Source: Candidatus Avelusimicrobium caledoniensis
Lineage (GTDB): Bacteria > Elusimicrobiota > Elusimicrobia > Elusimicrobiales > Elusimicrobiaceae
Assembly: GCA_900315795.1 (NCBI GenBank)
Contig: ONAM01000010.1
Coordinates: 1 to 64,000 of the forward strand
Length of the DNA stretch: 64,000 nucleotides
Direction of reading: 5' to 3'
How positions within the stretch are numbered: the stretch's first letter is position 1; every line of letters begins with the position of its first letter. Made by a program: the position numbers and the translations under genes. Of the stretch, positions 1 to 64,000 are shown one piece after another. Under the pieces are notes generated by a model. It was given only the letters and a program-made list of their open reading frames with translations. It was not told the origin of the DNA and made no database searches.

Positions 1-6
1 AAAGGA

Positions 7-555
7 ATGATGTCCCTATCGGGCCATTGTCAGGCAAAGCCTGACCTACCTAAATTACAACGCTCCGGCTTTACGTTAATAGAATTATTAGTCGTCGTTC
101 TCATCATCGGCATTTTGGCGGCGGTGGCTCTGCCACAGTATAAAGTGGCGGTAACAAAAGCGCGGATAGGCACCATGCTCCCGTTACTCAAAGCGATTTC
201 TCAAGCAGAAGAAGCATATTATATGACAAACGGAGCATATACATACATCAGTACAGATAATAACCCTACTGACATAGAATTTACCGGATGTACCCAATCA
301 CATCCGGGTAATTTGAGTTGGAATTGCGGCAATAATTTTTTACTTGATTTCAATACCAATAACTACGTGGCTGCGGTATATTGCCCGGGCTATAACACGG
401 CCTCGGCTATATGTAACTCTCACAAAGATTTTCAAATTCTCAAGTATTATCAGCACCCGCGTTCGGACTATGCCAAGCCCCTAGCCGGAAAATGGAAATG
501 TGAAAGCACCACTACCTTAGGGCAAAAGATTTGCGGATCACTAAAATTTGATTAG
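7..555 (+). CDS. Type IV pilin-like prepilin (pilin 1)
   Basis: Exported subunit of a type IV pilus or related pseudopilus. After a leader of about 21 residues comes the class III signal G|FTLIELL with Glu at mature position 5, a long hydrophobic helix ending near ALPQY, then a globular domain with several cysteines (about residues 94-170) that could form disulfides. The leader contains a REP-like palindrome at 26-49 translated as [14 protein letters not shown] directly abuts the first ATG and the window begins 6 nt upstream, so the true start may lie outside the window. The 3' end overlaps convergent folC by 15 bp. It is one of six paralogues here. Whether it is a major or minor pilin cannot be told. 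Confidence 0.9.
26..49. repeat. REP-like palindrome in pilin 1 leader
   Basis: The stem is TCAGGC / GCCTGA with a 3-nt loop, flanked by ATTG on the left and CCTAC on the right. The same unit occurs in the leaders of pilins 3 and 4 and, as a variant, pilin 5. It is read in frame without stops. Confidence 0.75.
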
Positions 556-1749
556 TTCTTTTCTCACTTCGCCCACGAGATAAAAAGAGCCCGTTACGAG
601 CACTACGTCGGCTTGTTCTTGTGCGCGGGCAAGCGCGGCAGAAACGTCCGGCACGAACGTCCACCCGGACGGCAAAATTTCGCCCGTCTTTTGTGATGAA
701 AATTTTTCTATATCCCGCATTCCGACTCTGCGGGATGACGAGAAAAATTTTACCGCGCGCGGCGAAGAAACAACCGTTACTATTCCCGTCTTAAAACGCG
801 CGGATAACATAGAAATCATTTTCGGATAATCTTTATCTTGCATAAACGCGCATAACACCGTCGCGCGTTTGTTGGCAAACGGCGTTGTCTGCCAAAACGC
901 GAGTAAATTTTCCATAGCGGGCGGATTGTGCGCCCCGTCTAAAATAATTGTTTTTTTCCCACGCGTAAAAATTTCAAACCGCCCGGGCACACTTACTTTT
1001 TCCAAACCGCGCTGTAAAATTTCATCTGCAATTCCCAACAATTTCGCCGCGCGGTGCGCCAACTGTTTATTTTGTTCTTGCGCGTTTCCGGGGAAATTTT
1101 CCGCACAGACTATTTCTAACGGAGCTTCTTTTGTGCGGGCTGTTTCTTGCACCACGCGCAAGGCCTCAGACGGCAAAAAACCGCACAACACCGGCACGCC
1201 GGGCTTAATAATGCCGGCTTTCTCAAAAGCAATTTTTTCTAAACTGTCGCCGAGCAAGTGCGTATGGTCCAAGCCGACAGAAGTAATGATAGATAAAACA
1301 GGTGCACACACATTGGTTGGATCTTTACGCCCGCCAAGGCCCGTTTCCAACACTACATACTGCGCGTTTTTTTCGGCAAAATAAACAAAAGCGGCCGCCG
1401 TTAACACTTCAAAAAAATTAAGCGGCTCTTGTTCGTGCGCAAGCACTTTTTCCACCGCGTTTATAAAATCATCCGGCGTGATTTCCATCCCATTAAACTG
1501 GATACGCTCCGTCGGAGAAATTAAATGCGGCGAAATAAACAGCCCCGTTTTATGCCCCGCCAGCGAAAGCGCATGCGCCAACAACGTACACACCGTTCCT
1601 TTGCCGTTCGTGCCCGCCACGTGGATAATTTTGTAATTTTGGTGCGGATTACTTAACCGCGCCAACAGTTCCTTAAACGCAACTAAACCCGCGCCGCGGT
1701 TTTGTGCGGTGCGGGTTTGTAAATCAGTAAACCACGTATTAAAATTCAT
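541..1749 (-). CDS. folC: Folylpolyglutamate synthase / dihydrofolate synthase
   Basis: Adds glutamate to dihydropteroate or folates in the cytoplasm. The ATP-binding P-loop is seen as [10 protein letters not shown] near residue 45, followed by the Mur-ligase-type central domain ([24 protein letters not shown]) and the C-terminal ligase domain starting near DGAHNPPAM. Length 402 aa is close to the family norm. Residues about 333-350 are encoded by a 53-bp palindromic element (699-751) that looks like an in-frame insertion into the C-terminal domain. The start overlaps the end of murA by 11 bp, so the two are probably co-transcribed. The 3' end overlaps pilin 1 by 15 bp. Confidence 0.93.
699..751. 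repeat. Palindromic element inserted in folC
   Basis: Outer arms AAAATTTTTCT (699-709) and AGAAAAATTTT (741-751) are perfect complements. Inside is ATA, a 7-bp stem TCCCGCA / TGCGGGA with a 9-nt loop, then TGACG. The architecture matches the copies at 5636-5683 and 59202-59262, although the outer arms differ completely in sequence. Confidence 0.8.
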
Positions 1750-3010
1750 CTTTATCGGGGTTATAGCGGCGGATATTTGCCCCGAGCGCAGTTAGTTTTT
1801 CTTCTAATTTTTCATATCCGCGGTCAATGTGATAGACGCGTTCCACTTCCGTTTGGCCCTTGGCGCAAAGCCCGGCCATAACAAGTGCAAACCCGCCGCG
1901 CAAATCGGACGCTTGCACGTGGGCGGCGGATAATTCTTTTACGCCCGTCACGCGCGCCAAACTTTTCTCCGTAGAGATCTGCGCGCCCATACGCACCAGT
2001 TCCGGCGCGTGCATAAAACGGTTTTCAAAGATATCCTCATCCACTTCCGCCGTTCCGTTGCATAGCGTCATCAGCGTCATCCACGGCGCTTGCAAGTCCG
2101 TCGCAAAGCCGGGGTACGGCGCGGTGCGAACACGCAAGGGCTTAATTTCCCCGTCGTAAGCGTGTACATGCACGGAGTCCGGGCCGATGTCTAGCGTAAA
2201 CCCGGCCTCTTGCAAATCTTCCCATAAAATTGCGTTATGCTCCGGCACGCAACCTGATACCGTCACGTCGCCGCGCGTGGCCGCCGCCGCGAGCGCATAC
2301 GAGCCCGTTTCAATGCGGTCGGCTACCACGGTATGTTCCGCCCCGTGCAAGGTTTTTACACCTGTGATAATCAGTTGGCCTTTATCGCCTACGCGAATAT
2401 CGGCCCCCATATCGTTTAAGAAGGCAATTACGTCGTCAATTTCCGGCTCTTTGGCTACGTTTTCCAAAATCGTTTCGCCCGCAATCAAACACGCGCACAT
2501 CAGTAAATTTTGCGTCGCACCCACGCTGGGGAAACGCAACACAATTTTAGCGGCGTTTAATTTGTCTGCTTTAATCAGCACGTTACCGGCTTTTGTTTCA
2601 CACGTCGCGCCCAATTTTTCAAATCCTTTTAAGTGGATATCCACCGGGCGCACGCCGATAGCGCAACCGCCGGGGAGCGGAATTTCCGCCTGTTTAAAAC
2701 GCGCCAACAAAGGCCCGGCCACCCAAAAACTTGCCCGCATTTGTTTGACAAGTTCATAGGGCAAATCGTTCTTTAATTTTCCGTTCGGCTCAATGGTAAC
2801 GGTATTGTTTTGGTACGTTATTTTTTTACCCAAATACTCCAAAATTTTAAGTGTCGTGCGCACATCACGCAAGTTGGGCACGCGGTGAATCACGCACGGC
2901 TCGTCGGTAAGCAGCGTGGCTACCAAAATGGGTAGTGCCGCATTTTTACTGCCGCTGACGTGCACCGTACCGTGTAATTTTTTCCCGCCCTCAATCAAAA
3001 ACCGATCCAT
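1739..3010 (-). CDS. murA: UDP-N-acetylglucosamine 1-carboxyvinyltransferase
   Basis: First committed step of peptidoglycan synthesis: transfers enolpyruvate from PEP to UDP-GlcNAc. Seen: the N-terminal motif GSKNAALPI and the loop PGGCAIGVRPVD, whose Cys116 is the fosfomycin-sensitive active-site residue of the family. The C-terminal DLRGGFALV motif is also present. A longer open frame reaches 3049, but ATG at 3010 is preceded by AGGAGT at good spacing and gives the expected 423 aa. It sits between prmC and folC in a leftward operon and overlaps folC by 11 bp. Confidence 0.96.
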   Translation of the reverse strand: MDRFLIEGGKKLHGTVHVSGSKNAALPILVATLLTDEPCVIHRVPNLRDVRTTLKILEYLGKKITYQNNTVTIEPNGKLKNDLPYELVKQMRASFWVAGPLLARFKQAEIPLPGGCAIGVRPVDIHLKGFEKLGATCETKAGNVLIKADKLNAAKIVLRFPSVGATQNLLMCACLIAGETILENVAKEPEIDDVIAFLNDMGADIRVGDKGQLIITGVKTLHGAEHTVVADRIETGSYALAAAATRGDVTVSGCVPEHNAILWEDLQEAGFTLDIGPDSVHVHAYDGEIKPLRVRTAPYPGFATDLQAPWMTLMTLCNGTAEVDEDIFENRFMHAPELVRMGAQISTEKSLARVTGVKELSAAHVQASDLRGGFALVMAGLCAKGQTEVERVYHIDRGYEKLEEKLTALGANIRRYNPDKDEF

Positions 3011-3026
3011 AAAAACTCCTAAAATT

Positions 3027-3863
3027 TTAAATTTTTTGAGCAAGCACAAAACGCTCTATTCCCACTATATCTTTTTTGACGTTTGCTTGCCAGCCGATTT
3101 CTTGTAGCCCCCGCGCAACGGCCGCGGCTTGCCCTTTACAAAGTTCCAACGCCAGCCACCCGCCGGGGTTTAAATAATCGCCCGCCACCGAGCACAACGG
3201 CCGCACGATATCCAAGCCGTCCTGCCCGCCGTCTAGGGCAAGCCGCGGCTCGCGCAAAACTTCACGTGTCAGCGTATCTACAATTTCGGTAGGGATATAT
3301 GGAGGGTTGGAAATAATTAAATCAAATGTACCTGTTACACCTTCCCACAAATCACTTTGCAGTAAATGGACTTGTTCGTGCAAGCGAAATTTTTTGACGT
3401 TCTCTTGCGCAACCGCAAGTGCCTTTTCGCTAATATCCACCGCCAACACTTGCGCGCGCATAAAACGCTTAGCAAGCGCGCACGCTATACAACCGCTACC
3501 CGTGCACATATCTAAAAAGGTGTGCGGTGCTTTTTTATCAAAAAGTGCGCTGACTTTTTCCACCAGTTCTTCCGTTTCCGGGCGCGGAGTAAGTACGTCG
3601 GGCGACACGATAATATCTAGCCCGTCAAACGGTTGATAACCCACAATGTGCGAAAGCGGCTCGCCGTTTGCTTTGCGGGCAATATATTTTTTATATAAGG
3701 TAAGTTCTTTTTCCGTCAGTTCGTAATCGCCGTGCGCAAAAAGCCACGTGCGCGATACATTTAGCACGCACGCCAGTAGCCACTCGGCGTTGGGTTGCGG
3801 CTCGTCGGAATTGGACTTTGTTAAGTGAGCAATTGCTTTTGGTAACAGTTCGGCAACGGTCAT
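3027..3863 (-). CDS. prmC: Peptide chain release factor N5-glutamine methyltransferase
   Basis: SAM-dependent methyltransferase that methylates the glutamine of the GGQ motif of release factors. It has the N-terminal helical domain, a SAM-binding motif near FLDMCTGSGCIACALA, and the catalytic NPPY motif (ISNPPYIPTE) typical of HemK/PrmC. The open frame extends to 3902, but ATG at 3863 overlaps the prfA stop by one base (TAATG), the normal translational coupling for the prfA-prmC pair. Length is 278 aa. Confidence 0.95.
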   Translation of the reverse strand: MTVAELLPKAIAHLTKSNSDEPQPNAEWLLACVLNVSRTWLFAHGDYELTEKELTLYKKYIARKANGEPLSHIVGYQPFDGLDIIVSPDVLTPRPETEELVEKVSALFDKKAPHTFLDMCTGSGCIACALAKRFMRAQVLAVDISEKALAVAQENVKKFRLHEQVHLLQSDLWEGVTGTFDLIISNPPYIPTEIVDTLTREVLREPRLALDGGQDGLDIVRPLCSVAGDYLNPGGWLALELCKGQAAAVARGLQEIGWQANVKKDIVGIERFVLAQKI

Positions 3864-4921
3864 TAGATTTGTAAGTTTTTGAGTTTTTGCTCTACGCGCC
3901 ACGTACGCAAATCTTCCAACACCGGCTCAATGTTCCCTGCCATAATTTCCATAATGTTATGGTAGGAAATATCGGTGCGGTGGTCGGTTACGCGGCTTTG
4001 CGGAAAGTTATACGTGCGGATCTTTTCCGAGCGGTCGCCGGTGCCTACCTGGCTTTTGCGCTCGTCGTAAATTTCTTTATTACGTTTTTCTTCTTCAATT
4101 TGGTAGAGTTTGGCCCGGAGCATAGCCATGGCTTTTTCGCGGTTGGCACCTTGGTGGCGTTCCTCGCGGCAGGAAACGACAATGCCGGTGGGTTTGTGCA
4201 AAATGCGAACGGCGGTTTCCACCTTATTGACGTTCTGCCCGCCGGCCCCGCCGGAGCGGCACGTTTCCATTTCCAAATCTTCGGGGCGGATTTGAATATC
4301 AATTTCTTCGGCTTCCGGCATAATAGCTACGGTAACGGTAGATGTATGCACGCGGCCCGACGTTTCCGTATCCGGCACGCGTTGCACGCGGTGCGTGCCC
4401 GCTTCCATGCGTAGCCACGAGTACGCGCCGTCCCCCTTAATAAACATACTGACGTATTTGCAACCTTTTAACCCGGTGGGCGTATATTCCAAAATTTCCG
4501 TTCCCCACCCTTTGGTTTGCGCAAAATGTTGATACACGCGCAAAAGTTCGGCCGCAAACAGGGCCGATTCTTCGCCGCCTGCGCCGGGGCGAATTTCCAA
4601 ATAAATGTTTTTGGAATCGTTGGGATCGGGCGGGATAACTAAAATGCGAAGTTCTTTTTGCAAAGCGGGCAATTTTTCCTCTAATTCGGCCAGTTCGTCT
4701 GCGGCCATTTTGACAAGCTCTTTATCTTCGCCCGCTTCAATCATCGCGCGGTCGTCCGCAATCGCCTTTTCCACTTGGGAAATTTCTTGTTCCTTTTCAA
4801 TAATGGGTTTTAAAAACGCGTGGCGTTTGGCCTTGGCCGCTAAATCGGCCGCGGACAAATTACCGCTGGAAAGGGCAGTTTCCAACTCTTTAAATTCGGC
4901 AATATATTTAGATGTATCCAT
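3863..4921 (-). CDS. prfA: Peptide chain release factor 1
   Basis: Terminates translation at UAA and UAG. It carries the GGQ peptidyl-hydrolysis motif ([10 protein letters not shown], residues 227-229) and the RF1-type stop-recognition tripeptide P-x-T in [14 protein letters not shown]. The tripeptide reads PDT where PAT or PVT is commoner. Length 352 aa is standard. It is the substrate of the product of the overlapping prmC gene. It lies 12 bp downstream of a strong terminator that follows rpmE on the same strand. Confidence 0.96.
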
Positions 4922-4940
4922 AACTTGTTTCCCTTACAAA

Positions 4941-4978
4941 AAAAGAGCAGACACTTGCGGTGTCTGCTCTTTTAAATT
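4941..4978 (-). terminator. Rho-independent terminator after rpmE
   Basis: A 14-bp inverted repeat (4941-4954 with 4960-4973) around AAGAGCAGACAC. Read leftwards it ends in a T run, so it terminates rpmE transcription before prfA. Confidence 0.85.
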
Positions 4979-4985
4979 TCCGTTG

Positions 4986-5336
4986 CTATTTGGCTTCGGC
5001 TTTGGTTTCTTTTTTGGCCGCGGCTTTTTTAGCCGGTTTTTTAGCAGCCGTTTTTTTGGCGGCGGCTACCGGTTTGCGGGCCAATTTGGCCTTGGCTTTT
5101 ACTTCCGTTTTAGGTTTGCGGACCAAGGTTTTGCCTTCCGTTTTGGCATAGCGTTTGTTGAATTTATCTACCATACCTTCCGTGTCTAACAATTTTTGTT
5201 TGCCGGTAAAGAACGGGTGGCAAGCGGAGCAAATGTCCAGTTTTAAGGTTTTAGCGGTGGAGCGGGTCATAAATTTGTTCCCGCACGCGCAGACGGCTTC
5301 TACGAAGTCGTACGTCGGATGAATTTTTTCTTTCAT
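4986..5336 (-). CDS. rpmE: 50S ribosomal protein L31 (bL31) with basic tail
   Basis: Large-subunit ribosomal protein. The N-terminal 70 residues match the zinc-binding form of L31, with cysteines in CACGNKF and [11 protein letters not shown] Lys/Ala-rich tail of roughly 45 residues (repeats such as [15 protein letters not shown]) follows, making 116 aa where about 70 is usual. An open frame extends upstream to 5471, but ATG at 5336 has AGAGGA 5 nt before it and begins MKEKIHPTY, the family start. The tail resembles histone H1-like tails and may add rRNA or DNA contacts (inference). Confidence 0.93.
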
Positions 5337-5450
5337 AATTTTTCCTCTAAAAAATGGGTCAGCCAAAAATGGCTTCTTAGTTATTATAGCAAATTGCAAC
5401 AGAAAATAAAAAGAGAAATTATATCCGGCCATAAAAGAGCGTTGCAGCAT

Positions 5451-5562
5451 AACACAAAGTCCCTTTTGCAAAAGATAACATCCTAAGCCCCAAGAGGTTT
5501 TAGGCCGTATGCCTGCCCCCGGCTAGGGCCTTGACAAATCAAAAAAAAAAACGATAATAAAG
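5451..5562. repeat. Pilin upstream module A, copy 1
   Basis: About 110 bp ending in the pilin 2 promoter. It aligns closely with 54681-54791 upstream of pilin 5, sharing TTTGCAAAAGATAACATC and TATGCCTGCCCCCGGC directly before TTGACA. The GC-rich segment can form a small hairpin next to the -35 box. Confidence 0.75.
5531..5558 (+). promoter_or_regulatory. Pilin 2 promoter with A11 spacer
   Basis: -35 TTGACA (5531-5536), a 16-nt spacer containing 11 consecutive A, and -10 GATAAT (5553-5558). The same design lies before pilins 3-6. The homopolymer in the spacer is a candidate slippage site. Confidence 0.8.
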
Positions 5563-5593
5563 GGACGGAAAAAATAATAAAGGAGCAAACAAT

Positions 5594-6178
5594 ATGAAAA
5601 ACATAAAAGCATTTACACTTATTGAATTGCTATACCCCGCGCCTATATCCCGTATAGAAACCCTACGGGATGACGAGGCGCGGCGCGGCGGCTTTACGTT
5701 AATAGAATTATTAGTCGTTGTCCTTATTATCGGCATATTGGCGGCGGTGGCGTTGCCGCAATACCAAAAAGCGGTGGATAAAGCACGGTTTATGCGGATA
5801 TTACCCGCCTTGGATAGCATTTTGAAAGCCGAAGATTCTTATTATTTAGCAAACGGAACTTTTACCAATTCTTTAGAAGAGCTGGACATTGAATTGCCGG
5901 GTACAATGACGGCAGACAAAAAGGCAATTGGCATGAACGGAGTAGGGATTTATTTAGCCCCACAGTATCAAGGTGTTTACGCCCGAGATAATAAGATACC
6001 GAATATTACAATTTATGCATTTTCCCGCTACCGCAACAATGAGTTTGGCGGAAAAATAACGTGCTATGCAAGAGTAGCTGACGCACGAGCCGTGTCTTTA
6101 TGCAAAAATTTATCCGGGAAAACAATCCCGGATGACGTGGTCTCTTACGGAAACGAAAATGTATATTTTCTAAACTAG
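5594..6178 (+). CDS. Type IV pilin-like prepilin with duplicated cleavage motif (pilin 2)
   Basis: 194-aa prepilin with AGGAG 8 nt before the ATG. It begins [13 protein letters not shown], then has about 20 residues encoded by a palindromic element, then [18 protein letters not shown]. The FTLIELL processing motif is therefore present twice. The second copy is followed by the intact hydrophobic helix and is the likely functional one, giving a 33-residue leader. The two copies differ at most third codon positions, so they come from two pilin genes joined by recombination rather than a fresh duplication (inference). The globular domain is short with few cysteines. It ends one base before the convergent regulator gene. 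Confidence 0.9.
   Translation: MKNIKAFTLIELLYPAPISRIETLRDDEARRGGFTLIELLVVVLIIGILAAVALPQYQKAVDKARFMRILPALDSILKAEDSYYLANGTFTNSLEELDIELPGTMTADKKAIGMNGVGIYLAPQYQGVYARDNKIPNITIYAFSRYRNNEFGGKITCYARVADARAVSLCKNLSGKTIPDDVVSYGNENVYFLN
5636..5683. repeat. Palindromic element in pilin 2 leader
   Basis: Outer arms CCGCGCCT (5637-5644) and AGGCGCGG (5676-5683); inside ATA, stem TCCCGTA / TACGGGA with a 9-nt loop, then TGACG. Same architecture as the folC and 59202-59262 copies, with different arms. It is read through in frame between the two FTLIELL motifs. Confidence 0.8.
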
Positions 6179-6179
6179 G

Positions 6180-7109
6180 TTATCCCCGGCGATCCAGCAC
6201 GTAGTAACTGCCTTTGGGGTGTTGTTTGGCTAAGCACTTGAGCTCCGCGCCGATGTGGCTGACCATGGCAAACGATTCAAGCGGACGTTTGGTGTTGTGC
6301 ACAACGCCGATACCCATGGCTAAGAAATTAAATTTTTCCATTTCGCCTTTGCGGTTACGGGCCTGCATAAAACCTTGCGCGCGGTCTTCTTCGTTATAAA
6401 AACTAGGGGCGACTTCGTCAATACGGGTAGTAATTTCTTTAGCGATACTTTCGGCCTTGTCAAACGTACACACAATAATAAAATCGTCCCCGCCGATGTG
6501 TCCCACAAAAGCATTAGGGTCTTGTTTGGCGGCTTGCACTAAAATATCGGCCGTTTGTTTAAGCACGCGGTCGCCTGCTTCAAAACCATATTTATCGTTA
6601 AACGATTTGAAATTATTTAAGTCGCAATACAATACGGCAAATTGTTTTCCGGCGGCAATTTCCGCCTCTACACGCGCTTGAATAGACGGATTGCCCGGTA
6701 AACGCGTAAGCGGGTTGCAATCCATTTTTTGTTTGTTACGTTTGAGTAACAATTTAACGCGCGCGACAATTTCGTCCTCGTCGGCGGGTTTAGTCAGGTA
6801 GTCGTCAATATCCATACCGAGCCCTTCCAATTTGGTATCTTTTTCGGTATTGGCGGTAAAAATAATAATCGGGGTGTGTAAATAGCCGGTACGGCTGCGG
6901 ACTTCGCGCACGACTTCAAACCCGGTTTTTTTGGGCATCTCGTAATCTAAGATGAGCAAATCGGGGTTTTCTTTGTACGTTTTTTCAATGGCCTCTTGGC
7001 CGTCTTCGGCTTCAATGACGGTAAAGCCCGCGTTGGTCAAAATTTCAGAGACCAAAAAACGTATCGCGTGGGAATCATCCGCCAGTAAAATTTTTGCACT
7101 TGTTTCCAT
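6180..7109 (-). CDS. Response regulator with GGDEF diguanylate cyclase domain
   Basis: Cytoplasmic signalling protein predicted to make cyclic di-GMP. REC domain at residues 1-120 with the acidic pair DD at 11-12, phosphoacceptor Asp55 (LILDYEMP) and Lys107. GGDEF domain about 130-305 with the metal-binding YCDLNNFK and the signature GGDDF (206-210), a conservative variant likely to keep activity. No partner kinase is adjacent. A TACAAT -10 box lies 8 nt before the ATG with no Shine-Dalgarno sequence, so the mRNA may be leaderless. Cyclic di-GMP commonly controls type IV pili, but no direct link is shown here. Confidence 0.9.
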   Translation of the reverse strand: METSAKILLADDSHAIRFLVSEILTNAGFTVIEAEDGQEAIEKTYKENPDLLILDYEMPKKTGFEVVREVRSRTGYLHTPIIIFTANTEKDTKLEGLGMDIDDYLTKPADEDEIVARVKLLLKRNKQKMDCNPLTRLPGNPSIQARVEAEIAAGKQFAVLYCDLNNFKSFNDKYGFEAGDRVLKQTADILVQAAKQDPNAFVGHIGGDDFIIVCTFDKAESIAKEITTRIDEVAPSFYNEEDRAQGFMQARNRKGEMEKFNFLAMGIGVVHNTKRPLESFAMVSHIGAELKCLAKQHPKGSYYVLDRRG

Positions 7110-7136
7110 AGGTATTTATTGTAACATTTTTTCCGA

Positions 7137-7826
7137 TTACGGTTTATAAATAAAAGATAGTAAATTCTGCCGCACGTGATCGCGCCGCCACGAAAAAAAG
7201 TTTTTTTCGTCTCCGCAGGTGCAATAATACGGCGTTTTGATATCTAACGGATTTACACCCGCTTCTTTAAGTTGGCCCAAAATTTCCAAATTCAAATTGA
7301 CAAAAATTTTGCCGTCCTTACGGTGCAAACTGGACGGAGAAAATTGCGCGGCGACATCCGCTTGCACCTCAAAACAACACACTTGAATATGCGGCCCGAG
7401 CCAACCGAAAATTTTTCCGCACCGCCCGGTATTTTTTAACGCACACGCCGTTTTGAACGGCAAACGATTTACCACGCCGCGCCACCCGCAGTGCGCCAGT
7501 GCAAACGCGTGGCCGTGCTCGTCAAATAAAAACAGCGGCACGCAATCGGCCGTTTGAATAGCCGCCCCCCAACCCGGCGCAGTAAACAGCCACGCATCGG
7601 CATCCTGTTCGGGCAAGGCAGCAAACTGCGCGGCCTCTTGCGCGCTTGTAATAGAAATAATCGTATCGCTATGGGTTTGGTGGAAATGCAAGATTTTTTC
7701 CGGCGGGATATTTAACGCTTTATACACGTTATTTTGCGCAGAGATATCGCGCATATTGCCATAATGGCGCGAACACGTACCGCCCACAAGTCCTACCGAA
7801 AGTAACCGGTTATCCGTATAAATCAT
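7137..7826 (-). CDS. pgeF: PgeF/YfiH multicopper-type (laccase-fold) purine nucleoside or peptidoglycan-editing enzyme
   Basis: Member of the laccase-domain (DUF152, YfiH) family, described as polyphenol oxidase, purine nucleoside phosphorylase or peptidoglycan editing factor. Seen: the zinc-site motifs HFHQTHSD, TADCVPLFL and AHCGWRGVV, the last with Cys where Ala is usual, and GPHIQVCCFEV. 229 aa is normal. It overlaps the upstream murI stop by 4 bp (ATGA), and pairing with a cell-wall gene fits the peptidoglycan-editing role (inference). Confidence 0.88.
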   Translation of the reverse strand: MIYTDNRLLSVGLVGGTCSRHYGNMRDISAQNNVYKALNIPPEKILHFHQTHSDTIISITSAQEAAQFAALPEQDADAWLFTAPGWGAAIQTADCVPLFLFDEHGHAFALAHCGWRGVVNRLPFKTACALKNTGRCGKIFGWLGPHIQVCCFEVQADVAAQFSPSSLHRKDGKIFVNLNLEILGQLKEAGVNPLDIKTPYYCTCGDEKNFFSWRRDHVRQNLLSFIYKP

Positions 7827-8623
7827 GCGTTTAATTTTTTAAGGTGGACGGTGCCGATTTTGTCCGACAGCAAGCACCCGGCCAAGCGTTTAAAGCGGGC
7901 GGGATCGTCGCTGGCGTAGACGGTTAATTTACCGCGTCCGCGGGTTTCGTTTTGGTGGTGCTCACGCAAAAAATCGGTGGCGGCTTGGGCTAATGTTTCG
8001 GCGGAATCTACCAAGTGGACTTGCGGGCCGAGCACGCGGGCGATGACTTTTTTAAGCACCGGGTAGTGGGTACAACCTAAAATCACCGTATCCGATTTGC
8101 TTGCAATTACAGGCGACAAATACGTTTTGGCGACCAGTTCTGTGGCGGGGTTTTTGGCCCAGTTTTCTTCTACGAGCGGCACAAAAAGCGCGCAGGCCCG
8201 TTGGGTAATTTTTGCACGGGGAAGACGTTTTAAAATCGCTTTGGGATAAGCGCAACTTTTGACGGTGGCCTCTGTGCCCAAGACGGCGATACGGCCGTTT
8301 TTAGTGGTTTGGGCGGCTTTTTGCGCACCGGGCTCAATCACGCCCAGCACAGGCACGCGGCACGTTTTACGCAGTTGCGGCAAAGCCAAGGCCGAGGCGG
8401 TATTGCACGCCACGATAATCATTTTGACGCCTTGCGTTTCCAAAAAACGGGCGATATCCATGGAAAAACGTGTAACGGTTTCTTTAGATTTAGAGCCGTA
8501 GGGTACGTTGGCGGTATCGCCGAAATAAATTAAATCTTCATGCGGCAAAGCACGGCGCAAGGCGTTTAAAATAGTTAGTCCGCCAAGGCCGGAGTCAAAT
8601 ATGCCGATAGCTTGTTTCTTCAT
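7823..8623 (-). CDS. murI: Glutamate racemase
   Basis: Converts L- to D-glutamate for peptidoglycan. The N-terminus IGIFDSGLGGLTIL is diagnostic, and the two catalytic cysteines are Cys73 (VACNTAS) and Cys184 (LGCTHYP). The open frame extends to 8692, but ATG at 8623 gives the family start (266 aa). A TATAAT box at 8630-8635 lies 6 nt before this ATG and there is no Shine-Dalgarno sequence, again suggesting a leaderless mRNA. Translationally coupled to pgeF. Confidence 0.95.
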   Translation of the reverse strand: MKKQAIGIFDSGLGGLTILNALRRALPHEDLIYFGDTANVPYGSKSKETVTRFSMDIARFLETQGVKMIIVACNTASALALPQLRKTCRVPVLGVIEPGAQKAAQTTKNGRIAVLGTEATVKSCAYPKAILKRLPRAKITQRACALFVPLVEENWAKNPATELVAKTYLSPVIASKSDTVILGCTHYPVLKKVIARVLGPQVHLVDSAETLAQAATDFLREHHQNETRGRGKLTVYASDDPARFKRLAGCLLSDKIGTVHLKKLNA

Positions 8624-8629
8624 GTATAT

Positions 8630-8635
8630 ATTATA
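8630..8635 (-). promoter_or_regulatory. -10 box of leaderless murI
   Basis: Perfect TATAAT on the minus strand, 6 nt from the ATG at 8623. Transcription would begin at or next to the start codon. Confidence 0.55.
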
Positions 8636-8724
8636 TGAATTATTTGGCAGGAAATGGACACAACGGGCTTTTATACTACTCCTACCACACAAATTCTTGT
8701 TCCGTCAAGGCGGTTTTTTGTGCT

Positions 8725-8730
8725 AGAATA
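8725..8730 (+). promoter_or_regulatory. -10 box of leaderless kinase gene
   Basis: TAGAAT 5 nt before the ATG at 8736, with no Shine-Dalgarno sequence in between. No clear -35 box was found at the expected distance. Confidence 0.5.
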
Positions 8731-8735
8731 TCTAT

Positions 8736-10289
8736 ATGATGCAGTTTTTACGTACTACTTTATGGAGCGGACTACTGGTCCTGTGCGCCGCATTCGCCGT
8801 GGCACAAACCGCGTCCACGGGCACGGTCCGCGGCACCGCGTCCGGTGTGCGCGCGCAACAAACGGCAGCCAAAAACAACCTTGCGCCGCTACTTGTACGG
8901 GGTAGTTTTTCGTCGCAAACAGACCCTTCCGCCGCGCCTGTGTTTGACCAAAACGCCCGCAACGCCGAAGTCGCCGCGCTCAACCAAAAACTCAAAAACA
9001 AACAATTTACCGAAGTTGTCCAACGCATCAACGAACTGACCGCGCAAAACTTTTTAGACAGCCGCTTTTATCTGTTGCTGGCTATCGCTTACGACGGGCT
9101 CGGTCGCTATGATGACGTCATTTACGACGCGTCGCAAGCTATCGCCGTCGCCCCGCAAGATGCCCGCGCCTACATTTTGCGCGCCGGAGCGTATTTCCAA
9201 CGCGAACAATACGAACGCTGCCAAATGGACTTAGACACCGCGCTGAAACTCAATCCCAATTCCAAATTGGCACAAAAATTGCAAGAACAACTTAAAGCCA
9301 AAACATTTCTGCCCAAAGCCGAAAGAGAGGATAACCCCGAAGCCGCCAAACGCACCCATTCCAAAGGAATCATCCTCTATTTTGCCGCTGTAATTATTGC
9401 CATCTTGCTATACGTCTATTGGCGGTATGAGGACGTTTTCCGTAAACAAAAAAGCTCTTTCTCCCGCCGGGAAGTAGAGGTAAAAGAACAGTACGATTTT
9501 ATCCGACAAATCGGCGAGGGCGGCATGGGAAAAGTCTATGAGGCCTACGACAAAGTGCTCAAACGCAAAGTAGCTATCAAACGTGTGCGGCCCGAGCTCG
9601 TGCGCAGTGCTTACGTGCGCGAACAATTTTTGGCCGAAGCACGCATGGTGGCGCTTCTTCGCCACCCGTGCATTGAAGAAATTTATACCGTTATTGAGTC
9701 GGAAAATTCCCTCTACCTCGTTTTTGAATATATTGACGGGCAAACCTTGGAAACCCGCTTGGATATTGACGGACGGTTGCCGTTCTCTAAGGTCAAACAG
9801 ATTTTTGAATATGTCTGCCGCGGTTTGCAATATGCGCACTCGCAAGATATTATCCATTGTGATTTAAAACCCGGCAACATTATGATTTACGGCGATGAAA
9901 AAGCCAAAGTCATGGACTTTGGTGTAGCCAAACGCGCCGTGGACCGCGACACCGGCGCCCGCACCGTGGCCGGCACTCCGGCCTACATGGCCCCCGAACA
10001 ACAAAAAGGATTTATGCGTAAACAATCGGATATCTACTCACTCGCGCTGTGTTTGTATGAAGCGTTAGTCGGGCAAGTACCGTGGACGGTCAAAGGGTTT
10101 GATATCGCCAACAAAAAAATTGTACCGGCCTCCACCCTCGCCCCGGATATCCCCAAAGAGGTGGACCAACTTTTAGAGGACGCACTCAAAGAAGATCCCA
10201 AAGAACGTATCCAAACCATGGACGAATTTTGGAACCGCTTGCAGGCCATTGAGCCGCTACCAGAACATTTGGAACAAACGCATTATTAA
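8736..10289 (+). CDS. Membrane Ser/Thr protein kinase with periplasmic TPRs
   Basis: 517 aa. Signal-like hydrophobic segment at 5-23, TPR-type helical repeats about 75-190, a transmembrane segment about 211-228, then a Hanks-type kinase domain about 253-505. Kinase landmarks: glycine loop GEGGMGKVYEAYD (260-), ATP lysine Lys282, catalytic loop HCDLKPGN (374-381), DFG (394-396) and GTPAYMAPEQ. The catalytic loop has Cys where RD kinases have Arg, so activation-loop phosphorylation may not be needed (inference). The layout suggests TPRs outside the inner membrane sensing a partner and a kinase inside. No phosphatase is adjacent. The ATG is doubled; either could start. Confidence 0.9.
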   Translation: MMQFLRTTLWSGLLVLCAAFAVAQTASTGTVRGTASGVRAQQTAAKNNLAPLLVRGSFSSQTDPSAAPVFDQNARNAEVAALNQKLKNKQFTEVVQRINELTAQNFLDSRFYLLLAIAYDGLGRYDDVIYDASQAIAVAPQDARAYILRAGAYFQREQYERCQMDLDTALKLNPNSKLAQKLQEQLKAKTFLPKAEREDNPEAAKRTHSKGIILYFAAVIIAILLYVYWRYEDVFRKQKSSFSRREVEVKEQYDFIRQIGEGGMGKVYEAYDKVLKRKVAIKRVRPELVRSAYVREQFLAEARMVALLRHPCIEEIYTVIESENSLYLVFEYIDGQTLETRLDIDGRLPFSKVKQIFEYVCRGLQYAHSQDIIHCDLKPGNIMIYGDEKAKVMDFGVAKRAVDRDTGARTVAGTPAYMAPEQQKGFMRKQSDIYSLALCLYEALVGQVPWTVKGFDIANKKIVPASTLAPDIPKEVDQLLEDALKEDPKERIQTMDEFWNRLQAIEPLPEHLEQTHY

Positions 10290-10344
10290 AAACTTTACAA
10301 GTTGCTTTACAGGTAGTATGATGTAAGTAGGCAGGGCGAAAAAA

Positions 10345-11259
10345 ATGTTGAAGAAATACATTATCTCCGATAAAAAATTGCAAGAAACCGATGCCGCCAA
10401 AGCCCAAGTGTACGTGTACACGAATCCGACGGCCGACGAACAGCGTTTCTTGGTGGACAGTTACCAAATTGACGAGCACACGTTATCTTCCGCGCTGGAC
10501 CCGGACGAGTTGCCGCGACTGGAGTTTGAGCCGGAACATACCGTCATGATTTACAAACGCCCGAAAAATTACTCCGGCAAAGACCAGTTGGAATTTAAAG
10601 TTGCCTCTGTGGGGATGTTTTTGTTCCAAGACAAACTGGTCGTTGTATTAGCAGATGATATCCCGCTTTTTGTGGGCAAGCGTTTTCAATCGGTTACAAC
10701 GATTAAGGAAATTTTCCTAAAGCTTGTCTATAATGCTATTTCGCACTATGTAGAACACTTGCGCATTATCCACATGATTTCCGAAGAAATTGAAGACAAA
10801 ATGACCGAATCTATGGATAATACCTACCTCTTAAACCTGTTTAGCTTAGAAAAAAGCTTGGTTTACTATGCCGAAGCTATTACCTCCAACGGTTTTGTAT
10901 TTGAGAAAACGCGCAACTTGGCTACGCGTATCGGTTTTGAAGAGCGCGACGTGGAAATGTTGGATGATATTATCGTGGAAAATATGCAATGCAAAACGCA
11001 AGCGGACATCCACTCCAACATTTTAGCCCAACTTTTAGGGGCACGCGCCTCTATTGTCAGTAACAATTTAAACTTACTTATTAAAAAGTTAAACGTCATT
11101 ACGATTTGGATGATGGTCCCCACACTCGTAGTAAGCGCGTACGGGATGAACGTCGCTCTGCCGCTGGCCAACCACCCGGAAGCATTTTGGATGCTTATGG
11201 GCATTTGTTTAATCTTGGTGTGGCTCGTAATGATTTACTGGCGGCATAAAAACTGGTAA
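10345..11259 (+). CDS. corA: CorA family magnesium/cobalt transporter
   Basis: Inner-membrane divalent-cation channel. Large N-terminal cytoplasmic domain (about 1-240), a long helix, then two C-terminal transmembrane segments. The signature GMN is present in VSAYGMNVALP just after the first, and the loop before TM2 follows. 304 aa is typical. The gene stands alone and is followed by a strong terminator. Several acidic residues lie in the loop HPEAFW. Confidence 0.93.
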   Translation: MLKKYIISDKKLQETDAAKAQVYVYTNPTADEQRFLVDSYQIDEHTLSSALDPDELPRLEFEPEHTVMIYKRPKNYSGKDQLEFKVASVGMFLFQDKLVVVLADDIPLFVGKRFQSVTTIKEIFLKLVYNAISHYVEHLRIIHMISEEIEDKMTESMDNTYLLNLFSLEKSLVYYAEAITSNGFVFEKTRNLATRIGFEERDVEMLDDIIVENMQCKTQADIHSNILAQLLGARASIVSNNLNLLIKKLNVITIWMMVPTLVVSAYGMNVALPLANHPEAFWMLMGICLILVWLVMIYWRHKNW

Positions 11260-11284
11260 TTTATCCCCCTTCTTTATACAGACA

Positions 11285-11308
11285 CCCCGGCCTTGCCCGG
11301 GGTTTTTT
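11285..11308 (+). terminator. Terminator after corA
   Basis: CCCCGG / CCGGGG stem with a 6-nt loop followed by six T. Confidence 0.85.
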
Positions 11309-11337
11309 ACGTTCCAATGAGTATCCCCCAAAAATGG

Positions 11338-11343
11338 TATAAT
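11338..11343 (+). promoter_or_regulatory. -10 box for DUF4912-GH57 operon
   Basis: Perfect TATAAT about 52 nt before the ATG at 11396, just past the corA terminator. No convincing -35 box. Confidence 0.45.
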
Positions 11344-11395
11344 AATAAGGACCAACTAAAATTATATTAACACAATACAAAAGGGTGATTATAGT

Positions 11396-12265
11396 ATGGA
11401 AAACAACTTATCTTCGGGGGCACTCGTAAGAAACATTCAAAAAGACATCCACGCGGAAGCTGACATCCCCGCGGGATACGGCAAAACGGAAAGCTACCTT
11501 TTGCCCAAAGATCCGGCTTGGCTGTTCCTATTCTGGGAGATTACCAACGGCACTTTAGACTTTTTAAAAGAGCAATACGGGCAAGACACGTTAAATAACG
11601 CGCGCACGATTATCCGCTTGCACGACGTAACGGACGTAGCCCTATTTGACGGCAACAATTCCGTTTGCCACTACGATATGCCGGTTATTTTTGAAGCGCG
11701 CAGCTGGTATATTAACGCACCTGAGTCCGGACGCAGTTACGTGGCCGATTTAGGGTATTTGACCGCAGACGGACGCTTTATATTGGTCTCGCGCAGTAAC
11801 GTCACGGCCTTGCCGCCCGGCAAAGTGTCTGACATCATTGATGATAAATGGATGATTGTAGAGGGCGACTTCCAAAAACTCTTAAAACTCTCCGGGGCTG
11901 ATTATATCGGTTTAGGAGCCAGCGAACGCATGCAAGTAGTCGGCCAACGTTGGAAACTGACCGAACTGACCCCATCGGGTGCGCCAAGTTCCTGGTCGTC
12001 TTTTGCGTTGCATTTAGACAAAGTACAAGAGGACGAAGATATCTGGCTTAAAGCCGATTGTGAAATTATTATTTACGGCTCGGCCTCTAAAAATGCCATC
12101 GTATCCATTAACGGGCAAGATATTGAACTCAAAGAAGGAAAATTCTCTATCCGCCAGCATTTACCGGCGGGCTGTATCGTAGATCTGCCGATTCACGCGC
12201 GCAACGCCAAAGGCGATAAAACGCGCCATGTCCACATCAAAGCATTACGCGAGCAAGGAAAATAA
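11396..12265 (+). CDS. DUF4912 domain protein
   Basis: 289 aa. The segment IPAGYGKTESYLLPKDPAWLFLFWEIT near residues 26-52 is the start of the DUF4912 domain, a carbohydrate-associated beta domain of unknown molecular function. A second region (about 160-289) looks like a beta-sandwich. No signal peptide. It ends 2 bp before a GH57 glycosidase, the usual partner of DUF4912 proteins, so a role in handling alpha-glucan (binding or presenting polymer to the enzyme) is likely but inferred. Confidence 0.8.
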   Translation: MENNLSSGALVRNIQKDIHAEADIPAGYGKTESYLLPKDPAWLFLFWEITNGTLDFLKEQYGQDTLNNARTIIRLHDVTDVALFDGNNSVCHYDMPVIFEARSWYINAPESGRSYVADLGYLTADGRFILVSRSNVTALPPGKVSDIIDDKWMIVEGDFQKLLKLSGADYIGLGASERMQVVGQRWKLTELTPSGAPSSWSSFALHLDKVQEDEDIWLKADCEIIIYGSASKNAIVSINGQDIELKEGKFSIRQHLPAGCIVDLPIHARNAKGDKTRHVHIKALREQGK

Positions 12266-12267
12266 TT

Positions 12268-13890
12268 ATGGGACAAGAAAAAGGTTATTTAGCACTCGTC
12301 TTACACGCGCATTTGCCTTTCATTAAGCACCCGGAATACCCGGACTTTTTGGAAGAAGACTGGTTTTACGAAGCCATGGTGGAAACGTATATTCCGTTGC
12401 TCAATGTATTTGAGAATTTAACGGAAGAAGGCACCGATTTCCGCCTGACCATGACGCTGACTCCCCCCCTGTGCAACATGATGGAAGATCCGCTTTTAAT
12501 TGAACGGTTTGCCCATTATTTGAACCAACGGGTGGAACTTTCGCAAAAAGAATTAAACCGCACGCAAGGCACGGAATTTGAAGGCGTCGCGCGGATGTAT
12601 TTTAATAAATTCCGCCGCTACCAAGACCTTTTTGAAAACCGCTATCACCGGCACGTCTTGCAAGGTTTCAAAAAATTCCAAGATATGGGCAAGTTGGAAA
12701 TTATCACTTGCTGCGCTACGCACGGTTATTTGCCGCTCATGGTGCATAAAGAAAGTGTCAACGCCCAAATCAAAATCGCCGCCAACGATTACCGCAGCCG
12801 CTTTGGTAAAAACCCGCGCGGCATTTGGCTGGCCGAGTGCGCCTACAACCCCGGAGACGATAAATTCTTACGCGACGAAGGCATCCGGTTTTTCTTCACG
12901 GAAGCCCACGGTATTTTGCACGGGACACCGCGCCCTAAATACGGTATTTACGCGCCGGTCTACTGCCCCAAAACGGGCGTGGCCGCCTTTGCGCGCGATA
13001 TGGAATCGGCCCAACAGGTATGGAGTGCCGAATCGGGTTATCCCGGGGATCCGCGCTACCGCGAATTTTACCGCGACCTCGGCTACGATCTAGATTACGA
13101 TTACATTAAACCGTATTTGCATTCCGACGGTGTGCGCCGCAATATCGGCATGAAATACCATAAAATTACCGGCAAAGTAGCCCTTAACCAAAAACAAGCG
13201 TACGACCCGTATGCCGCGCGCGAAGTAGCCGCACAGCACGCCGGTAACTTTATGTTTAACCGCCAAAAGCAAATTGAATATTTAAGTACCATTATTGACC
13301 GCAAACCGCTTGTGGTATCTATGTACGATGCGGAACTGTACGGACACTGGTGGTACGAAGGCATTGATTTCTTAGAGTTCTTATTTAAGAAAATCTATTA
13401 CGACCAAAACGATATTAAACTTGTTACCCCCAGCGAGTATTTGGAAATGTACCCGCAAAATCAAGTGGTGCAACCGTCCATGTCCTCGTGGGGCGATAAA
13501 GGATACCACGACGTATGGCTTAACAGCGGCAACGATTGGATCTACCGGCACCTTATTAAATCGTCCGAACGTATGATGGAACTGGCCAATAGGTTTCCAA
13601 ATGCCGACGGCCTTTTGCGCCGCGCACTTAACCAACTGGCGCGCGAATTAGTGCTGATGCAATCTTCCGATTGGGCATTTTTGATGACAACCGGAACGGC
13701 CAAAGAGTACTCCACCAAACGCACCAAGGACCACGTCAAACGGTTTAACGAACTGTATGAACAAGTCCAAGGTAACCGCATTGACGAAGGATATGTGTAT
13801 AATTTAGAGCAAAAAGATTCTATCTTCCAGCAAATTGACTACAATGTCTATTCGTCGGCGGCAAAAGAAGAAGTGCTTAAAAAATACTAA
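12268..13890 (+). CDS. GH57 family (DUF1957) 1,4-alpha-glucan branching enzyme
   Basis: 540-aa cytoplasmic glycoside hydrolase family 57 protein. N-terminal barrel starts LALVLHAHLPFI; the nucleophile Glu is expected in GIWLAECAY and the acid/base Asp in SMYDAELYGHWWYEG. A C-terminal helical domain with ELVLMQSSDWAFLM is typical of the branching-enzyme subgroup, which introduces alpha-1,6 branches into glycogen-like polymer. The upstream DUF4912 gene is co-transcribed. No glycogen synthase is in the window, so the polymer pathway is inferred. Confidence 0.87.
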   Translation: MGQEKGYLALVLHAHLPFIKHPEYPDFLEEDWFYEAMVETYIPLLNVFENLTEEGTDFRLTMTLTPPLCNMMEDPLLIERFAHYLNQRVELSQKELNRTQGTEFEGVARMYFNKFRRYQDLFENRYHRHVLQGFKKFQDMGKLEIITCCATHGYLPLMVHKESVNAQIKIAANDYRSRFGKNPRGIWLAECAYNPGDDKFLRDEGIRFFFTEAHGILHGTPRPKYGIYAPVYCPKTGVAAFARDMESAQQVWSAESGYPGDPRYREFYRDLGYDLDYDYIKPYLHSDGVRRNIGMKYHKITGKVALNQKQAYDPYAAREVAAQHAGNFMFNRQKQIEYLSTIIDRKPLVVSMYDAELYGHWWYEGIDFLEFLFKKIYYDQNDIKLVTPSEYLEMYPQNQVVQPSMSSWGDKGYHDVWLNSGNDWIYRHLIKSSERMMELANRFPNADGLLRRALNQLARELVLMQSSDWAFLMTTGTAKEYSTKRTKDHVKRFNELYEQVQGNRIDEGYVYNLEQKDSIFQQIDYNVYSSAAKEEVLKKY

Positions 13891-13906
13891 TTCTTTTACT
13901 ACTCGC

Positions 13907-13941
13907 ACCCGTGCGTCTTATATAATGACGCACGGGTTTTT
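13907..13941 (+). terminator. Terminator after GH57 gene
   Basis: 11-bp stem ACCCGTGCGTC / GACGCACGGGT with a 9-nt loop and a T run. Confidence 0.85.
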
Positions 13942-14000
13942 GCATAAAGGCCCAGAACAAATTAGGCCTTTTGACCCTTGCCTTTTCGGATGATCCCGGC

Positions 14001-14006
14001 TAGAAT
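14001..14006 (+). promoter_or_regulatory. -10 box of leaderless exported-protein gene
   Basis: TAGAAT 6 nt before the ATG at 14013; the gap AAAAGT holds no Shine-Dalgarno sequence. Confidence 0.5.
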
Positions 14007-14012
14007 AAAAGT

Positions 14013-15320
14013 ATGAAAACATTTATTAAAACTATTTTTGTCTGCCTGTTTTTTTCAATATGCTGTGCGCCCGTTTATGCACAGAGCAATTGGGCTAAAG
14101 GATTGGCTGAGATCATGTTTACCTCGCCTGCTAAGGGGGTTGCCAAAACTACCGGCCCGCAGTTGTACAAATGGAACAAAGCCCAATTTCAGCGAGTTCA
14201 ATCGTCTCTTTATGGGGCTAACTCTACGTTAGGACATTTTGCCAAACAGATTGCTCCGACGCGCTCCAACGTGTCAACCGGTTTAGTAACCCTCCCGGGT
14301 ACCAGTACCCCCACCACGTATATTAACCCGCAACAACTGACGGTCGGCATTGACCGCGCGTATGCCGCACGCCAAATGCCCAAATTGGACCGGCTTACCT
14401 TAGTGCGCGATACATGGGCAACTGATGCTCTTAGCGGGTTGTGGAAAGAGCAACAACATTATGCATCCGAAATTACCGCGGGGCGGGAACTGCGCCAACA
14501 AGTATTACAAGTAGACCGGCTAACGCCTGAAATTACCGCCCAACTGCAAAGTGCTGTCAACGGGTTAAACAGTGAAACATTACGGGGATATCTTACTGCC
14601 GGTTTGCAAACGGGCGACTTGGGCGCTGTTTACCGCGATTTAACAGACTATTATATGTTAGACGGCAACCCGGTAAAATCTGCCTACAATTACTCGTTGC
14701 GCCACCCGCATAAACCCAATTTGTGGATGCGCCGTCTGATGCGTAGCCCGCTCGTGGAAAGCTCGCTTCAACAACAAGCCGGCCGTCTGTTACAGCAAGG
14801 GTGTGAAACTCCCGCACAACAAGCGCATTTCTATACTTTGCTGGAGCAAATGAACACAGAATTTGAGGCCAGCTTGCGGGAAGTGTATGCTTCCCAGGAT
14901 GTGTTGGGGAAAATTACATTTTACCGCCGGACCGCGCACGAACTGGAGAACTTTATTAACAAGCATGGCAGACGTCCTAAGTTCAACACGGCAGACTTGG
15001 AAGAACAAAAACTTGCGCAAGACATCAGTTTTGCCCTTGCCGTTACCGCTCCTTCGGAGCCGTTTGCCAGTGAGCTTAAAAATTTACAAGATTTGTGGGA
15101 CGCCAACGAGCCGACTTGGTGGACGATGGAAGAAACACTGCAACGCTTGGAACAATTCCTCCAAAAGGCCAACCATTATCCGCGTGCGCTTCGCCTAGAT
15201 CCCGCCGCCACCGCAGAAGAAACCGAACTGCTGGATAACCTAGAACACTGGCATCTTACCGAAGGGGGCTCTTTTACGGAAAAAGTCAGAGACCTTAACG
15301 GACGATACAAACTCCCTTGA
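14013..15320 (+). CDS. Exported protein of unknown function
   Basis: 435 aa, not recognised. A signal peptide is clear (MKTFIKTIFVCLFFSICCAPVYAQS, cleavage after AQ or YA near residue 24). The rest is rich in Gln, Leu, Arg and Glu with long amphipathic helices (for example about 155-210 and 270-330) and has no cysteine cluster or transmembrane segment, so a soluble helical periplasmic protein is likely. It is monocistronic, with a -10 box directly before the ATG and a bidirectional terminator after the stop. It may be lineage-specific. Confidence 0.75.
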   Translation: MKTFIKTIFVCLFFSICCAPVYAQSNWAKGLAEIMFTSPAKGVAKTTGPQLYKWNKAQFQRVQSSLYGANSTLGHFAKQIAPTRSNVSTGLVTLPGTSTPTTYINPQQLTVGIDRAYAARQMPKLDRLTLVRDTWATDALSGLWKEQQHYASEITAGRELRQQVLQVDRLTPEITAQLQSAVNGLNSETLRGYLTAGLQTGDLGAVYRDLTDYYMLDGNPVKSAYNYSLRHPHKPNLWMRRLMRSPLVESSLQQQAGRLLQQGCETPAQQAHFYTLLEQMNTEFEASLREVYASQDVLGKITFYRRTAHELENFINKHGRRPKFNTADLEEQKLAQDISFALAVTAPSEPFASELKNLQDLWDANEPTWWTMEETLQRLEQFLQKANHYPRALRLDPAATAEETELLDNLEHWHLTEGGSFTEKVRDLNGRYKLP

Positions 15321-15330
15321 CAAGCACACA

Positions 15331-15366
15331 AAACGGGGAATGGCCTGTGCCATTCCCCGTTTTTTT
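15331..15366. terminator. Bidirectional terminator
   Basis: 14-bp perfect stem (15331-15344 with 15349-15362) around CGGGGAATGG with a 4-nt loop. A run on one side and T run on the other serve the convergent genes at 14013 and 15380. Confidence 0.88.
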
Positions 15367-15379
15367 GATGTCTTTACGG

Positions 15380-15850
15380 TTACTTATATTCTAATTTAAC
15401 CAATTTGTATTTTTTCGGACCGCGCGGCAGTTGGGCTTCAAATTCGTCGCCTTGGGCATGTCCGAGCACCCCGTTAGCCAGCGGCGATTTTACAGATAAC
15501 AGCCCTTTATCCGGGTTAGATTCCATAGAGCCGACTAACGTGTAAGTAAATTCAATATCTGCGTCTAAATCTTTAATCGTTACCGTCGCACCGATACGCG
15601 CTTTGGTGCGGTCCACTTCCAAATCATCGGTAATTTGGGCATTACGTAAGCGGGTTTCCAATTCTTGGATGCGGATCAGCGTTTCCGCCTGCTTTTCTTT
15701 AGCGGCGTGATATTCGGCATTTTCCTTTAAATCGCCCTGCGCGGCGGCTTCGCCGATTTCGTTGGACAACTGCGCTTTTAGGTCTTTTAATTCTTTGAGT
15801 TCGTTGACTAACGCCTCGTATTTTTTACGGCTCACATAAAATTGTTCCAT
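15380..15850 (-). CDS. greA: Transcription elongation factor GreA
   Basis: Binds the RNA polymerase secondary channel and stimulates cleavage of backtracked RNA. N-terminal coiled coil (about 1-75) with the acidic tip GDLKENAEYHAAKE, then the FKBP-like C-terminal domain (about 80-156) ending PRGPKKYKLVKLEY. 156 aa is standard. Single-gene unit with a GGAG-type ribosome site. Confidence 0.95.
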   Translation of the reverse strand: MEQFYVSRKKYEALVNELKELKDLKAQLSNEIGEAAAQGDLKENAEYHAAKEKQAETLIRIQELETRLRNAQITDDLEVDRTKARIGATVTIKDLDADIEFTYTLVGSMESNPDKGLLSVKSPLANGVLGHAQGDEFEAQLPRGPKKYKLVKLEYK

Positions 15851-15922
15851 ACTTTTTACTCCTTACTACTTATTTAGTGTACTATTTATCCGCATTTATT
15901 TCAACTTGGCTTTTCATTATTA

Positions 15923-15928
15923 TATAAT
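15923..15928 (+). promoter_or_regulatory. -10 box of leaderless protease gene
   Basis: TATAAT 6 nt upstream of the ATG at 15935, with no Shine-Dalgarno sequence. Confidence 0.5.
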
Positions 15929-15934
15929 CAAACT

Positions 15935-16669
15935 ATGCGAAGATGTACCGTTTTGCTTGGTATCCTTTTTACTTTATGCGCCTGCGGGAAACCCCCTCAC
16001 GAACCCGCCCGGGTCCGTATCGCGCGGGAGAATGCCCCCGCGGTAGTGGTAGTCAATATCCTTAAAGAAAACGGCTCCACCCACACCGCTACCGGGTTTG
16101 TCCTCACACCAGACGGGCTGATTGCTACCAACCGCCACGTAACCGAGGACGCACTTTTTATAAATGTTACATTTAACGACGGCACGGTATCGGGAGAGGC
16201 CAAACCCGTTGCCAAAGCCAAAGACGTAGATTTGGCATTACTTAAAATTAAAGCCAGCCACTTGCCTACTGTCCGACTGGGTAATTCTTCCCGCGTCGCT
16301 CCCGGTCAAGCTATTACTGTCATCGGCAATCCGCGCCGGTTGCAAAATACAGTTTCCGACGGTATTATCAGCCAAATACGCCAACGGCCCAACGGCACAA
16401 TTTGGCATCAAATCAGCGCGCCGCTTTCTCCCAGTTCCAGCGGCAGTCCGGTTTTTAACGGACACGGTCACGTAATTGCGGTTGCTTTTGGCAGTTACAA
16501 CGAAAGCGGTAACCAAAATCTAAATTTTGCAGTGCCCTCTAATTATTTGGCCAATTTAGTCTATGCTTCCGGCTATCAATTACCCGCAACCCCACCGCAA
16601 ACAAACCCCTTGATCCGGCATATCCGACGGTCGTGGGCCATACTGACCCGCCCTTTCCGGCAACATTAG
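15935..16669 (+). CDS. Trypsin-like (S1C) serine protease lipoprotein
   Basis: 244 aa. Lipoprotein signal with lipobox LCAC (Cys about 17). Protease fold of the HtrA/Deg type without a PDZ domain: His in ATNRHV, Asp in DVDLALLK and the nucleophile Ser in SPSSSGSPVFN, where GNSGGP is usual. The family degrades or processes envelope proteins. Lack of PDZ domains and the short length suggest a stand-alone or specialised protease. Substrate unknown. The gene is alone between greA (divergent) and an unknown membrane protein. Confidence 0.85.
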   Translation: MRRCTVLLGILFTLCACGKPPHEPARVRIARENAPAVVVVNILKENGSTHTATGFVLTPDGLIATNRHVTEDALFINVTFNDGTVSGEAKPVAKAKDVDLALLKIKASHLPTVRLGNSSRVAPGQAITVIGNPRRLQNTVSDGIISQIRQRPNGTIWHQISAPLSPSSSGSPVFNGHGHVIAVAFGSYNESGNQNLNFAVPSNYLANLVYASGYQLPATPPQTNPLIRHIRRSWAILTRPFRQH

Positions 16670-16706
16670 GACTAAAGGCCCACCCGCAAATAGGGCTTAA
16701 ATTTCC

Positions 16707-16735
16707 TTGAAAAAACGTCCCAAAACAAATAAACT
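16707..16735 (+). promoter_or_regulatory. Putative promoter of 16792 gene
   Basis: TTGAAA (16707-16712), 17-nt spacer, TAAACT (16730-16735), about 56 nt before the ATG. Confidence 0.4.
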
Positions 16736-16791
16736 ATGTAGAGAAATAATTTTTTTCCGCCCTGTAAAAAACGGAAAACAAGGGATCTGTG

Positions 16792-18675
16792 ATGAAAAAA
16801 TATCTTAAATACGCCGCTTTAGCAATCGGAATTGGACTTTTTATTTTCTTGATGCTCCCGTTTTTAGATTTACCCGAAGGCCATAATGCAAGGCACGGGT
16901 ATACCTCCTCAAAACCGCAAATTTCTACGTCAAACCCGCTGACCGCTATTGCCCGCAAATTGTGGGCCAAACTTTCCGGCAAGCCGGTACGTTACGGGTT
17001 ATTACCAACCGACTCGCTTACGTTAGCCAAAACAGCCGACCCGTACGTTGCCCAACCGTACGAAGAAGAAGACAAGGCCATAGCCGCCGTATCCCGCACC
17101 CAACAAGACTCGGAATCGGATGCGTTACAAACTGCCCCCGATCCGGACGCCGAAAACGCCCGTTTCTTCTTGCAAGGCGACAACGGCGAGTGGGTACTCA
17201 TCCGCCAACGCGCGCCGGAAGCTTCTTTAGCCGGCATGCACGAGATTTCCATTAAAGAAGACGCCTACGACCGCTACGTTAAACAAGAACGCAACGCCCG
17301 TTTTTCACCGGCAACGCGCCCGGTCCAAACGGCCCAAGTGCCGGACTCCAAATGGGCCCGCGTATTAGCCCCGGTCAAACGCTTTTTCGGTTTTGGCGAC
17401 GAAAAACCGGCCCAAACCGGCCCGTTATTCGCAGGCGTGCCCGGTGCTGCAACGGCCCGCACAGGTTCTGTCCGCCCGCAAACAAGCAATCCGGCAGCCG
17501 GATCTGCTTATGCCACGCATACGCCCCCGGCTTCGTGGCCGCAACTAATTTCTCTTATTAACCCGGCCCAAATTATCAAAGACGCGGCCGATTTGGTAGC
17601 CGATTCCATGCAAGACAATGCAGACCGCGAAACAACCCGCCGCACCCAACAGGAAGAATATCAACACCATATCCAAAACACCTTGCAAGAAGAATTAGTC
17701 CGTTTGGCGGGCGGAGAAGAAGCTTTAGACCAAATGCCCAAAACACTCAAATGCGTGTCGGAAAAAGGCATGATACGGGAAGGAGAAGTGGACGGGTGCG
17801 ATAACAACGAATATAAAGCCGAAGAAGAAATCAAAGCCGCCAACCGCGAAACGTTCCGCCAATTAACCGGTATGGAAATGCCCCAAACCGCCCTTATCCC
17901 GGTATTAGGCGTAGCCCAGGCCTCCACCTTAGAACAAATAGACCCCACCGGTTATGACAGCACCGCAGATATGTATGCCTTTATGCTCAAACAAAGCAAC
18001 TGCCAACAAGGCGGATGTTTTTGGGTAGCCAATGCCGAACAAGCCCTGCAAGTATTACAACCCTCCATTGAAGCGGCAAACGTTTCTTTCGTGGGCGACC
18101 CGCTCGGCAAATTCCCCCAACTCAAGGCCGCTTTCGTAGAGGAAGAAATGAAGAGATACGAAGAAAAACATCCGCAAGCTACCGACGAGCAAAAACAAGA
18201 ACAGCGCAAGTTGCTGGAAATGACTACGGCCCCGCACTTGCTCTATACGCAAGAAGATATGCAAACACTGCTTGCCCAATTACAACCCGCCCCTACGGAC
18301 GGACAAAATACAACCACTCCGGACAACGAACCGGCACAAGTCACCCCCGTACTCTATTTGCCCGATGCGGCCGACGCTAAAAAGTTTGCAGACCAATACG
18401 GTTACCAAACCCCCTTCGTGTTCGGTCGCCAACAACATTTGGTGTTCTCGGAAGATAAGGGAACATCGGTGGCCACCCGTTCCGATATCGTCACACGTGA
18501 TTTGGCGGCACACGTCAATCTCATGCAAGATTTGATGACACAAACCCAGCAAGATGCCGCCGGAAAAGCGGTGCAAAATACGTTTGCTCCCGTAATACGC
18601 GACATCCAAGAACAAGCCAGCGAAGAGCTAAAACAGTTTGATTTAAACAATTCGCTGGGCTCTACCTTGAAATAA
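16792..18675 (+). CDS. Large membrane-anchored protein of unknown function
   Basis: 627 aa, not recognised. One N-terminal transmembrane segment (about 6-24, KYAALAIGIGLFIFLMLPFL) with few residues before it, so the bulk is probably periplasmic. The remainder is polar, Gln/Glu/Pro/Ala-rich, with apparent disordered stretches (about 200-250) and helical regions. Two cysteine pairs are visible, near KCVSEKGMIREGEVDGC and SNCQQGGCFW. A GTG lies directly before this ATG; AGGGA at 16781 fits the ATG better. It is monocistronic, with a terminator 16 bp downstream. No conserved catalytic motif seen. Confidence 0.72.
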   Translation: MKKYLKYAALAIGIGLFIFLMLPFLDLPEGHNARHGYTSSKPQISTSNPLTAIARKLWAKLSGKPVRYGLLPTDSLTLAKTADPYVAQPYEEEDKAIAAVSRTQQDSESDALQTAPDPDAENARFFLQGDNGEWVLIRQRAPEASLAGMHEISIKEDAYDRYVKQERNARFSPATRPVQTAQVPDSKWARVLAPVKRFFGFGDEKPAQTGPLFAGVPGAATARTGSVRPQTSNPAAGSAYATHTPPASWPQLISLINPAQIIKDAADLVADSMQDNADRETTRRTQQEEYQHHIQNTLQEELVRLAGGEEALDQMPKTLKCVSEKGMIREGEVDGCDNNEYKAEEEIKAANRETFRQLTGMEMPQTALIPVLGVAQASTLEQIDPTGYDSTADMYAFMLKQSNCQQGGCFWVANAEQALQVLQPSIEAANVSFVGDPLGKFPQLKAAFVEEEMKRYEEKHPQATDEQKQEQRKLLEMTTAPHLLYTQEDMQTLLAQLQPAPTDGQNTTTPDNEPAQVTPVLYLPDAADAKKFADQYGYQTPFVFGRQQHLVFSEDKGTSVATRSDIVTRDLAAHVNLMQDLMTQTQQDAAGKAVQNTFAPVIRDIQEQASEELKQFDLNNSLGSTLK

Positions 18676-18691
18676 AACAATGTCCCTTTTC

Positions 18692-18722
18692 AATCCCGCC
18701 ACCAAACGGCGGGATTTTTTTA
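18692..18722 (+). terminator. Terminator after 16792 gene
   Basis: 9-bp stem AATCCCGCC / GGCGGGATT, 7-nt loop and T run. Confidence 0.85.
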
Positions 18723-18758
18723 GTGGTTTAGCGGGTTTATTTTTTAACCAAAAACGGG

Positions 18759-18764
18759 TATAAT
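18759..18764 (+). promoter_or_regulatory. -10 box of six-gene envelope operon
   Basis: Perfect TATAAT about 52 nt before the ATG at 18817, which has AAAGGAG as ribosome site. No good -35 box was found. Confidence 0.5.
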
Positions 18765-18816
18765 GGGTATATAGTGTCGCACGCGCGTTACGCGTGCCTA
18801 AAAAGGAGATCCTTGT

Positions 18817-19371
18817 ATGAAAAAATTACTGGGCTTGTTGCTGCTTTCTACTTTTATTTTTGCGGCCGGTTGCCACGAGGAAAAACAATCCCCCTACAAC
18901 CGCACCCCCAACGACGATTACGAAGTCTTTTTAAGTAAACATATTTTTGCGGCTTGCCAAAACGTAAATCAACCGTACGCTTTATATTCACTGGCCAAAC
19001 TGAAAAAAACACCGTCTAATGACGACCCGCGCTATAAAGTATATTTTGTCAACGGCCCTTGCAAAGGACAAACCGTATGGACCACCCACGTCATTTTAAA
19101 AACCGCGCCCGTCGGTGCCGAAAAATTACTGACCGGCATGCTCGTTTTGCGCAACTATCACAATCCGGTTGAACCGTTTGACCAAGAACAAACCGACCGC
19201 TGGCACGTGGGTGTTGTTAGCAATACGGCCCGCACGGATAAAAATATTGTAGACCTTGTTTTTCCGCGCGACCGCAACGACTTTAACCCTGCCCGCGAAA
19301 GTATTTATCTGCACAATGTGCGTTATATCCTTTCGCCGGAAGTAAAAGACGTGCGCACATTTATCCGCTAG
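18817..19371 (+). CDS. Predicted lipoprotein, first gene of envelope operon
   Basis: 184 aa, not recognised. Lipoprotein signal with lipobox AAGC (Cys19). The mature part is a small mixed domain with three more cysteines or so and a repeated pattern of alternating hydrophobic residues suggesting beta structure (YKVYFVNGPCKGQTVWTTHV and later GMLVLRNY). It opens an operon encoding a beta-barrel, a HAMP protein, TolC, a patatin and a TPR lipoprotein. The context points to an outer-membrane or secretion role, but no function can be named. Confidence 0.75.
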   Translation: MKKLLGLLLLSTFIFAAGCHEEKQSPYNRTPNDDYEVFLSKHIFAACQNVNQPYALYSLAKLKKTPSNDDPRYKVYFVNGPCKGQTVWTTHVILKTAPVGAEKLLTGMLVLRNYHNPVEPFDQEQTDRWHVGVVSNTARTDKNIVDLVFPRDRNDFNPARESIYLHNVRYILSPEVKDVRTFIR

Positions 19372-19379
19372 GAAATACT

Positions 19380-20111
19380 ATGAAATTAAAACTGATTAGC
19401 TTGCTGAGTATTTGTTTAATAGCCCCGCTGTTTGCCACCGCCGCTGAAGGTGACCCGATTACCTTGGAAACAGCCGTTTTGGATGTGCCTACCGCCGACG
19501 TATTGGACCGTTACCAGGCCTCTTTTTTGGCCCGCGCATACGACCATGGCACACTGATGGAAACCATTGATTTCGGCGTGTATCCGCGCATCAATTTGGG
19601 GTTGTCGCTGGCGGTGCATGAACTAATCGGTTCTTCCTCATCTGTGCGGGTGCTCAATCCGGATTTCCAGGTAAAATGGAAAATTTACGACGGAAATTTA
19701 TATTTGCCGGCTATCGCCATCGGTTACGACGGCCGCCGTTACGGATACGGGTACGACAATCACCGTCACTATACTCGCACTAAAAAATATTTGGACAACC
19801 GCAAAGGCGGTTATATTACGTTCTCGCGCGAAATCATCGTGCCGGGGCTAAATGCCAGCGCGGGAGCTAATGTGTCCGATTTTGAATGGGATGAAATCTA
19901 CGGCTTTGCCGGACTTTTCTACCGGTTAACCGACCAAATCGGCACGTTCGCCGAGTGGGACAGCATCCGCAACGTCCGCGATTCGCGTTTAAATGCCGGC
20001 ATGCGGTTTTATTTACACCCGTCGTTAGCGTTGGACGGAGCCGTGCGCCGCATCGGCCGCGGCAGCGAAAGCGAACGCATTATCCAAATCCGCTACGTAA
20101 CTAATTTTTAG
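19380..20111 (+). CDS. YjbH-like outer-membrane beta-barrel protein
   Basis: 243 aa with a signal peptide (cleavage near ATAAEG). The opening DVPTADVLDRYQASFLARAYDHG followed by FGVYPRINLGLSLAV resembles the start of YjbH-type or related barrels, which begin with a description of strand-turn-strand glycine/tyrosine repeats. Alternating hydrophobic strands and a C-terminal aromatic residue (YVTNF) agree with outer-membrane insertion. YjbH proteins are tied to exopolysaccharide export, but the similarity is partial and the assignment tentative. Confidence 0.6.
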   Translation: MKLKLISLLSICLIAPLFATAAEGDPITLETAVLDVPTADVLDRYQASFLARAYDHGTLMETIDFGVYPRINLGLSLAVHELIGSSSSVRVLNPDFQVKWKIYDGNLYLPAIAIGYDGRRYGYGYDNHRHYTRTKKYLDNRKGGYITFSREIIVPGLNASAGANVSDFEWDEIYGFAGLFYRLTDQIGTFAEWDSIRNVRDSRLNAGMRFYLHPSLALDGAVRRIGRGSESERIIQIRYVTNF

Positions 20112-20119
20112 GAGAAGCT

Positions 20120-20575
20120 ATGAATACACCTACACCCGTCAAAGCTACCCGGCGCAATACAATTTTTATTAAAAAAAGTTTGCAACTGCGCTACATGGTA
20201 CTCATCATTTTGAGTGTACTGTGCGGGCTGGCGATTATGACTTTTGAACTTACCGCCACGGTAAGCGAACTGTTTGACACGCACCCGGTGCTCATGCAAC
20301 CTATCTACGACGAATTTTTCCACATCGCCGCCAGTTTCTTTTATAAAATTATGATTTACTTGTTATTTGTTGTGGTGATTTCGGCGTTTTTATCCCACAA
20401 AATGGCCGGCCCGGTGTACCGCTTTGAACAGGTATGCAAGGCAATTGCCAAGGGAGATTTTTCCCAACGGGTACACTTGCGCCAAGGCGACCAGTTTGTG
20501 GAATTACAAGACGATTTTAACGCCATGATGGACCGCGTAGAAGAAGAAATCAATAAAAATAAAAAAGAATCCTAA
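20120..20575 (+). CDS. Stand-alone HAMP domain membrane protein
   Basis: 151 aa. Two transmembrane helices (about 28-48 and 73-93) with a short periplasmic loop between, then a single HAMP domain about 95-145 with the expected KMAGPVYRFEQVCKAIAKGDFSQRV and DDFNAMMDRVEEEI. There is no output domain: no kinase, cyclase or methyl-accepting region follows. It may act as an adaptor that transmits a conformational signal to another protein or regulate the co-encoded TolC system (inference). Its stop overlaps the tolC-like start by one base. Confidence 0.82.
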   Translation: MNTPTPVKATRRNTIFIKKSLQLRYMVLIILSVLCGLAIMTFELTATVSELFDTHPVLMQPIYDEFFHIAASFFYKIMIYLLFVVVISAFLSHKMAGPVYRFEQVCKAIAKGDFSQRVHLRQGDQFVELQDDFNAMMDRVEEEINKNKKES

Positions 20576-21876
20576 TGAAAAAACTCTGTCTTTTTTTACT
20601 GCTTGTGGGCGTATGCACCGCCCCGCTTCACGCCCAAAAGGAATATGGGCTTAAATTCTCCAGCTTGATTAACGATAATCTATCGCTGGAAAACGCCATC
20701 CGTTTAGGATTGGAAAACAATTCGGACTTTTTAACCGCCCGCCAGGAAATTTCCATCGCCGAGCAAAAAGTAAACGAAGCCAAATTTCTGTTCTTGCCGC
20801 AATTTGCCTTACAAGGCACAGCCACCTGGTATGATTTAGATTACCCCATGGTCCTTTCGGACTCGGTAGCCAACCGCTTTTTGCCCGGACAAGTTTCATC
20901 GGATAAACACGATCAATTTTTCGGGGTCGGTGTTACGGCTACGCAATACCTCTATTCCGGCGGACGTATCCGCAATACACTCAAAATCGCCCGCGCCAAT
21001 TTAAAACAAGCCCAAAGCCGCTACGAAGCCGTCAAAAATGCCACCGTACGCGATATCAAAACATCCTTTTATAATTTGCTTTTTGCCCAACACTATGAGC
21101 AACTCATGCAAGAATTAACGGACAAAGCCCTTGCGTGGAACACCCGTCCGTCCGGCGATACGTGGACGCAATTGCGGGTGCAAAGCTTGCTCGCCCAGTT
21201 ACAAACAGCCCAGCATGAAGCTACCCGCCGCTTGGCGCAAGCCCGCCGGGCTATGCTAGTTAGCTTAAATAAAGAAGCCAATGCCGATTTTTCCATTACC
21301 GGCGATTTTTCCCCCGTACACTTGGATGCGGATTTAGCCCAACTTAATCTGCGGGCCATGGAATATCGCCCCGAATTAAAAACAGCCATTTATGCATTGG
21401 AGTTAGATTCCCTTTCTCTGGACCTGGCTCTTTCCAAACGCTACCCCGATATCCTGTTAAATGCCACGTACGAACAACTCGGCACCGATTCGTTAGAAGA
21501 TACCAACAAGCAAGTATCACTAGCCGTCCGCTTACCTTTGCCGTATAATTTTTCGGCGCAAATTGCCCAAAAGAAAGCCGAACAACAAAAAAGCACGTTA
21601 CGCCGCGCCCGGATTGAGGACGCTATCCGCGTAGAAGTGGCACACAGTTTTGAGGAAATGCGCTTTTGGCAAGACGAAGTATTATTGCGCCAAGACAGTT
21701 TCAACCAATTAACTACTCTATTTAAAAAAGCCCAGCAAAGCGGCGTCAAACAAGGTATCGTCCCCTTAGAAGCTTTAAATGCGTATGCTAAAACGGCGTA
21801 TAATTATCTGGATGCCATACGCCAAAACCAACTTGCTAAAGCCCAACTGGAGTGGGCGGTGGGACAGGACCTATAA
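20575..21876 (+). CDS. TolC family outer-membrane factor
   Basis: 433 aa with a signal peptide ending near LHAQ. Two repeats of the outer-membrane efflux protein domain with long coiled-coil helices (about 45-200 and 240-425), starting LSLENAIRLGLENNSDFLTARQEI. TolC trimers form outer-membrane/periplasmic tunnels for drug efflux or type I secretion. No inner-membrane pump or membrane-fusion protein is encoded beside it, so the partner must lie elsewhere or this is an unusual system. Coupled to both neighbours by one-base overlaps. Confidence 0.9.
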   Translation: MKKLCLFLLLVGVCTAPLHAQKEYGLKFSSLINDNLSLENAIRLGLENNSDFLTARQEISIAEQKVNEAKFLFLPQFALQGTATWYDLDYPMVLSDSVANRFLPGQVSSDKHDQFFGVGVTATQYLYSGGRIRNTLKIARANLKQAQSRYEAVKNATVRDIKTSFYNLLFAQHYEQLMQELTDKALAWNTRPSGDTWTQLRVQSLLAQLQTAQHEATRRLAQARRAMLVSLNKEANADFSITGDFSPVHLDADLAQLNLRAMEYRPELKTAIYALELDSLSLDLALSKRYPDILLNATYEQLGTDSLEDTNKQVSLAVRLPLPYNFSAQIAQKKAEQQKSTLRRARIEDAIRVEVAHSFEEMRFWQDEVLLRQDSFNQLTTLFKKAQQSGVKQGIVPLEALNAYAKTAYNYLDAIRQNQLAKAQLEWAVGQDL

Positions 21877-22835
21877 TGACCAATATGCTACGCCGCGTGG
21901 TACTGTTTACATTAGCCGCGCTGGTATCCGCGCCGTCGTTTGCGCTGTCCGAACGGACAGACGACGATGTTTTGCGTAATTTTTTATGGCAAGAATTTAT
22001 TGAACAACCCGCGGGTAAGCGGCCTAAAATCGGGGTGGCTTTATCGGCAGGCGGCGTACGCGGGTTTGCGCACGTCGGCACGCTAGAGGCCTTAACCAAC
22101 GCCGGCGTGCCGATAGACATGATCTCCGGCACTTCTATGGGTGCGGTCGTCGGTTCCTTATATGCCAGCGGCTTACCGCCCGAGAAACTGTGGGAAATCA
22201 GCTCCCACCTGACTATGCAAACCATTACCCCCGATTTTAACGTCATGGGGCTGTGGCGGTTTTTATTTGCTAAAAAATTACCTTCTTCTGCCAATATGGC
22301 TAATTTTGTGCAAAAGCAAGTAGGCGATATCCAATTTGAAGATTTAAAAATTCCGTTTACCTGCGCAGCCATGGATATCAAAACCGGCGAGCGCATTATG
22401 TTTGACTCCGGCCCGCTAGCTATTGCCGTGCGTGCCAGTATGAATTTACCCGGCGTATTTGAACCCGTGCCATACCGCCACCGGTTACTGGTGGACGGCG
22501 CGGTGGTAGATTACTTACCCGTTGAATCGGTACGTAAAATGGGGGCTGATTATATTATTGCCTCTGTTACGCCGCCGGACTTTTTTTCCACCACGCCCAA
22601 AACCGTAGCAGCGTATTTACTGCGGGTAGGCGATGTGCGCGGCGCAGCTATGATTGAAGAAGCCGCCCAAAAAGCCAATTTCGTATTAACCAACCGCGTG
22701 TTAGATGTGGGCACGTTGGAACTCAATAAATTGCACAAAGCCGGCGAAGTGGGTATTGTAGAAGCCCACCAACACTTAGAGGAATTGCAAGAATCTATCT
22801 TGCTTTTTGCGTTAAATGATTTGCTTAAACCGTAA
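21876..22835 (+). CDS. Patatin-like phospholipase
   Basis: 319 aa with a signal peptide (about 1-23). The patatin catalytic set is complete: oxyanion motif AGGVRGFAHVG, nucleophile in GTSMG, and Asp in VDGAVVDYLP. Serine hydrolase of the bacterial patatin (RssA/YlbK-like) group, probably a lysophospholipase or acyl hydrolase. The signal peptide places it in the periplasm or outer membrane. The longer frame from 21852 starts inside tolC; ATG at 21876 overlaps the tolC stop by one base. It overlaps the next gene by 20 bp. Confidence 0.9.
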   Translation: MTNMLRRVVLFTLAALVSAPSFALSERTDDDVLRNFLWQEFIEQPAGKRPKIGVALSAGGVRGFAHVGTLEALTNAGVPIDMISGTSMGAVVGSLYASGLPPEKLWEISSHLTMQTITPDFNVMGLWRFLFAKKLPSSANMANFVQKQVGDIQFEDLKIPFTCAAMDIKTGERIMFDSGPLAIAVRASMNLPGVFEPVPYRHRLLVDGAVVDYLPVESVRKMGADYIIASVTPPDFFSTTPKTVAAYLLRVGDVRGAAMIEEAAQKANFVLTNRVLDVGTLELNKLHKAGEVGIVEAHQHLEELQESILLFALNDLLKP

Positions 22836-23790
22836 AACTATCTTTTTAAGTTGCGTAATATGGCTGACGGGTTGCTCGGCGGGTTTTTTGGGGCTCGCCC
22901 CGCTAAATGACCGCAAAGAATACGTCCAAGCACGCGATGCATACGCCGACGGGAATTATCAAGCGGCTATTTCGCAACTGACCGATTACATTTATAAAAC
23001 TAAAAACGTAGCACGCCGCGAAGCCCGTGCCTACCGCTTGTTGGGCCGCAGTTATGAACAAATTGAAAAGCCGGAACGTGCATTAGAAATTTACTCGGAA
23101 GCGTTAGAATTTCACCCAAAAAATGTACCGTTACTGTTAGAAGCCGGACGGCTATATCAAGAAAATGGCTTAACAACCCGCTCTATTGAAATGTACGAAC
23201 GGGCCTTGACCGAAGAACCTAACAATACAGAGGCATTGGCCGGGCAAGCCGTCAACTACACCACGCTTGGGTTTTATTCTAAAGCGCGCCGGTTCTACAA
23301 TGATTTTTTTGCGCTGTCCGGCGCAGTATCTCCGCTTTACCGGGCACGGTACGCAAGCACTTTCTTGCGCGAACGCAACTATGAGCAGGCATTTATTCAC
23401 ATTACACTTGCCTTAGAACAAGACCCCACCAACGCCGATTTTTGGCGCATCAGTGCCGAAGCACGCCGCGGTATGCACCAATTACCGCAGGCACTGGCGG
23501 ACTTAAAGACAGCTATTTTGCTCGCCCCCGAGCGCACCGATTTCCTTACGCAAAAGGCCTTGTGGCTCTACGAAGCCGGCCGGTATCAAGCTTCGCTACA
23601 AATTATCCAAAAAATTTTAAATCGCCAGCCGGGTAACGCTTTAGCGCAGTTAGTGCAAGCACTCAACTGGCAAAAACAAGGCAAAACTGCTGCGGCTAAA
23701 AAACAATTTGCACAAATCGCGCACGAACTGCAAACGCAACCCAACTCGTTTGTCGGTCAAGTAGCCAAACAACTGGCCCAAGAAAAATAA
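22816..23790 (+). CDS. TPR repeat lipoprotein
   Basis: 324 aa. Lipoprotein signal with lipobox LTGC near residue 19-20, followed by about seven tetratricopeptide repeats (for example YRLLGRSYEQIEKPERALEIYSEALEFHP and LLLEAGRLYQENGLTTRSIEMYERALTEEP). TPRs are protein-docking scaffolds. As the last gene of the operon with a barrel, TolC and a patatin, it may assemble an envelope complex (inference). It starts within the patatin gene. No catalytic motif. Confidence 0.87.
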   Translation: MICLNRKTIFLSCVIWLTGCSAGFLGLAPLNDRKEYVQARDAYADGNYQAAISQLTDYIYKTKNVARREARAYRLLGRSYEQIEKPERALEIYSEALEFHPKNVPLLLEAGRLYQENGLTTRSIEMYERALTEEPNNTEALAGQAVNYTTLGFYSKARRFYNDFFALSGAVSPLYRARYASTFLRERNYEQAFIHITLALEQDPTNADFWRISAEARRGMHQLPQALADLKTAILLAPERTDFLTQKALWLYEAGRYQASLQIIQKILNRQPGNALAQLVQALNWQKQGKTAAAKKQFAQIAHELQTQPNSFVGQVAKQLAQEK

Positions 23791-23824
23791 CCGCCTCTAA
23801 CGACCCGCTTTACAAAACCTCCAA

Positions 23825-23860
23825 AAAACGCACCTAACACATGGTTGGGTGCGTTTTTAT
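23825..23860. terminator. Bidirectional terminator
   Basis: AAACGCACC paired with GGTGCGTTT around a 13-nt loop that can extend the stem, with A and T runs outside. It serves the convergent genes ending at 23790 and 23879. Confidence 0.8.
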
Positions 23861-23878
23861 AATAAACAAGTATGCTTT

Positions 23879-26104
23879 TTATTCTTCGCTAGGGGCGGGG
23901 GTGAGCAGTTTTTCAAATTCCTCTACCGGAACCGGACGCGAGAAGTAATACCCTTGCGCTAAATCACATCCGATACGGCGCAGGAACTCGGCTTGTTCGG
24001 CGGTTTCCACTCCTTCGGCCACCACTTTAGCGTCAATGGCTTTAATCATTTCCACGGCCCCTTGGACCACCTTGCGCGCGGTGGGGTTTTGTTCGCAACC
24101 GCTGACAAATTCTTTATCCAGTTTGATCGTATCAAAACGTAAGTTTTTAAGCACGTTAAGTGACGAATAACCCGAGCCGAAATCATCCATCGCCACCGAG
24201 AATCCTTTATTATGCAGCCCGCGTACGACGTTTTGGGCCAGCTCGTGGTTATTTAAAATAACGCTTTCGGTCAACTCTACTTCAATCAAGCGGTGCGGCA
24301 CATCGTACTCGTCCACAATGCGGGTCATCTGCGGGATATAGCGCGAATCGTTTAAGTGCAAGCGCGAAAAATTGACCGCTATGGGCACTTGTTGTTTGCC
24401 GTCGCTACGCCATTTAGCCAAGAACTTAACGGCTTGCTCCAAGATAAACATATCCAGTTTTAAAATAAATCCGTTACGCTCAAAAAGCGGGATAAAATCG
24501 TCGGGGCGGATAAGTCCGCGATCTGCCTGATTCCATCGCACCAGGGCCTCGGCCCCTTCCATTTTGCCGGTTTGGAAATTAAATTTAGGTTGTAACATCA
24601 GCGCAAACGAGCCGTCCGCAAGGGCCTGTTCCATAATACTTTCCAGTTGCCGCTCCTGCAACAAACGGTGGCGGTCTTTTTCGTCGTAAAACCGGATAGA
24701 TTCTTTGGAAGAATTTTTAGCATTTTCTAACGCAAAACGGGCCCGGTCCAACGCAATATAAAACGGCACATTTTCTTCCACTTCATACACACCGAACACA
24801 CCGTCCACCATCACACATGAATCAATCGCCGTGCAATCGCGGCGGATCAGCGTTAATAAATCCATCAGCCGCGCACGCAATTCACGCCGGTCGGTGAACG
24901 ACAACAAAAGCACAAAGTTATCGGCAAAGTTGCGGCAAATAAATTCGTTTGTACGTAAGTTTTCCTTAAACAAATTGGCCGCACGCTGTAACACTAAATT
25001 GCCTTGCTCGTAACCCAACATATCATTGATGGCTTTAAATTTCAAAATGTCAAAAATAACCAACGCCGCTTGCCCGTTTAACGCGCGCAAACGCTTGTGA
25101 AACTGTAACGTCATCCTGTTTAAATTATCCGTTCCCGTCAGCGAATCCACAAAGGCGGTTTTAAATAATTGCCGGTTGCTGTACATGCGCAAGAATAATA
25201 CGTACAACCCCAACATCCCAAACAGTACAAATAAAACCACAAACAAACCCAGCGAGGCCCACGTAACCTGTTGGGCTTGTGCTTGAATAGAATCTATGGG
25301 TAAAATCGTGAGCAAATACCAATCGTTTACGGTCATGGCAATACCGTGCAACAAGCGGTATTGTCCGTCTAATTGGTAACGCACAAAGGTATCTTCTCCG
25401 GCTTGGATCTGGTCGCGCAAGGTTTGAAAGTTTTTGCCTTTTGGAAACTTTGCTTTGGCAAGTATGTCAAATACATTGTCGGCCTGAAAGGGCCACCCGG
25501 CGGCTTGCACTTGTCCGTCGCGGGAAATCACAATAGCCAACCCGTTTTCCCCCAGCGAAGAAAGGGTGAGTAGCGCGCGGTAACGCTCCGTAGGAATGAG
25601 CGCAAACAACGCACCGACGGGCTCCATACCGTTGTGCAACGAAGCAGCCTGCACAAATACCGGGCGTTTGCTGATAGAATCAATCTGCCGGGAAGATGTA
25701 AAGGTATCTTTTTCCAACGTAGTAAGTAAGGTGCTTTGTTGCCAACCGGCGTCCAGTTTATCGGGCCGGGCCAGCAACGCCGAACCGTGCAACGGAATAA
25801 TACCTAAATTTTCAAACTCGTTGTATTTGACTTGCAGATGTAAGAAGCGTTCCAATTTACGCGGGCTGTCCCACGGATAATTGGTCTGCGCCGTAATGGC
25901 AATCGTATCCACAATGCGTTGGTCGGCTTCAAGGGCGCGGGTAAAACTTTCGGCGGTTTCTCCGGCGGCCGCCATGATGTTGGCCACTTCGTCTTCTTCC
26001 AACAGGTTACTTACGTAATGCCCGTAGAACGTCACCCCGGCCGTCAAGCCGGCAATCACTACTAAAAACAAGGCAACCAGTCCTACCCGCGAAATACGTT
26101 TCAT
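23879..26104 (-). CDS. Sensor cyclic di-GMP phosphodiesterase (dCache-GGDEF-EAL)
   Basis: 741 aa inner-membrane protein. TM1 about 6-28, a periplasmic dCache-like sensor about 35-275, TM2 about 278-305, a GGDEF domain about 310-480 and an EAL domain about 485-735. The GGDEF signature has decayed to FADNF (about 392-397), so cyclase activity is unlikely. The EAL domain keeps EALVRW (about 518), NFSRLHLND, ELTESVI, DDFGSGYSSL, KLDKEFV and VAEGVET, so it probably hydrolyses cyclic di-GMP. It opposes the cyclase encoded at 6180-7109. It ends an operon with the upstream unknown gene. Confidence 0.92.
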   Translation of the reverse strand: MKRISRVGLVALFLVVIAGLTAGVTFYGHYVSNLLEEDEVANIMAAAGETAESFTRALEADQRIVDTIAITAQTNYPWDSPRKLERFLHLQVKYNEFENLGIIPLHGSALLARPDKLDAGWQQSTLLTTLEKDTFTSSRQIDSISKRPVFVQAASLHNGMEPVGALFALIPTERYRALLTLSSLGENGLAIVISRDGQVQAAGWPFQADNVFDILAKAKFPKGKNFQTLRDQIQAGEDTFVRYQLDGQYRLLHGIAMTVNDWYLLTILPIDSIQAQAQQVTWASLGLFVVLFVLFGMLGLYVLFLRMYSNRQLFKTAFVDSLTGTDNLNRMTLQFHKRLRALNGQAALVIFDILKFKAINDMLGYEQGNLVLQRAANLFKENLRTNEFICRNFADNFVLLLSFTDRRELRARLMDLLTLIRRDCTAIDSCVMVDGVFGVYEVEENVPFYIALDRARFALENAKNSSKESIRFYDEKDRHRLLQERQLESIMEQALADGSFALMLQPKFNFQTGKMEGAEALVRWNQADRGLIRPDDFIPLFERNGFILKLDMFILEQAVKFLAKWRSDGKQQVPIAVNFSRLHLNDSRYIPQMTRIVDEYDVPHRLIEVELTESVILNNHELAQNVVRGLHNKGFSVAMDDFGSGYSSLNVLKNLRFDTIKLDKEFVSGCEQNPTARKVVQGAVEMIKAIDAKVVAEGVETAEQAEFLRRIGCDLAQGYYFSRPVPVEEFEKLLTPAPSEE

Positions 26105-26111
26105 GATATCC

Positions 26112-26633
26112 TCACGCTTTTCCCGGTGTTTTTTCCACCGTTTGTTCCCGAAAGCACCCTAACACTTGTTGGGAATAAGCAAAAAACGGATAAAACGGGT
26201 GTTCCGGGTTACGCACTTCTTCTTCGTTTAATTCTATATGAAATAATTTTTCATCAGACACGGCAAACAACCGCACCTGTCCCGGTGCGCTCGGTGCGGG
26301 CAACGGCGAGCCGGCCGGCAACGACTCCATTTGAGCCGTTAATTTACTGGCGTGCGCCAACATACGCGCGGCCGCCGTTTGCAAAGCTTCGTTATCGTGT
26401 CCGGCAATTTGACCGCCCAAACCGCTGGGGCTGTTATTTTCAAAATAAAGGCTACTGTCTCCGAGCGAATTAGTAGCCAAAAAAAGATGTTTGCGGTGTG
26501 ATCCGTCCGCCAGTGCCATTTCTACCCCGGCCACGGCGATACGGTCCGGCCCCAACGACACAATGCCTTTGCGGTTTTCCAAGTTTTTAATATCCAACCA
26601 AAAATTACGCATATTGATATAAGGTTGTTTCAT
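26112..26633 (-). CDS. Conserved protein of unknown function upstream of EAL gene
   Basis: 173 aa, not recognised. No signal peptide or transmembrane segment. The N-terminal half has short hydrophobic strands (GIVSLGPDRIAVAGVEMAL, KHLFLATN) and the middle a helix; a Pro/Ala-rich linker (about 118-132) separates a final domain. The frame opens at 26660, but ATG at 26633 has AAGGAG with good spacing. It ends 7 bp before the phosphodiesterase gene, so it may be a partner or regulator of that protein (inference). Confidence 0.7.
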   Translation of the reverse strand: MKQPYINMRNFWLDIKNLENRKGIVSLGPDRIAVAGVEMALADGSHRKHLFLATNSLGDSSLYFENNSPSGLGGQIAGHDNEALQTAAARMLAHASKLTAQMESLPAGSPLPAPSAPGQVRLFAVSDEKLFHIELNEEEVRNPEHPFYPFFAYSQQVLGCFREQTVEKTPGKA

Positions 26634-26701
26634 ACGGGCTCCTTGCCTACATAATACCATTTTACCGCTATTTTTGATAGACGTTTTTGCCGGTTTTTCG
26701 G

Positions 26702-26707
26702 TATAAT
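26702..26707 (+). promoter_or_regulatory. -10 box for deoB
   Basis: TATAAT 22 nt before the deoB ATG, which has GGGAGGGG as ribosome site. Confidence 0.45.
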
Positions 26708-26729
26708 AAAGGAAATACCGGGAGGGGTT

Positions 26730-27938
26730 ATGACTCGTAAAGGACGTGCAGTAATTTTGATGATGGATTCATTTGGCATCGGCAATGCCGAAGACGCCGC
26801 CAAGTTTAACGATGCGGGAGCTGATACCTTAGGACACATTGCCGCTACACGCGGGCACTTAAATATTCCTAACTTAACGGCTCTCGGGCTTTTAAAAGCG
26901 GCCAAAGCGTCCACGGGTAAAAATGTGTTCACCGGTCCGCAAACGGCAGCACAACTAAATTTACCCTCTAAATACGGTTTCATGCGCGAAATCAGCCGCG
27001 GCAAAGATACGTCGTCGGGCCATTGGGAAATGGCGGGTTGTCCGGTTGATTTTGATTGGGGATACTTTAAGCCCGATTATCCCTCTTTTCCGCCGGAATT
27101 GGTAGATAAAATTTGTCTGGCGGGCGGTATCCCCGGCATTTTAGGTAATAAAGCCGCGTCCGGCACGGAAATTATTGACGAACTGGGCGAAGAGCATATC
27201 CGTACCGGAAAACCGATTTGTTACACGTCGGCAGACAGCGTGTTTCAAATTGCCGCGCACGAAAAACATTTCGGGTTAGATAAATTATATGAAGTGTGCG
27301 AAATTGCATTTAAATATGTCAAACCCTACAACATTGCACGCGTAATTGCCCGTCCGTTTGAGGGCGAGAGAAAAGGCGAATTTAAACGCACCAAAAACCG
27401 GCACGATTATTCCGTCAAGCCGCCCCGTCCGACGGTATTAGACGTTATTAAAAATGCGGGCGGAAGTGTCATTTCTGTCGGAAAAATTAACGATATTTTT
27501 GCCAAACAAGGCATTACCAAAGCGGTTAAGGCCTCGGGCTTGGAGGAACTGTGGAACGTCACATTGCACGAAGCGGCCCTCGCTCCTAAATTTAGTTTGG
27601 TATTTACGAACTTTGTAGATTTTGATATGACCTGGGGCCACCGCCGCGACGTAGAGGGTTACGCCAAAGGGTTAGAATATTTTGACACGCGCCTGCCCGA
27701 ACTGGCCGCACAACTGAAAGATGAAGACCTTGTGTTTATCACGGCGGACCACGGGTGCGACCCGACCTATAAAGGTACCGATCACACGCGCGAACACGTG
27801 CCGGTCATTATGTTTGGCAAAAACGTGCAACCGCAATTTATCGGCGGGCGCGCCACATATGCGGATCTGGGGCAAACGCTGGCCGATTATTTCAACTTAC
27901 CGCCGTTAAACGTAGGCACCAGTTTTTTGGATAAGTAA
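26730..27938 (+). CDS. deoB: Phosphopentomutase
   Basis: Interconverts (deoxy)ribose 1- and 5-phosphate in nucleoside salvage. Alkaline-phosphatase superfamily metalloenzyme: metal-site motifs MMDSFGIGN at the start, the conserved GKDTSSGHWEMAG with the phosphorylated Thr, and FITADHGCDPTYKGTDHTREHVPV near the end. 402 aa is typical. Its product deoxyribose 5-phosphate is the substrate of DeoC at 39457. Ends 3 bp before convergent pilin 3. Confidence 0.95.
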   Translation: MTRKGRAVILMMDSFGIGNAEDAAKFNDAGADTLGHIAATRGHLNIPNLTALGLLKAAKASTGKNVFTGPQTAAQLNLPSKYGFMREISRGKDTSSGHWEMAGCPVDFDWGYFKPDYPSFPPELVDKICLAGGIPGILGNKAASGTEIIDELGEEHIRTGKPICYTSADSVFQIAAHEKHFGLDKLYEVCEIAFKYVKPYNIARVIARPFEGERKGEFKRTKNRHDYSVKPPRPTVLDVIKNAGGSVISVGKINDIFAKQGITKAVKASGLEELWNVTLHEAALAPKFSLVFTNFVDFDMTWGHRRDVEGYAKGLEYFDTRLPELAAQLKDEDLVFITADHGCDPTYKGTDHTREHVPVIMFGKNVQPQFIGGRATYADLGQTLADYFNLPPLNVGTSFLDK

Positions 27939-27941
27939 TAT

Positions 27942-28526
27942 TTACATCGGGTAAAAACGAATAGATCCTTTCGTTTCCGCTAACGGACCGGAACCCATTA
28001 CTTTTTGACAAAAACTACCGGGATCGCCCGAATAAGAGCCAACCCACTCCCGGCATTTCCACTCTCCCGTTGAATACGATACCATTAACCCGCAATATTT
28101 ATATTTCCCGGTTATAAAGTGGGCAATAACGTTTCCACCGCTTAAGAGAAGTTCAAATTGATCGTTATAGCGCACCCAATCGGTAGGGGTAATACCGGCC
28201 GGCCAATACGTCCCGCCCAACGGAGGCGTATTTCCCGCTGTTAAGTTATCCACATCCACGGCCAATTCACCAAATGAAGTAGGACTTTCGCCGTTGGCCA
28301 AAATATACGCATTGGCCGCTTGAGCCACACTGCTCATCAATGTCCGCATATTGGCCGCGCGACTTTTCCACACCGCTTTTTGGTATTGCGGCACCGCCAC
28401 CGCCGCTAAAATGCCGATGATTAACACAACGACTAATAACTCAATAAGCGTGAAACCTTTATGTAGGTCAGGTTTCACCTGACAATGTTTCGGCAGAAAC
28501 ATCTTTCCTTGTTTGACGTCAGGCAT
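27942..28526 (-). CDS. Type IV pilin-like prepilin (pilin 3)
   Basis: Prepilin with [16 protein letters not shown], Glu5 and a C-terminal domain with three or four cysteines. The start is uncertain. The strong ribosome site AAAAGGAGG (28548-28556) is followed by ATG ATG TAG (28543-28535), which stops at once, because a REP-like pair fills the leader. In-frame starts are TTG at 28547 (too close to the ribosome site), ATG at 28526 (chosen; inside the repeat) and ATG at 28502. The leader is 24 residues from the chosen start, partly encoded by the repeats (KHCQVKPDL). Convergent with deoB. Confidence 0.82.
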   Translation of the reverse strand: MPDVKQGKMFLPKHCQVKPDLHKGFTLIELLVVVLIIGILAAVAVPQYQKAVWKSRAANMRTLMSSVAQAANAYILANGESPTSFGELAVDVDNLTAGNTPPLGGTYWPAGITPTDWVRYNDQFELLLSGGNVIAHFITGKYKYCGLMVSYSTGEWKCREWVGSYSGDPGSFCQKVMGSGPLAETKGSIRFYPM

Positions 28527-28539
28527 AGCCTGACCTACA
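28463..28539. repeat. Inverted REP-like pair in pilin 3 leader
   Basis: Two palindromic units in opposite orientation (28463-28484 and 28518-28539), each with GTAGGTCAGG-type outer ends, forming a 77-bp REPIN-like doublet that covers the start-codon region and leader. Confidence 0.75.
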
Positions 28540-28568
28540 TCATACAACCTCCTTTTACCATTAAATAA

Positions 28569-28596
28569 AATGTAGCAAAAAAAAAAACGATGTCAA
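28569..28596 (-). promoter_or_regulatory. Pilin 3 promoter with T11 spacer
   Basis: On the minus strand: TTGACA (28596-28591), 16-nt spacer with 11 consecutive T, TACATT (28574-28569). Directly upstream is the GCCCCCGGCAAGGGGG hairpin also found before pilin 5. Confidence 0.8.
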
Positions 28597-28930
28597 CCCC
28601 CTTGCCGGGGGCAGGCATTTTGGGAGTCAACTTTCACTTAATTGGAGCCACACTGTTTGTGCGGTGTTGCATTGTTAGGGATCAGCAGAAAAACTACGTC
28701 GTTTGACTTCCCCCCTTGCGGGGGAAGTGGTTTGGCGGACAACGTCCGAACAAACCGATGAGGGGTTATCAATAAAGCTATTTCCTTGGTCTGTTATACC
28801 CTTCTCTTTGTATACCCCTCACCCGGCCTTTTGCCCGTCCGGCGAGGACCTCACGCAAGGGGCGAGGGATGAAAGAGAGAGGCGCGGCACCCTACCTGGC
28901 AAGGGGCGAGGGAAAAGTTGTGCAAAATGA
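28597..28930. repeat. Gene-free repeat-rich region upstream of pilin 3 and terC
   Basis: No credible gene. It holds the module-A hairpin (28597-28615), a 50-bp segment shared with 38485-38535 (28620-28668, containing CACTTAATTGGAGCCACACT), and a composite of short palindromes from about 28707 to 28920 (CCCCCTTGCGGGGG, GATGAGGGG facing CCCCTCACC). A 75-codon frame here is made only of these repeats. Confidence 0.65.
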
Positions 28931-28936
28931 TATAAT
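28931..28936 (+). promoter_or_regulatory. -10 box of leaderless terC
   Basis: TATAAT 7 nt before the ATG at 28944 with no Shine-Dalgarno sequence. Confidence 0.5.
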
Positions 28937-28943
28937 TTAGATT

Positions 28944-29879
28944 ATGGAACCTGTTTCTACATCTGTATCTATCGGTTTATGGATCGCGTTTTGGGTAGTC
29001 GTACTCGCCGCGCTGTTCGTAGATTTAACCGTTTTAAATAAACACCACGGCAAAGTCAGCTTGAAAGAGGCCGGGCTAATGGTGTGTGCGTGGGTGTCGC
29101 TGGCGCTTGTGTTCGGCGGAGCGATTTGGTTGTTGGAGGGGCCGCGCCACGCGTTGGAATTTTACACGGGGTATGTGCTGGAATATTCGCTGTCGGTGGA
29201 TAATATGTTTGTGTTTATCCTCATTTTCAGTTACTTTGCTATCCCGCACGCGTTGCAACCCAAAGCCCTGTTGTGGGGTGTACTCGGCGCGGTAGTGTTG
29301 CGGTTTTTATTTATCTTCTTAGGTGTAAAACTCATTTCGCTTTTTTCGTGGACGATTTACGTGTTCGGCGCGCTGTTAATTTTTACCGCGCTTAAAATGC
29401 TCTTGCAAAAAGACGACGATAAGTTTGATCCGCAAAACTCCGCCGCTTTAAAAATTTTGCAAAAGTTCTTCCCCTTAAAAACCGATTACCACGGCGAAAA
29501 TTTCTTTGTAGTGGAAAACGCCAAACGCTTTGCTACGCCGCTGTTGGCCGCGGTGGTCGTGATAGAAATGTCCGACTTGATTTTCGCGGTGGACTCTATC
29601 CCGGCCGTGCTGTCTATTACGCAAGATACGTTTTTGGTTTATTCGTCTAACATTTTTGCGATTATCGGGTTGCGTTCGCTGTATTTCTTGCTTTCCGGCA
29701 TGGCGGGCAAATTCCCGTATCTTAAATACGGCATATCGGTTATTTTATTTTTCGTGGGCGTAAAAATGTCACTTTCGCACTTTATACATGTGCCGGTGGT
29801 ATTATCGTTAGGCATCATTGTAAGCATTTTGGCGCTGTCGGTGCTGGCCAGCAAGTTTTTCCCCCCGAAAACGGCTTAA
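28944..29879 (+). CDS. TerC family integral membrane protein
   Basis: 311 aa with about eight or nine transmembrane helices. TerC signatures: SVDNMFVFILIFSYF and EMSDLIFAVDSIPAVLSIT, whose acidic residues lie in membrane helices. The family (TerC, Alx) exports manganese or supports metalation of secreted proteins. This is the longer Alx-like form. No tellurite-resistance genes are adjacent, so a metal-homeostasis role is more likely. Starts from a predicted leaderless promoter inside the repeat-rich region. Confidence 0.92.
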   Translation: MEPVSTSVSIGLWIAFWVVVLAALFVDLTVLNKHHGKVSLKEAGLMVCAWVSLALVFGGAIWLLEGPRHALEFYTGYVLEYSLSVDNMFVFILIFSYFAIPHALQPKALLWGVLGAVVLRFLFIFLGVKLISLFSWTIYVFGALLIFTALKMLLQKDDDKFDPQNSAALKILQKFFPLKTDYHGENFFVVENAKRFATPLLAAVVVIEMSDLIFAVDSIPAVLSITQDTFLVYSSNIFAIIGLRSLYFLLSGMAGKFPYLKYGISVILFFVGVKMSLSHFIHVPVVLSLGIIVSILALSVLASKFFPPKTA

Positions 29880-29881
29880 AC

Positions 29882-29910
29882 TGGACAGCCGCCTAATTAT
29901 TTACTAGAAT
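29882..29910 (+). promoter_or_regulatory. rpmB promoter
   Basis: TGGACA (29882-29887), 17-nt spacer, TAGAAT (29905-29910), 37 nt before the ATG. The best sigma-70-like match outside the pilin promoters. Confidence 0.6.
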
Positions 29911-29947
29911 ATAGTAACCAAATTTATTTCATATAAGGAAGGATATT

Positions 29948-30142
29948 ATGGCGTATAAATGTGCAATTTGTGGCAAAGCCCCGGTGTCCGGCGGCTCGTA
30001 CAGCCACTCCAACATGAGAACTAAACGCTCGTTCAAACCGAACTTGCAAAAACAAAAAGTTGTCTTAGAAGGCAAAACGCAAACCGCGTATGTGTGCGCT
30101 AACTGCATCAAAAGCGGTAAAGCTCAAAGACCGACCAAATAA
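29948..30142 (+). CDS. rpmB: 50S ribosomal protein L28 (bL28)
   Basis: 64-aa ribosomal protein, standard length. Zinc-ribbon cysteines are present as CAICGK and CANCIK, and the signature VSGGSYSHSNMRTKRSFKPNLQ is clear. AAGGAAGGA precedes the ATG. Transcribed alone or read through into bamA past a weak terminator. Confidence 0.95.
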   Translation: MAYKCAICGKAPVSGGSYSHSNMRTKRSFKPNLQKQKVVLEGKTQTAYVCANCIKSGKAQRPTK

Positions 30143-30160
30143 TTCAACTTTAACTGTACC

Positions 30161-30188
30161 GCCCGCGCTGTCTAAGTGCGGGCTTTTT
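30161..30188 (+). terminator. Weak terminator between rpmB and bamA
   Basis: 6-bp GCCCGC / GCGGGC stem, 11-nt loop, five T. It probably reduces rather than stops read-through into bamA, which has no other visible promoter. Confidence 0.65.
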
Positions 30189-30202
30189 GCAAGGAGAATG
30201 TT

Positions 30203-32554
30203 TTGAAAAAAACCGCTGTTTTGATACTAGGCCTTTTGGCCCTTTTCTCTTACGCGCGCGCGCAAGAAAGTGTACCCACGGAAATTGATCCCAACGGGCC
30301 GTGGATGATTTGTCATATTGCTGTTAAAGGTAATAAAAATATCCGCGCCAAAACCGTTACCAAACACGCCAGTGCCAAAAAAGGCGAGCTCTATGAAATG
30401 GCCCAAGTATCCGAAGATATCCAATCCATTTCCGCGCTGGGCAGTTTTAACAGCGTGGAAATTGATATCTCGCCGGAAAAAGGAACCCGCAAAAGCAAAG
30501 AGGGCGACGCAGAGCCCTGCCACCGCTTAACGTACATCGTTCAAGAAAAACCGATCTTTGACCACCTGTCTTACGAAGGGCGCAAACATTTGGGCAAGGG
30601 CGCCATTACCCAAGCCATGACGCTCAAAATCAAGGACCCTTTCAACGAAACAAAACTGCAAGCCGATTTAGATCACATCAAAACCAAATACGCCGAAAAA
30701 GGATACATCAACGCACAAATTTCCTACGAACTTACTAACGACGAAAAATTAAATGTCGTGTATGTCAAGCTCATTATTGACGAGGGACAACGCGTGCGCG
30801 TGGGCGATGTAACTATCAATGGTGCCACCGAACTGCCTGCCCAAAAAATTATTAAAAAATCTTCCAACCGCCCGGGCAAAGTTTTTAAACCGCAAAACTT
30901 ACAGCGCGACTGGGTCAAAATGATGCTCTACGGCCGTAACAAAGGGTATAGCGAATTTAATTTGACCCAACCGCAAGTATCGTTTAACGACGAACAAGCC
31001 CAAGCCAACATTGTCTACAACGTAACCGAAGGCGAAAAAGTAGATTTCGGCACGGTACAATTTGAGGGTAACAACGTCTTTACACCCGAAGAACTGAAAG
31101 AACAAGTGTTCTTCCGCGAGGGACACCTCTACAACCAAAAAGATTTTGACGATACTGTCGCCGCTATCCAAGAACAATACGCCAACAAAGGGTATTTACA
31201 AGCGCGCGTAGAACCCGTGAAAAAAATTGAAAACGGCAAACTCAATTTGACGTTTGATATTTCCGAGGGCCACATCTTCTATATAGACCATGTGGATGTA
31301 TCGGGCTACCACGACACCAAAAAATACGTCTTTACGCGCGAGCTGACGGTCCACCCCGGCGATCTGTACGACAACGCCAAAATTCGCCGCAGTCAAACCA
31401 AAATTATGAATTTAGGGTTTATTAACGACGTCAAAATTGACTTGCAACCCACCGCCGACCCGCAAAAAGTGGACCTTGATTTTGACATCAGCGAAGGCCG
31501 CCCCGGCATGTTTACTGCCGGGCTTGCCATGAGCTCCATGGACGGTCTGTACGGCGAATTATCCATTAACCACCTGAACTTGTTCGGGCGGGCGCAACGG
31601 TTGTCTTTGCGCACTTTATTCGGTAAAGAAATTTTGGACTATACCGTCAGCTGGTACACCCCGTGGATATACGATAAACCCACCTCGCTGGGAGTAGATT
31701 TATTCAATACCCGCCGCTACCGCGCTTTCTCTACCGATAACCAAGCATATACCGAAAAACGCATCGGCGGACGCGTCAAAGTCGGTCCGCGTTTTAACGA
31801 CGATATTTACCAACTCTCGTTGGGATATTCGTTAGAAAACATTGATATTTACGACGTAGACGATCCGTATAAATGCCCGCCCGGTACCTCCGGCCCCAAT
31901 TGCTTGGCCGAGGGCAAAACCGACTTATCTACCTTTAGCATAGACTTTGCCATTGATACCCGCGACAATATGTGGGACCCCACCACCGGGTGGCGCAACT
32001 CGTTAGGGGTATCCTTAGCCGGCGGACCGATCGGCGGCGATTTAGATTTGTGGTATTTAACCGCACGTTCTATTTTCAACCACACCGTACTCAACATTGG
32101 CGGTAATTACCCCGTGGTATTTGTATTGTCTAATAAATTCGGCTCCGTACAGGGATACGGCCGCACCCACGAAGTGCCCCCTTACGAAAAATACTTCTTA
32201 GGCGGTGCCGATACGATCCGCGGCTACGAACGCGCCGGCGAAATTGGCCCGCAATACGGCTCGGACATGTACTATGTGATGAACGCCGAGCTGCGCTTTC
32301 CTTTAGCGCGTGAAGGACGGCGCAACATGGCACAGTTTGCCTTCTTCTTTGACCTAGGCAACTCGTGGAACCATTTTGACGATTTGGAATTTAAACTCGG
32401 GCCGGAAGAAAAAGAATTTAAGGCCGGCGTCGGTGTGGGCTTGCGTTTTACGACGCCCTCCTTGCCGATCCGCATAGATTGGGGATACGGCCTCAATCAC
32501 CGCCCGGGAGAGGACCGTTCCCATTTCTACTTCAACATCTCAAATATGATGTAG
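30203..32554 (+). CDS. bamA: Outer-membrane protein assembly factor BamA
   Basis: 783 aa. Signal peptide ending near RAQ, five POTRA domains (about 30-420; conserved turns such as YAEKGYINAQ and YANKGYLQAR), then a 16-strand barrel (about 440-783) with the L6-loop motif IRGYERAGEIGPQYGSD and a C-terminal aromatic-rich strand. It inserts barrels such as LptD and TolC into the outer membrane. Start chosen at TTG 30203, with AAGGAG 6 nt upstream; the longer GTG frame from 30176 overlaps the hairpin and lacks a ribosome site. First gene of the lipid A operon. Confidence 0.95.
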   Translation: MKKTAVLILGLLALFSYARAQESVPTEIDPNGPWMICHIAVKGNKNIRAKTVTKHASAKKGELYEMAQVSEDIQSISALGSFNSVEIDISPEKGTRKSKEGDAEPCHRLTYIVQEKPIFDHLSYEGRKHLGKGAITQAMTLKIKDPFNETKLQADLDHIKTKYAEKGYINAQISYELTNDEKLNVVYVKLIIDEGQRVRVGDVTINGATELPAQKIIKKSSNRPGKVFKPQNLQRDWVKMMLYGRNKGYSEFNLTQPQVSFNDEQAQANIVYNVTEGEKVDFGTVQFEGNNVFTPEELKEQVFFREGHLYNQKDFDDTVAAIQEQYANKGYLQARVEPVKKIENGKLNLTFDISEGHIFYIDHVDVSGYHDTKKYVFTRELTVHPGDLYDNAKIRRSQTKIMNLGFINDVKIDLQPTADPQKVDLDFDISEGRPGMFTAGLAMSSMDGLYGELSINHLNLFGRAQRLSLRTLFGKEILDYTVSWYTPWIYDKPTSLGVDLFNTRRYRAFSTDNQAYTEKRIGGRVKVGPRFNDDIYQLSLGYSLENIDIYDVDDPYKCPPGTSGPNCLAEGKTDLSTFSIDFAIDTRDNMWDPTTGWRNSLGVSLAGGPIGGDLDLWYLTARSIFNHTVLNIGGNYPVVFVLSNKFGSVQGYGRTHEVPPYEKYFLGGADTIRGYERAGEIGPQYGSDMYYVMNAELRFPLAREGRRNMAQFAFFFDLGNSWNHFDDLEFKLGPEEKEFKAGVGVGLRFTTPSLPIRIDWGYGLNHRPGEDRSHFYFNISNMM

Positions 32555-32561
32555 GAGAGGT

Positions 32562-33446
32562 ATGAAAAAAAGTTGGGTATTTGTACTACTGCTGTTTCCA
32601 GTTGGGCTTGCCACTGCGCAAGAACCCGTGAGCGCAGATACGCTTTCTAAAGAGGAAGCTGCCGCCGTAGCGGCGTTACTGGCCAACCAAGCTAAACAAG
32701 CCCAAGAGGACGCCCAAGCCAAACAGCAGGAAAAGGCCGAAGAAACTCCCGCTCCTGCACAAACCGAACAAGAAACTCCGCAAGAAGAAACAACCGGCAA
32801 ACCGATGCAATGCCTGACCGTGGCATTTATAGATATAGACGTGGCCTTTAACGAACATCCGCGCACGATTGCCGTTAAAGAACAAATCCGCGAGAAAATT
32901 TTAGCCAAAGAAGACGAAGTGGCCCGCGCCAAAGAAGAAATAGAACTGCGCGCGCGCGAAAATGCTATCCTCACCGCGCAAGGGCGGGAGATTAAACCTT
33001 TTTACGAACGCATTGTGATAGAGCCGCACCCGCTGCTACCCCGCATTGAAGAGCCGGCAGATACGCTTGTGCTAAACAATTTGCTCAACCGTCTGACGTT
33101 TGCGCAAGCGGAAGTATTATCGGCCAGCCCGCTTAATACGCCCGCCCGTTTGGAAGATATTACCGCACGTATTGCACAAAACAAACGGATAATTGAAGAA
33201 CGCAGTTTTTTTATAGATAACTATAAATACACCACCCGCGAAGAAATTTTACAGTTAGAAAAACAGGAAGTCGCCGAAATTTTGCAAGATATTTACAAAG
33301 AAATTAAGTCGTTTGCCAAAAAGCGCAACATTGGAGCCATTGTACGTAAAGACGAAATTTTATACGGTGAAAAACCGGTAAACGTAACGCAAGATTTTGT
33401 CAACCGGCTTAAAAAGGCCAAAAAATACCGCAAACGCGGTAAATAA
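32562..33446 (+). CDS. OmpH/Skp-like periplasmic chaperone
   Basis: 294 aa with a signal peptide (about 1-20). A low-complexity Glu/Gln/Ala/Pro region (about 25-85) precedes the Skp-like core (VAFIDIDVAFNEHPRTIAVKEQIREKI, then charged helices). A C-terminal part ends in basic KKAKKYRKRGK. Skp proteins are about 160 aa and carry unfolded barrels to BamA. The position between bamA and lpxD is the classical place for skp. The extra length and missing clear coiled-coil continuity make this a divergent member. Confidence 0.78.
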   Translation: MKKSWVFVLLLFPVGLATAQEPVSADTLSKEEAAAVAALLANQAKQAQEDAQAKQQEKAEETPAPAQTEQETPQEETTGKPMQCLTVAFIDIDVAFNEHPRTIAVKEQIREKILAKEDEVARAKEEIELRARENAILTAQGREIKPFYERIVIEPHPLLPRIEEPADTLVLNNLLNRLTFAQAEVLSASPLNTPARLEDITARIAQNKRIIEERSFFIDNYKYTTREEILQLEKQEVAEILQDIYKEIKSFAKKRNIGAIVRKDEILYGEKPVNVTQDFVNRLKKAKKYRKRGK

Positions 33447-33458
33447 TAAGGAGAAATT

Positions 33459-34532
33459 ATGCAACTAACTTTACAAGAAATTGCCCAAATTACCGGAGCG
33501 GAAACGGCCGGCAAACCCGATACCGTCATTACCCGCGTGTGCGCCTTGGACGATGCGCAACCCGGCGGCATTTGCTACATTACTTCGTTAGATAAAAAAG
33601 AATTGCTTGCCGGGCTTAAGGCCTCTGCACTCATCGTACCGCAACAAGCCAAAACGGAAAAACTGCCTTTTGCGGGCGAACTTTTATTCGCCAAAGACCC
33701 GGAATGGTCGTTTATTTTACTCTTAAAACACCTAGACGCCGCGCGCCCCAAACATACGCCGGGCATCCACCCGACGGCCGTTATCAGCCCCAAAGCCAAG
33801 CTGGGGCAAAACGTATCGGTCGGCGCGTACAGCGTCATTGAAGACGGCGTTACCATTGGCGATGACACCGTGATTTTCCCGCAATGCTACATTGGCAAAG
33901 ACGTAACGATCGGCAAACATTGTTACATCTATCCGCAAGTAGTTATCCGCGAAGACTGTATTTTAAAAGATTATGTGATTTTGCAACCCGGTGCGCGCAT
34001 CGGCGCGGACGGTTTCGGGTTTACGTTTCACGACGGACGCCACCAAAAAATCCCGCAAGTGGGTAACGTGGTATTGGGTAATGATGTGGAAATTCAAGCC
34101 AACACGTGCGTGGACCGCGCCAAAATCGCCAGTACTGTTATTGGCGACAATACCAAACTGGACAATTTAGTCCAAGTGGGGCACAACGTACGCATCGGCC
34201 AAAGCAGCATTTGCTGCGCGCAAGTCGGCATTGCGGGCACAACCGATATCGGCAACGGCGTGATTTTGGCCGGGCAAGTGGGTCTTGCCGGACATATGAA
34301 AGTAGGTGACCGCGCCCAAATCGGCGCCCAATCGGGTGTCATGGGCGATGTGCCCGCCGGAAAAACGTATTTCGGCTTTCCGGCTATGCCGCAAAAAGAG
34401 GCCTTTAAACAAATGGCTATCATGCGCAAATTGCCCGAGATGTACAAAGAATTTCAACAATTTAAAAAAGAAACCGAACAAATGAAAAAACTGTCCTTTT
34501 GGGGCAAACTTAAAAAACTAATGGGGCGTTAA
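33459..34532 (+). CDS. lpxD: UDP-3-O-acylglucosamine N-acyltransferase
   Basis: Third step of lipid A synthesis. N-terminal uridine-binding domain (about 1-100), a left-handed beta-helix of hexapeptide repeats (about 105-300) and a C-terminal helical tail. The catalytic His is expected in LVQVGHNVRIG, and ADGFGFTFHDG is a family signature. 357 aa. Preceded by AAGGAG; 3 bp before lpxC. Confidence 0.95.
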   Translation: MQLTLQEIAQITGAETAGKPDTVITRVCALDDAQPGGICYITSLDKKELLAGLKASALIVPQQAKTEKLPFAGELLFAKDPEWSFILLLKHLDAARPKHTPGIHPTAVISPKAKLGQNVSVGAYSVIEDGVTIGDDTVIFPQCYIGKDVTIGKHCYIYPQVVIREDCILKDYVILQPGARIGADGFGFTFHDGRHQKIPQVGNVVLGNDVEIQANTCVDRAKIASTVIGDNTKLDNLVQVGHNVRIGQSSICCAQVGIAGTTDIGNGVILAGQVGLAGHMKVGDRAQIGAQSGVMGDVPAGKTYFGFPAMPQKEAFKQMAIMRKLPEMYKEFQQFKKETEQMKKLSFWGKLKKLMGR

Positions 34533-34535
34533 TTT

Positions 34536-35366
34536 ATGCGAAAAACTCTAGCTACTTCTACCGTTATTAAAGGAATCGGTCTGCACACGGGCCAGCCCGC
34601 CACGATGACCTTTCACCCGGCGGACAACGGCATTACTTTTTTGCGTACCGATATTGCCAACTCCCAACCGATTATCGCCGATGTGTTCCACGTGGGCTCC
34701 ACGCTACGCGGCACGAACTTAAAAAATGAAACGGCGGAAGTCTGCACGGTAGAACATGTACTTTCTGCCTTGCATGCGCTGGGCATTACCGATGTGCGCG
34801 TGGAAATGGACGGCCCCGAGCCGCCCGTAACCGACGGCGCAAGCGACATCTACGCAGACGCTTTCTTAAAAGCGGGCCTCAAAGAATTGGACAAAGAACA
34901 GCCGCTCTTAGACGTCAAACGCAAAATTACCTACACCAGCGGTAACATCTCTTATAGCGCAGAGCCCGCCGATAAACTGACCTTTACCTTTGTGTACGAG
35001 CACAAGCATCCGCTTGTGTCCCACTTAGAATATACCTTGGAATTTACCCCGGAGAATTATTTAGAACAAATTGCCCGGGCGCGCACGTTCGGGTTTGAAG
35101 AAGAACTGGCGTTTTTAAAAGCGCACGGCTTAGCCAAAGGCGGGAATTTAGAAAATGCCGTTATCATCGGTAAAGACCGCTTTTTAAACGAACGCCGCTA
35201 CCCCGATGAAATGGTGCGCCATAAATTATTAGATTTGATTGGTGATATTAGTTTAACCGGCCTAAAACTCCCCCCACTTCGTATCACTTGCCATGGCGGA
35301 GGCCACAAACACAATGTGATTTTTGCTAAAATTCTATTAGCAAATAAGGAGGAAAAATGGGGGTAG
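34536..35366 (+). CDS. lpxC: UDP-3-O-acyl-N-acetylglucosamine deacetylase
   Basis: Zinc-dependent, committed step of lipid A synthesis. Metal and catalytic motifs: His74 in CTVEHVLSAL, H-K-L-L-D-L-I-G-D in VRHKLLDLIGD, and the catalytic His in CHGGGHKHN. 276 aa, slightly short but complete. It overlaps fabZ by 10 bp in a different frame, so unlike Bacteroidetes the two are separate proteins. Confidence 0.95.
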   Translation: MRKTLATSTVIKGIGLHTGQPATMTFHPADNGITFLRTDIANSQPIIADVFHVGSTLRGTNLKNETAEVCTVEHVLSALHALGITDVRVEMDGPEPPVTDGASDIYADAFLKAGLKELDKEQPLLDVKRKITYTSGNISYSAEPADKLTFTFVYEHKHPLVSHLEYTLEFTPENYLEQIARARTFGFEEELAFLKAHGLAKGGNLENAVIIGKDRFLNERRYPDEMVRHKLLDLIGDISLTGLKLPPLRITCHGGGHKHNVIFAKILLANKEEKWG

Positions 35367-35854
35367 TAAAAACTGTTTCACTTAAAAATTTTTTGACGCT
35401 TCCGGTTTGCGAGACATACGATTTGACCGCTATCAAGGCCAACATTCCGCACCGCGAGCCGTTTCTCTTGGTGGACGAGATCCGCGTACTGGAAAAACGC
35501 AAAAAATATATCGGCGTACATCATGTAAAGGCCGATGAGTTTTATTTTAAAGGGCATTTTCCGGGCAGTCCGGTGATGCCGGGGGTATTGGTCATTGAAA
35601 GCATGTCACAAGCATTTGGCGGCGCTGTCATGCCGGATGTAACCATAGCGGGGCACAAGTCGTTGCCGCTGTTTTTAAGCATTGAGCAAGCCAAATTCCG
35701 CGGCATGGTACGTCCCGGCGACGTGTTGGAAATGCCCATACAGATTTTACGCTTAGGCCGTATTTCCAAAATATACGGCGAAGCGTACGTAAACGGAAAA
35801 TTGTGTACGCAAGCTACACTTAACTTTATTGTAGGAGACTCGCCCAATGAGTAA
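35357..35854 (+). CDS. fabZ: 3-hydroxyacyl-[ACP] dehydratase FabZ
   Basis: Dehydrates beta-hydroxyacyl-ACP in fatty acid elongation and competes with LpxA/LpxC for substrate. Hot-dog fold with PHREPFLLVDEI and the active-site His67 in KGHFPGSPVMPGV. 165 aa with about 20 extra residues at the N-terminus. The start lies within the end of lpxC behind AAGGAGG, so translation is coupled. Confidence 0.94.
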   Translation: MGVVKTVSLKNFLTLPVCETYDLTAIKANIPHREPFLLVDEIRVLEKRKKYIGVHHVKADEFYFKGHFPGSPVMPGVLVIESMSQAFGGAVMPDVTIAGHKSLPLFLSIEQAKFRGMVRPGDVLEMPIQILRLGRISKIYGEAYVNGKLCTQATLNFIVGDSPNE

Positions 35855-36647
35855 TATTCATCCCACTTGTGTTGTTGATCCTTCGGCCCAAATAGACCCC
35901 TCTACCACTGTCGGTCCGTATACGGTAATCGGGCCGGACGTTGTGATCGGTAAAAATAACAAAATCGGTCCCTATTGCGTCATTGAAAATACGACGATGG
36001 GCGATAACAACGAGCTGATCGCCAGTTCGTTTATCGGGGTCAAACCGCAGGACTTAAAATATAAGGACGAACCTACCCGCGTTGTTATGGGTAACGGTAA
36101 TCAAATCCGCGAGTGTGTTACCATTCACCGCTCCACCGATTTGAACGCACCGACTTCTATCGGTAATAATTGTCTGCTTATGGCCAACGCGCATATCGCG
36201 CACGATTGCCACTTGGGTAATAACATTATTATCGCCAACTGCACCGCGGTAGCCGGACATATTACCATAGAGGACCGGGCTGTTATTTCCGGTCTCATCG
36301 GTATCCACCAATTTTCGCGCATCGGCACGATGGCGATGCTCTCGGGCGGAACAATGGTACACCAAGATGTTCCCCCTTATTGTATTGCACAAGGTAGCCG
36401 TGCACGCTTAGTGGGAATAAACCTTATCGGCTTGCAACGAAACGGACTTTCCAAAGAAACCATTTTGGCAATCCGCCGCGCGTACAAAGCGTTATTCCGC
36501 AGCGGGAAATTGCTTAGTGAAGCGTTAGCCGAACTGGAAGCGACGCACCCGTGCCCGGAAGTGCAACACATGATTGATTTTTGTAAAAACTCGCCGCGCG
36601 GTGTGATTGCCGCTAAGCGCAGTTTACGCGAACATGACGACGAATAA
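35847..36647 (+). CDS. lpxA: UDP-N-acetylglucosamine O-acyltransferase
   Basis: First step of lipid A synthesis. Hexapeptide-repeat beta-helix (about 1-190) with catalytic His119 in AHIAHDCHLGNN, the IHQFSRIG region and a C-terminal helical domain. 266 aa is standard. It overlaps fabZ by 8 bp and lpxI by 14 bp. Confidence 0.96.
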   Translation: MSNIHPTCVVDPSAQIDPSTTVGPYTVIGPDVVIGKNNKIGPYCVIENTTMGDNNELIASSFIGVKPQDLKYKDEPTRVVMGNGNQIRECVTIHRSTDLNAPTSIGNNCLLMANAHIAHDCHLGNNIIIANCTAVAGHITIEDRAVISGLIGIHQFSRIGTMAMLSGGTMVHQDVPPYCIAQGSRARLVGINLIGLQRNGLSKETILAIRRAYKALFRSGKLLSEALAELEATHPCPEVQHMIDFCKNSPRGVIAAKRSLREHDDE

Positions 36648-37458
36648 AATAGGAATTATTGCCGGCGAAGGCAAAATGCCCGTCTATATTGCCCGCAACG
36701 CCGCCGCCAAAGGGGTGGAGGTGTTTGTGGCAGGCATTAAAGGAAATGCTAACGCCGCCGATTACCCTACCGCACGCGTATTTCAGACGTTGCGGCTGGG
36801 GCAACTGGGCGCGTGTATCCGGTTTTTTAAAAACCACGGCGTAACGCAAGTAATTATGGCCGGACGCGTCAAACATACTTCTATTTTTTCAAACCTAATG
36901 CCGGACTTGCGCACCGCCAAGGCGTTGGCTTCACTAAAAAACAGACAAACTAAAAGCATTTTGGCGGGAGTCATTAACGAATTTAAAAAAGACGGCTTGG
37001 AGTTTATCAGCTCCGCCTCTTTTTTGGAAGATTTCCTACCGCCCGCCGGTGTACTTTCTGCCCGGAAACCCAATGAAGAAGAACAAAAAGTCATTGACTT
37101 TGGGTTTCAAACCGCCAAACAACTGGCCGCAATGGACATCGGACTTACATGCGTGGTCAGCCAAAACGCGGTGATCGCCGTGGAAGGCATGGAAGGCACG
37201 GACCGCTGTATCCGCCGGGCAGGAGAATTGGTGCGCGAAGGATCCGGCAAAAAACAAACGGTGGCTGTTGTAAAAGTAGCCCGCCCCAATCAAGACAACC
37301 GCTACGACTTGCCCGTCATCGGCAAAGGCACCATTGAAAGCGTGGTGGCGGCCGGGTTTAGCGTGCTGGCGTTTGAAGCCGGGAAAACGCTGGTTATGGA
37401 CTTAGAAGAAGTCGTCAAACTAGCCGACAAACATAAAATTTGTTTGTGCGCCGTGTAG
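36634..37458 (+). CDS. lpxI: UDP-2,3-diacylglucosamine pyrophosphatase LpxI
   Basis: Hydrolyses UDP-2,3-diacylglucosamine to lipid X in lipid A synthesis; it is the non-LpxH type (DUF1009). Family features: N-terminal IGIIAGEGKMPVYIA, then IMAGRVKH, and the C-terminal core with VVSQNAVIAVEGMEGTD and the GFSVLAFEAGKTLVMD end. 274 aa. The frame opens at 36607, but ATG at 36634 overlaps the end of lpxA and begins at the family N-terminus. Last gene of the operon, followed by a strong terminator. Confidence 0.93.
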   Translation: MTTNKIGIIAGEGKMPVYIARNAAAKGVEVFVAGIKGNANAADYPTARVFQTLRLGQLGACIRFFKNHGVTQVIMAGRVKHTSIFSNLMPDLRTAKALASLKNRQTKSILAGVINEFKKDGLEFISSASFLEDFLPPAGVLSARKPNEEEQKVIDFGFQTAKQLAAMDIGLTCVVSQNAVIAVEGMEGTDRCIRRAGELVREGSGKKQTVAVVKVARPNQDNRYDLPVIGKGTIESVVAAGFSVLAFEAGKTLVMDLEEVVKLADKHKICLCAV

Positions 37459-37473
37459 TTTTTTCATTTTGCA

Positions 37474-37515
37474 AAAAACCGACAGGCGGAACAACCCTCC
37501 GTCTGTCGGTTTTTT
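37474..37515. terminator. Bidirectional terminator between lpxI and pilin 4
   Basis: 17-bp stem (37474-37490 with 37498-37514) around CCGACAGGCGGA with one G-T pair, A and T runs on the outside. Confidence 0.88.
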
Positions 37516-37525
37516 ATCAAGCTAT

Positions 37526-38185
37526 TTACTGATACTTCCACGTATATGCACCTACGGAACCTGTCCCGGGCGTTGAAGCTCCCGATTCGGTTTTGCACAC
37601 TTTATTTTGAACGGAAGACAAATCCCGATTTCTCGCCACACAGATACGTTTGCCGGGATTAGCAATTGAATGAGTAAAGTAAATCATATACTGCATACCC
37701 AATTTAGTATCCCAACATTGTGCCGTATATTCACTGCTGCTACTTCGTGCCCGCAACGAACAAACCACCCCCGAAGAATAAATACATTTGGGCTCCGTAT
37801 CGCTCAACGTACAGCCGGCCGGCTCAACCGATAAAGTTTCAAAATCTTCCGTATAAGTTCCGTTCGCCAAATAATAAGCTTCTTCGGCGTCCGCTAGACT
37901 TTTAGTTAAATTCTTAAGTGTAGCATATCGCGTTTTGGCTACCGCCATTTGATACTGCGGCACCGCCACCGCCGCCAATATACCAATAATCAACACTACC
38001 ACTAATAGTTCAATGAGCGTAAAACCGCCACGTTGTTTTCTACGTAGGTCAGGCTTTGCCTGACGGGGTTTAACCGATTTTGTAGTCAGCGAAACCTGAT
38101 GCCGAATAAAGCTACATGCCTCTTGCGAGGCATTGTCAGGCATAGCCTGACCTACAACAGCTTTAAAACATCTTTCCTTTTCCAT
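37526..38185 (-). CDS. Type IV pilin-like prepilin with long leader (pilin 4)
   Basis: 219 aa. ATG at 38185 follows AAAAGGAGGAG. The first 54 residues form an unusually long leader containing two repeat-derived segments (VGQAMPD and RQAKPDL), then [16 protein letters not shown], Glu5, and a globular domain with several cysteines (CTLSDTEPKC, VVCSLRA, QCW, ICVA, VCK). EEAYYLANGTYTEDF is shared with the other paralogues. Transcribed from an A/T-tract promoter behind a 120-bp palindrome. Convergent with lpxI and divergent from tpiA. Confidence 0.9.
   Translation of the reverse strand: MEKERCFKAVVGQAMPDNASQEACSFIRHQVSLTTKSVKPRQAKPDLRRKQRGGFTLIELLVVVLIIGILAAVAVPQYQMAVAKTRYATLKNLTKSLADAEEAYYLANGTYTEDFETLSVEPAGCTLSDTEPKCIYSSGVVCSLRARSSSSEYTAQCWDTKLGMQYMIYFTHSIANPGKRICVARNRDLSSVQNKVCKTESGASTPGTGSVGAYTWKYQ
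38044..38155. repeat. Inverted REP-like pair in pilin 4 leader
   Basis: Units at 38044-38064 and 38132-38155 face each other, with outer ends GTAGGTCAGGC and GCCTGACCTAC. A further GCCTC / GAGGC hairpin lies between them. The whole 112 bp is open in the pilin frame. Confidence 0.78.
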
Positions 38186-38212
38186 AAAACTCCTCCTTTT
38201 ATCATTAAATAA

Positions 38213-38240
38213 AATGTAGCAAAAAAAAAAACGATGTCAA
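38213..38240 (-). promoter_or_regulatory. Pilin 4 promoter with T11 spacer
   Basis: Minus strand: TTGACA (38240-38235), 16-nt spacer with 11 T, TACATT (38218-38213). Identical in layout to the pilin 3 promoter. Confidence 0.8.
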
Positions 38241-38406
38241 GCCCCTCTCCGCTTTTCTGACACCAGAAAAGCTCGCAAAAGAGTGCCGCCCCGGGGTGCT
38301 ATAAAAAGCAGACAAATCGGGAAAATTTACAAACTCGCTACCCGCTCAAACATGTAAATTTTCTTTTCCGATTTGGCGCTTTTTATAAACAGCACTAAAG
38401 GGGCGG
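38235..38406. repeat. Pilin upstream module B, copy 1 (large palindrome)
   Basis: 172 bp that is the near-identical reverse complement of 58292-58461. It contains a 121-bp palindrome (38286-38406) with terminal CCGCCCC / GGGGCGG and inner stems through TATAAAAAGC, CAAATCG and AAAATTTACA, then a small CTTTTCTG / CAGAAAAG hairpin next to the -35 box. MITE-like; no coding capacity. Confidence 0.85.
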
Positions 38407-38691
38407 ATAAATAACAAACGGTACTTTCTTTTATTTTTATCGGTCCTTGCCACCCTGCGGGCCGCACGTTGCACGCCGCCAAAGGGGAGTCATCTTCCAC
38501 TTAATTGGAGCCACACTCTGTTTGCAGTGTTGCTTTGTGCGCACATGCTTACGGAAGATAAGAACATATTTGTCTCTCTCTAACGCAAATTTAACTTTTC
38601 TTTTCGCCCCGTTTTATGGTACGATGTATTAGGAGTGTTCCCGCCCAATTGGCGGGAAAGTACTACTTTATATATTAAGAGGAAAATTTTT
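38407..38691. other. Gene-free region upstream of tpiA
   Basis: Holds a copy of the segment shared with 28620-28668 (38485-38535, CACTTAATTGGAGCCACACT) and, in the tpiA leader, a TCCCGCC / GGCGGGA hairpin (38639-38657). No recognisable gene. The tpiA promoter is probably near 38591-38625 (TACGAT as -10), but the -35 box is poor. Confidence 0.5.
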
Positions 38692-39447
38692 ATGACAAAC
38701 AGAACCCCTATTATTGCCGGAAACTGGAAGATGCACAACACGATTGCCGAGGCCGCCGCTTTAGTCAGCGCGCTAGCCAAGGCCGGAAATAAAAATAATG
38801 CGGAAATTATTGTTGCTCCGTCTTACACCGCTTTACACATTGTTACCCGCTTAACCAAAGATACCGAAATTCAAGTGGCCTGCCAAGACATCCATTGGGA
38901 AGACAAAGGCGCGTTCACTTCCGCCATTTCCCCGATTCAAGCCAAAGACGCCGGAGCCACCCTTACTTTAATCGGCCACAGCGAACGCCGCAGCGTGTTC
39001 GGCGACACCGATGAAATTTTGAATAAAAAAGTAGCCGCCGCCTTGCGCCACGGGTTAAAAGTTATTTTCTGCGTCGGCGAAACCTTGCAAGAACGCGAGG
39101 CCAACAAAACCATGCAAGTTATTGAAGGCCAACTTAAAAACGGCCTAGCCAATTTTACCGAAGAACAATTAAACGGCATTATTATTGCGTACGAGCCCGT
39201 GTGGGCCATTGGCACCGGCAAAACCGCCACGCCCGACCAAGCCCAAGAAGTACACGCCGCCATCCGTGCCTATTTAGCCAAAGCATACAGCGATAAATTC
39301 GCCCAAGCTACCCGCATTTTGTACGGCGGTAGCGTAAAAGATTCCAACGTGGACGAAATTATGGCTAAACCCGATGTGGACGGGGCACTAGTCGGCGGCC
39401 AATCGCTCATCGCGGAAAAATTTGCACGCATCATCAATTTTAATTAG
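38692..39447 (+). CDS. tpiA: Triosephosphate isomerase
   Basis: Glycolysis: interconverts dihydroxyacetone phosphate and glyceraldehyde 3-phosphate. Diagnostic motifs: IAGNWKMH with the active-site Lys, IGHSERR with the catalytic His, AYEPVWAIGTGK with the catalytic Glu, and YGGSVK for phosphate binding. 251 aa. ATG at 38692 follows AGAGGA; the frame from 38635 begins in the hairpin leader. Start of a 16-kb co-directional gene run. DeoC downstream yields glyceraldehyde 3-phosphate, which links the two. Confidence 0.96.
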   Translation: MTNRTPIIAGNWKMHNTIAEAAALVSALAKAGNKNNAEIIVAPSYTALHIVTRLTKDTEIQVACQDIHWEDKGAFTSAISPIQAKDAGATLTLIGHSERRSVFGDTDEILNKKVAAALRHGLKVIFCVGETLQEREANKTMQVIEGQLKNGLANFTEEQLNGIIIAYEPVWAIGTGKTATPDQAQEVHAAIRAYLAKAYSDKFAQATRILYGGSVKDSNVDEIMAKPDVDGALVGGQSLIAEKFARIINFN

Positions 39448-39456
39448 TAGGTATAT

Positions 39457-40101
39457 ATGAACCCGGCTAAACTGATTGACCACACGCTTTTAAAATCGGC
39501 CGCTACGCGGCAGGATATTTTGCGTCTGTGCGCGGAAGCCAAACAGTACGGCTTTTGCAGTGTGTGCGTCAATCCGTTTTGGGTTTCTTATGCCAAAGAA
39601 CAGTTGCAAGGAACGGGCGTTAAGGTATGCACGGTAGTTGGTTTCCCGTTAGGGGCTAATACGTCTGCCGTTAAAGCTTACGAAACGCAACAAGCCGTCA
39701 AAGACGGCGCAGACGAAATTGACATGGTACTTAACATCGGTGCATTGCGCGCCCAAGAATATGATACCGTGCTTGCCGATATGCAAGCCGTGCGCCAAGC
39801 ATGTCCCGGAAAAGTGCTTAAGGTCATTTTGGAAACATCGCAACTGACCGATGAGGAAAAAGTAAAAGCGTGTGAACTGGCCGGACAAGCTCACGCAGAT
39901 TTTGTCAAAACCTCCACCGGATTTGTAGGCACGGGAGCAACCCCGGCCGACGTAGCGTTACTACGCAAATCTATTTTACCGGCTATGCAGGTGAAAGCTT
40001 CGGGCGGTATCCGCACCCGTGCAGATTACGACGCTCTGGTAGCCGCCGGGGCTACCCGCATCGGGGCCAGTAGCGGCAAAAGCATTGTAGAGGAAAAATG
40101 A
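39457..40101 (+). CDS. deoC: Deoxyribose-phosphate aldolase
   Basis: Splits deoxyribose 5-phosphate into glyceraldehyde 3-phosphate and acetaldehyde. Class I aldolase: Schiff-base Lys in [10 protein letters not shown], second active-site Lys180 in VKASGGIR, and [10 protein letters not shown]. 214 aa. Works with DeoB (26730) and feeds TpiA (38692). Overlaps the next gene by 4 bp. Confidence 0.95.
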
Positions 40102-43100
40102 TTACGAATTGGGATATTATTTCACATTCTACATCGGCGGCGGACAGCCGTTCGTTTACGCTCGTGATTGACGGCACCGAAAACGATGCCCGTTTAATTG
40201 CCAAAAAATTAGCCGGCTACGTGCAAGACCCTGCACCGGCCCAACCGCCGTTTACGTTTGCCTTTGCCTTGCCTTCCGATTTGGATGAAGACACATTAGA
40301 TAAAATTCGCACCGCCGTGCGGGAAGGTACCGCACAGGCCAACAAAGTAAATGAATTCGTCCCTGGGGGGGTGCTGGGCAATCCGCTTTTTAACGGCTCT
40401 TCGGATTCTTCCGCCAATACACCGGCGGCACAAGATGTACCGGCTACGCCGTCGGAAAAACAAGCCGAAGGTCCCAGCGTAGACCTCAACCCGGAAGACA
40501 GTTTCCTGCGCGAAGATAACACGCCGGCAGCTTCGCTGGAGGAAGTTTTCCAAGACCCCGACGACGCCACACCGGAAAAAACACCTTCGCCGGGTATTAC
40601 GGTAAGCGATAAGGATATGCTTATCAAAGACATGGAAGACACCCTGCTGGGCAAAATGCCGCTAGAGGATATTTTCTCGGCAGAAACAAAATACGACATG
40701 TTTTTGGACGTAGAAAATCAAGCCCTTACCAAAAATGCACAAACCCAACGGGGACAAAAAATAGACGCCTTAGCCAAAGAAGTGGCTAAAGCCGACGACG
40801 CTTTTAATATTTTTGACCAAAAATTAAAGGAGCAAACCAACGTCATGGACTTGGACGATTTAAACACAATTACGGACAATTTGCCCGGGAAAGATAAGCT
40901 AAACCAACCCGCCGCAACTGATTTACCCGATAACTTATCGGTCCACTCGGTAAATCCCACCGAAGAAGATACAACTACCGCAGAAGAACCCGCCCCTTCC
41001 TCCCATACAATTCCGGAAGAAATGGTGTTGGGCAATACGGTACCGCCCTACGGAAACACGTCGGGAAAAACAACCAGCGGTCAGGACGGACTGCCTGACA
41101 TTGCGGTACGCGGTGAAAATTTGGACGTACTAGAAAAAACCTTCAATTTGGAAACAACCCTAAGCACGGAACTGATCCGCAACCAATACGAAAAATCATT
41201 CCGGGATAATACCCTGTCTTCTTCTTTGCAAGAATTACGGGACGCAGAGGAAAAGAAGAGAAACCAACAACACACGCAACCCACCGAGGAAAAAAGTGCT
41301 GCTACGCAGAAAATTGTAGAACATTCACACGCCCGGACCGTGCGAGAACAAATCCCCGAGCAGTTGCGTCAAAACGTTCCGTCCTCTGACACGCACGGCG
41401 CGGAAGAATTAGCGGAAAATACGCAAAATATCCCGTTGCAACAATCGGCGCAAACGGCGCCCGGACCGCAAATAGCGGCCCCTGCTCCGCAACCGCCTGC
41501 CGGACCGGAAGAAGGGAAAACGACGTTGCGTTTACGCTTAAAACCACAACCGGCCGCACCTATGCCGCCTGCACCGCAAGCCCCGGTTCCGCCTGCACCG
41601 CAAAAACCGCATTTGACACTTAAACCCAAACCGGCCCCTGTCGCCCCGGCCGCCCCGATGCCGGAACCTCCGGCTGCGCCGGGCAAAACACGCTTGGTGT
41701 TGCCTACCCCTGTGCCTGCGCCGCAAGCGCCGGTTGCTCCGCCGCCGGCAGAGCCCACGCTGGCACAGCCGCTTGCGTTTGCCCAAGAACCTGCACCGGA
41801 GACACCGACGCCGGCTACTCCTGCATCCGCCCCGAAGCCAGTTCCGTCTGCGGAGAAAACAAAGACCATAGACTACTCTATTGAGTTACCGCTTTCGGAA
41901 TTAAAAAAACACAACTGGCCGCTGGAAGTGCCGCTGTTGCCCACTTACACACTGGAAAACTTTGTGCTTTCCGTCAACCGTTTTGCGCATGCTACGGCTA
42001 TTTCCGTTATTGATAACCCGGGCAAGATGTATAACCCGCTCGTGTTCCACGGAGCGACCGGAACGGGTAAAACACACTTCTTAAATGCCTTGGCGTACGG
42101 ATTTTCTAAAAAGTACGGTCAGGAAAATATCTTTATGACTAACGGCGTACGTTTATCGCGCGGTATCCAACGCTACGTGATGGAAGGCAACATTGAGAAA
42201 TTTGAGAAATTTATGGACAGCGTCAAAGTCCTTCTTATTGACGATATCCACTTGCTCGCCATTAACGAACAAAACCGGGCACACATTTCAAAACTGCTCA
42301 ATAAATTTTTAAAAGAACAAAAACAAATTGTTATTACGTCCAAATATCCGCCGGAAAGCTTGGAAAAATTGGAAAATCTCATCCAATTCCACTTAGATTC
42401 CGGTTGGATATCCGAACTCAAAGCCGCTACCGGGCAGGCGCATTTTAAAATCGTTAAAACGATGCTCTTGGGCAACGGGGTAGACTTAAACGACGCACAA
42501 ATTTCCCAATTCTTTGGTGGCGCACACATGACGCTCAGCACCATTATGCGCAGTATCCGCCGCTTAAAAGTATTGGAAAATTTGGTCTTCCCCAACTTGG
42601 ATGAAAACGAACGCTCCCAAGCCGATATGTTTGAAAAATTATTGGCTACCACCGGCGAAGACCCCAACAGCGAGCTCTTAGCCAAAGACCCGGCGTCCAT
42701 TACCTCTATCAGCACGGTAGGTAACGGCGAATGGGGACGATTAGGTTTCTTCTATCCGGCCAACAGTTCTAATTCCATGAACTGGATGGTTTATGCGCTT
42801 GAACAACGCGCCAAAGAATTGGGCATTAGCGGCGGGTTTGATATTGCGGTCCGATCGTCTTACTCCACGGAAAATATTATTTCGTCTGCCTTTAAAATTG
42901 CCAACTTGTGCGATAACAAAAAATTGCGCGGCGCGGTCATTTTAGGGCCGGCATTGACGGTGTGCGAACCGTCCGTGCGGGAAAACTTTTACGATATCTT
43001 AACACACATGCTGGAAATTATGCTGATCCGTTGCGGTATCATCAACGCCGAATCGTTACGCTTACCCAGCACGTATGTAAAAGTTATCTCCGAATTATTG

Positions 43101-43106
43101 AGGTAA
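40098..43106 (+). CDS. Large DnaA-like AAA+ ATPase with long disordered N-terminal region
   Basis: 1002 aa. A small N-terminal domain (about 1-80), a long acidic then Pro/Ala-rich low-complexity region (about 85-590, most extreme 455-580), then a DnaA-type AAA+ domain (about 605-840): Walker [15 protein letters not shown] from residue 652, Walker [11 protein letters not shown] with DD at 715-716, and SKYPPESL as sensor-1 region. There is no DnaA domain IV DNA-binding signature. A C-terminal domain (about 870-1002) is unlike Dna[22 protein letters not shown] starts it. It is not the replication initiator. The role may be in protein assembly or replication control; unknown. Confidence 0.8.
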
Positions 43107-43108
43107 TT

Positions 43109-43558
43109 ATGAAAAAATGGACCGTTCTGCTGGTATGTCTGTGCGGGCTGTGCGCCTGTACGCATACGTTAAAATCTGCCGTGAAGGAAGGCAAAATTGC
43201 CCCTTCTTTTAACGACACATTATTCACCGAAGATTACCTGTGGGTACGCGGGTTGGGGGCGGCCAATCCGGCCCACAGCACCGACTCCCAACGCCGCATT
43301 ATGAGCCGCGAAGCGGCTATTGCGCACGCGTACCAACGCGCTACGGAAGTTTTGTACGGCACACAACTGGAAAGCCATGTACAGGTGGTAGATGCCTTGA
43401 GCGTAGGCAGTACGATTGATTCGTCCGCCTCCGGTATTATCCAACAAATGGAACTTGTTTCCACCGAGTATTTGGAAGACGGCGGTTGCACCGTTATTAT
43501 GCGGCTGTCGCGTCAAAAACTTAAACAAGCCGGTTTAGACCCGGAGGGTAAAAAATGA
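43109..43558 (+). CDS. LPP20-like lipoprotein
   Basis: 149 aa. Lipoprotein signal with lipobox LCAC. The body (RIMSREAAIAHAYQRATEVLYG, then a beta strand pattern to GGCTVIMRL) resembles the LPP20/FlgP-type fold, in which an alanine-rich helix packs on a small sheet. A frame opens at 42962 inside the previous gene, but ATG at 43109 starts a typical lipoprotein signal and follows GAGG. Overlaps the next lipoprotein by 4 bp. Function unknown; not linked to flagella here. Confidence 0.78.
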   Translation: MKKWTVLLVCLCGLCACTHTLKSAVKEGKIAPSFNDTLFTEDYLWVRGLGAANPAHSTDSQRRIMSREAAIAHAYQRATEVLYGTQLESHVQVVDALSVGSTIDSSASGIIQQMELVSTEYLEDGGCTVIMRLSRQKLKQAGLDPEGKK

Positions 43559-44664
43559 AAAAACTGTTTTTAATTGCTTTGATTGCTGTTTTTACACTAA
43601 GTGCTTGCCGCACGTTTCGTATTGGCCCCAAAGGCGAGGGCGAATATGTAACGGCTGAGTCTTTAGTCCCCTATGATGAAAACAACTTACGCCAAATGAA
43701 AAAAGACGGCATTTTAGCTGCCCAACGCGCGGCAGTGGAAAAGGTAGCCGGCGTGTTTATTTCTTCGGCCACCACCGTGGACCAAGCGCAACTGGTGGAA
43801 GATAAAATTACATCCAAATCAGCCGGATTTATCCGCCACAGCCACGTACAAAAATCATACCGCAAAGGCGATGAATTTTATACGAAAATCAAAGCCATGG
43901 TGCTTGTCAAAGACATTGGCGATATTATCAAACAATCCGAATCGGATGCGTTTGCCAAAAAAACAACTATTATCGTGGCCTCACATGAAACCGTCGGCGA
44001 CGACATTTCACTTCGCCAAGATTGCAAACAAGCCATTTACCGTGCGCTTAAAAACCAACCGTTTTCTCTGGTCAACGGGGACAATTTGAGTCAAAACAAC
44101 TTGGATAACCCCAACCCCGCCATTGATAAAGCCCGCACGGAAGGGGCACGCTTTATTATCGTGGCAGATGCGGCTACCCATCCGTTAGAAACGCTGACCA
44201 ATACCGCTGTTTCTCCGTTTAAATCGTACCGCGCGCGCGCCAATTTACACGTATACGCGACCAACAATTATGCGGTGGTAGCCGAAGGGGCCCAACAGCA
44301 AAGCGGCTTAGATCCGTTGCCGGAAATTGCCGCGCAAAAATCTATTTCCGCCGCGTGTGAATCGGCCGCCAAACAACTGGCCGAGCCGATTAACGCAGCT
44401 ATCAATTCCGCTAAAGTTTTCCACATAACGGTCAAAGACGTCAACACGATTGAACGCCTCAAACAAATCCAAGACATCTTTAAAGACTTGCGTGAAATTG
44501 AAGAATTCAATCTGGTGCGCTATGCAAACTCCAGTGCCCAGTTTGACGTGTCGGCCAATATCGCCACCGCGGAAGAATTGACAGCTAAAATCATCCGACG
44601 CTATAACGTCAACTTTACCGTGGTATCCACCACGCCATCTGCCATTGTATTGAGTTTTAACTGA
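43555..44664 (+). CDS. Predicted lipoprotein with LPP20/FlgT-like N-terminal domain
   Basis: 369 aa. Lipobox LSAC (Cys18). The N-terminal half (ILAAQRAAVEKVAGVFISS through YTKIKAMVLV) has the alanine-rich helix and strand pattern of LPP20/FlgT-N domains. A middle Rossmann-like part (about 135-240) contains IIVADAATHP, resembling CsgG-type or FlgT middle domains. The C-terminal part is a repeat of a small alpha/beta domain ending in SAIVLSFN. Together with the preceding lipoprotein it may form an envelope ring or pore component (inference). Just upstream of comM. Confidence 0.7.
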   Translation: MKKLFLIALIAVFTLSACRTFRIGPKGEGEYVTAESLVPYDENNLRQMKKDGILAAQRAAVEKVAGVFISSATTVDQAQLVEDKITSKSAGFIRHSHVQKSYRKGDEFYTKIKAMVLVKDIGDIIKQSESDAFAKKTTIIVASHETVGDDISLRQDCKQAIYRALKNQPFSLVNGDNLSQNNLDNPNPAIDKARTEGARFIIVADAATHPLETLTNTAVSPFKSYRARANLHVYATNNYAVVAEGAQQQSGLDPLPEIAAQKSISAACESAAKQLAEPINAAINSAKVFHITVKDVNTIERLKQIQDIFKDLREIEEFNLVRYANSSAQFDVSANIATAEELTAKIIRRYNVNFTVVSTTPSAIVLSFN

Positions 44665-44666
44665 TT

Positions 44667-46205
44667 ATGTTAGCCAATATCTGCACCGGAGCCATTAAAG
44701 GCATAGAGGGGTTTGAAGTCCGCGTGGAAGTGGACCTTGCCCCCGGCTTGCCCAATTTGGCGGTAGTCGGCCTGCCCGATGTAGAAGTGCGCGAAAGCAA
44801 AGAAAGAGTCAACGCCGCTGTACGCAACAGCGGTTTTGATTTTCCGAGCAAACGTGTTACCGTCAATTTAAGCCCCGCCGAACGGCGTAAAAGCGGCACC
44901 CATTTTGACTTACCGATGGCACTGGGTATCTTAGTCGCCAGCGACCAACTTTCTCCGGCCGCCATAGACAAATTAAAAAATTTTTTAGTGCTGGGAGAAC
45001 TGGCCTTAGACGGGTCGTTGCGTCCGTGCGCGGGCGTGCTACCCATGCTGATTTCCTGCCAAAAACTGGGCAAAACGGCCATTATCCCCCCGCAAAACGT
45101 GTTGGAAGGACAAGTATCTTCCGCCCCGTTTATTACGCCACACACATTGCGCGAACTGGTAGATTATTTGGAAGGAAGAGCAGACGAAAATGCCGTCAAA
45201 ATCAATTTTATCCCGCAAGAAGAATCAGCCCCGCAAACCGAACTTGATTTTTCCGATGTCAAAGGCCAAGCCCTTGCCAAACGCGCCTTAGAAATTGCCG
45301 CCGCAGGCGGACATAACGTGCTGATGATCGGGTTGCCCGGTACGGGTAAAAGCATGCTCGCCAAACGTTTCCCCGGTATCTTACCGCCGCTTACGCAAGA
45401 GGAAGCGTTGGAAATTACGAAGATTTATTCCATTTGCAATTTAATGGGAAAAAGCAAACTCTTAACCCAACGTCCGTTTCGCGATCCGCACCACACCATT
45501 TCCGATGTGGCGTTAATCGGCGGCGGTTCTAACCCGCGCCCGGGTGAAGTGTCGCTGGCGCACAACGGCGTTCTCTTTTTAGACGAATTTGCCGAATTTT
45601 CCCGCTCGTCCTTAGAAGTTTTACGCGAGCCCTTAGAAAACGGACAAGTTACTATTTCCCGCGCCAAAGAAACCGTTTCGTATCCGGCCCGTTTTACGCT
45701 CGTAGCCGCCATGAACCCGTGCCCGTGCGGTAATTTGGGTAATCCCTTAAAACCGTGTACGTGTACGCCTATGCAAATCAACCGCTACAAATCGCGCATT
45801 TCGGGGCCGCTCTTGGACCGTATTGATTTAACCGTCAATTTAAACCCGGTTAAATACACCGATTGGAATAAACAAAGCGAGGGCGAAACTTCGGCCCAGA
45901 TTAGAGAACGTGTCTTAAAAGCGCGTGAAATTCAGCGCAAACGCTTTGCGGGCACCAACACAACCGCCAATGCGTTTATGTCGGCCAAACAGCTTAAAGA
46001 ATTTTGCCCGCTACCGGCGGGAGCAGACGCTATTTTAGAGGCCGCCATGCGTAAATTCGGCTTAAGTGCACGCAGTTTAGATAAAATTTTGAAAACAGCC
46101 CGCACCATTGCCGATTTAGAGGGCTCTGCCAACATTGAAACAAAACATCTGGTGGAAGTGATGCAATACCGTCCGCTGGACCGCAAAGGAGTGGCTGACG
46201 TATGA
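44667..46205 (+). CDS. comM: ComM/YifB family AAA+ helicase
   Basis: 512 aa. N-terminal Lon-protease-like fold domain (about 1-170, GAIKGIEGFEVRVEVDLAPG), Mg-chelatase AAA+ domain with Walker A GLPGTGKSMLAKR and the Walker B NGVLFLDEFAEF, a Cys cluster MNPCPCGNLGNPLKPCTC, and the C-terminal YifB domain. ComM is a hexameric helicase that extends branch migration during natural transformation. The stop overlaps dprA start by 4 bp, so both transformation genes are coupled. Confidence 0.95.
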   Translation: MLANICTGAIKGIEGFEVRVEVDLAPGLPNLAVVGLPDVEVRESKERVNAAVRNSGFDFPSKRVTVNLSPAERRKSGTHFDLPMALGILVASDQLSPAAIDKLKNFLVLGELALDGSLRPCAGVLPMLISCQKLGKTAIIPPQNVLEGQVSSAPFITPHTLRELVDYLEGRADENAVKINFIPQEESAPQTELDFSDVKGQALAKRALEIAAAGGHNVLMIGLPGTGKSMLAKRFPGILPPLTQEEALEITKIYSICNLMGKSKLLTQRPFRDPHHTISDVALIGGGSNPRPGEVSLAHNGVLFLDEFAEFSRSSLEVLREPLENGQVTISRAKETVSYPARFTLVAAMNPCPCGNLGNPLKPCTCTPMQINRYKSRISGPLLDRIDLTVNLNPVKYTDWNKQSEGETSAQIRERVLKAREIQRKRFAGTNTTANAFMSAKQLKEFCPLPAGADAILEAAMRKFGLSARSLDKILKTARTIADLEGSANIETKHLVEVMQYRPLDRKGVADV

Positions 46206-47338
46206 ACCCGTCTATTTCTTCGGCTGAACGCTTGGCCCGTATCCAATTAAACGCATTTTTATATTTGCGTGCCGATTGGTTGGAACGGCTGATAGAAATT
46301 TTCGGCTCGGCCCAAGAAATTCTGCGTCAAGACGCTAAAACGCTGTCGCAAGAAGCCAATTTAAACCCCGATACCGCCGCCAAACTTCTGCAAGCCGCTT
46401 TCTCTGTTAATCCGCAAGAGGAGTGGGATAAAACTGCCAAACTAAACGGTCATATTTACGTGCCGGAAGATGATGAATATCCGCAATCTTTACGTAACTG
46501 CAAGGAAGCCCCGTTGGCTATTTATGTACTGGGGAAATTACCGCCGGACGAACATGCGTGCGTAGCCATGGTAGGTACGCGCAAAATTACGCCCTACGGC
46601 CGGCGCGTAGCCCGCAAATTGGGCGAAGAACTGGCAAGTGCGGGTGTAACCATTGTCAGCGGGCTCGCCCGCGGCATTGATAGTGAAGCGCATGCCGCGG
46701 CCGTGCGCCTTAAAAAACCGACGGTTGCCGTTATCGGTACCGGTATCGGGCGGTGCTATCCGGCCGAAAACCGTGCCTTGGAAAAGGCCTTACTAGAACA
46801 CGGCGGCGCGGTGGTATCCGAACTGCCCTTTAACAGCCCGCCCAACGCATTTCATTTTCCGCGCAGAAACCGCATTATTGCGGCGTTATCACAACCCGTT
46901 GTCGTCGTAGAAGGCGAAGTTAAATCGGGCGCGCTAATTACCGCCAAACTCGCTTTGGAAATGGGAAAAGACGTTTTAGCCGTGCCCGGCCCGATAGACA
47001 GCCCGCAGTCCGGCGGCCCCAATTCGCTTACCCGGCAAGGGGCGGGGGTTGTAACTTCCGTCGCAGATATACTAGACTATATACCACAGCAGTCGCGCTT
47101 TGGGTTGGACACGCGTTTCTTTGAACATGCCACCCAAACGCCGGATAAACCGCAAGAAACATTAACGCCGCGCCAACAACAGGTAATGCAAATTATCGGC
47201 ACGGGTTCTTGCAGTTTGGACCAAGTGGCCGAATCGTTAGGCGCAGATGTGCCCGAAACGGCCGGACTGTTATTTGAACTGGAAGTACAGGGCTTTTTAG
47301 CGTGTGAGAACGGCCTGTACAGTAAAAGCAAATTTTAA
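46202..47338 (+). CDS. dprA: DNA processing protein DprA
   Basis: 378 aa. Loads RecA on incoming single-stranded DNA in natural transformation. N-terminal HhH/SAM-like helices, the Rossmann core (VAMVGTRKITPYGRR, IVSGLARGIDSEAHAAA, FPRRNRIIAALSQ), and a C-terminal winged-helix domain (about 315-378). Follows comM with an ATGA overlap; the pair suggests the cell can be transformable, and type IV pilins are the usual uptake machinery. Confidence 0.95.
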   Translation: MNPSISSAERLARIQLNAFLYLRADWLERLIEIFGSAQEILRQDAKTLSQEANLNPDTAAKLLQAAFSVNPQEEWDKTAKLNGHIYVPEDDEYPQSLRNCKEAPLAIYVLGKLPPDEHACVAMVGTRKITPYGRRVARKLGEELASAGVTIVSGLARGIDSEAHAAAVRLKKPTVAVIGTGIGRCYPAENRALEKALLEHGGAVVSELPFNSPPNAFHFPRRNRIIAALSQPVVVVEGEVKSGALITAKLALEMGKDVLAVPGPIDSPQSGGPNSLTRQGAGVVTSVADILDYIPQQSRFGLDTRFFEHATQTPDKPQETLTPRQQQVMQIIGTGSCSLDQVAESLGADVPETAGLLFELEVQGFLACENGLYSKSKF

Positions 47339-47357
47339 ACTGATAAGGAAGTGAATT

Positions 47358-49634
47358 ATGGCAACGAATATCAAAGGGAAAAAACTTGTCATTGTGGAGT
47401 CTCCCACCAAACAAAAAACGATCAGCAAAATTTTAGGTAATGACTTTTTAGTGCGCAGCTCGTTCGGGCACGTGCGTGATTTGCCCCAGCACGATATGGG
47501 GGTGGATATTGACAATAACTTTACCCCCACGTACGAACCCGTCCCCCGGGCCAAAAAAATGCTCCCGGAGCTTAACGCGGCGGCTAAAAACGCGCCGGAA
47601 ATTTACCTCGCTACCGACCCTGACCGCGAGGGGGAAGCGATCGCGTGGCACTTGGTAGAATTATTAAAACTGCCCAAAGAGCGTTACCAACGTATTTTCT
47701 TTCACGAAATTACTCCGGCCGCTATCAAAGAATCGTTTTCGCATGCACGTAAAATTGACGAAAACCTCGTCAATGCCCAACAGGCGCGGCGCATTTTGGA
47801 CCGCATCGTCGGTTACAAATTATCCCCCCTCTTGTGGAAAAAAATTACCCGCGGCCTCTCTGCCGGACGGGTACAATCGGTAGCGGTACGGTTACTGGCC
47901 GAACGCGCCAAAGAAATTAAAGATTTTAAAGAGCAAGACTATTGGACCCTCTCCGCACAATTTGAAAAACCGAATACGGCTCCTAAATTTTGGGCGCGCG
48001 TAACCAAATGGCAAGGCAAAAACATAGAACAAACTACTACCTACCATTTATTTGCCGAAGACTATAAAGTCAAAAATACCGTTTTTGATAACGAGGCCAA
48101 ATTAGCCCCCTTGTCCGAAGTATTGCGCAAAGGGCCTAACACGGTTGTTAAAGTAGAGAAAAAAGAAGTCAAACAAAAACCAAAACCGCCTTTTATCACG
48201 AGCTCCTTACAACAAGACGCTTATAATAAACTCGGGTTTTCTTCCCAAAAAACGATGATGACGGCCCAAACGCTTTACGAAGGTATTGACGTAGAAGGTC
48301 AAACCGTCGGCTTGATTACCTATATGCGTACGGACTCGTTTAATGTATCTAAATTGTTGCAAGAACAAACGAAAAAATTTATCGGCGAAAAATACGGTGC
48401 GCAATTCGTGCCCGCCAAACAACCCATTTACAAAAGCAAAGTAATGGGCGCGCAGGAAGCACACGAATCTATCCACCCGACCGATGTGCGCCGCACGCCG
48501 CAAAACTTAAAACCGTTTTTAACGTCCGACCAATACAAACTCTATGAACTCATCTGGCTTCGCTTTGTGGCCAGCCAAATGGCAGATGCCGTTTTTAATA
48601 CCGTAGCCATTGACATTGCCGCCGGCGACGAGAAAACGTGTCTGTTGCGCGCCAACGGCCGCACCGTTAAATTCCCCGGCTACTTATCCATTTACAAAGA
48701 CCAAGACGAAGAAGAAAATAACGAAGAAAGCACCAGCGCGCTTCTTCCCGTGCTCGCAGAAGGCGACACGCTTAACTTGTTAGACATCAGCTCCAAAGCG
48801 CACAAAACGACTCCGCCACCGTGCTACAACGAAGCCAGTTTAATTAAAACGCTTGAAAAACACGGTATCGGCCGTCCGTCCACCTACGCGCCAACGATTA
48901 AAACCATTTTGGACCGTAAATATATTGCCCGCCAACCCAAAACCAGTAAGCTCATTGCTACGGATCTGGGGATCACGGTAACGGAAAGCTTAAAAGGGTT
49001 TTTCAAAGAGATTATGGACCTATCCTATACCGCCGACGTGGAAGAAAAATTAGACGAAGTCGCCGAAGGCGGACAAAAATGGGTAAAACTGTTATCCGAT
49101 TTTTACGTCAATTTCAAGCGCGAACTGGACGAAGCCGATAAAGGCATGCAACGCCCGGCCGCGCAACCCACCGAGGAAAAATGCCCCGTCTGCGGTAAAT
49201 TTATGCTTAAAAAACGCAGCCGCTTTGGGGAATATCTCGTGTGTAGCGACGAAACCTGCAAAGGCAAAATCAATCTTTCCAGCTCCGGCGAAAAAGTCGC
49301 CCCCGAACCAACTAATGAAGTGTGCGACAAATGCGGCTCGCCGATGGTTATTCGCACCGGACGGCGCGGCAAATTCATGGCGTGCTCGGCCTACCCGAAA
49401 TGCAAAAACACCTACTCTGTGGACGCCGAGGGCAAAAAAGTCGCCTCTACCGGGCCGATCGTTACGGACCGCTTGTGCGAAAAATGCGGCAAGCCGTTTG
49501 TATTACGTTCTTCGCGCCGCGGGGAATTTTTGGGTTGTTCGGGTTATCCTAAATGCAAAACTATCGTTACGGTAACGCCGGAAGAAATCGCCCAGATCAA
49601 AGCCGCACACGAAGCTAAACAGAAAAAGAATTAG
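47358..49634 (+). CDS. topA: DNA topoisomerase I
   Basis: 758 aa type IA topoisomerase that relaxes negative supercoils. TOPRIM domain with VIVESPTKQKTISK and TDPDREGEAIAWH, catalytic Tyr322 in GLITYMRTDSFNVS, and three C-terminal zinc ribbons (CPVCGK, CDKCGS, CEKCGK). Sits between dprA and xer, an order common in many bacteria. Preceded by AAGGAAG. Confidence 0.96.
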   Translation: MATNIKGKKLVIVESPTKQKTISKILGNDFLVRSSFGHVRDLPQHDMGVDIDNNFTPTYEPVPRAKKMLPELNAAAKNAPEIYLATDPDREGEAIAWHLVELLKLPKERYQRIFFHEITPAAIKESFSHARKIDENLVNAQQARRILDRIVGYKLSPLLWKKITRGLSAGRVQSVAVRLLAERAKEIKDFKEQDYWTLSAQFEKPNTAPKFWARVTKWQGKNIEQTTTYHLFAEDYKVKNTVFDNEAKLAPLSEVLRKGPNTVVKVEKKEVKQKPKPPFITSSLQQDAYNKLGFSSQKTMMTAQTLYEGIDVEGQTVGLITYMRTDSFNVSKLLQEQTKKFIGEKYGAQFVPAKQPIYKSKVMGAQEAHESIHPTDVRRTPQNLKPFLTSDQYKLYELIWLRFVASQMADAVFNTVAIDIAAGDEKTCLLRANGRTVKFPGYLSIYKDQDEEENNEESTSALLPVLAEGDTLNLLDISSKAHKTTPPPCYNEASLIKTLEKHGIGRPSTYAPTIKTILDRKYIARQPKTSKLIATDLGITVTESLKGFFKEIMDLSYTADVEEKLDEVAEGGQKWVKLLSDFYVNFKRELDEADKGMQRPAAQPTEEKCPVCGKFMLKKRSRFGEYLVCSDETCKGKINLSSSGEKVAPEPTNEVCDKCGSPMVIRTGRRGKFMACSAYPKCKNTYSVDAEGKKVASTGPIVTDRLCEKCGKPFVLRSSRRGEFLGCSGYPKCKTIVTVTPEEIAQIKAAHEAKQKKN

Positions 49635-49645
49635 AGGGTTATCCC

Positions 49646-50524
49646 GTGGAAGAATGGGTGGACGCTTTTTTACTTCAGTTGCAAAATAAAAATTTCTCCC
49701 CGATGACTATAAAAAGTTACCGGGCAGACTTGGAGGAGTTTTTATCTTTTTGCGCCCAACGAAATATCCGGGAAGTATCCCAATTCTCATCCACCAATAT
49801 CCGCTCGTTTCTGGCCGCGTTGCAAACGCAAAAAAATCCGTCCCGCAACACCATGTTGCGCAAGATTGCCTCGCTGCGCAGTTTTGCCGCCTATTTATTG
49901 GAGCAAGGCGAATTATTGCGAAACCCGTTTAAATTACTGCCGGCTCCCAAACGCCAAAAAATCTTACCCAAATTTTTGACTGTGCCGGAAACAGAGCAAC
50001 TCTTAGATACCGCCGCCCATACCAAAATGGCCCCGCGCGACCGCGCCTTATTTGAATTGATGTACTCAAGCGGTCTGCGCCGCAGTGAAGTAGTGGGGCT
50101 CAAAATAAGCGATGTAGATTTTTTTAACGGTATTGTTAAAGTGTTTGGGAAAGGGTCTAAAGAACGTTTAGTACCGGTAACCGATGAGGCGTTGGCAGCT
50201 ATCAAAGATTATTTGGCGTGCCGTAAAAACCCACAATCACAAGAAGCACTTTTCCTCAACCGTAACGGCAAACCCTTAACGGGCGACGGGCTTGCGTACA
50301 TCTTTAAAAATACGGCTATCGCGGCGCATTTAGTGCGCAAAGTAACGCCGCACAGTTTGCGACACTCGTTTGCTACGCACTTACTTAATAACGGGTGCGA
50401 TTTACGCAGTTTGCAGGAAATGCTGGGCCACAAAAGTTTGGCGGCTACCCAAGTTTATACCCATGTGTCTGTTGAAAAATTAAAAAGCGTGTATCAACAC
50501 GCACATCCGAAGTGTAAGGAGTAA
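49646..50524 (+). CDS. xerC: Tyrosine recombinase XerC/XerD
   Basis: 292 aa. N-terminal SAM-like DNA-binding domain (about 1-90) and catalytic domain with Arg145 in SGLRRSE, Lys in GKGSKER, HSLRHSFATH, GHKS and nucleophile Tyr271 in TQVYTHVS. Resolves chromosome dimers at dif. GTG start; the ribosome site is weak (GAGGG 8 nt upstream). As the only Xer in the window it may be XerC, XerD or the sole XerH-like enzyme, so the symbol is approximate. A dif site was not found. Confidence 0.88.
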   Translation: MEEWVDAFLLQLQNKNFSPMTIKSYRADLEEFLSFCAQRNIREVSQFSSTNIRSFLAALQTQKNPSRNTMLRKIASLRSFAAYLLEQGELLRNPFKLLPAPKRQKILPKFLTVPETEQLLDTAAHTKMAPRDRALFELMYSSGLRRSEVVGLKISDVDFFNGIVKVFGKGSKERLVPVTDEALAAIKDYLACRKNPQSQEALFLNRNGKPLTGDGLAYIFKNTAIAAHLVRKVTPHSLRHSFATHLLNNGCDLRSLQEMLGHKSLAATQVYTHVSVEKLKSVYQHAHPKCKE

Positions 50525-50526
50525 AA

Positions 50527-51492
50527 ATGATTGGGGTAGGTATTGATATTGGCGGAACATTTGTTAAATTATTCGTCTTAAACGAACAAGGGCAGACGTT
50601 GCGCATGGATAAAATTGAAACCGATTATAGCAAAGGATCTGCGGGTTTTATTGACCAACTGGCGGGTTTTATCAACCGTTTCAAACAAGAATATGCCGGA
50701 CAACCGTTAGCCGTAGCGGTGGGAGCCCCGGGGGATGTAGATAACAAAAACGGCATTTTGCGCTACAACCCCAATTTAAAATTTACCGATGTAGATGCTT
50801 GGCCGATTGCTAAGCAACTCTACGAAAAAACAGGCATTTTGCCCCGCGTCGCCAACGACGCTACGCTCGCCGCTTGGGGCGTTTATGAAACCGATTTACA
50901 CCGTCAAGGCACTAACGTGCTCGTGGTAACCCTAGGCACGGGCGTTGGCGGCGGACTAATTTTAAACAAGGAATTGTACCAAGGTTCCAACGGCACAGCC
51001 GGCGAAATCGGGCATATGAAAATTGCCGATACCGCTACCGGCCCGTTGTGCGGGTGCGGCATGCGCGGTTGTTTGGAAGCGTTTGTAGGAACTATCGGCA
51101 TTAAACGGCGCGTGTTAGAGGCAGTAAAAAAAGAGCCGCAAAGCCAACTGGCACAACTTGTTCAAAAAGAAGAAGATTTTAAAATTGAAGTCGTCTTTCA
51201 AGCGGCCGAAAAGGGATGCCCCGTAGCACTTAAAATTTGGGAAGATACCGGCTATTATTTGGGAATCGGTATTGCTAACTTTGTACTCATGATAGACGTA
51301 GATACCGTAGTGCTTACGGGGGGTGTATCGGGGGCGGCTGCTTACTTTATGCCCGCATTAAAACGCGTACTGGAAAAACAAACTTTTAAAACCCCGTTTA
51401 AACAATTAAAATTATTAGTATCCCAAAATCCCCATGTAGGAGGAGTCGGCGCGGCACTGTACGCAATTCGTCACGCCAAAAACCCACGTTAA
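50527..51492 (+). CDS. ROK family sugar kinase (probable glucokinase)
   Basis: 321 aa. ATP-binding GIDIGGTFVKLFVL, catalytic Asp in VANDATLAAWGV, GTGVGGGLILN, the substrate motif AGEIGHM and the ROK zinc-site CGCGMRGCLEAF. Phosphorylates glucose or a related hexose. No repressor DNA-binding domain, so it is the kinase type. It starts 2 bp after the recombinase stop behind AAGGAG. Confidence 0.9.
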   Translation: MIGVGIDIGGTFVKLFVLNEQGQTLRMDKIETDYSKGSAGFIDQLAGFINRFKQEYAGQPLAVAVGAPGDVDNKNGILRYNPNLKFTDVDAWPIAKQLYEKTGILPRVANDATLAAWGVYETDLHRQGTNVLVVTLGTGVGGGLILNKELYQGSNGTAGEIGHMKIADTATGPLCGCGMRGCLEAFVGTIGIKRRVLEAVKKEPQSQLAQLVQKEEDFKIEVVFQAAEKGCPVALKIWEDTGYYLGIGIANFVLMIDVDTVVLTGGVSGAAAYFMPALKRVLEKQTFKTPFKQLKLLVSQNPHVGGVGAALYAIRHAKNPR

Positions 51493-51495
51493 ATT

Positions 51496-53682
51496 ATGCG
51501 TAAGAGTTGGTTTTTTATCCTCGGATTATTTCCCCTTGTTTCGTTGCACGCGCAGGAGCGTACGCTCCCGATGCCGGACGGGGACGGCTTCGTTTATTTC
51601 TCAGCCGATAAAGCCACCGTGGAGCCGCAAACTAAAAAATTAAATCTGACCGGAGACGTCTTACTCATTCAAAAAACGCCGGACGGCAAAAAGCGCACGC
51701 TTACCGGGGAAAATATTACTTACGATCAACAAAATACTACCATTTCTTCCGTCGGGCCTATTGTAGTAGAGGATGGTTTAGGCAGCGTGATACGGGCTAA
51801 CAATTTATCGGTTAACTACACAACTAAAGATTTCAAGGCCGACACCATAACTACCGAATATCCCCCCTTGCGCGTATTAGGCGCAAAAGAAATTTCTTCC
51901 CAAAACGGCAAATACACGTTACGCAAAGCCGAAATTACGTGCTGTGATTGCGAGGACCCGCATTATACTATTTCCGCCGGAAAAGTAACCGTTTCGCCGC
52001 AAAAACGCGTGTTCGGCACCAACGCTGTCCTCAAGTTAGACGGTTTCCCGGTGATGTATTTGCCGGTATTTTGGCGTTCTATGGATTCGCAAAAACCGTG
52101 GACCACGTACGTAGATTTTACGCAAAGTAACAAAGTCGGTTTTGGGATATTAACCTCTTCGGTATTTAAACCCGTATTTGGGTTGCGGCCTGTTTTAAAC
52201 GTGGACTATTACACGAAATCGGGCCTTGGGCTCGGCGGCGGCCTGACAGCGGTTACGTCTCCCACATTGCGCGGAAGTGCCGAGTATTATTATATCAACG
52301 ATAAAAATGCAGACGAGTTTAACTTGGCCGAAACAAAACGCTGGGGCCTGCAAGGCGGATACTGGTGGGAAATGTATGATTCGTCCGACCATTTGAACAA
52401 TGAAACCGGCGCGCTCTACCAACTGCAAACACAGTTCCGCAAAGTGTCCGACCCGTACTTCAACGATTCGTTCTTCCGCAGTAACCCCTATATTTTCATG
52501 CCGGACCAAGAAACCAACCTGGCCCTGTCACGCCAAACACGGCGCACAACGCTGCGTGTAAATTACCAGGAAAAAGAAATCTTTGCGTGGAACAAACAAA
52601 AATTCATGGCTGAAAAACGCGTCCTGCCGGAAATCAAATATATGGTGTTGCCGTTTAATGACCCACTACTAAAATTATCCCACCGCTTTGAGGTGGACGT
52701 AAACAACACCTCGCGCTTGCAATACCGGAACAATCAACCCGATGAAGAAGGCCCCTACCAACGTCAGGGCCATGCGCGTTGGACCACGGAAAAATCTATA
52801 CGCATGGGCCGCTACGTTACTTTTTTACCCAGCGCCTTTTACGATCAAAAAGTTACTTTTGACGATAATAACTACCAAGAAAAAGATGCGTGGGTAGGCC
52901 GTGTGGGAACAGATTTAAATTTACAGACGCATGCGTTTCTCGGAACAACCAATTTAGGTTACCAGTTTACCAAACGGCTCTCCACCGGCACGCTGTCGTC
53001 GGATCACTTATCGCCCGATAAAGGATTGGAACGCAACCGCGTATATATCAACCACTATTATCGCCCCACGTTTAATACCCACATACGCTTAACCGCCGGG
53101 TTTAATTTATCTGACTATACCTACGATTTATCCACCGGTATCGGGCGGGCAATTACGTGGGAACACCTCAAAGAACGCATAGAACCTTTCTTGGCAGAGT
53201 GGGGCTACAACGCACCGGACGGCTCTTTTAATTTTTTCATTCAGGACCAATATGACCTTGTCAAAAAAAATATCAGCTTTATTGCCCAATCACACTTCAA
53301 CATCAAGGGCCAACAAATCGGACTCGGCCTCAATAACTTTGCCGATTACACCGACCCCAGCTCGCTGTATACTACAAACGCAGACCGCTATACCGTAACC
53401 ACCACATGGGGATTGCGCCCCGCCAGCAAAAAATGGCTGTTAGATTTGGGAATAGATGCCTCGTTTTACCGCGGGCACACAACTACGTTTAATAAAATGC
53501 TCCGCCTGGCGCGTGATTTCCACGATGCCCGCTTAGATTTTACAATACGTAACCGCAACAAAAACTTGTCGTTTGCGCTACGTTTTACCATTTTGTGCGG
53601 CAATAAAAACCGTGAAAATGAAACTTTGCCCGAAGATACCTATATGTACCCATGGCGTCAACCGGGTGATTTAAGAGATTAA
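51496..53682 (+). CDS. lptD: LPS assembly protein LptD
   Basis: 728 aa. Signal peptide ending near LHAQE, a periplasmic OstA/LptA-like beta-jellyroll domain (about 25-170: FSADKATVEPQTKKLNLTGDV and NITYDQQNTTISS), then a large outer-membrane barrel (about 185-728). Cys pair CCDCED near residue 151 lies where LptD disulfides form. It places LPS in the outer leaflet, matching the lipid A genes at 33459-37458. The start follows lptD-typical spacing 3 bp after the ROK gene. Confidence 0.9.
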   Translation: MRKSWFFILGLFPLVSLHAQERTLPMPDGDGFVYFSADKATVEPQTKKLNLTGDVLLIQKTPDGKKRTLTGENITYDQQNTTISSVGPIVVEDGLGSVIRANNLSVNYTTKDFKADTITTEYPPLRVLGAKEISSQNGKYTLRKAEITCCDCEDPHYTISAGKVTVSPQKRVFGTNAVLKLDGFPVMYLPVFWRSMDSQKPWTTYVDFTQSNKVGFGILTSSVFKPVFGLRPVLNVDYYTKSGLGLGGGLTAVTSPTLRGSAEYYYINDKNADEFNLAETKRWGLQGGYWWEMYDSSDHLNNETGALYQLQTQFRKVSDPYFNDSFFRSNPYIFMPDQETNLALSRQTRRTTLRVNYQEKEIFAWNKQKFMAEKRVLPEIKYMVLPFNDPLLKLSHRFEVDVNNTSRLQYRNNQPDEEGPYQRQGHARWTTEKSIRMGRYVTFLPSAFYDQKVTFDDNNYQEKDAWVGRVGTDLNLQTHAFLGTTNLGYQFTKRLSTGTLSSDHLSPDKGLERNRVYINHYYRPTFNTHIRLTAGFNLSDYTYDLSTGIGRAITWEHLKERIEPFLAEWGYNAPDGSFNFFIQDQYDLVKKNISFIAQSHFNIKGQQIGLGLNNFADYTDPSSLYTTNADRYTVTTTWGLRPASKKWLLDLGIDASFYRGHTTTFNKMLRLARDFHDARLDFTIRNRNKNLSFALRFTILCGNKNRENETLPEDTYMYPWRQPGDLRD

Positions 53683-53694
53683 CAGGAGAAAAAA

Positions 53695-54609
53695 ATGAAT
53701 TACCCTTACGTTGGTTTTTTTAGACGGGCCGTAGCTTTTCTGTTGGACATTTTACTCGTAGGGCTGTTGCCTACGCTTTTGTGTGCACCGCTGTTTTCCT
53801 CCCAGAACGCATTGTTATTGCAATTACCGGCAAGCCCTCTTAAAGACGAGGCCATTACCTCTTTGATAGTAGGATGTTCGCTCTTGTGGCAAGTATTATT
53901 TTTAATCATCTATTGGCTCTACTTTGCTTTTTGCGAAAGCAGCCGCAAACAAGCCACTCTGGGCAAACGCTTACTGGGCATAAAAGTAATTGACCAACGC
54001 GGGCGACGGATCCGTTTTGGCCGTGCCACGGCGCGGACCGTTGCGCGGTTTTTTATGCAATTTACGGCTTACATTGGGTTTGTCATGGCCGGATGTACCC
54101 GCCGAAAACGCGCCTTGCATGATATGATCGTACAAACATACGTGGTGCGCAAAGATTTCAAACCCACCGACGAACTACCCGATACGCCGGGCCACCCGGT
54201 ATGGTTGGTACTGTGGAGTGTGCTTTTGGTAAGCTTTGCGCTCCTAAGCGTGATCGCTAATTCTATTCCGGACATGGACGAACAAGAAATTATGCCCGAA
54301 GCGGCCGTTGCTTCCGCACAAACGAGCGTCCCTCCCGAACAAGCACTCACGCCGGACTTCCCCACACAACCGGACCGTTTTGTCGCACAAGCCCAAACCC
54401 GTTTACAGGAATTGGCACGCACGCAAGCAGCTGTTCCTTCCGGCGTACAACCAGACGGCAACCGCTATTTCCGTCATGCCGACGGCTACCGCGCCCTACT
54501 GGCTAACTCTATGACACTGTTTATCCCTAACGGACAAACGGAAGTTTGTTGTGAGGAAGATATCCAAGAATCGTGCAGAAAAGCCGGGCTGACAGTTTGC
54601 AATAAATAA
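53695..54609 (+). CDS. RDD family membrane protein
   Basis: 304 aa. An RDD domain (about 5-150) begins FFRRAVAFLLDILLVGLLP, and further on carries LGKRLLGIKVIDQRG and the RRKRALHDMI segment. Four transmembrane segments are likely (about 12-35, 63-85, 120-140 and 165-188). The C-terminal 110 residues are polar, Gln/Pro/Ala-rich, and probably periplasmic or disordered, with a CCEEDIQESC cysteine set at the end. Function of RDD proteins is mostly unknown (some are ion transporters). Ends the 16-kb gene run. Confidence 0.88.
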   Translation: MNYPYVGFFRRAVAFLLDILLVGLLPTLLCAPLFSSQNALLLQLPASPLKDEAITSLIVGCSLLWQVLFLIIYWLYFAFCESSRKQATLGKRLLGIKVIDQRGRRIRFGRATARTVARFFMQFTAYIGFVMAGCTRRKRALHDMIVQTYVVRKDFKPTDELPDTPGHPVWLVLWSVLLVSFALLSVIANSIPDMDEQEIMPEAAVASAQTSVPPEQALTPDFPTQPDRFVAQAQTRLQELARTQAAVPSGVQPDGNRYFRHADGYRALLANSMTLFIPNGQTEVCCEEDIQESCRKAGLTVCNK

Positions 54610-54630
54610 AATCTTATTCTGACAAAACGC

Positions 54631-54663
54631 AAAAGCGGCAGACATTTTGTCTGCCGCTTTTTT
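54631..54663 (+). terminator. Terminator after RDD gene
   Basis: 13-bp stem AAAAGCGGCAGAC / GTCTGCCGCTTTT, 5-nt loop, T run. It marks the end of the run beginning at tpiA. Confidence 0.88.
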
Positions 54664-54680
54664 GCACGTCCCCGCAAACT

Positions 54681-54791
54681 AACACGAAGCCCCCTTTGCA
54701 AAAGATAACATCATACGCAATCAGAGGTTTGAGGCCTTATGCCTGCCCCCGGCAAGGGGGTTGACAAATCAAAAAAAAAAACGATAATAAG
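54681..54791. repeat. Pilin upstream module A, copy 2
   Basis: Close copy of 5451-5562, ending in the pilin 5 promoter. The CCCCCGGCAAGGGGG hairpin is directly next to TTGACA, exactly as upstream of pilin 3. Confidence 0.75.
54761..54788 (+). promoter_or_regulatory. Pilin 5 promoter with A11 spacer
   Basis: TTGACA (54761-54766), 16-nt spacer with 11 A, GATAAT (54783-54788). Confidence 0.8.
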
Positions 54792-54834
54792 GGTAGTCGT
54801 TTTTTACGGCCACAACCAAAAAGGAGATTTTTTT

Positions 54835-55527
54835 ATGGAAAACAGTAAATATAAAAATATGTCATTCCCGCAGGTCTTTGGCGGGAATCTTCCTCTTTCG
54901 GAGTTGTTATTAAAAAAAGAAAAACAACCTTGTTTTATGCAGAAAGTGGAAGATCCCCAACAGAAACTCTTGGGGATGACACCTAATTTTACGTCGGGTT
55001 TACACCCGACCTACAACTACCGGGCCATTGTCGGGCTTACACCCGACCTATATGCAAAGCAACGCGGCTTTACACTCATTGAACTATTAGTCGTTGTCCT
55101 CATTATCGGCATACTTGCCGCCGTAGCATTACCCAAATACCAAGTGGCTGTAATGAAAACACATTACGCCACGTTAAAAAACATGGCTAAAAAAATGGCA
55201 GAAGCACAAGAAACGTATCATCTGGCAAACGGCACCTACGCTGCTGATTTTGACGAATTATCCATAGATATAGGGGGCTCGTATTATGGGGCAGGCACCC
55301 ACGATGCCCAGAAATTTCCTTGGGGGCATTGTAATATTGCCCCCTCCTATTGTCAATGTTCCTATCAGGATAAAATGTTTTTTCGTATTTTTTATTCAGA
55401 CGGAAGTCAGCGTTGCGGCGCCCGTCCTAATTTAGTCATAGAAACTCAAGTGTGCAAACAGGAAACGGGCTTAAATGCGCCGTCGTACCCCGCCTCTCCG
55501 ACGGAAGCATGGTACGATTATCAATAA
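54835..55527 (+). CDS. Type IV pilin-like prepilin with 78-residue leader (pilin 5)
   Basis: 230 aa. ATG at 54835 follows AAAAAGGAG. The processing site [16 protein letters not shown] comes only after 78 residues. That leader is built largely from four palindromic units of two families (54859-54893, 54948-54983, 54993-55014 and 55027-55050), all open in frame. The mature protein has Glu5, MKTHYATLKNMAKKMAEAQETYHLANGTY-type helix and several cysteines (CNIAPSYCQC, RCGA, VCK). The frame also opens at 54739, but that lies in the promoter. It lies between the RDD gene and pal, in the same direction. Confidence 0.9.
   Translation: MENSKYKNMSFPQVFGGNLPLSELLLKKEKQPCFMQKVEDPQQKLLGMTPNFTSGLHPTYNYRAIVGLTPDLYAKQRGFTLIELLVVVLIIGILAAVALPKYQVAVMKTHYATLKNMAKKMAEAQETYHLANGTYAADFDELSIDIGGSYYGAGTHDAQKFPWGHCNIAPSYCQCSYQDKMFFRIFYSDGSQRCGARPNLVIETQVCKQETGLNAPSYPASPTEAWYDYQ
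54859..54983. repeat. Inverted GTCAT/ATGAC palindrome pair in pilin 5 leader
   Basis: Unit 1 (54859-54893) has stem ATTCCCGC / GCGGGAAT and unit 2 (54948-54983) stem ATCCCC / GGGGAT. Both have flanks GGAAG and GACA, in opposite orientation, giving a 125-bp REPIN-like doublet ending in TGTCAT and ATGACA. Confidence 0.75.
54993..55050. repeat. Tandem REP-like units in pilin 5 leader
   Basis: Two direct copies of the GTCGGG-CCCGACCTA palindrome (54993-55014 and 55027-55050), a variant of the TCAGGC / GCCTGA unit in pilins 1, 3 and 4. Translated in part as VGLTPDL. Confidence 0.75.
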
Positions 55528-55663
55528 AAAGTTTGTCCTATTGATTTCCTGCCAAACTAACCCAATTAACCGGGCCGAAAAATTTGCCGTACGCGTTGAC
55601 CCGTACCTTAAAAAGTTAGTATCATTGTATGGTAGAAATACAAATCTAACTACGGAGAAACAC

Positions 55664-56185
55664 ATGAAAAACTTACTACAAGTTGTTTTAGTTTTCGCCT
55701 TGGCCGCCGGTTTGACCGCCTGCAAAAAGAACGTCAAAGACGATGCCAATGCCGATCTTACCGCCGGTACCAACGGTGCCGAAATGGTAATTACCGATAC
55801 GAACGTGGAAACCACCGATACCACCGTGCCGACGCAAGAAATTGCGTTAGGTGCCGTTTACTTCGGTTTGGATAAAGCCACCCTTACGGCAGATGCCCGC
55901 AAAATCGTAGAAGCCAATGCCCAAGCCATCAAATCGGCCGCCGCGCTTGCTTCCTACCGCATTACCATTGAAGGCAACTGCGACGATAGAGGCACCACCT
56001 CTTACAACATCGCCTTAGGTCAAAAACGCGCCGAAGAACTCAAAGCCAACTATGTCCGCTTGGGCATTCCGGCTGCGAACATTGAAACCGTTTCCTACGG
56101 TGAAGAAAAACCCGTCTGCACGGCTGCTACCCAAGAATGCTGGGCTAAAAACCGCCGCGCCGATACGCTCTTAAGCGTTAAATAA
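55664..56185 (+). CDS. pal: Peptidoglycan-associated lipoprotein Pal
   Basis: 173 aa. Lipobox LTAC (Cys20), a Thr/Asp-rich linker (about 25-65), then an OmpA-like domain (about 65-173) with VYFGLDKATLTADA and the peptidoglycan-binding ITIEGNCDDRGTTSYNIALGQKRAEEL. Tethers outer membrane to peptidoglycan as part of Tol-Pal. The frame opens at 55475, inside pilin 5, but ATG at 55664 follows ACGGAG and begins the lipoprotein signal. Followed by cpoB and tolB. Confidence 0.95.
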   Translation: MKNLLQVVLVFALAAGLTACKKNVKDDANADLTAGTNGAEMVITDTNVETTDTTVPTQEIALGAVYFGLDKATLTADARKIVEANAQAIKSAAALASYRITIEGNCDDRGTTSYNIALGQKRAEELKANYVRLGIPAANIETVSYGEEKPVCTAATQECWAKNRRADTLLSVK

Positions 56186-56213
56186 GCTGTTTTGGCAAGG
56201 AGCCCGAACACAC

Positions 56214-56894
56214 ATGAAAAACGTTACTAAACTTATTTTTATGGCCGGTTCGGGCTTTTTGCTGTCCGGCTGTGTCGCCAGCCAGAGCGACATGAGTACG
56301 CTGAAGTTACAACTCCAAGAACTTAACCGTACAATCGTCCAAATGCAAGCTAACCAAGCCGAACTCGCCGGGAAAATGGACGAATTAAACCAAAATCTGT
56401 CCGTGTCTAATGAGAATTTTTCTCAGATGGACGAGCAACTCTCTAAATTTTCTACCAAATTAGACGATATCGCCGCCTCGGTAACTTCCCGTCCGGCGGA
56501 AAAACCGGCACCGGCCGCGGTGTCGCCTTCTGAATTATTTGCCGAGGCCAAAGGGCATTTTGATAAAGGCATTTATGAGCCCGCCGCCGCCGGATTTAAA
56601 ATCTATATCAACCAATACCCCAACGGTGAAAACGCAGAAGAAGCGTATATGCTTATGGGCGATTCATACGTGGCATTAGGCAAAACTAAATCGGCCGCGG
56701 TGGCGTATGCCAAATTGTTGCAACAATTTCCTAAGGGCAAACAAGTGCCCGCCGCGCGCCTTAAATACGCGCGCAGTATTGTTCCGCTTGGCAAAACCGA
56801 CGAAGCCAAAAAATATTTAAACTCTATCGTGCGGCAATATCCTTCCGCGCCGGAAGCAAAACTGGCCAAAGAAGAATTGGCCAAACTCAAATAA
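56214..56894 (+). CDS. cpoB: Tol-Pal system protein CpoB (YbgF)
   Basis: 226 aa. Starts with a lipoprotein-type signal (LLSGCVAS), unlike the soluble E. coli protein. A coiled coil (about 25-90) precedes a TPR domain (about 105-226: AKGHFDKGIYEPAAAGFKIYINQYP, AYMLMGDSYVALGKTKSA, APEAKLAKEEL). CpoB coordinates cell-wall synthesis with outer-membrane constriction. 28 bp after pal, 6 bp before tolB. Confidence 0.92.
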   Translation: MKNVTKLIFMAGSGFLLSGCVASQSDMSTLKLQLQELNRTIVQMQANQAELAGKMDELNQNLSVSNENFSQMDEQLSKFSTKLDDIAASVTSRPAEKPAPAAVSPSELFAEAKGHFDKGIYEPAAAGFKIYINQYPNGENAEEAYMLMGDSYVALGKTKSAAVAYAKLLQQFPKGKQVPAARLKYARSIVPLGKTDEAKKYLNSIVRQYPSAPEAKLAKEELAKLK

Positions 56895-56900
56895 TTGGCT

Positions 56901-58193
56901 ATGAAAAAAATACTTTCTTTAGCGGTTTGTGTGGCCGCAATTTTGTGCGTAGTCGCGCCGTCTTTCAGCGCACCTAAGACCGATGTATACATTGGTATTA
57001 CGTCGGTAGGGGATAAACATTTGCCGGCAATCGGTATGCCCGCGTTTACCGCCGATTCCCAAAGCCACGAAGCCGCCGAACTCGTGCACGATACGCTCCG
57101 CGCCGATTTATTATTTGCGCGTTATTTTGATGTCAAAGAAGACGGCCCGGACTTTAACGCCCAGAAACTCAGCAAAACGATGACCGCATGGGCCAAAGCC
57201 AAAGCCAGCTATTTGCTCGCAGGCGAAGTATCCTACGCCGAGCCGTATTACACGATTAAAATTTACGTGTACGATTTATCTACACGCAAAGCGGTTTTCC
57301 CTAAAGCGTTCAAAGGCACGAAAAGCAGTTTGCGCCGTCTGGCGCACATCGCGGCGGACCAAATCACACACGCGCTAACCGGCAAACGCGGTATTGCCGA
57401 CACAAAAATTGCCTTTGCTAATAACTCCACCAAACACAAAGAAATTTACATGGTGGACTACGACGGCGAAAACATGCAAAAGCTTACCAACGACCGCAGC
57501 ATCGCGCTTTTGCCGCGCTGGTCCAAAGACGGACGTATTTATTACACTACCTATAAATACCGCAACCCGGATATTTTTGCAATTGATTTAAAAGCCGGCA
57601 AAATTGCCCCGGTCATTATCCGCGGCGGCTTGTCTTTAATCGGCGGCGTATCGCCGGACGGAAAAGCGCTCGTGTTTACGTCTTCGGGCGGGTCTAACCC
57701 GAGCATTTACATTTACAATTTGGAAACCCACACCAAGCAACGCATTACCAATAAGGCGTCGGTGGACGGCTCGCCGTCTTACTCGCCCGACGGAAAATAC
57801 ATTACGTTTGTGTCTAACCGCGCGGGCAATCCGCAAATTTATGTAATGGAACTGGCTACCGGGCAGACGCGGGCCCTAACCAAAAATTTCAACTGGTCCG
57901 ATAGCCCCCAATGGTCGCCTACCGGGGAGTGGATCGTATTTTCCGGACGCGAAGCGCCGTATCATCCGATGGACATTTTCCTCGTTGATTTAACCGGCAC
58001 GCAACTGCGCCGCTTAACAACTGACGCGGGATCTAACGAAGACCCGACGTGGTCGCCCGACGGACGTTTTATTGCGTTTACCACCACGCGCAACGGCAAA
58101 CGGCAGTTGTATTTAATGGATATGGACGGCAGTGCGCCGCACTTACTGGCCGACCTGCCGGGCGATTCGTTTACGCCTCACTGGAGTTTCTAA
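56901..58193 (+). CDS. tolB: Tol-Pal system protein TolB
   Basis: 430 aa. Signal peptide (cleavage near SFSA), N-terminal TolB domain (about 25-155) and a WD40-like six-bladed propeller of PD40 repeats (about 170-430; motifs such as GSPSYSPDGKYITFVSNR and EDPTWSPDGRFIAFTT). Periplasmic partner of Pal. A TTG two codons upstream is possible, but ATG at 56901 is preferred. TolQ, TolR and TolA are not in the window. Confidence 0.94.
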   Translation: MKKILSLAVCVAAILCVVAPSFSAPKTDVYIGITSVGDKHLPAIGMPAFTADSQSHEAAELVHDTLRADLLFARYFDVKEDGPDFNAQKLSKTMTAWAKAKASYLLAGEVSYAEPYYTIKIYVYDLSTRKAVFPKAFKGTKSSLRRLAHIAADQITHALTGKRGIADTKIAFANNSTKHKEIYMVDYDGENMQKLTNDRSIALLPRWSKDGRIYYTTYKYRNPDIFAIDLKAGKIAPVIIRGGLSLIGGVSPDGKALVFTSSGGSNPSIYIYNLETHTKQRITNKASVDGSPSYSPDGKYITFVSNRAGNPQIYVMELATGQTRALTKNFNWSDSPQWSPTGEWIVFSGREAPYHPMDIFLVDLTGTQLRRLTTDAGSNEDPTWSPDGRFIAFTTTRNGKRQLYLMDMDGSAPHLLADLPGDSFTPHWSF

Positions 58194-58211
58194 AACAACC
58201 TTGTTAATTAT

Positions 58212-58241
58212 AGCCCGCTTCTTTGTGAAGCGGGCTTTTTA
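58212..58241 (+). terminator. Terminator after tolB
   Basis: 10-bp stem AGCCCGCTTC / GAAGCGGGCT, 5-nt loop, T run. Confidence 0.88.
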
Positions 58242-58291
58242 TCGTTGGCGTATCCGCCCGATAGGGTACTGTTAGGTCCTTTTGTTCAAAG

Positions 58292-58461
58292 CCGCCCCTT
58301 GAGTGCTGTTTATAAAAAGCGCCAAATCGGAAAAGAAAATTTACATGTTTGAGCGTAGCGAGTTTGTAAATTTTCCCGATTTGTCTGCTTTTTATAGCAC
58401 ACCGGGGCGGCGGTCTTTTGCGAGCTTTTCTGCCGTCAGAAAAGCGGAAAGGGGCTTGACA
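58292..58461. repeat. Pilin upstream module B, copy 2 (large palindrome)
   Basis: 170 bp nearly identical to the reverse complement of 38235-38406, differing mainly by 2 nt missing in the loop. The 119-bp palindrome is at 58292-58410. It has the same orientation and position relative to the downstream pilin promoter. Confidence 0.85.
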
Positions 58462-58483
58462 AATCAAAAAAAAAAACGATAAT
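58456..58483 (+). promoter_or_regulatory. Pilin 6 promoter with A11 spacer
   Basis: TTGACA (58456-58461), 16-nt spacer with 11 A, GATAAT (58478-58483). The ATG is about 200 nt downstream. Confidence 0.8.
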
Positions 58484-58514
58484 AAAGGGACGCAAAAAAT
58501 ATATCAAATAATAC

Positions 58515-58651
58515 GTCATGTTGAATCGCGGCCCTTACTGCTTGGCCGCGCCCCGAAAAGTTTTTGTTCGGGGTCTGGTCAATGGGTTTCAGCATCTCAC
58601 CTTGTTGCCGTTTTAGAAAGCGGTGAGATCCCGGATCAAGTCCGGGATGAC
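58515..58651. repeat. GTCAT/ATGAC-ended element in pilin 6 5' UTR
   Basis: 137 bp between promoter and ribosome site, ending in GATCCCGG-TCAA-CCGGGATGAC and beginning GTCATGTTGAA. Inner hairpins GGCCGCG.. and CCCCGAA / TTCGGGG, and CTCACC facing GGTGAG. It would lie in the pilin 6 mRNA leader, leaving the coding leader clean. Confidence 0.7.
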
Positions 58652-58681
58652 AGCATTATTGATATTGAAGGAGCAAACAAT

Positions 58682-59197
58682 ATGAAAAACAAACAAGCAT
58701 TTACGCTTATAGAATTATTAGTAGTGGTACTCATCATTGGTATTTTAGCGGCGGTAGCGTTGCCGCAATATCAAAAAGCGGTGGACAAAAGCCGGTTTTC
58801 TAATCTTATGAATATCACCAACGCGATTGCCCAAGCCAACGAAGTGTATTATTTGGCTAACGGACGGTATGCTACGAATTTTGACGAACTAGCAATAGAT
58901 GTTCCGGGCATCCATATTAACGGTTACGACGCCACTTTTGACTGGGGTATGTGCAGACTAGCCGCCCAACAAGAAGTGATTTGCTTTGCCACCACCCAGT
59001 TACAAAATGCTTATACGGTTTACTACACTCATAGTTCCGACGCTAACCGGGGAGCACATACGTATTGTGTCAGTTTGACAGATGAAGCGGGCTCCCGGTT
59101 TGACAAAGTCTGCTCCTCGCTAGGAACCTTTAAAATGTCCGCCACTTGTAACCACGGGACAGGAAATATTCCTTGCCGCATGTACACGATGAAATAA
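58682..59197 (+). CDS. Type IV pilin-like prepilin with short leader (pilin 6)
   Basis: 171 aa. AGGAG 8 nt before the ATG. It has the standard six-residue leader [13 protein letters not shown]; Ala stands at -1 where Gly is usual, a replacement some prepilin peptidases accept. Glu5, hydrophobic helix to ALPQYQKAV, then a short domain with [19 protein letters not shown] and a final [10 protein letters not shown] loop like the D-region of pilins. It is the only paralogue here without repeats inside the coding leader. Followed by a palindrome that can act as terminator; convergent with gatB. Confidence 0.92.
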
Positions 59198-59201
59198 ATA
59201 A

Positions 59202-59262
59202 CACACTCTCTCTTTTATATTCCGCATTCCAACTTTGCGGAATGACGAAAAGAGAGAGTGTG
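59202..59262. repeat. Palindromic element after pilin 6
   Basis: Perfect 15-bp arms CACACTCTCTCTTTT (59202-59216) and its complement (59248-59262), enclosing ATA, stem TTCCGCA / TGCGGAA with 9-nt loop, and TGACG. Same core as in folC and pilin 2. Located 4 nt after the pilin stop and 26 nt before gatB end, it can form a long hairpin and may end transcription of both. Confidence 0.8.
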
Positions 59263-59287
59263 CTTATGGAACTTACGAACAGTAATT

Positions 59288-60733
59288 TTATCCTAGCAAC
59301 TTCGCCAAGATTTGGCTAATCACACGCGGGTTGGCCTTGCCTTTGCTCAACTTCATCACGCCACCCACAAGCGCGCCGATAGCGGCTTTGTTACCTTTTT
59401 GGTAATCGGCCACGGCTTTGGGGTTGGCGGCAATAGCTTCTTTGGCCCACGTTTCCAGTTGGCCTTCGTCGGTTACTTGCACCATGCCGCGCTTAGCGAT
59501 GATGTCCGCGGCTTTGCCGCCGTGGGCGTAAATTTCGTCAAATACTTCGCGCGCTTGTTTGCGGTTGATCTTCCCGCCCTCTACAAACTCCAACAGTTCC
59601 GCCAGTTGCGCCGCGGAAATGGGCGAGTTTTCAATTTCTTTTTTCTCAGCATGGAGCATACCTAAAAGATCGGTTTGTATCCAGTTGGACGCCGTTTTCA
59701 AAGATACTTTACCGCTTTTGGTAACCGTTTCAAAATAGTCGGCAATTTCGCGCGAACTGGTCAGCACGCCCGCATCATAGGCAGACAGCCCCGCTTTCAT
59801 AAACCGCGCCTCTTTGCTAGACGGCATTTCGGGCATATTGTTTTTGACGTTGGCTAACCACTCGTCGGACAAAACAACCGGCGGCAAGTCCGGCTCCGGG
59901 AAATAGCGGTAGTCAAGCGCGTCTTCTTTGGAGCGCATCGGGCGCGAAACACACTCTACTTTATCCCACAACCGCGTTTCCTGTTTGACTTGGCCGCCCG
60001 CGTTTAACACTTCGGTTTGGCGGTTGATTTCGTAAATCAGCGCATCGCGCACCGCTTTAAACGAGTTTAAGTTTTTCAGTTCCGTGCGCGTGCCGAATTT
60101 TTCTTGCCCCACCGGGCGCAAAGACACGTTGACATCTACGCGCAGTTCGCCTTTTTCCATATCGCAGTTGGACGCCCCCACCCAGCGCATAATGCGTTTG
60201 ATCTCGGTTAAATACGCATACGCCTCGTCCGGCGAGCGCATATCGGGCATAGACACAATTTCCAAAAGCGGACTGCCTGAGCGGTTAAAATCTACCTCAG
60301 AGTGGTCTGCAAAGTGCGACGACTTTGCCGCGTCCTCTTCCAAATGCGCGTGGTGAATGCCGATGCGCTTTTTTTGCAAATTATCCTTGGGGCCAAACGT
60401 AATTTCCACATACCCCGCGCCGTTAATCGGCTCGTCAAATTGGGTAATTTGGTATCCTTTGGGCAAGTCCGGGTAGAAATAATGTTTGCGCGAGAACGTA
60501 GATTTTTGATTCGTCACGCAGTTAAGCCCCAGTCCGGCACGCACGGCAAGCGTCAGCGCGCCTTCGGTAATCACCGGCATAGTACCGGGGTGTCCTAAAC
60601 AAATCGGGCAAACAGCAGTGTTGGGTTTGGTGTCTTCCCCTACACCGTTGGGGCACGAGCAAAACAGTTTTGTTTTGCTGGCCAGTTGGACGTGAATTTC
60701 AAGTCCGATAACGGGTTCAAATTGAGTGGTCAC
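59288..60733 (-). CDS. gatB: Asp-tRNA(Asn)/Glu-tRNA(Gln) amidotransferase subunit B
   Basis: 481 aa. tRNA-binding kinase-like subunit of GatCAB, which amidates mischarged Glu-tRNA(Gln) and Asp-tRNA(Asn). Family landmarks: FEPVIGLEIHVQL at the start, CSCPNG and CPICLGHPGTMP as zinc-site cysteines, LLEIVSMPDMRSPDEA, and the C-terminal YqeY domain ending ISQILAKLLG. AGGAG precedes the ATG. GatA and GatC are not in the window. Confidence 0.96.
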   Translation of the reverse strand: MTTQFEPVIGLEIHVQLASKTKLFCSCPNGVGEDTKPNTAVCPICLGHPGTMPVITEGALTLAVRAGLGLNCVTNQKSTFSRKHYFYPDLPKGYQITQFDEPINGAGYVEITFGPKDNLQKKRIGIHHAHLEEDAAKSSHFADHSEVDFNRSGSPLLEIVSMPDMRSPDEAYAYLTEIKRIMRWVGASNCDMEKGELRVDVNVSLRPVGQEKFGTRTELKNLNSFKAVRDALIYEINRQTEVLNAGGQVKQETRLWDKVECVSRPMRSKEDALDYRYFPEPDLPPVVLSDEWLANVKNNMPEMPSSKEARFMKAGLSAYDAGVLTSSREIADYFETVTKSGKVSLKTASNWIQTDLLGMLHAEKKEIENSPISAAQLAELLEFVEGGKINRKQAREVFDEIYAHGGKAADIIAKRGMVQVTDEGQLETWAKEAIAANPKAVADYQKGNKAAIGALVGGVMKLSKGKANPRVISQILAKLLG

Positions 60734-60754
60734 AATAAAGCTCTCCTAAATTAT

Positions 60755-60760
60755 TATAAT
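60755..60760 (+). promoter_or_regulatory. -10 box of leaderless murJ-like gene
   Basis: TATAAT 7 nt before the ATG at 60768; no Shine-Dalgarno sequence. Confidence 0.5.
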
Positions 60761-60767
60761 ACTAAAT

Positions 60768-62288
60768 ATGATAAACTTTTTTAAACCCACTTCCTACCGT
60801 AGCGCAGCCGCATTGGCGGTGGGAGCTACGGCTTTATGGAAAGGGATTTCATTTATCAATGCGCTTTTGTTGGCGGCCTATTTCGGCGCAAGCCGGGCAA
60901 CCGATTTGTATTTTTACCTTATTTTAACCACAGGTGTGGCGTGGTTTTTTGTGCAACGGTTAAATGCCGCCGTTATCATCCCGCACGCCATGGCGTTGGA
61001 GGCAACCGCACCGCACGGTGGCCGGGCGTTACTCAACGGCTACTTGTATGTTTACGTCATTTTGGCCGTACTTTTAATCGGGCTTGGCTTTTGTTGGCCC
61101 GTGCAAAGTATTGCCTTATTTTCCCGTTTTTCCACAGCGTATTTGGAAACGCAACGCACGCTTATTTCGTGGGCCTTTGTGTTCTTTGCTTTACAGATTT
61201 TGACGACTTACCAGTTAGCTATTTTGGAAATGCACAAACGGTTTGCAACTGCCCTTTTCACGCCGCTAAATGCGCTCATGCCGCTACTTTTTTTGCTCTG
61301 TCTCGGGCGCACGCACGGTGTAATCAGCATGCTCTACGGGTTTGTGGTTTCGTATGCGGTGCAAGTGATTTTATATAGCATCATGCTTAAAAAAGAATTG
61401 GGGTGGACACTTACCCGCGGAGAAATTTACCACTCTGCCGCGTTTGCCAAAAACCTCATCAGCAACCAGTGCATGGAACTGGCCAATATCGTTAGCGGCG
61501 TATTGCCGCTGTATTTGCTGAGCGGGTTAGGCACGGGCGTAGTAAGTGCCTTAAATTACGCGCGGCAACTTTCCGATTCTTCTACCGAAGTATTTACGTT
61601 GCGCGTTACCAATGTGTCCAAAATTCAACTGACCGAACTGGCCGCCCGAAACGATTGGCCCGCTTTTAATAAGGCCTACAATACCACGCATTTTGCGTTG
61701 TGGTTTTTGCTTACGCCGCTGAGTGTATTTTCCGTTGTCTACGCGCCGGAAATTATCACGCTGTTTTTTTCACGCGGTGCATTTTCCGCAACAGACGCAC
61801 GCGAATCGGCCGCGTTTTTACGCCCGTTGTTGGGGCTGGTGTGGCTGATGGTGCCGATACTCATGCAAAGCAATATCGTCGCCGCGACGCGTAAACTAAA
61901 AGAGTTTTTCCCTTACGCCTTAGCGGGTATTTTGTTATTTATTGTGAGCGTACCTTTTACCGTAAATGTATGGGGCGCACTGGCGTATCCGTACACGCAA
62001 CTGGTATGCTGCGCCGCGGGCCAATTTATCAACTGGATGTTCCTGCGCAAATATTTGCCCGGTTTTTACATCAAACCCGCTTTCACAGACGGGTTACGTT
62101 TGGTAGGTTTTAATTTAATTTCGCTCGTGCCCGCTATATTATGCACCCATTTTTTGGCGGGACAAACCGCGTGGGTGGTTTTGCTAGTGGGCGGTTTGAT
62201 ATATGTAGCGGTACTGGCGGCGTTGACTTATTACAGCGGCGATTTCAAACGCTTTTTGCAAGTAGCATCTTCACACAACCCTTCGTAA
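60768..62288 (+). CDS. MurJ/MviN-like lipid flippase
   Basis: 506 aa with about 13-14 transmembrane helices. MviN/MurJ hallmarks: opening KGISFINALLLAAYFGASRATDLYFYL, NQCMELANIVSGVLPLYLLSGLGTGVVSALNYARQL and IITLFFSRGAFSATDA. MurJ flips lipid II; related proteins act on other polyprenol-linked units. Next to glycosyltransferases it may serve cell wall or a surface polysaccharide. The 3' end overlaps the convergent glycosyltransferase by 58 bp. Confidence 0.88.
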   Translation: MINFFKPTSYRSAAALAVGATALWKGISFINALLLAAYFGASRATDLYFYLILTTGVAWFFVQRLNAAVIIPHAMALEATAPHGGRALLNGYLYVYVILAVLLIGLGFCWPVQSIALFSRFSTAYLETQRTLISWAFVFFALQILTTYQLAILEMHKRFATALFTPLNALMPLLFLLCLGRTHGVISMLYGFVVSYAVQVILYSIMLKKELGWTLTRGEIYHSAAFAKNLISNQCMELANIVSGVLPLYLLSGLGTGVVSALNYARQLSDSSTEVFTLRVTNVSKIQLTELAARNDWPAFNKAYNTTHFALWFLLTPLSVFSVVYAPEIITLFFSRGAFSATDARESAAFLRPLLGLVWLMVPILMQSNIVAATRKLKEFFPYALAGILLFIVSVPFTVNVWGALAYPYTQLVCCAAGQFINWMFLRKYLPGFYIKPAFTDGLRLVGFNLISLVPAILCTHFLAGQTAWVVLLVGGLIYVAVLAALTYYSGDFKRFLQVASSHNPS

Positions 62289-63337
62289 GCATCTATGTAA
62301 TTGGATAAAGAAAACCGCTCTGTGACCTCACGCGCACGTTCACTTAACGCGCGGCGCTTTTCATCCCCTTTCATCAAAACAGCTAATGCGTTAGCAAAAG
62401 CCGCAATATCGTCCTGCGGCACTAATAAACCGTCTACCCCGTGGCGCACAATAACGTCCGGCCCGGTGCAATTAAAACTGACCACAGGCACCCCCGCCGC
62501 CATTGCTTCTAACAGCACCATGGGAAAACCCTCCGTCCGCGAGGACATCGCCAACAAATCCGCGTGTTGATATACCGCTTGCAGGCCTTTAATGGGAGCA
62601 ACTAACGCCGCACTGGCAGAGATGTTTAACTCGGCAATTTGCGTGCGAAGTGCTTGTTCGTCCGGTCCGGCTCCGACAATTGCTAAGCGCCATTGGGGAA
62701 AATTACTGGTGATTGTATACCACGCACGAAGCAGGCGCTCAAACCCTTTTTGGGCCACCAAACGTCCCACGGCAATCACGTATTTTTTATCAGTTTGCAT
62801 AAAAGCCGGGCGGGGCAGTTTGTCGTGCGAACACGGCAACGCCGGGTTGTAAATAACAACGGGTTTCCACGACGGATGATTGTTTCGGATAAATTCCAAA
62901 TCGCGCTTAGACAATACGGCTACGCGCGAGGCGCGGCTTAAAAAATAATCGCGTAAAAGTTGCCACTTGCGCGAAAAAGGCGTATGCCGCACATCTAAAT
63001 GATCGGCGTAAATATACGGCACGCGCAAAAGTAAAGCGGCGGCTAACACATTAACCGCCATAAAACTAATGACCACTTCGGGCCGCGTGCGGCGCAAGGC
63101 GCGTGTCATGCGTACCAGACGCAAAAAACCGCCCAATACGCCCACACTTTTAAAGGGCGGCAAGTGGATGCGCTCGCGACGAACGCATGCGGGCAGGGTA
63201 TAAAAATCGGGGGTAGAGGTGTCCAGTGTTAAGAGTGTAACTTGGTGACCGCGGCCAGCTAAACCCTCACACAGATACGTCATTACACGCTCTGCGCCGC
63301 CGCCGCCCAATGTACTGATGACACACGTGATACGCAT
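62231..63337 (-). CDS. GT4 family glycosyltransferase
   Basis: 368 aa GT-B fold enzyme. N-terminal acceptor domain opens MRITCVISTLGGGGAERVMTYL; C-terminal nucleotide-sugar domain has VGRLVAQKGFERLL and the EX7E-type motif EGFPMVLLEAMAAGVPVV. Retaining transferase using a UDP- or GDP-sugar, probably in LPS or surface glycan synthesis. 11 bp downstream of a second GT4 gene, so the two form an operon. 58-bp convergent overlap with the flippase. Confidence 0.92.
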   Translation of the reverse strand: MRITCVISTLGGGGAERVMTYLCEGLAGRGHQVTLLTLDTSTPDFYTLPACVRRERIHLPPFKSVGVLGGFLRLVRMTRALRRTRPEVVISFMAVNVLAAALLLRVPYIYADHLDVRHTPFSRKWQLLRDYFLSRASRVAVLSKRDLEFIRNNHPSWKPVVIYNPALPCSHDKLPRPAFMQTDKKYVIAVGRLVAQKGFERLLRAWYTITSNFPQWRLAIVGAGPDEQALRTQIAELNISASAALVAPIKGLQAVYQHADLLAMSSRTEGFPMVLLEAMAAGVPVVSFNCTGPDVIVRHGVDGLLVPQDDIAAFANALAVLMKGDEKRRALSERAREVTERFSLSNYIDAYEGLCEDATCKKRLKSPL

Positions 63338-63348
63338 GATGAGTGCGA

Positions 63349-64000
63349 TTACGAAATAAGTTCTTCTACACCGCGCAAGAACGCTTCAAACGGGTGTTTG
63401 TCTTTGTGCTTGCTGGCTTCTACGGCCATTTCCACGCGTTTGCCCCAGTTGACCATCATGTCATCTAAAGCAACCGTAAACGGCTCTTCTTCGCCGGCAT
63501 TGACGATAATGCCGTTTACGCCATTGGTAACAAGCGACGTAACCGCGCCCGATTCACATGCCACACAAGGCAATTTGCTGGCCATAGCGTCTAACAAAAT
63601 ATCGGCTACCGACGGATTTAACGCCGGATAGGCAAAGATATCGGCATTACGCAGCAAGCTGTACACATCGCTTTTGGCGGGGACGATTTCCGTACTGGCT
63701 TGTAAATTATTTTTGGTGATAAATTTTTGCAGTGCGGCTTTTTGCGTGCCGTCACCCACAATGGTTAAATGCCATGTTTTATGCGCGGGAGCCAAGCGCG
63801 ACCACGTTTTAAGTAATGTATCAAAACCGCTTTCTTTGGTAAGCGGCCCGACGGCTAATACGTTATTTTCTTTTTTAAAGCAAGCGGGTTTGTTGTAGTT
63901 GTAATGTTCCACCCAAACGGCCGGCTCGGTTACACGAAGCGCATTGGGACCGTAAAGTTTTTTGTTAAGCGGCTTGTCGCTATCACCCAATACTAATACG
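63349..64000 (-). CDS. GT4 family glycosyltransferase, 5' part outside window
   Basis: C-terminal 217 residues or so of a glycosyltransferase: VGPLTKESGFDTLLKTWSRL, the nucleotide-sugar site around NADIFAYPALNPSVADILLDAMASKLPCVAC. The Glu of the usual EGxx motif is replaced by Pro-Ser-Val in NPSVADILLDA, so donor contacts may differ. The frame is open through the window edge (VLVLGDSDKP just inside), so the start is missing. Same operon as the downstream GT4. Confidence 0.87.
   Translation of the reverse strand, partial: VLVLGDSDKPLNKKLYGPNALRVTEPAVWVEHYNYNKPACFKKENNVLAVGPLTKESGFDTLLKTWSRLAPAHKTWHLTIVGDGTQKAALQKFITKNNLQASTEIVPAKSDVYSLLRNADIFAYPALNPSVADILLDAMASKLPCVACESGAVTSLVTNGVNGIIVNAGEEEPFTVALDDMMVNWGKRVEMAVEASKHKDKHPFEAFLRGVEELIS

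What the first reader, a model, noticed from the sequence alone, without database searches (positions are those of the whole stretch)
38044..38155. REP-like palindrome pairs inserted in frame in prepilin leader peptides
The unit ATTG-TCAGGC-nnn-GCCTGA-CCTAC occurs in the leaders of pilins 1 (26-49), 3 (two, inverted), 4 (two, inverted) and 5 (two, tandem variants). In each case it is read without stop codons and is confined to the part cut off by prepilin peptidase. Leaders become 21-78 residues instead of about 6. The processed pilin is unchanged, so the leader is a near-neutral landing site. This resembles Rickettsia palindromic elements in proteins and REPIN doublets of Pseudomonas, but targeted to a disposable peptide.
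Basis: partly seen in the sequence, partly recalled or inferred. Interest (0 to 1): 0.85.

Follow-up and report, generated by a model that had tools for sequence, protein, structure and literature searches.

The report
Mobile palindromes inside pilin leader peptides
In a gut bacterium with more than 200 pilin genes, small mobile DNA palindromes (REPINs) have repeatedly entered, in frame, the short leader peptide that is cut off each pilin, so translated leaders have become a main home of a normally non-coding repeat.

Summary
The unit is a GTAG-tagged REP, usually in inverted pairs (REPIN). The genome holds 29 exact copies against 0 for the reversed control. Of 39 family copies, 24 lie in pilin leaders and 10 just upstream of pilins. 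Density is 3.4/kb in leaders, 0.35/kb in the 300 bp upstream and 0.03/kb in other non-coding DNA. No RAYT was found in this genome. A congener with the same unit carries one, recognised by its NCBIfam model and flanked on both sides by the same REPINs.
The phenomenon is wider than reported. The genome has 217 pilin N-termini. About 40% of sampled pilins have 31-78 residue leaders, against 6 or 15 without inserts. These also carry a second class, CGTC/TGTC-tagged palindrome pairs.
Leaders look translated but sequence-neutral: the frame is open from a Shine-Dalgarno start, other frames hold 3-5 stops each, and mismatches show no codon-position bias. Near-identical leaders sit on unrelated promoters and pilin bodies.
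Tolerance alone does not explain why leaders beat intergenic DNA. I favour insertion plus redistribution of leader modules among paralogues; that last step is inferred.

The parts
37526..38023 (-). mature part of pilin 4 ([14 protein letters not shown]...)
   Evidence: Pfam N_methyl and NCBIfam IV_pilin_GFxxxE
38024..38185 (-). 54-residue leader of pilin 4, MEKERCFKAVVGQAMPDNASQEAC...RQAKPDLRRKQRGG
   Evidence: ATG with AAGGAGG 6 nt upstream, open to the cleavage site
38044..38064 (+). GTAG-tagged REP (GTAG-GTCAGGC-TTT-GCCTGAC), cleavage-site-proximal, read as QAKPD
38135..38155 (-). inverted partner REP, start-proximal, read as VGQAMPD; spacing 87 bp (0 mod 3)
28455..28547 (-). leader region of pilin 3; start uncertain because the good-SD ATG runs into TAG of the REP tag
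   Evidence: sequence
28463..28483 (+). GTAG REP, GTCAGGT variant, in pilin 3 leader
28518..28538 (-). inverted partner REP, spacing 51 bp
7..69 (+). pilin 1 leader, 5' end cut off by the contig end
   Evidence: contig C20 starts at window base 1
29..49 (-). GTAG REP in pilin 1 leader
54835..55068 (+). 78-residue leader of pilin 5
54860..54981 (+). TGTC-tagged palindrome doublet (TGTCATTCCCGC...GCGGGAATCTTCC ... GGAAGATCCCCAA...TTGGGGATGACA), read as MSFPQVFGGNLPLS...GMTP
54993..55047 (+). two tandem GTAG-type REPs with another stem (GTCGGGnTTACACCCGAC + CTA)
5594..5692 (+). pilin 2 leader [33 protein letters not shown]: a palindromic insert between two copies of FTLIELL
5633..5688 (+). palindromic insert in pilin 2 leader
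58493..58664 (+). CGTC-tagged doublet upstream of the SD of pilin 6 (6-residue leader): same class, not translated
707..742 (-). related palindromic element read in frame inside FolC as part of a 17-residue insert absent from 7 relatives

Best explanation
The unit is a GTAG-tagged REP and its inverted pairs are REPINs, short non-autonomous mobile elements of a REP-associated tyrosine transposase (RAYT). The RAYT gene, flanked by the same REPINs, survives in a congener and was not found in this genome (shown). In this genus REPINs and a second class of CGTC/TGTC-tagged palindrome pairs entered the 6- or 15-residue leaders of a very large pilin family. They are kept where the frame stays open from the Shine-Dalgarno start to the cleavage site (well supported). 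Prepilin peptidase should remove the leader, so its amino-acid sequence is free to drift (inferred from pilin biology and from the lack of codon-position bias). The excess in leaders over intergenic DNA most likely arises because leader modules, once interrupted, were passed between paralogous pilins by recombination or gene conversion (inferred). Evidence for that is that near-identical leaders stand on unrelated promoters and bodies.
For: REP structure: GTAG + 7-bp stem + 3-nt loop, inverted doublets; the congener REPIN folds as ssDNA with z -8.8. RAYT: the G025 gene hits NF047646 REP_Tyr_transpos at 126.5 bits (cut-off 80), with REPIN doublets on both sides. Location: 24 of 39 copies in leaders; leader 3.37/kb, upstream 0.35/kb, other non-coding 0.03/kb. 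Translation: SD-preceded ATG upstream of the inserts, leader lengths bimodal at 6 and 31-78; in 43 long leaders the used frame has no stop while the other two average 2.95 and 4.72 and are open once each. All 25 leader units are in the QAxPD frame; leader doublet spacings are 51, 60, 75, 87, 99, 117 and 123, against 76, 98, 101 and 142 elsewhere. Sequence-neutral: mismatches 11.6/13.3/14.0% by codon position in leaders, 13.2/1.5/46.8% in the mature core. Modules: leaders 85-99% identical while upstream and body sit near the random-pair level of about 63-66%. REPIN leaders are scattered on the body tree, 13 changes against 14.3 shuffled. A prepilin peptidase gene is present.
Against: No RAYT in the own genome, so ongoing movement is unproven. 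Start codons were assigned by a Shine-Dalgarno rule, with no protein data. Openness of the frame is partly built into the definition of a leader. Pilin 3 and the locus G000:C24:20217-20330 have broken or ambiguous leaders. Redistribution by recombination is not shown: leader-sharing pairs have no raised identity in the adjacent mature core (81.4 against 80.1%). Leader and non-leader counts include doublets and shared modules, so the copies are not independent events.
Confidence: 0.72

Rival explanations
1. The repeats lie in 5' untranslated DNA and pilins start at internal codons after them.
For: Several related elements do lie upstream of the SD of short-leader pilins (58493-58664). Pilin 3's good-SD ATG is followed by TAG. 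REP loops can contain ATG. A survey of REPs warns that N-terminal REPs are often not translated (PMC3733652).
Against: Long leaders begin with the best SD and ATG; other frames hold 3-5 stops while the leader frame has none. After the last repeat there is usually no ATG with an SD.
Confidence: 0.1
2. The hairpins are functional regulators: RNA structure close to the start codon tunes translation or stability of individual pilin mRNAs.
For: The pilin 4 leader mRNA folds to -73.1 kcal/mol, z -5.6. The elements concentrate at pilin 5' ends, both inside and upstream of leaders.
Against: Spacer length and sequence vary freely and only some pilins carry them. Function is not tested, and any REPIN would fold this way.
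Confidence: 0.15
3. The repeats are recombination joints that help shuffle pilin bodies or leaders, and are kept for that reason.
For: Leaders and bodies are decoupled. Pilin 2 has FTLIELL twice with different codons, as a junction of two pilins would.
Against: Shared leaders stop at the cleavage site without raised identity in the core. Pilins without repeats have diversified as well (random pairs).
Confidence: 0.2
4. One repeat-bearing pilin was duplicated many times, so the enrichment is simple descent.
For: Some leaders are 90-99% identical.
Against: The bodies of those genes are no more alike than random paralogues and are scattered on the tree. At least four unrelated insert families occur in leaders.
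Confidence: 0.05

Closest known systems
REPINs and RAYTs of Pseudomonas (PMC3116915) and BIMEs/REPtrons of E. coli (PMC8266576)
   Same: GTAG-tagged palindromes in inverted pairs of about 70-110 bp; RAYT gene flanked by the same REPs, here in a congener
   Different: Mostly inside translated leader peptides rather than extragenic; no RAYT found in the own genome; low copy number (about 39)
GTAG- and CGTC-tagged REPs inside genes (PMC3733652)
   Same: Both tag classes occur, singly and as dimers, in frame in proteins
   Different: There the hosts are scattered proteins, many in DNA repair, and N-terminal cases were judged often untranslated; here dozens of members of one gene family carry them in one removable segment
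Rickettsia palindromic elements (RPE)
   Same: Palindromic elements read in frame in many proteins; to my knowledge no transposase is known for them
   Different: RPEs remain in the working protein; here the insert should be cut off with the leader. Sequence kinship to RPEs was not tested

Membership tests
REP / REPIN (RAYT-associated) | short palindrome with GTAG at one end | tested here: met
   GTAG-GTCAGGC-NNN-GCCTGAC, 30 exact sites with the full tag listed in the own genome
REP / REPIN (RAYT-associated) | inverted doublets separated by a spacer | tested here: met
   doublets in own genome and congener; hairpin fold
REP / REPIN (RAYT-associated) | cognate RAYT gene flanked by the same REPs | tested here: met
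   congener G025:C50; not found in the own genome
REP / REPIN (RAYT-associated) | repetitive well above chance | tested here: met
   29 exact against 0 reversed control
REP / REPIN (RAYT-associated) | mostly extragenic (typical location, not required: intragenic REPs are described in PMC3733652) | tested here: not met
   24 of 39 copies inside pilin leaders; this is what makes it a variant
REP / REPIN (RAYT-associated) | mobility (excision or new insertion) | not testable with these tools
   needs strain pairs or reads
Rickettsia palindromic elements | in-frame palindromic insert in proteins | tested here: met
   leaders and FolC
Rickettsia palindromic elements | sequence homology to an RPE family | not tested
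   no RPE sequence was compared
Type IV pilin (prepilin) | prepilin N-terminal cleavage/methylation motif | tested here: met
   N_methyl and TIGR02532 over cut-off
Type IV pilin (prepilin) | removal of the long leader by prepilin peptidase | not testable with these tools
   peptidase gene present; cleavage not observed

The most novel reading that the evidence does not exclude
Prepilin leaders in this genus are exchangeable modules in a genome-wide pilin diversification system. Repeat-bearing leaders and a replication-oriented A11CGAT site in the promoters serve as joints at which more than 200 dispersed pilin genes swap promoters, leaders and bodies, and REPINs have been co-opted for this.
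Probability: 0.12. Interest if true: 0.88.

Novelty: new variant of a known kind. Interest (0 to 1): 0.63.

Why it matters
REPINs are described as extragenic passengers whose cost to genes limits where they can live. Here a removable peptide gives them a translated but sequence-neutral home in dozens of paralogues. That makes the cost-of-insertion question countable within one genome: frame, density, and decay inside and outside leaders. It also shows how prepilin leaders can lengthen up to about tenfold, and it points to a pilin family of unusual size in gut Elusimicrobiota whose leaders, promoters and bodies evolve independently.

Tried and rejected
Y1 transposases in G001, G002, G031 and G033: sequence reading shows ordinary IS200-type genes, not RAYTs. 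The unit in Planctomycetes, Gastranaerophilales and a rumen MAG: mostly non-coding and with no pilin in the fetched stretch, so the REP family is wide but the leader habit was not seen there. Gene duplication as the whole explanation: rejected on the body tree. Syntenic comparison upstream of tpiA: G014 has a pilin there with a 6-residue leader, but its body (50% identity) is no closer than own paralogues (best 53%), so it is not a proven empty site. Leader charge and hydropathy against other frames: no clear difference from the better alternative frame. Indels in aligned leaders are not multiples of three, but the aligner is unreliable there. Literature searches found no report of palindromes in prepilin leaders or of this pilin count in Elusimicrobia; the library lacks many subscription journals.

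Full report
WHAT IS THERE. The window is bases 1-64000 of contig C20 of a 1.46 Mb genome, 99.1% complete in 40 contigs. A congener with the same contig coordinates (G025) is titled 'uncultured Elusimicrobium sp.' in the public collection, so the window is from Elusimicrobiota. The unit GTCAGGCNNNGCCTGAC occurs 29 times exactly, against 0 for the reversed control; at up to 2 mismatches it is 41 against 2. A variant, GTCAGGT...ACCTGAC, often lies exactly 51 bp from the first.

THE HOST GENES. A degenerate pattern for [14 protein letters not shown] finds 217 places in the genome; congeners have 9-155 and the other family of the order 0-5. In 733 kb read directly, leader lengths are bimodal: mostly 6 residues, a few of 15, and about 44 of 31-78 residues, with an SD-preceded ATG at the upstream end. 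The 15-residue form (for example MEKKSCLLGCLDAKA) is common in congeners G004 and G031 and looks like an empty site: MENKSSLLGCLNQIK-[insert]-FTL is the filled form.

LOCATION OF THE UNITS. Of 39 family copies, 24 lie in leaders and 10 upstream of pilins; four of the other five lie at or within about 110 bp of a contig end. In an unbiased 458 kb sample the unit density is 3.37/kb in leaders, 0.35/kb in the 300 bp upstream of pilins, 0.03/kb in other non-coding DNA and 0 in other coding DNA. A structural scan for GTCAT-tagged palindromes gives 5.5, 0.53, 0.23 and 0.02 per kb, and five control tags give none in leaders. Leaders are lengthened by the inserts themselves, so per original base the excess is larger still.

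IDENTITY. GTAG next to a hairpin, in inverted pairs, is the definition of GTAG REPs and REPINs (PMC3733652, PMC3116915, PMC8266576). In G025, which carries 36 copies of the tagged unit, a 170-residue Y1 transposase matches the NCBIfam REP-associated tyrosine transposase model at 126.5 bits (cut-off 80), and REPIN doublets stand on both sides of it. The own genome has no Y1 transposase and no hit to this RAYT. In G025 15 of 36 copies are in open frame with pilins, so the leader habit is shared. Outside the genus the same tagged unit occurs in Planctomycetes and others, mostly in non-coding DNA.

A SECOND CLASS. Many leaders carry doublets of the form TGTCAT-stem-ATCT ... AGAT-stem-ATGAC(A/G), with varying stems, read as CHSKLDLESH...QVQHD, RHPELDSGSH...PDQVRDD, MSFPKF...GMTP or MSCRKVFIRH...RDD. 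The CGTC end matches the CGTC class of PMC3733652, which includes Rickettsia RPE-4 and RPE-6 by that paper. Membership by sequence was not tested.

TRANSLATION. In 43 long leaders the used frame has no stop, while the other frames average 2.95 and 4.72 and are open once each. All 25 leader units of the own genome, and 12 of 15 in G025, are read as QAxPD; the third frame would read TGA. Doublet spacings inside leaders are 51, 60, 75, 87, 99, 117 and 123, or 122 where the two units use different open frames. REPINs elsewhere have 76, 98, 101 or 142, and the native 76 would put the partner in the stop frame. Between related leaders, mismatches fall evenly on codon positions (11.6, 13.3, 14.0%), unlike the mature core (13.2, 1.5, 46.8%). 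The reading that fits is a peptide that must stay open but whose sequence does not matter. The residue before cleavage is G or A in every case, and one prepilin peptidase gene is present. Cleavage itself is inferred.

WHY LEADERS. Neutral tolerance predicts no more than intergenic density, so it is not enough. Leaders of different genes are up to 94-99% identical, while their upstream 200 bp and mature bodies are near the random-pair level. REPIN leaders are scattered over the body tree. So either the same element entered many leaders, or leaders were exchanged. Identity does not rise in the adjacent core, which fits discrete modules but does not name the process. A FolC insert of 17 residues, absent from seven relatives, shows that coding DNA elsewhere can also take such an element, rarely.

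LIMITS. Gene and start calls are heuristic. About half the genome was read base by base. Contigs break at these repeats. Copies are not independent events. Nothing here shows current mobility or function.

Noticed in passing
window 5541-5555, 28577-28591, 38221-38235, 54771-54785, 58466-58480; genome-wide sample: A11CGAT motif: 92 copies in 733 kb, 88 within 450 bp of a pilin. On nearly every contig all copies point the same way whatever the pilin strand, and the direction follows GC skew. It forms the -35/-10 spacer of two pilin promoter types, found in 89 of 104 pilins. This suggests a replication-oriented site used for pilin spread, recombination or phase variation.
   Followed up: partly
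whole genome G000: 217 places encode [14 protein letters not shown] in 1.46 Mb, about one pilin per 6.7 kb, mostly as dispersed single genes.
   Followed up: partly
window 707-742 (FolC, 541-1749 minus): In-frame 17-residue palindromic insert in folylpolyglutamate synthase, absent from seven relatives.
   Followed up: yes
window 38300-38385 and similar sites upstream of pilins: Long inverted repeat with varying stem (AAAAAGC...AAATTTAC ... GTAAATTT...GCTTTTT) near pilin promoters, repeated with different stems elsewhere.
   Followed up: no
pilins of the own genome: Residue before the cleavage site is A in 57 of 60 short leaders but G in 27 of 43 long leaders.
   Followed up: no
L142 5436-5502 (Sedimentisphaerales MAG): The same REP doublet lies inside an 882-residue open frame.
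   Followed up: no
G000:C24:20217-20330 (L055 217-330): A leader with three REP units whose frame is broken, possibly a decaying copy.
   Followed up: partly
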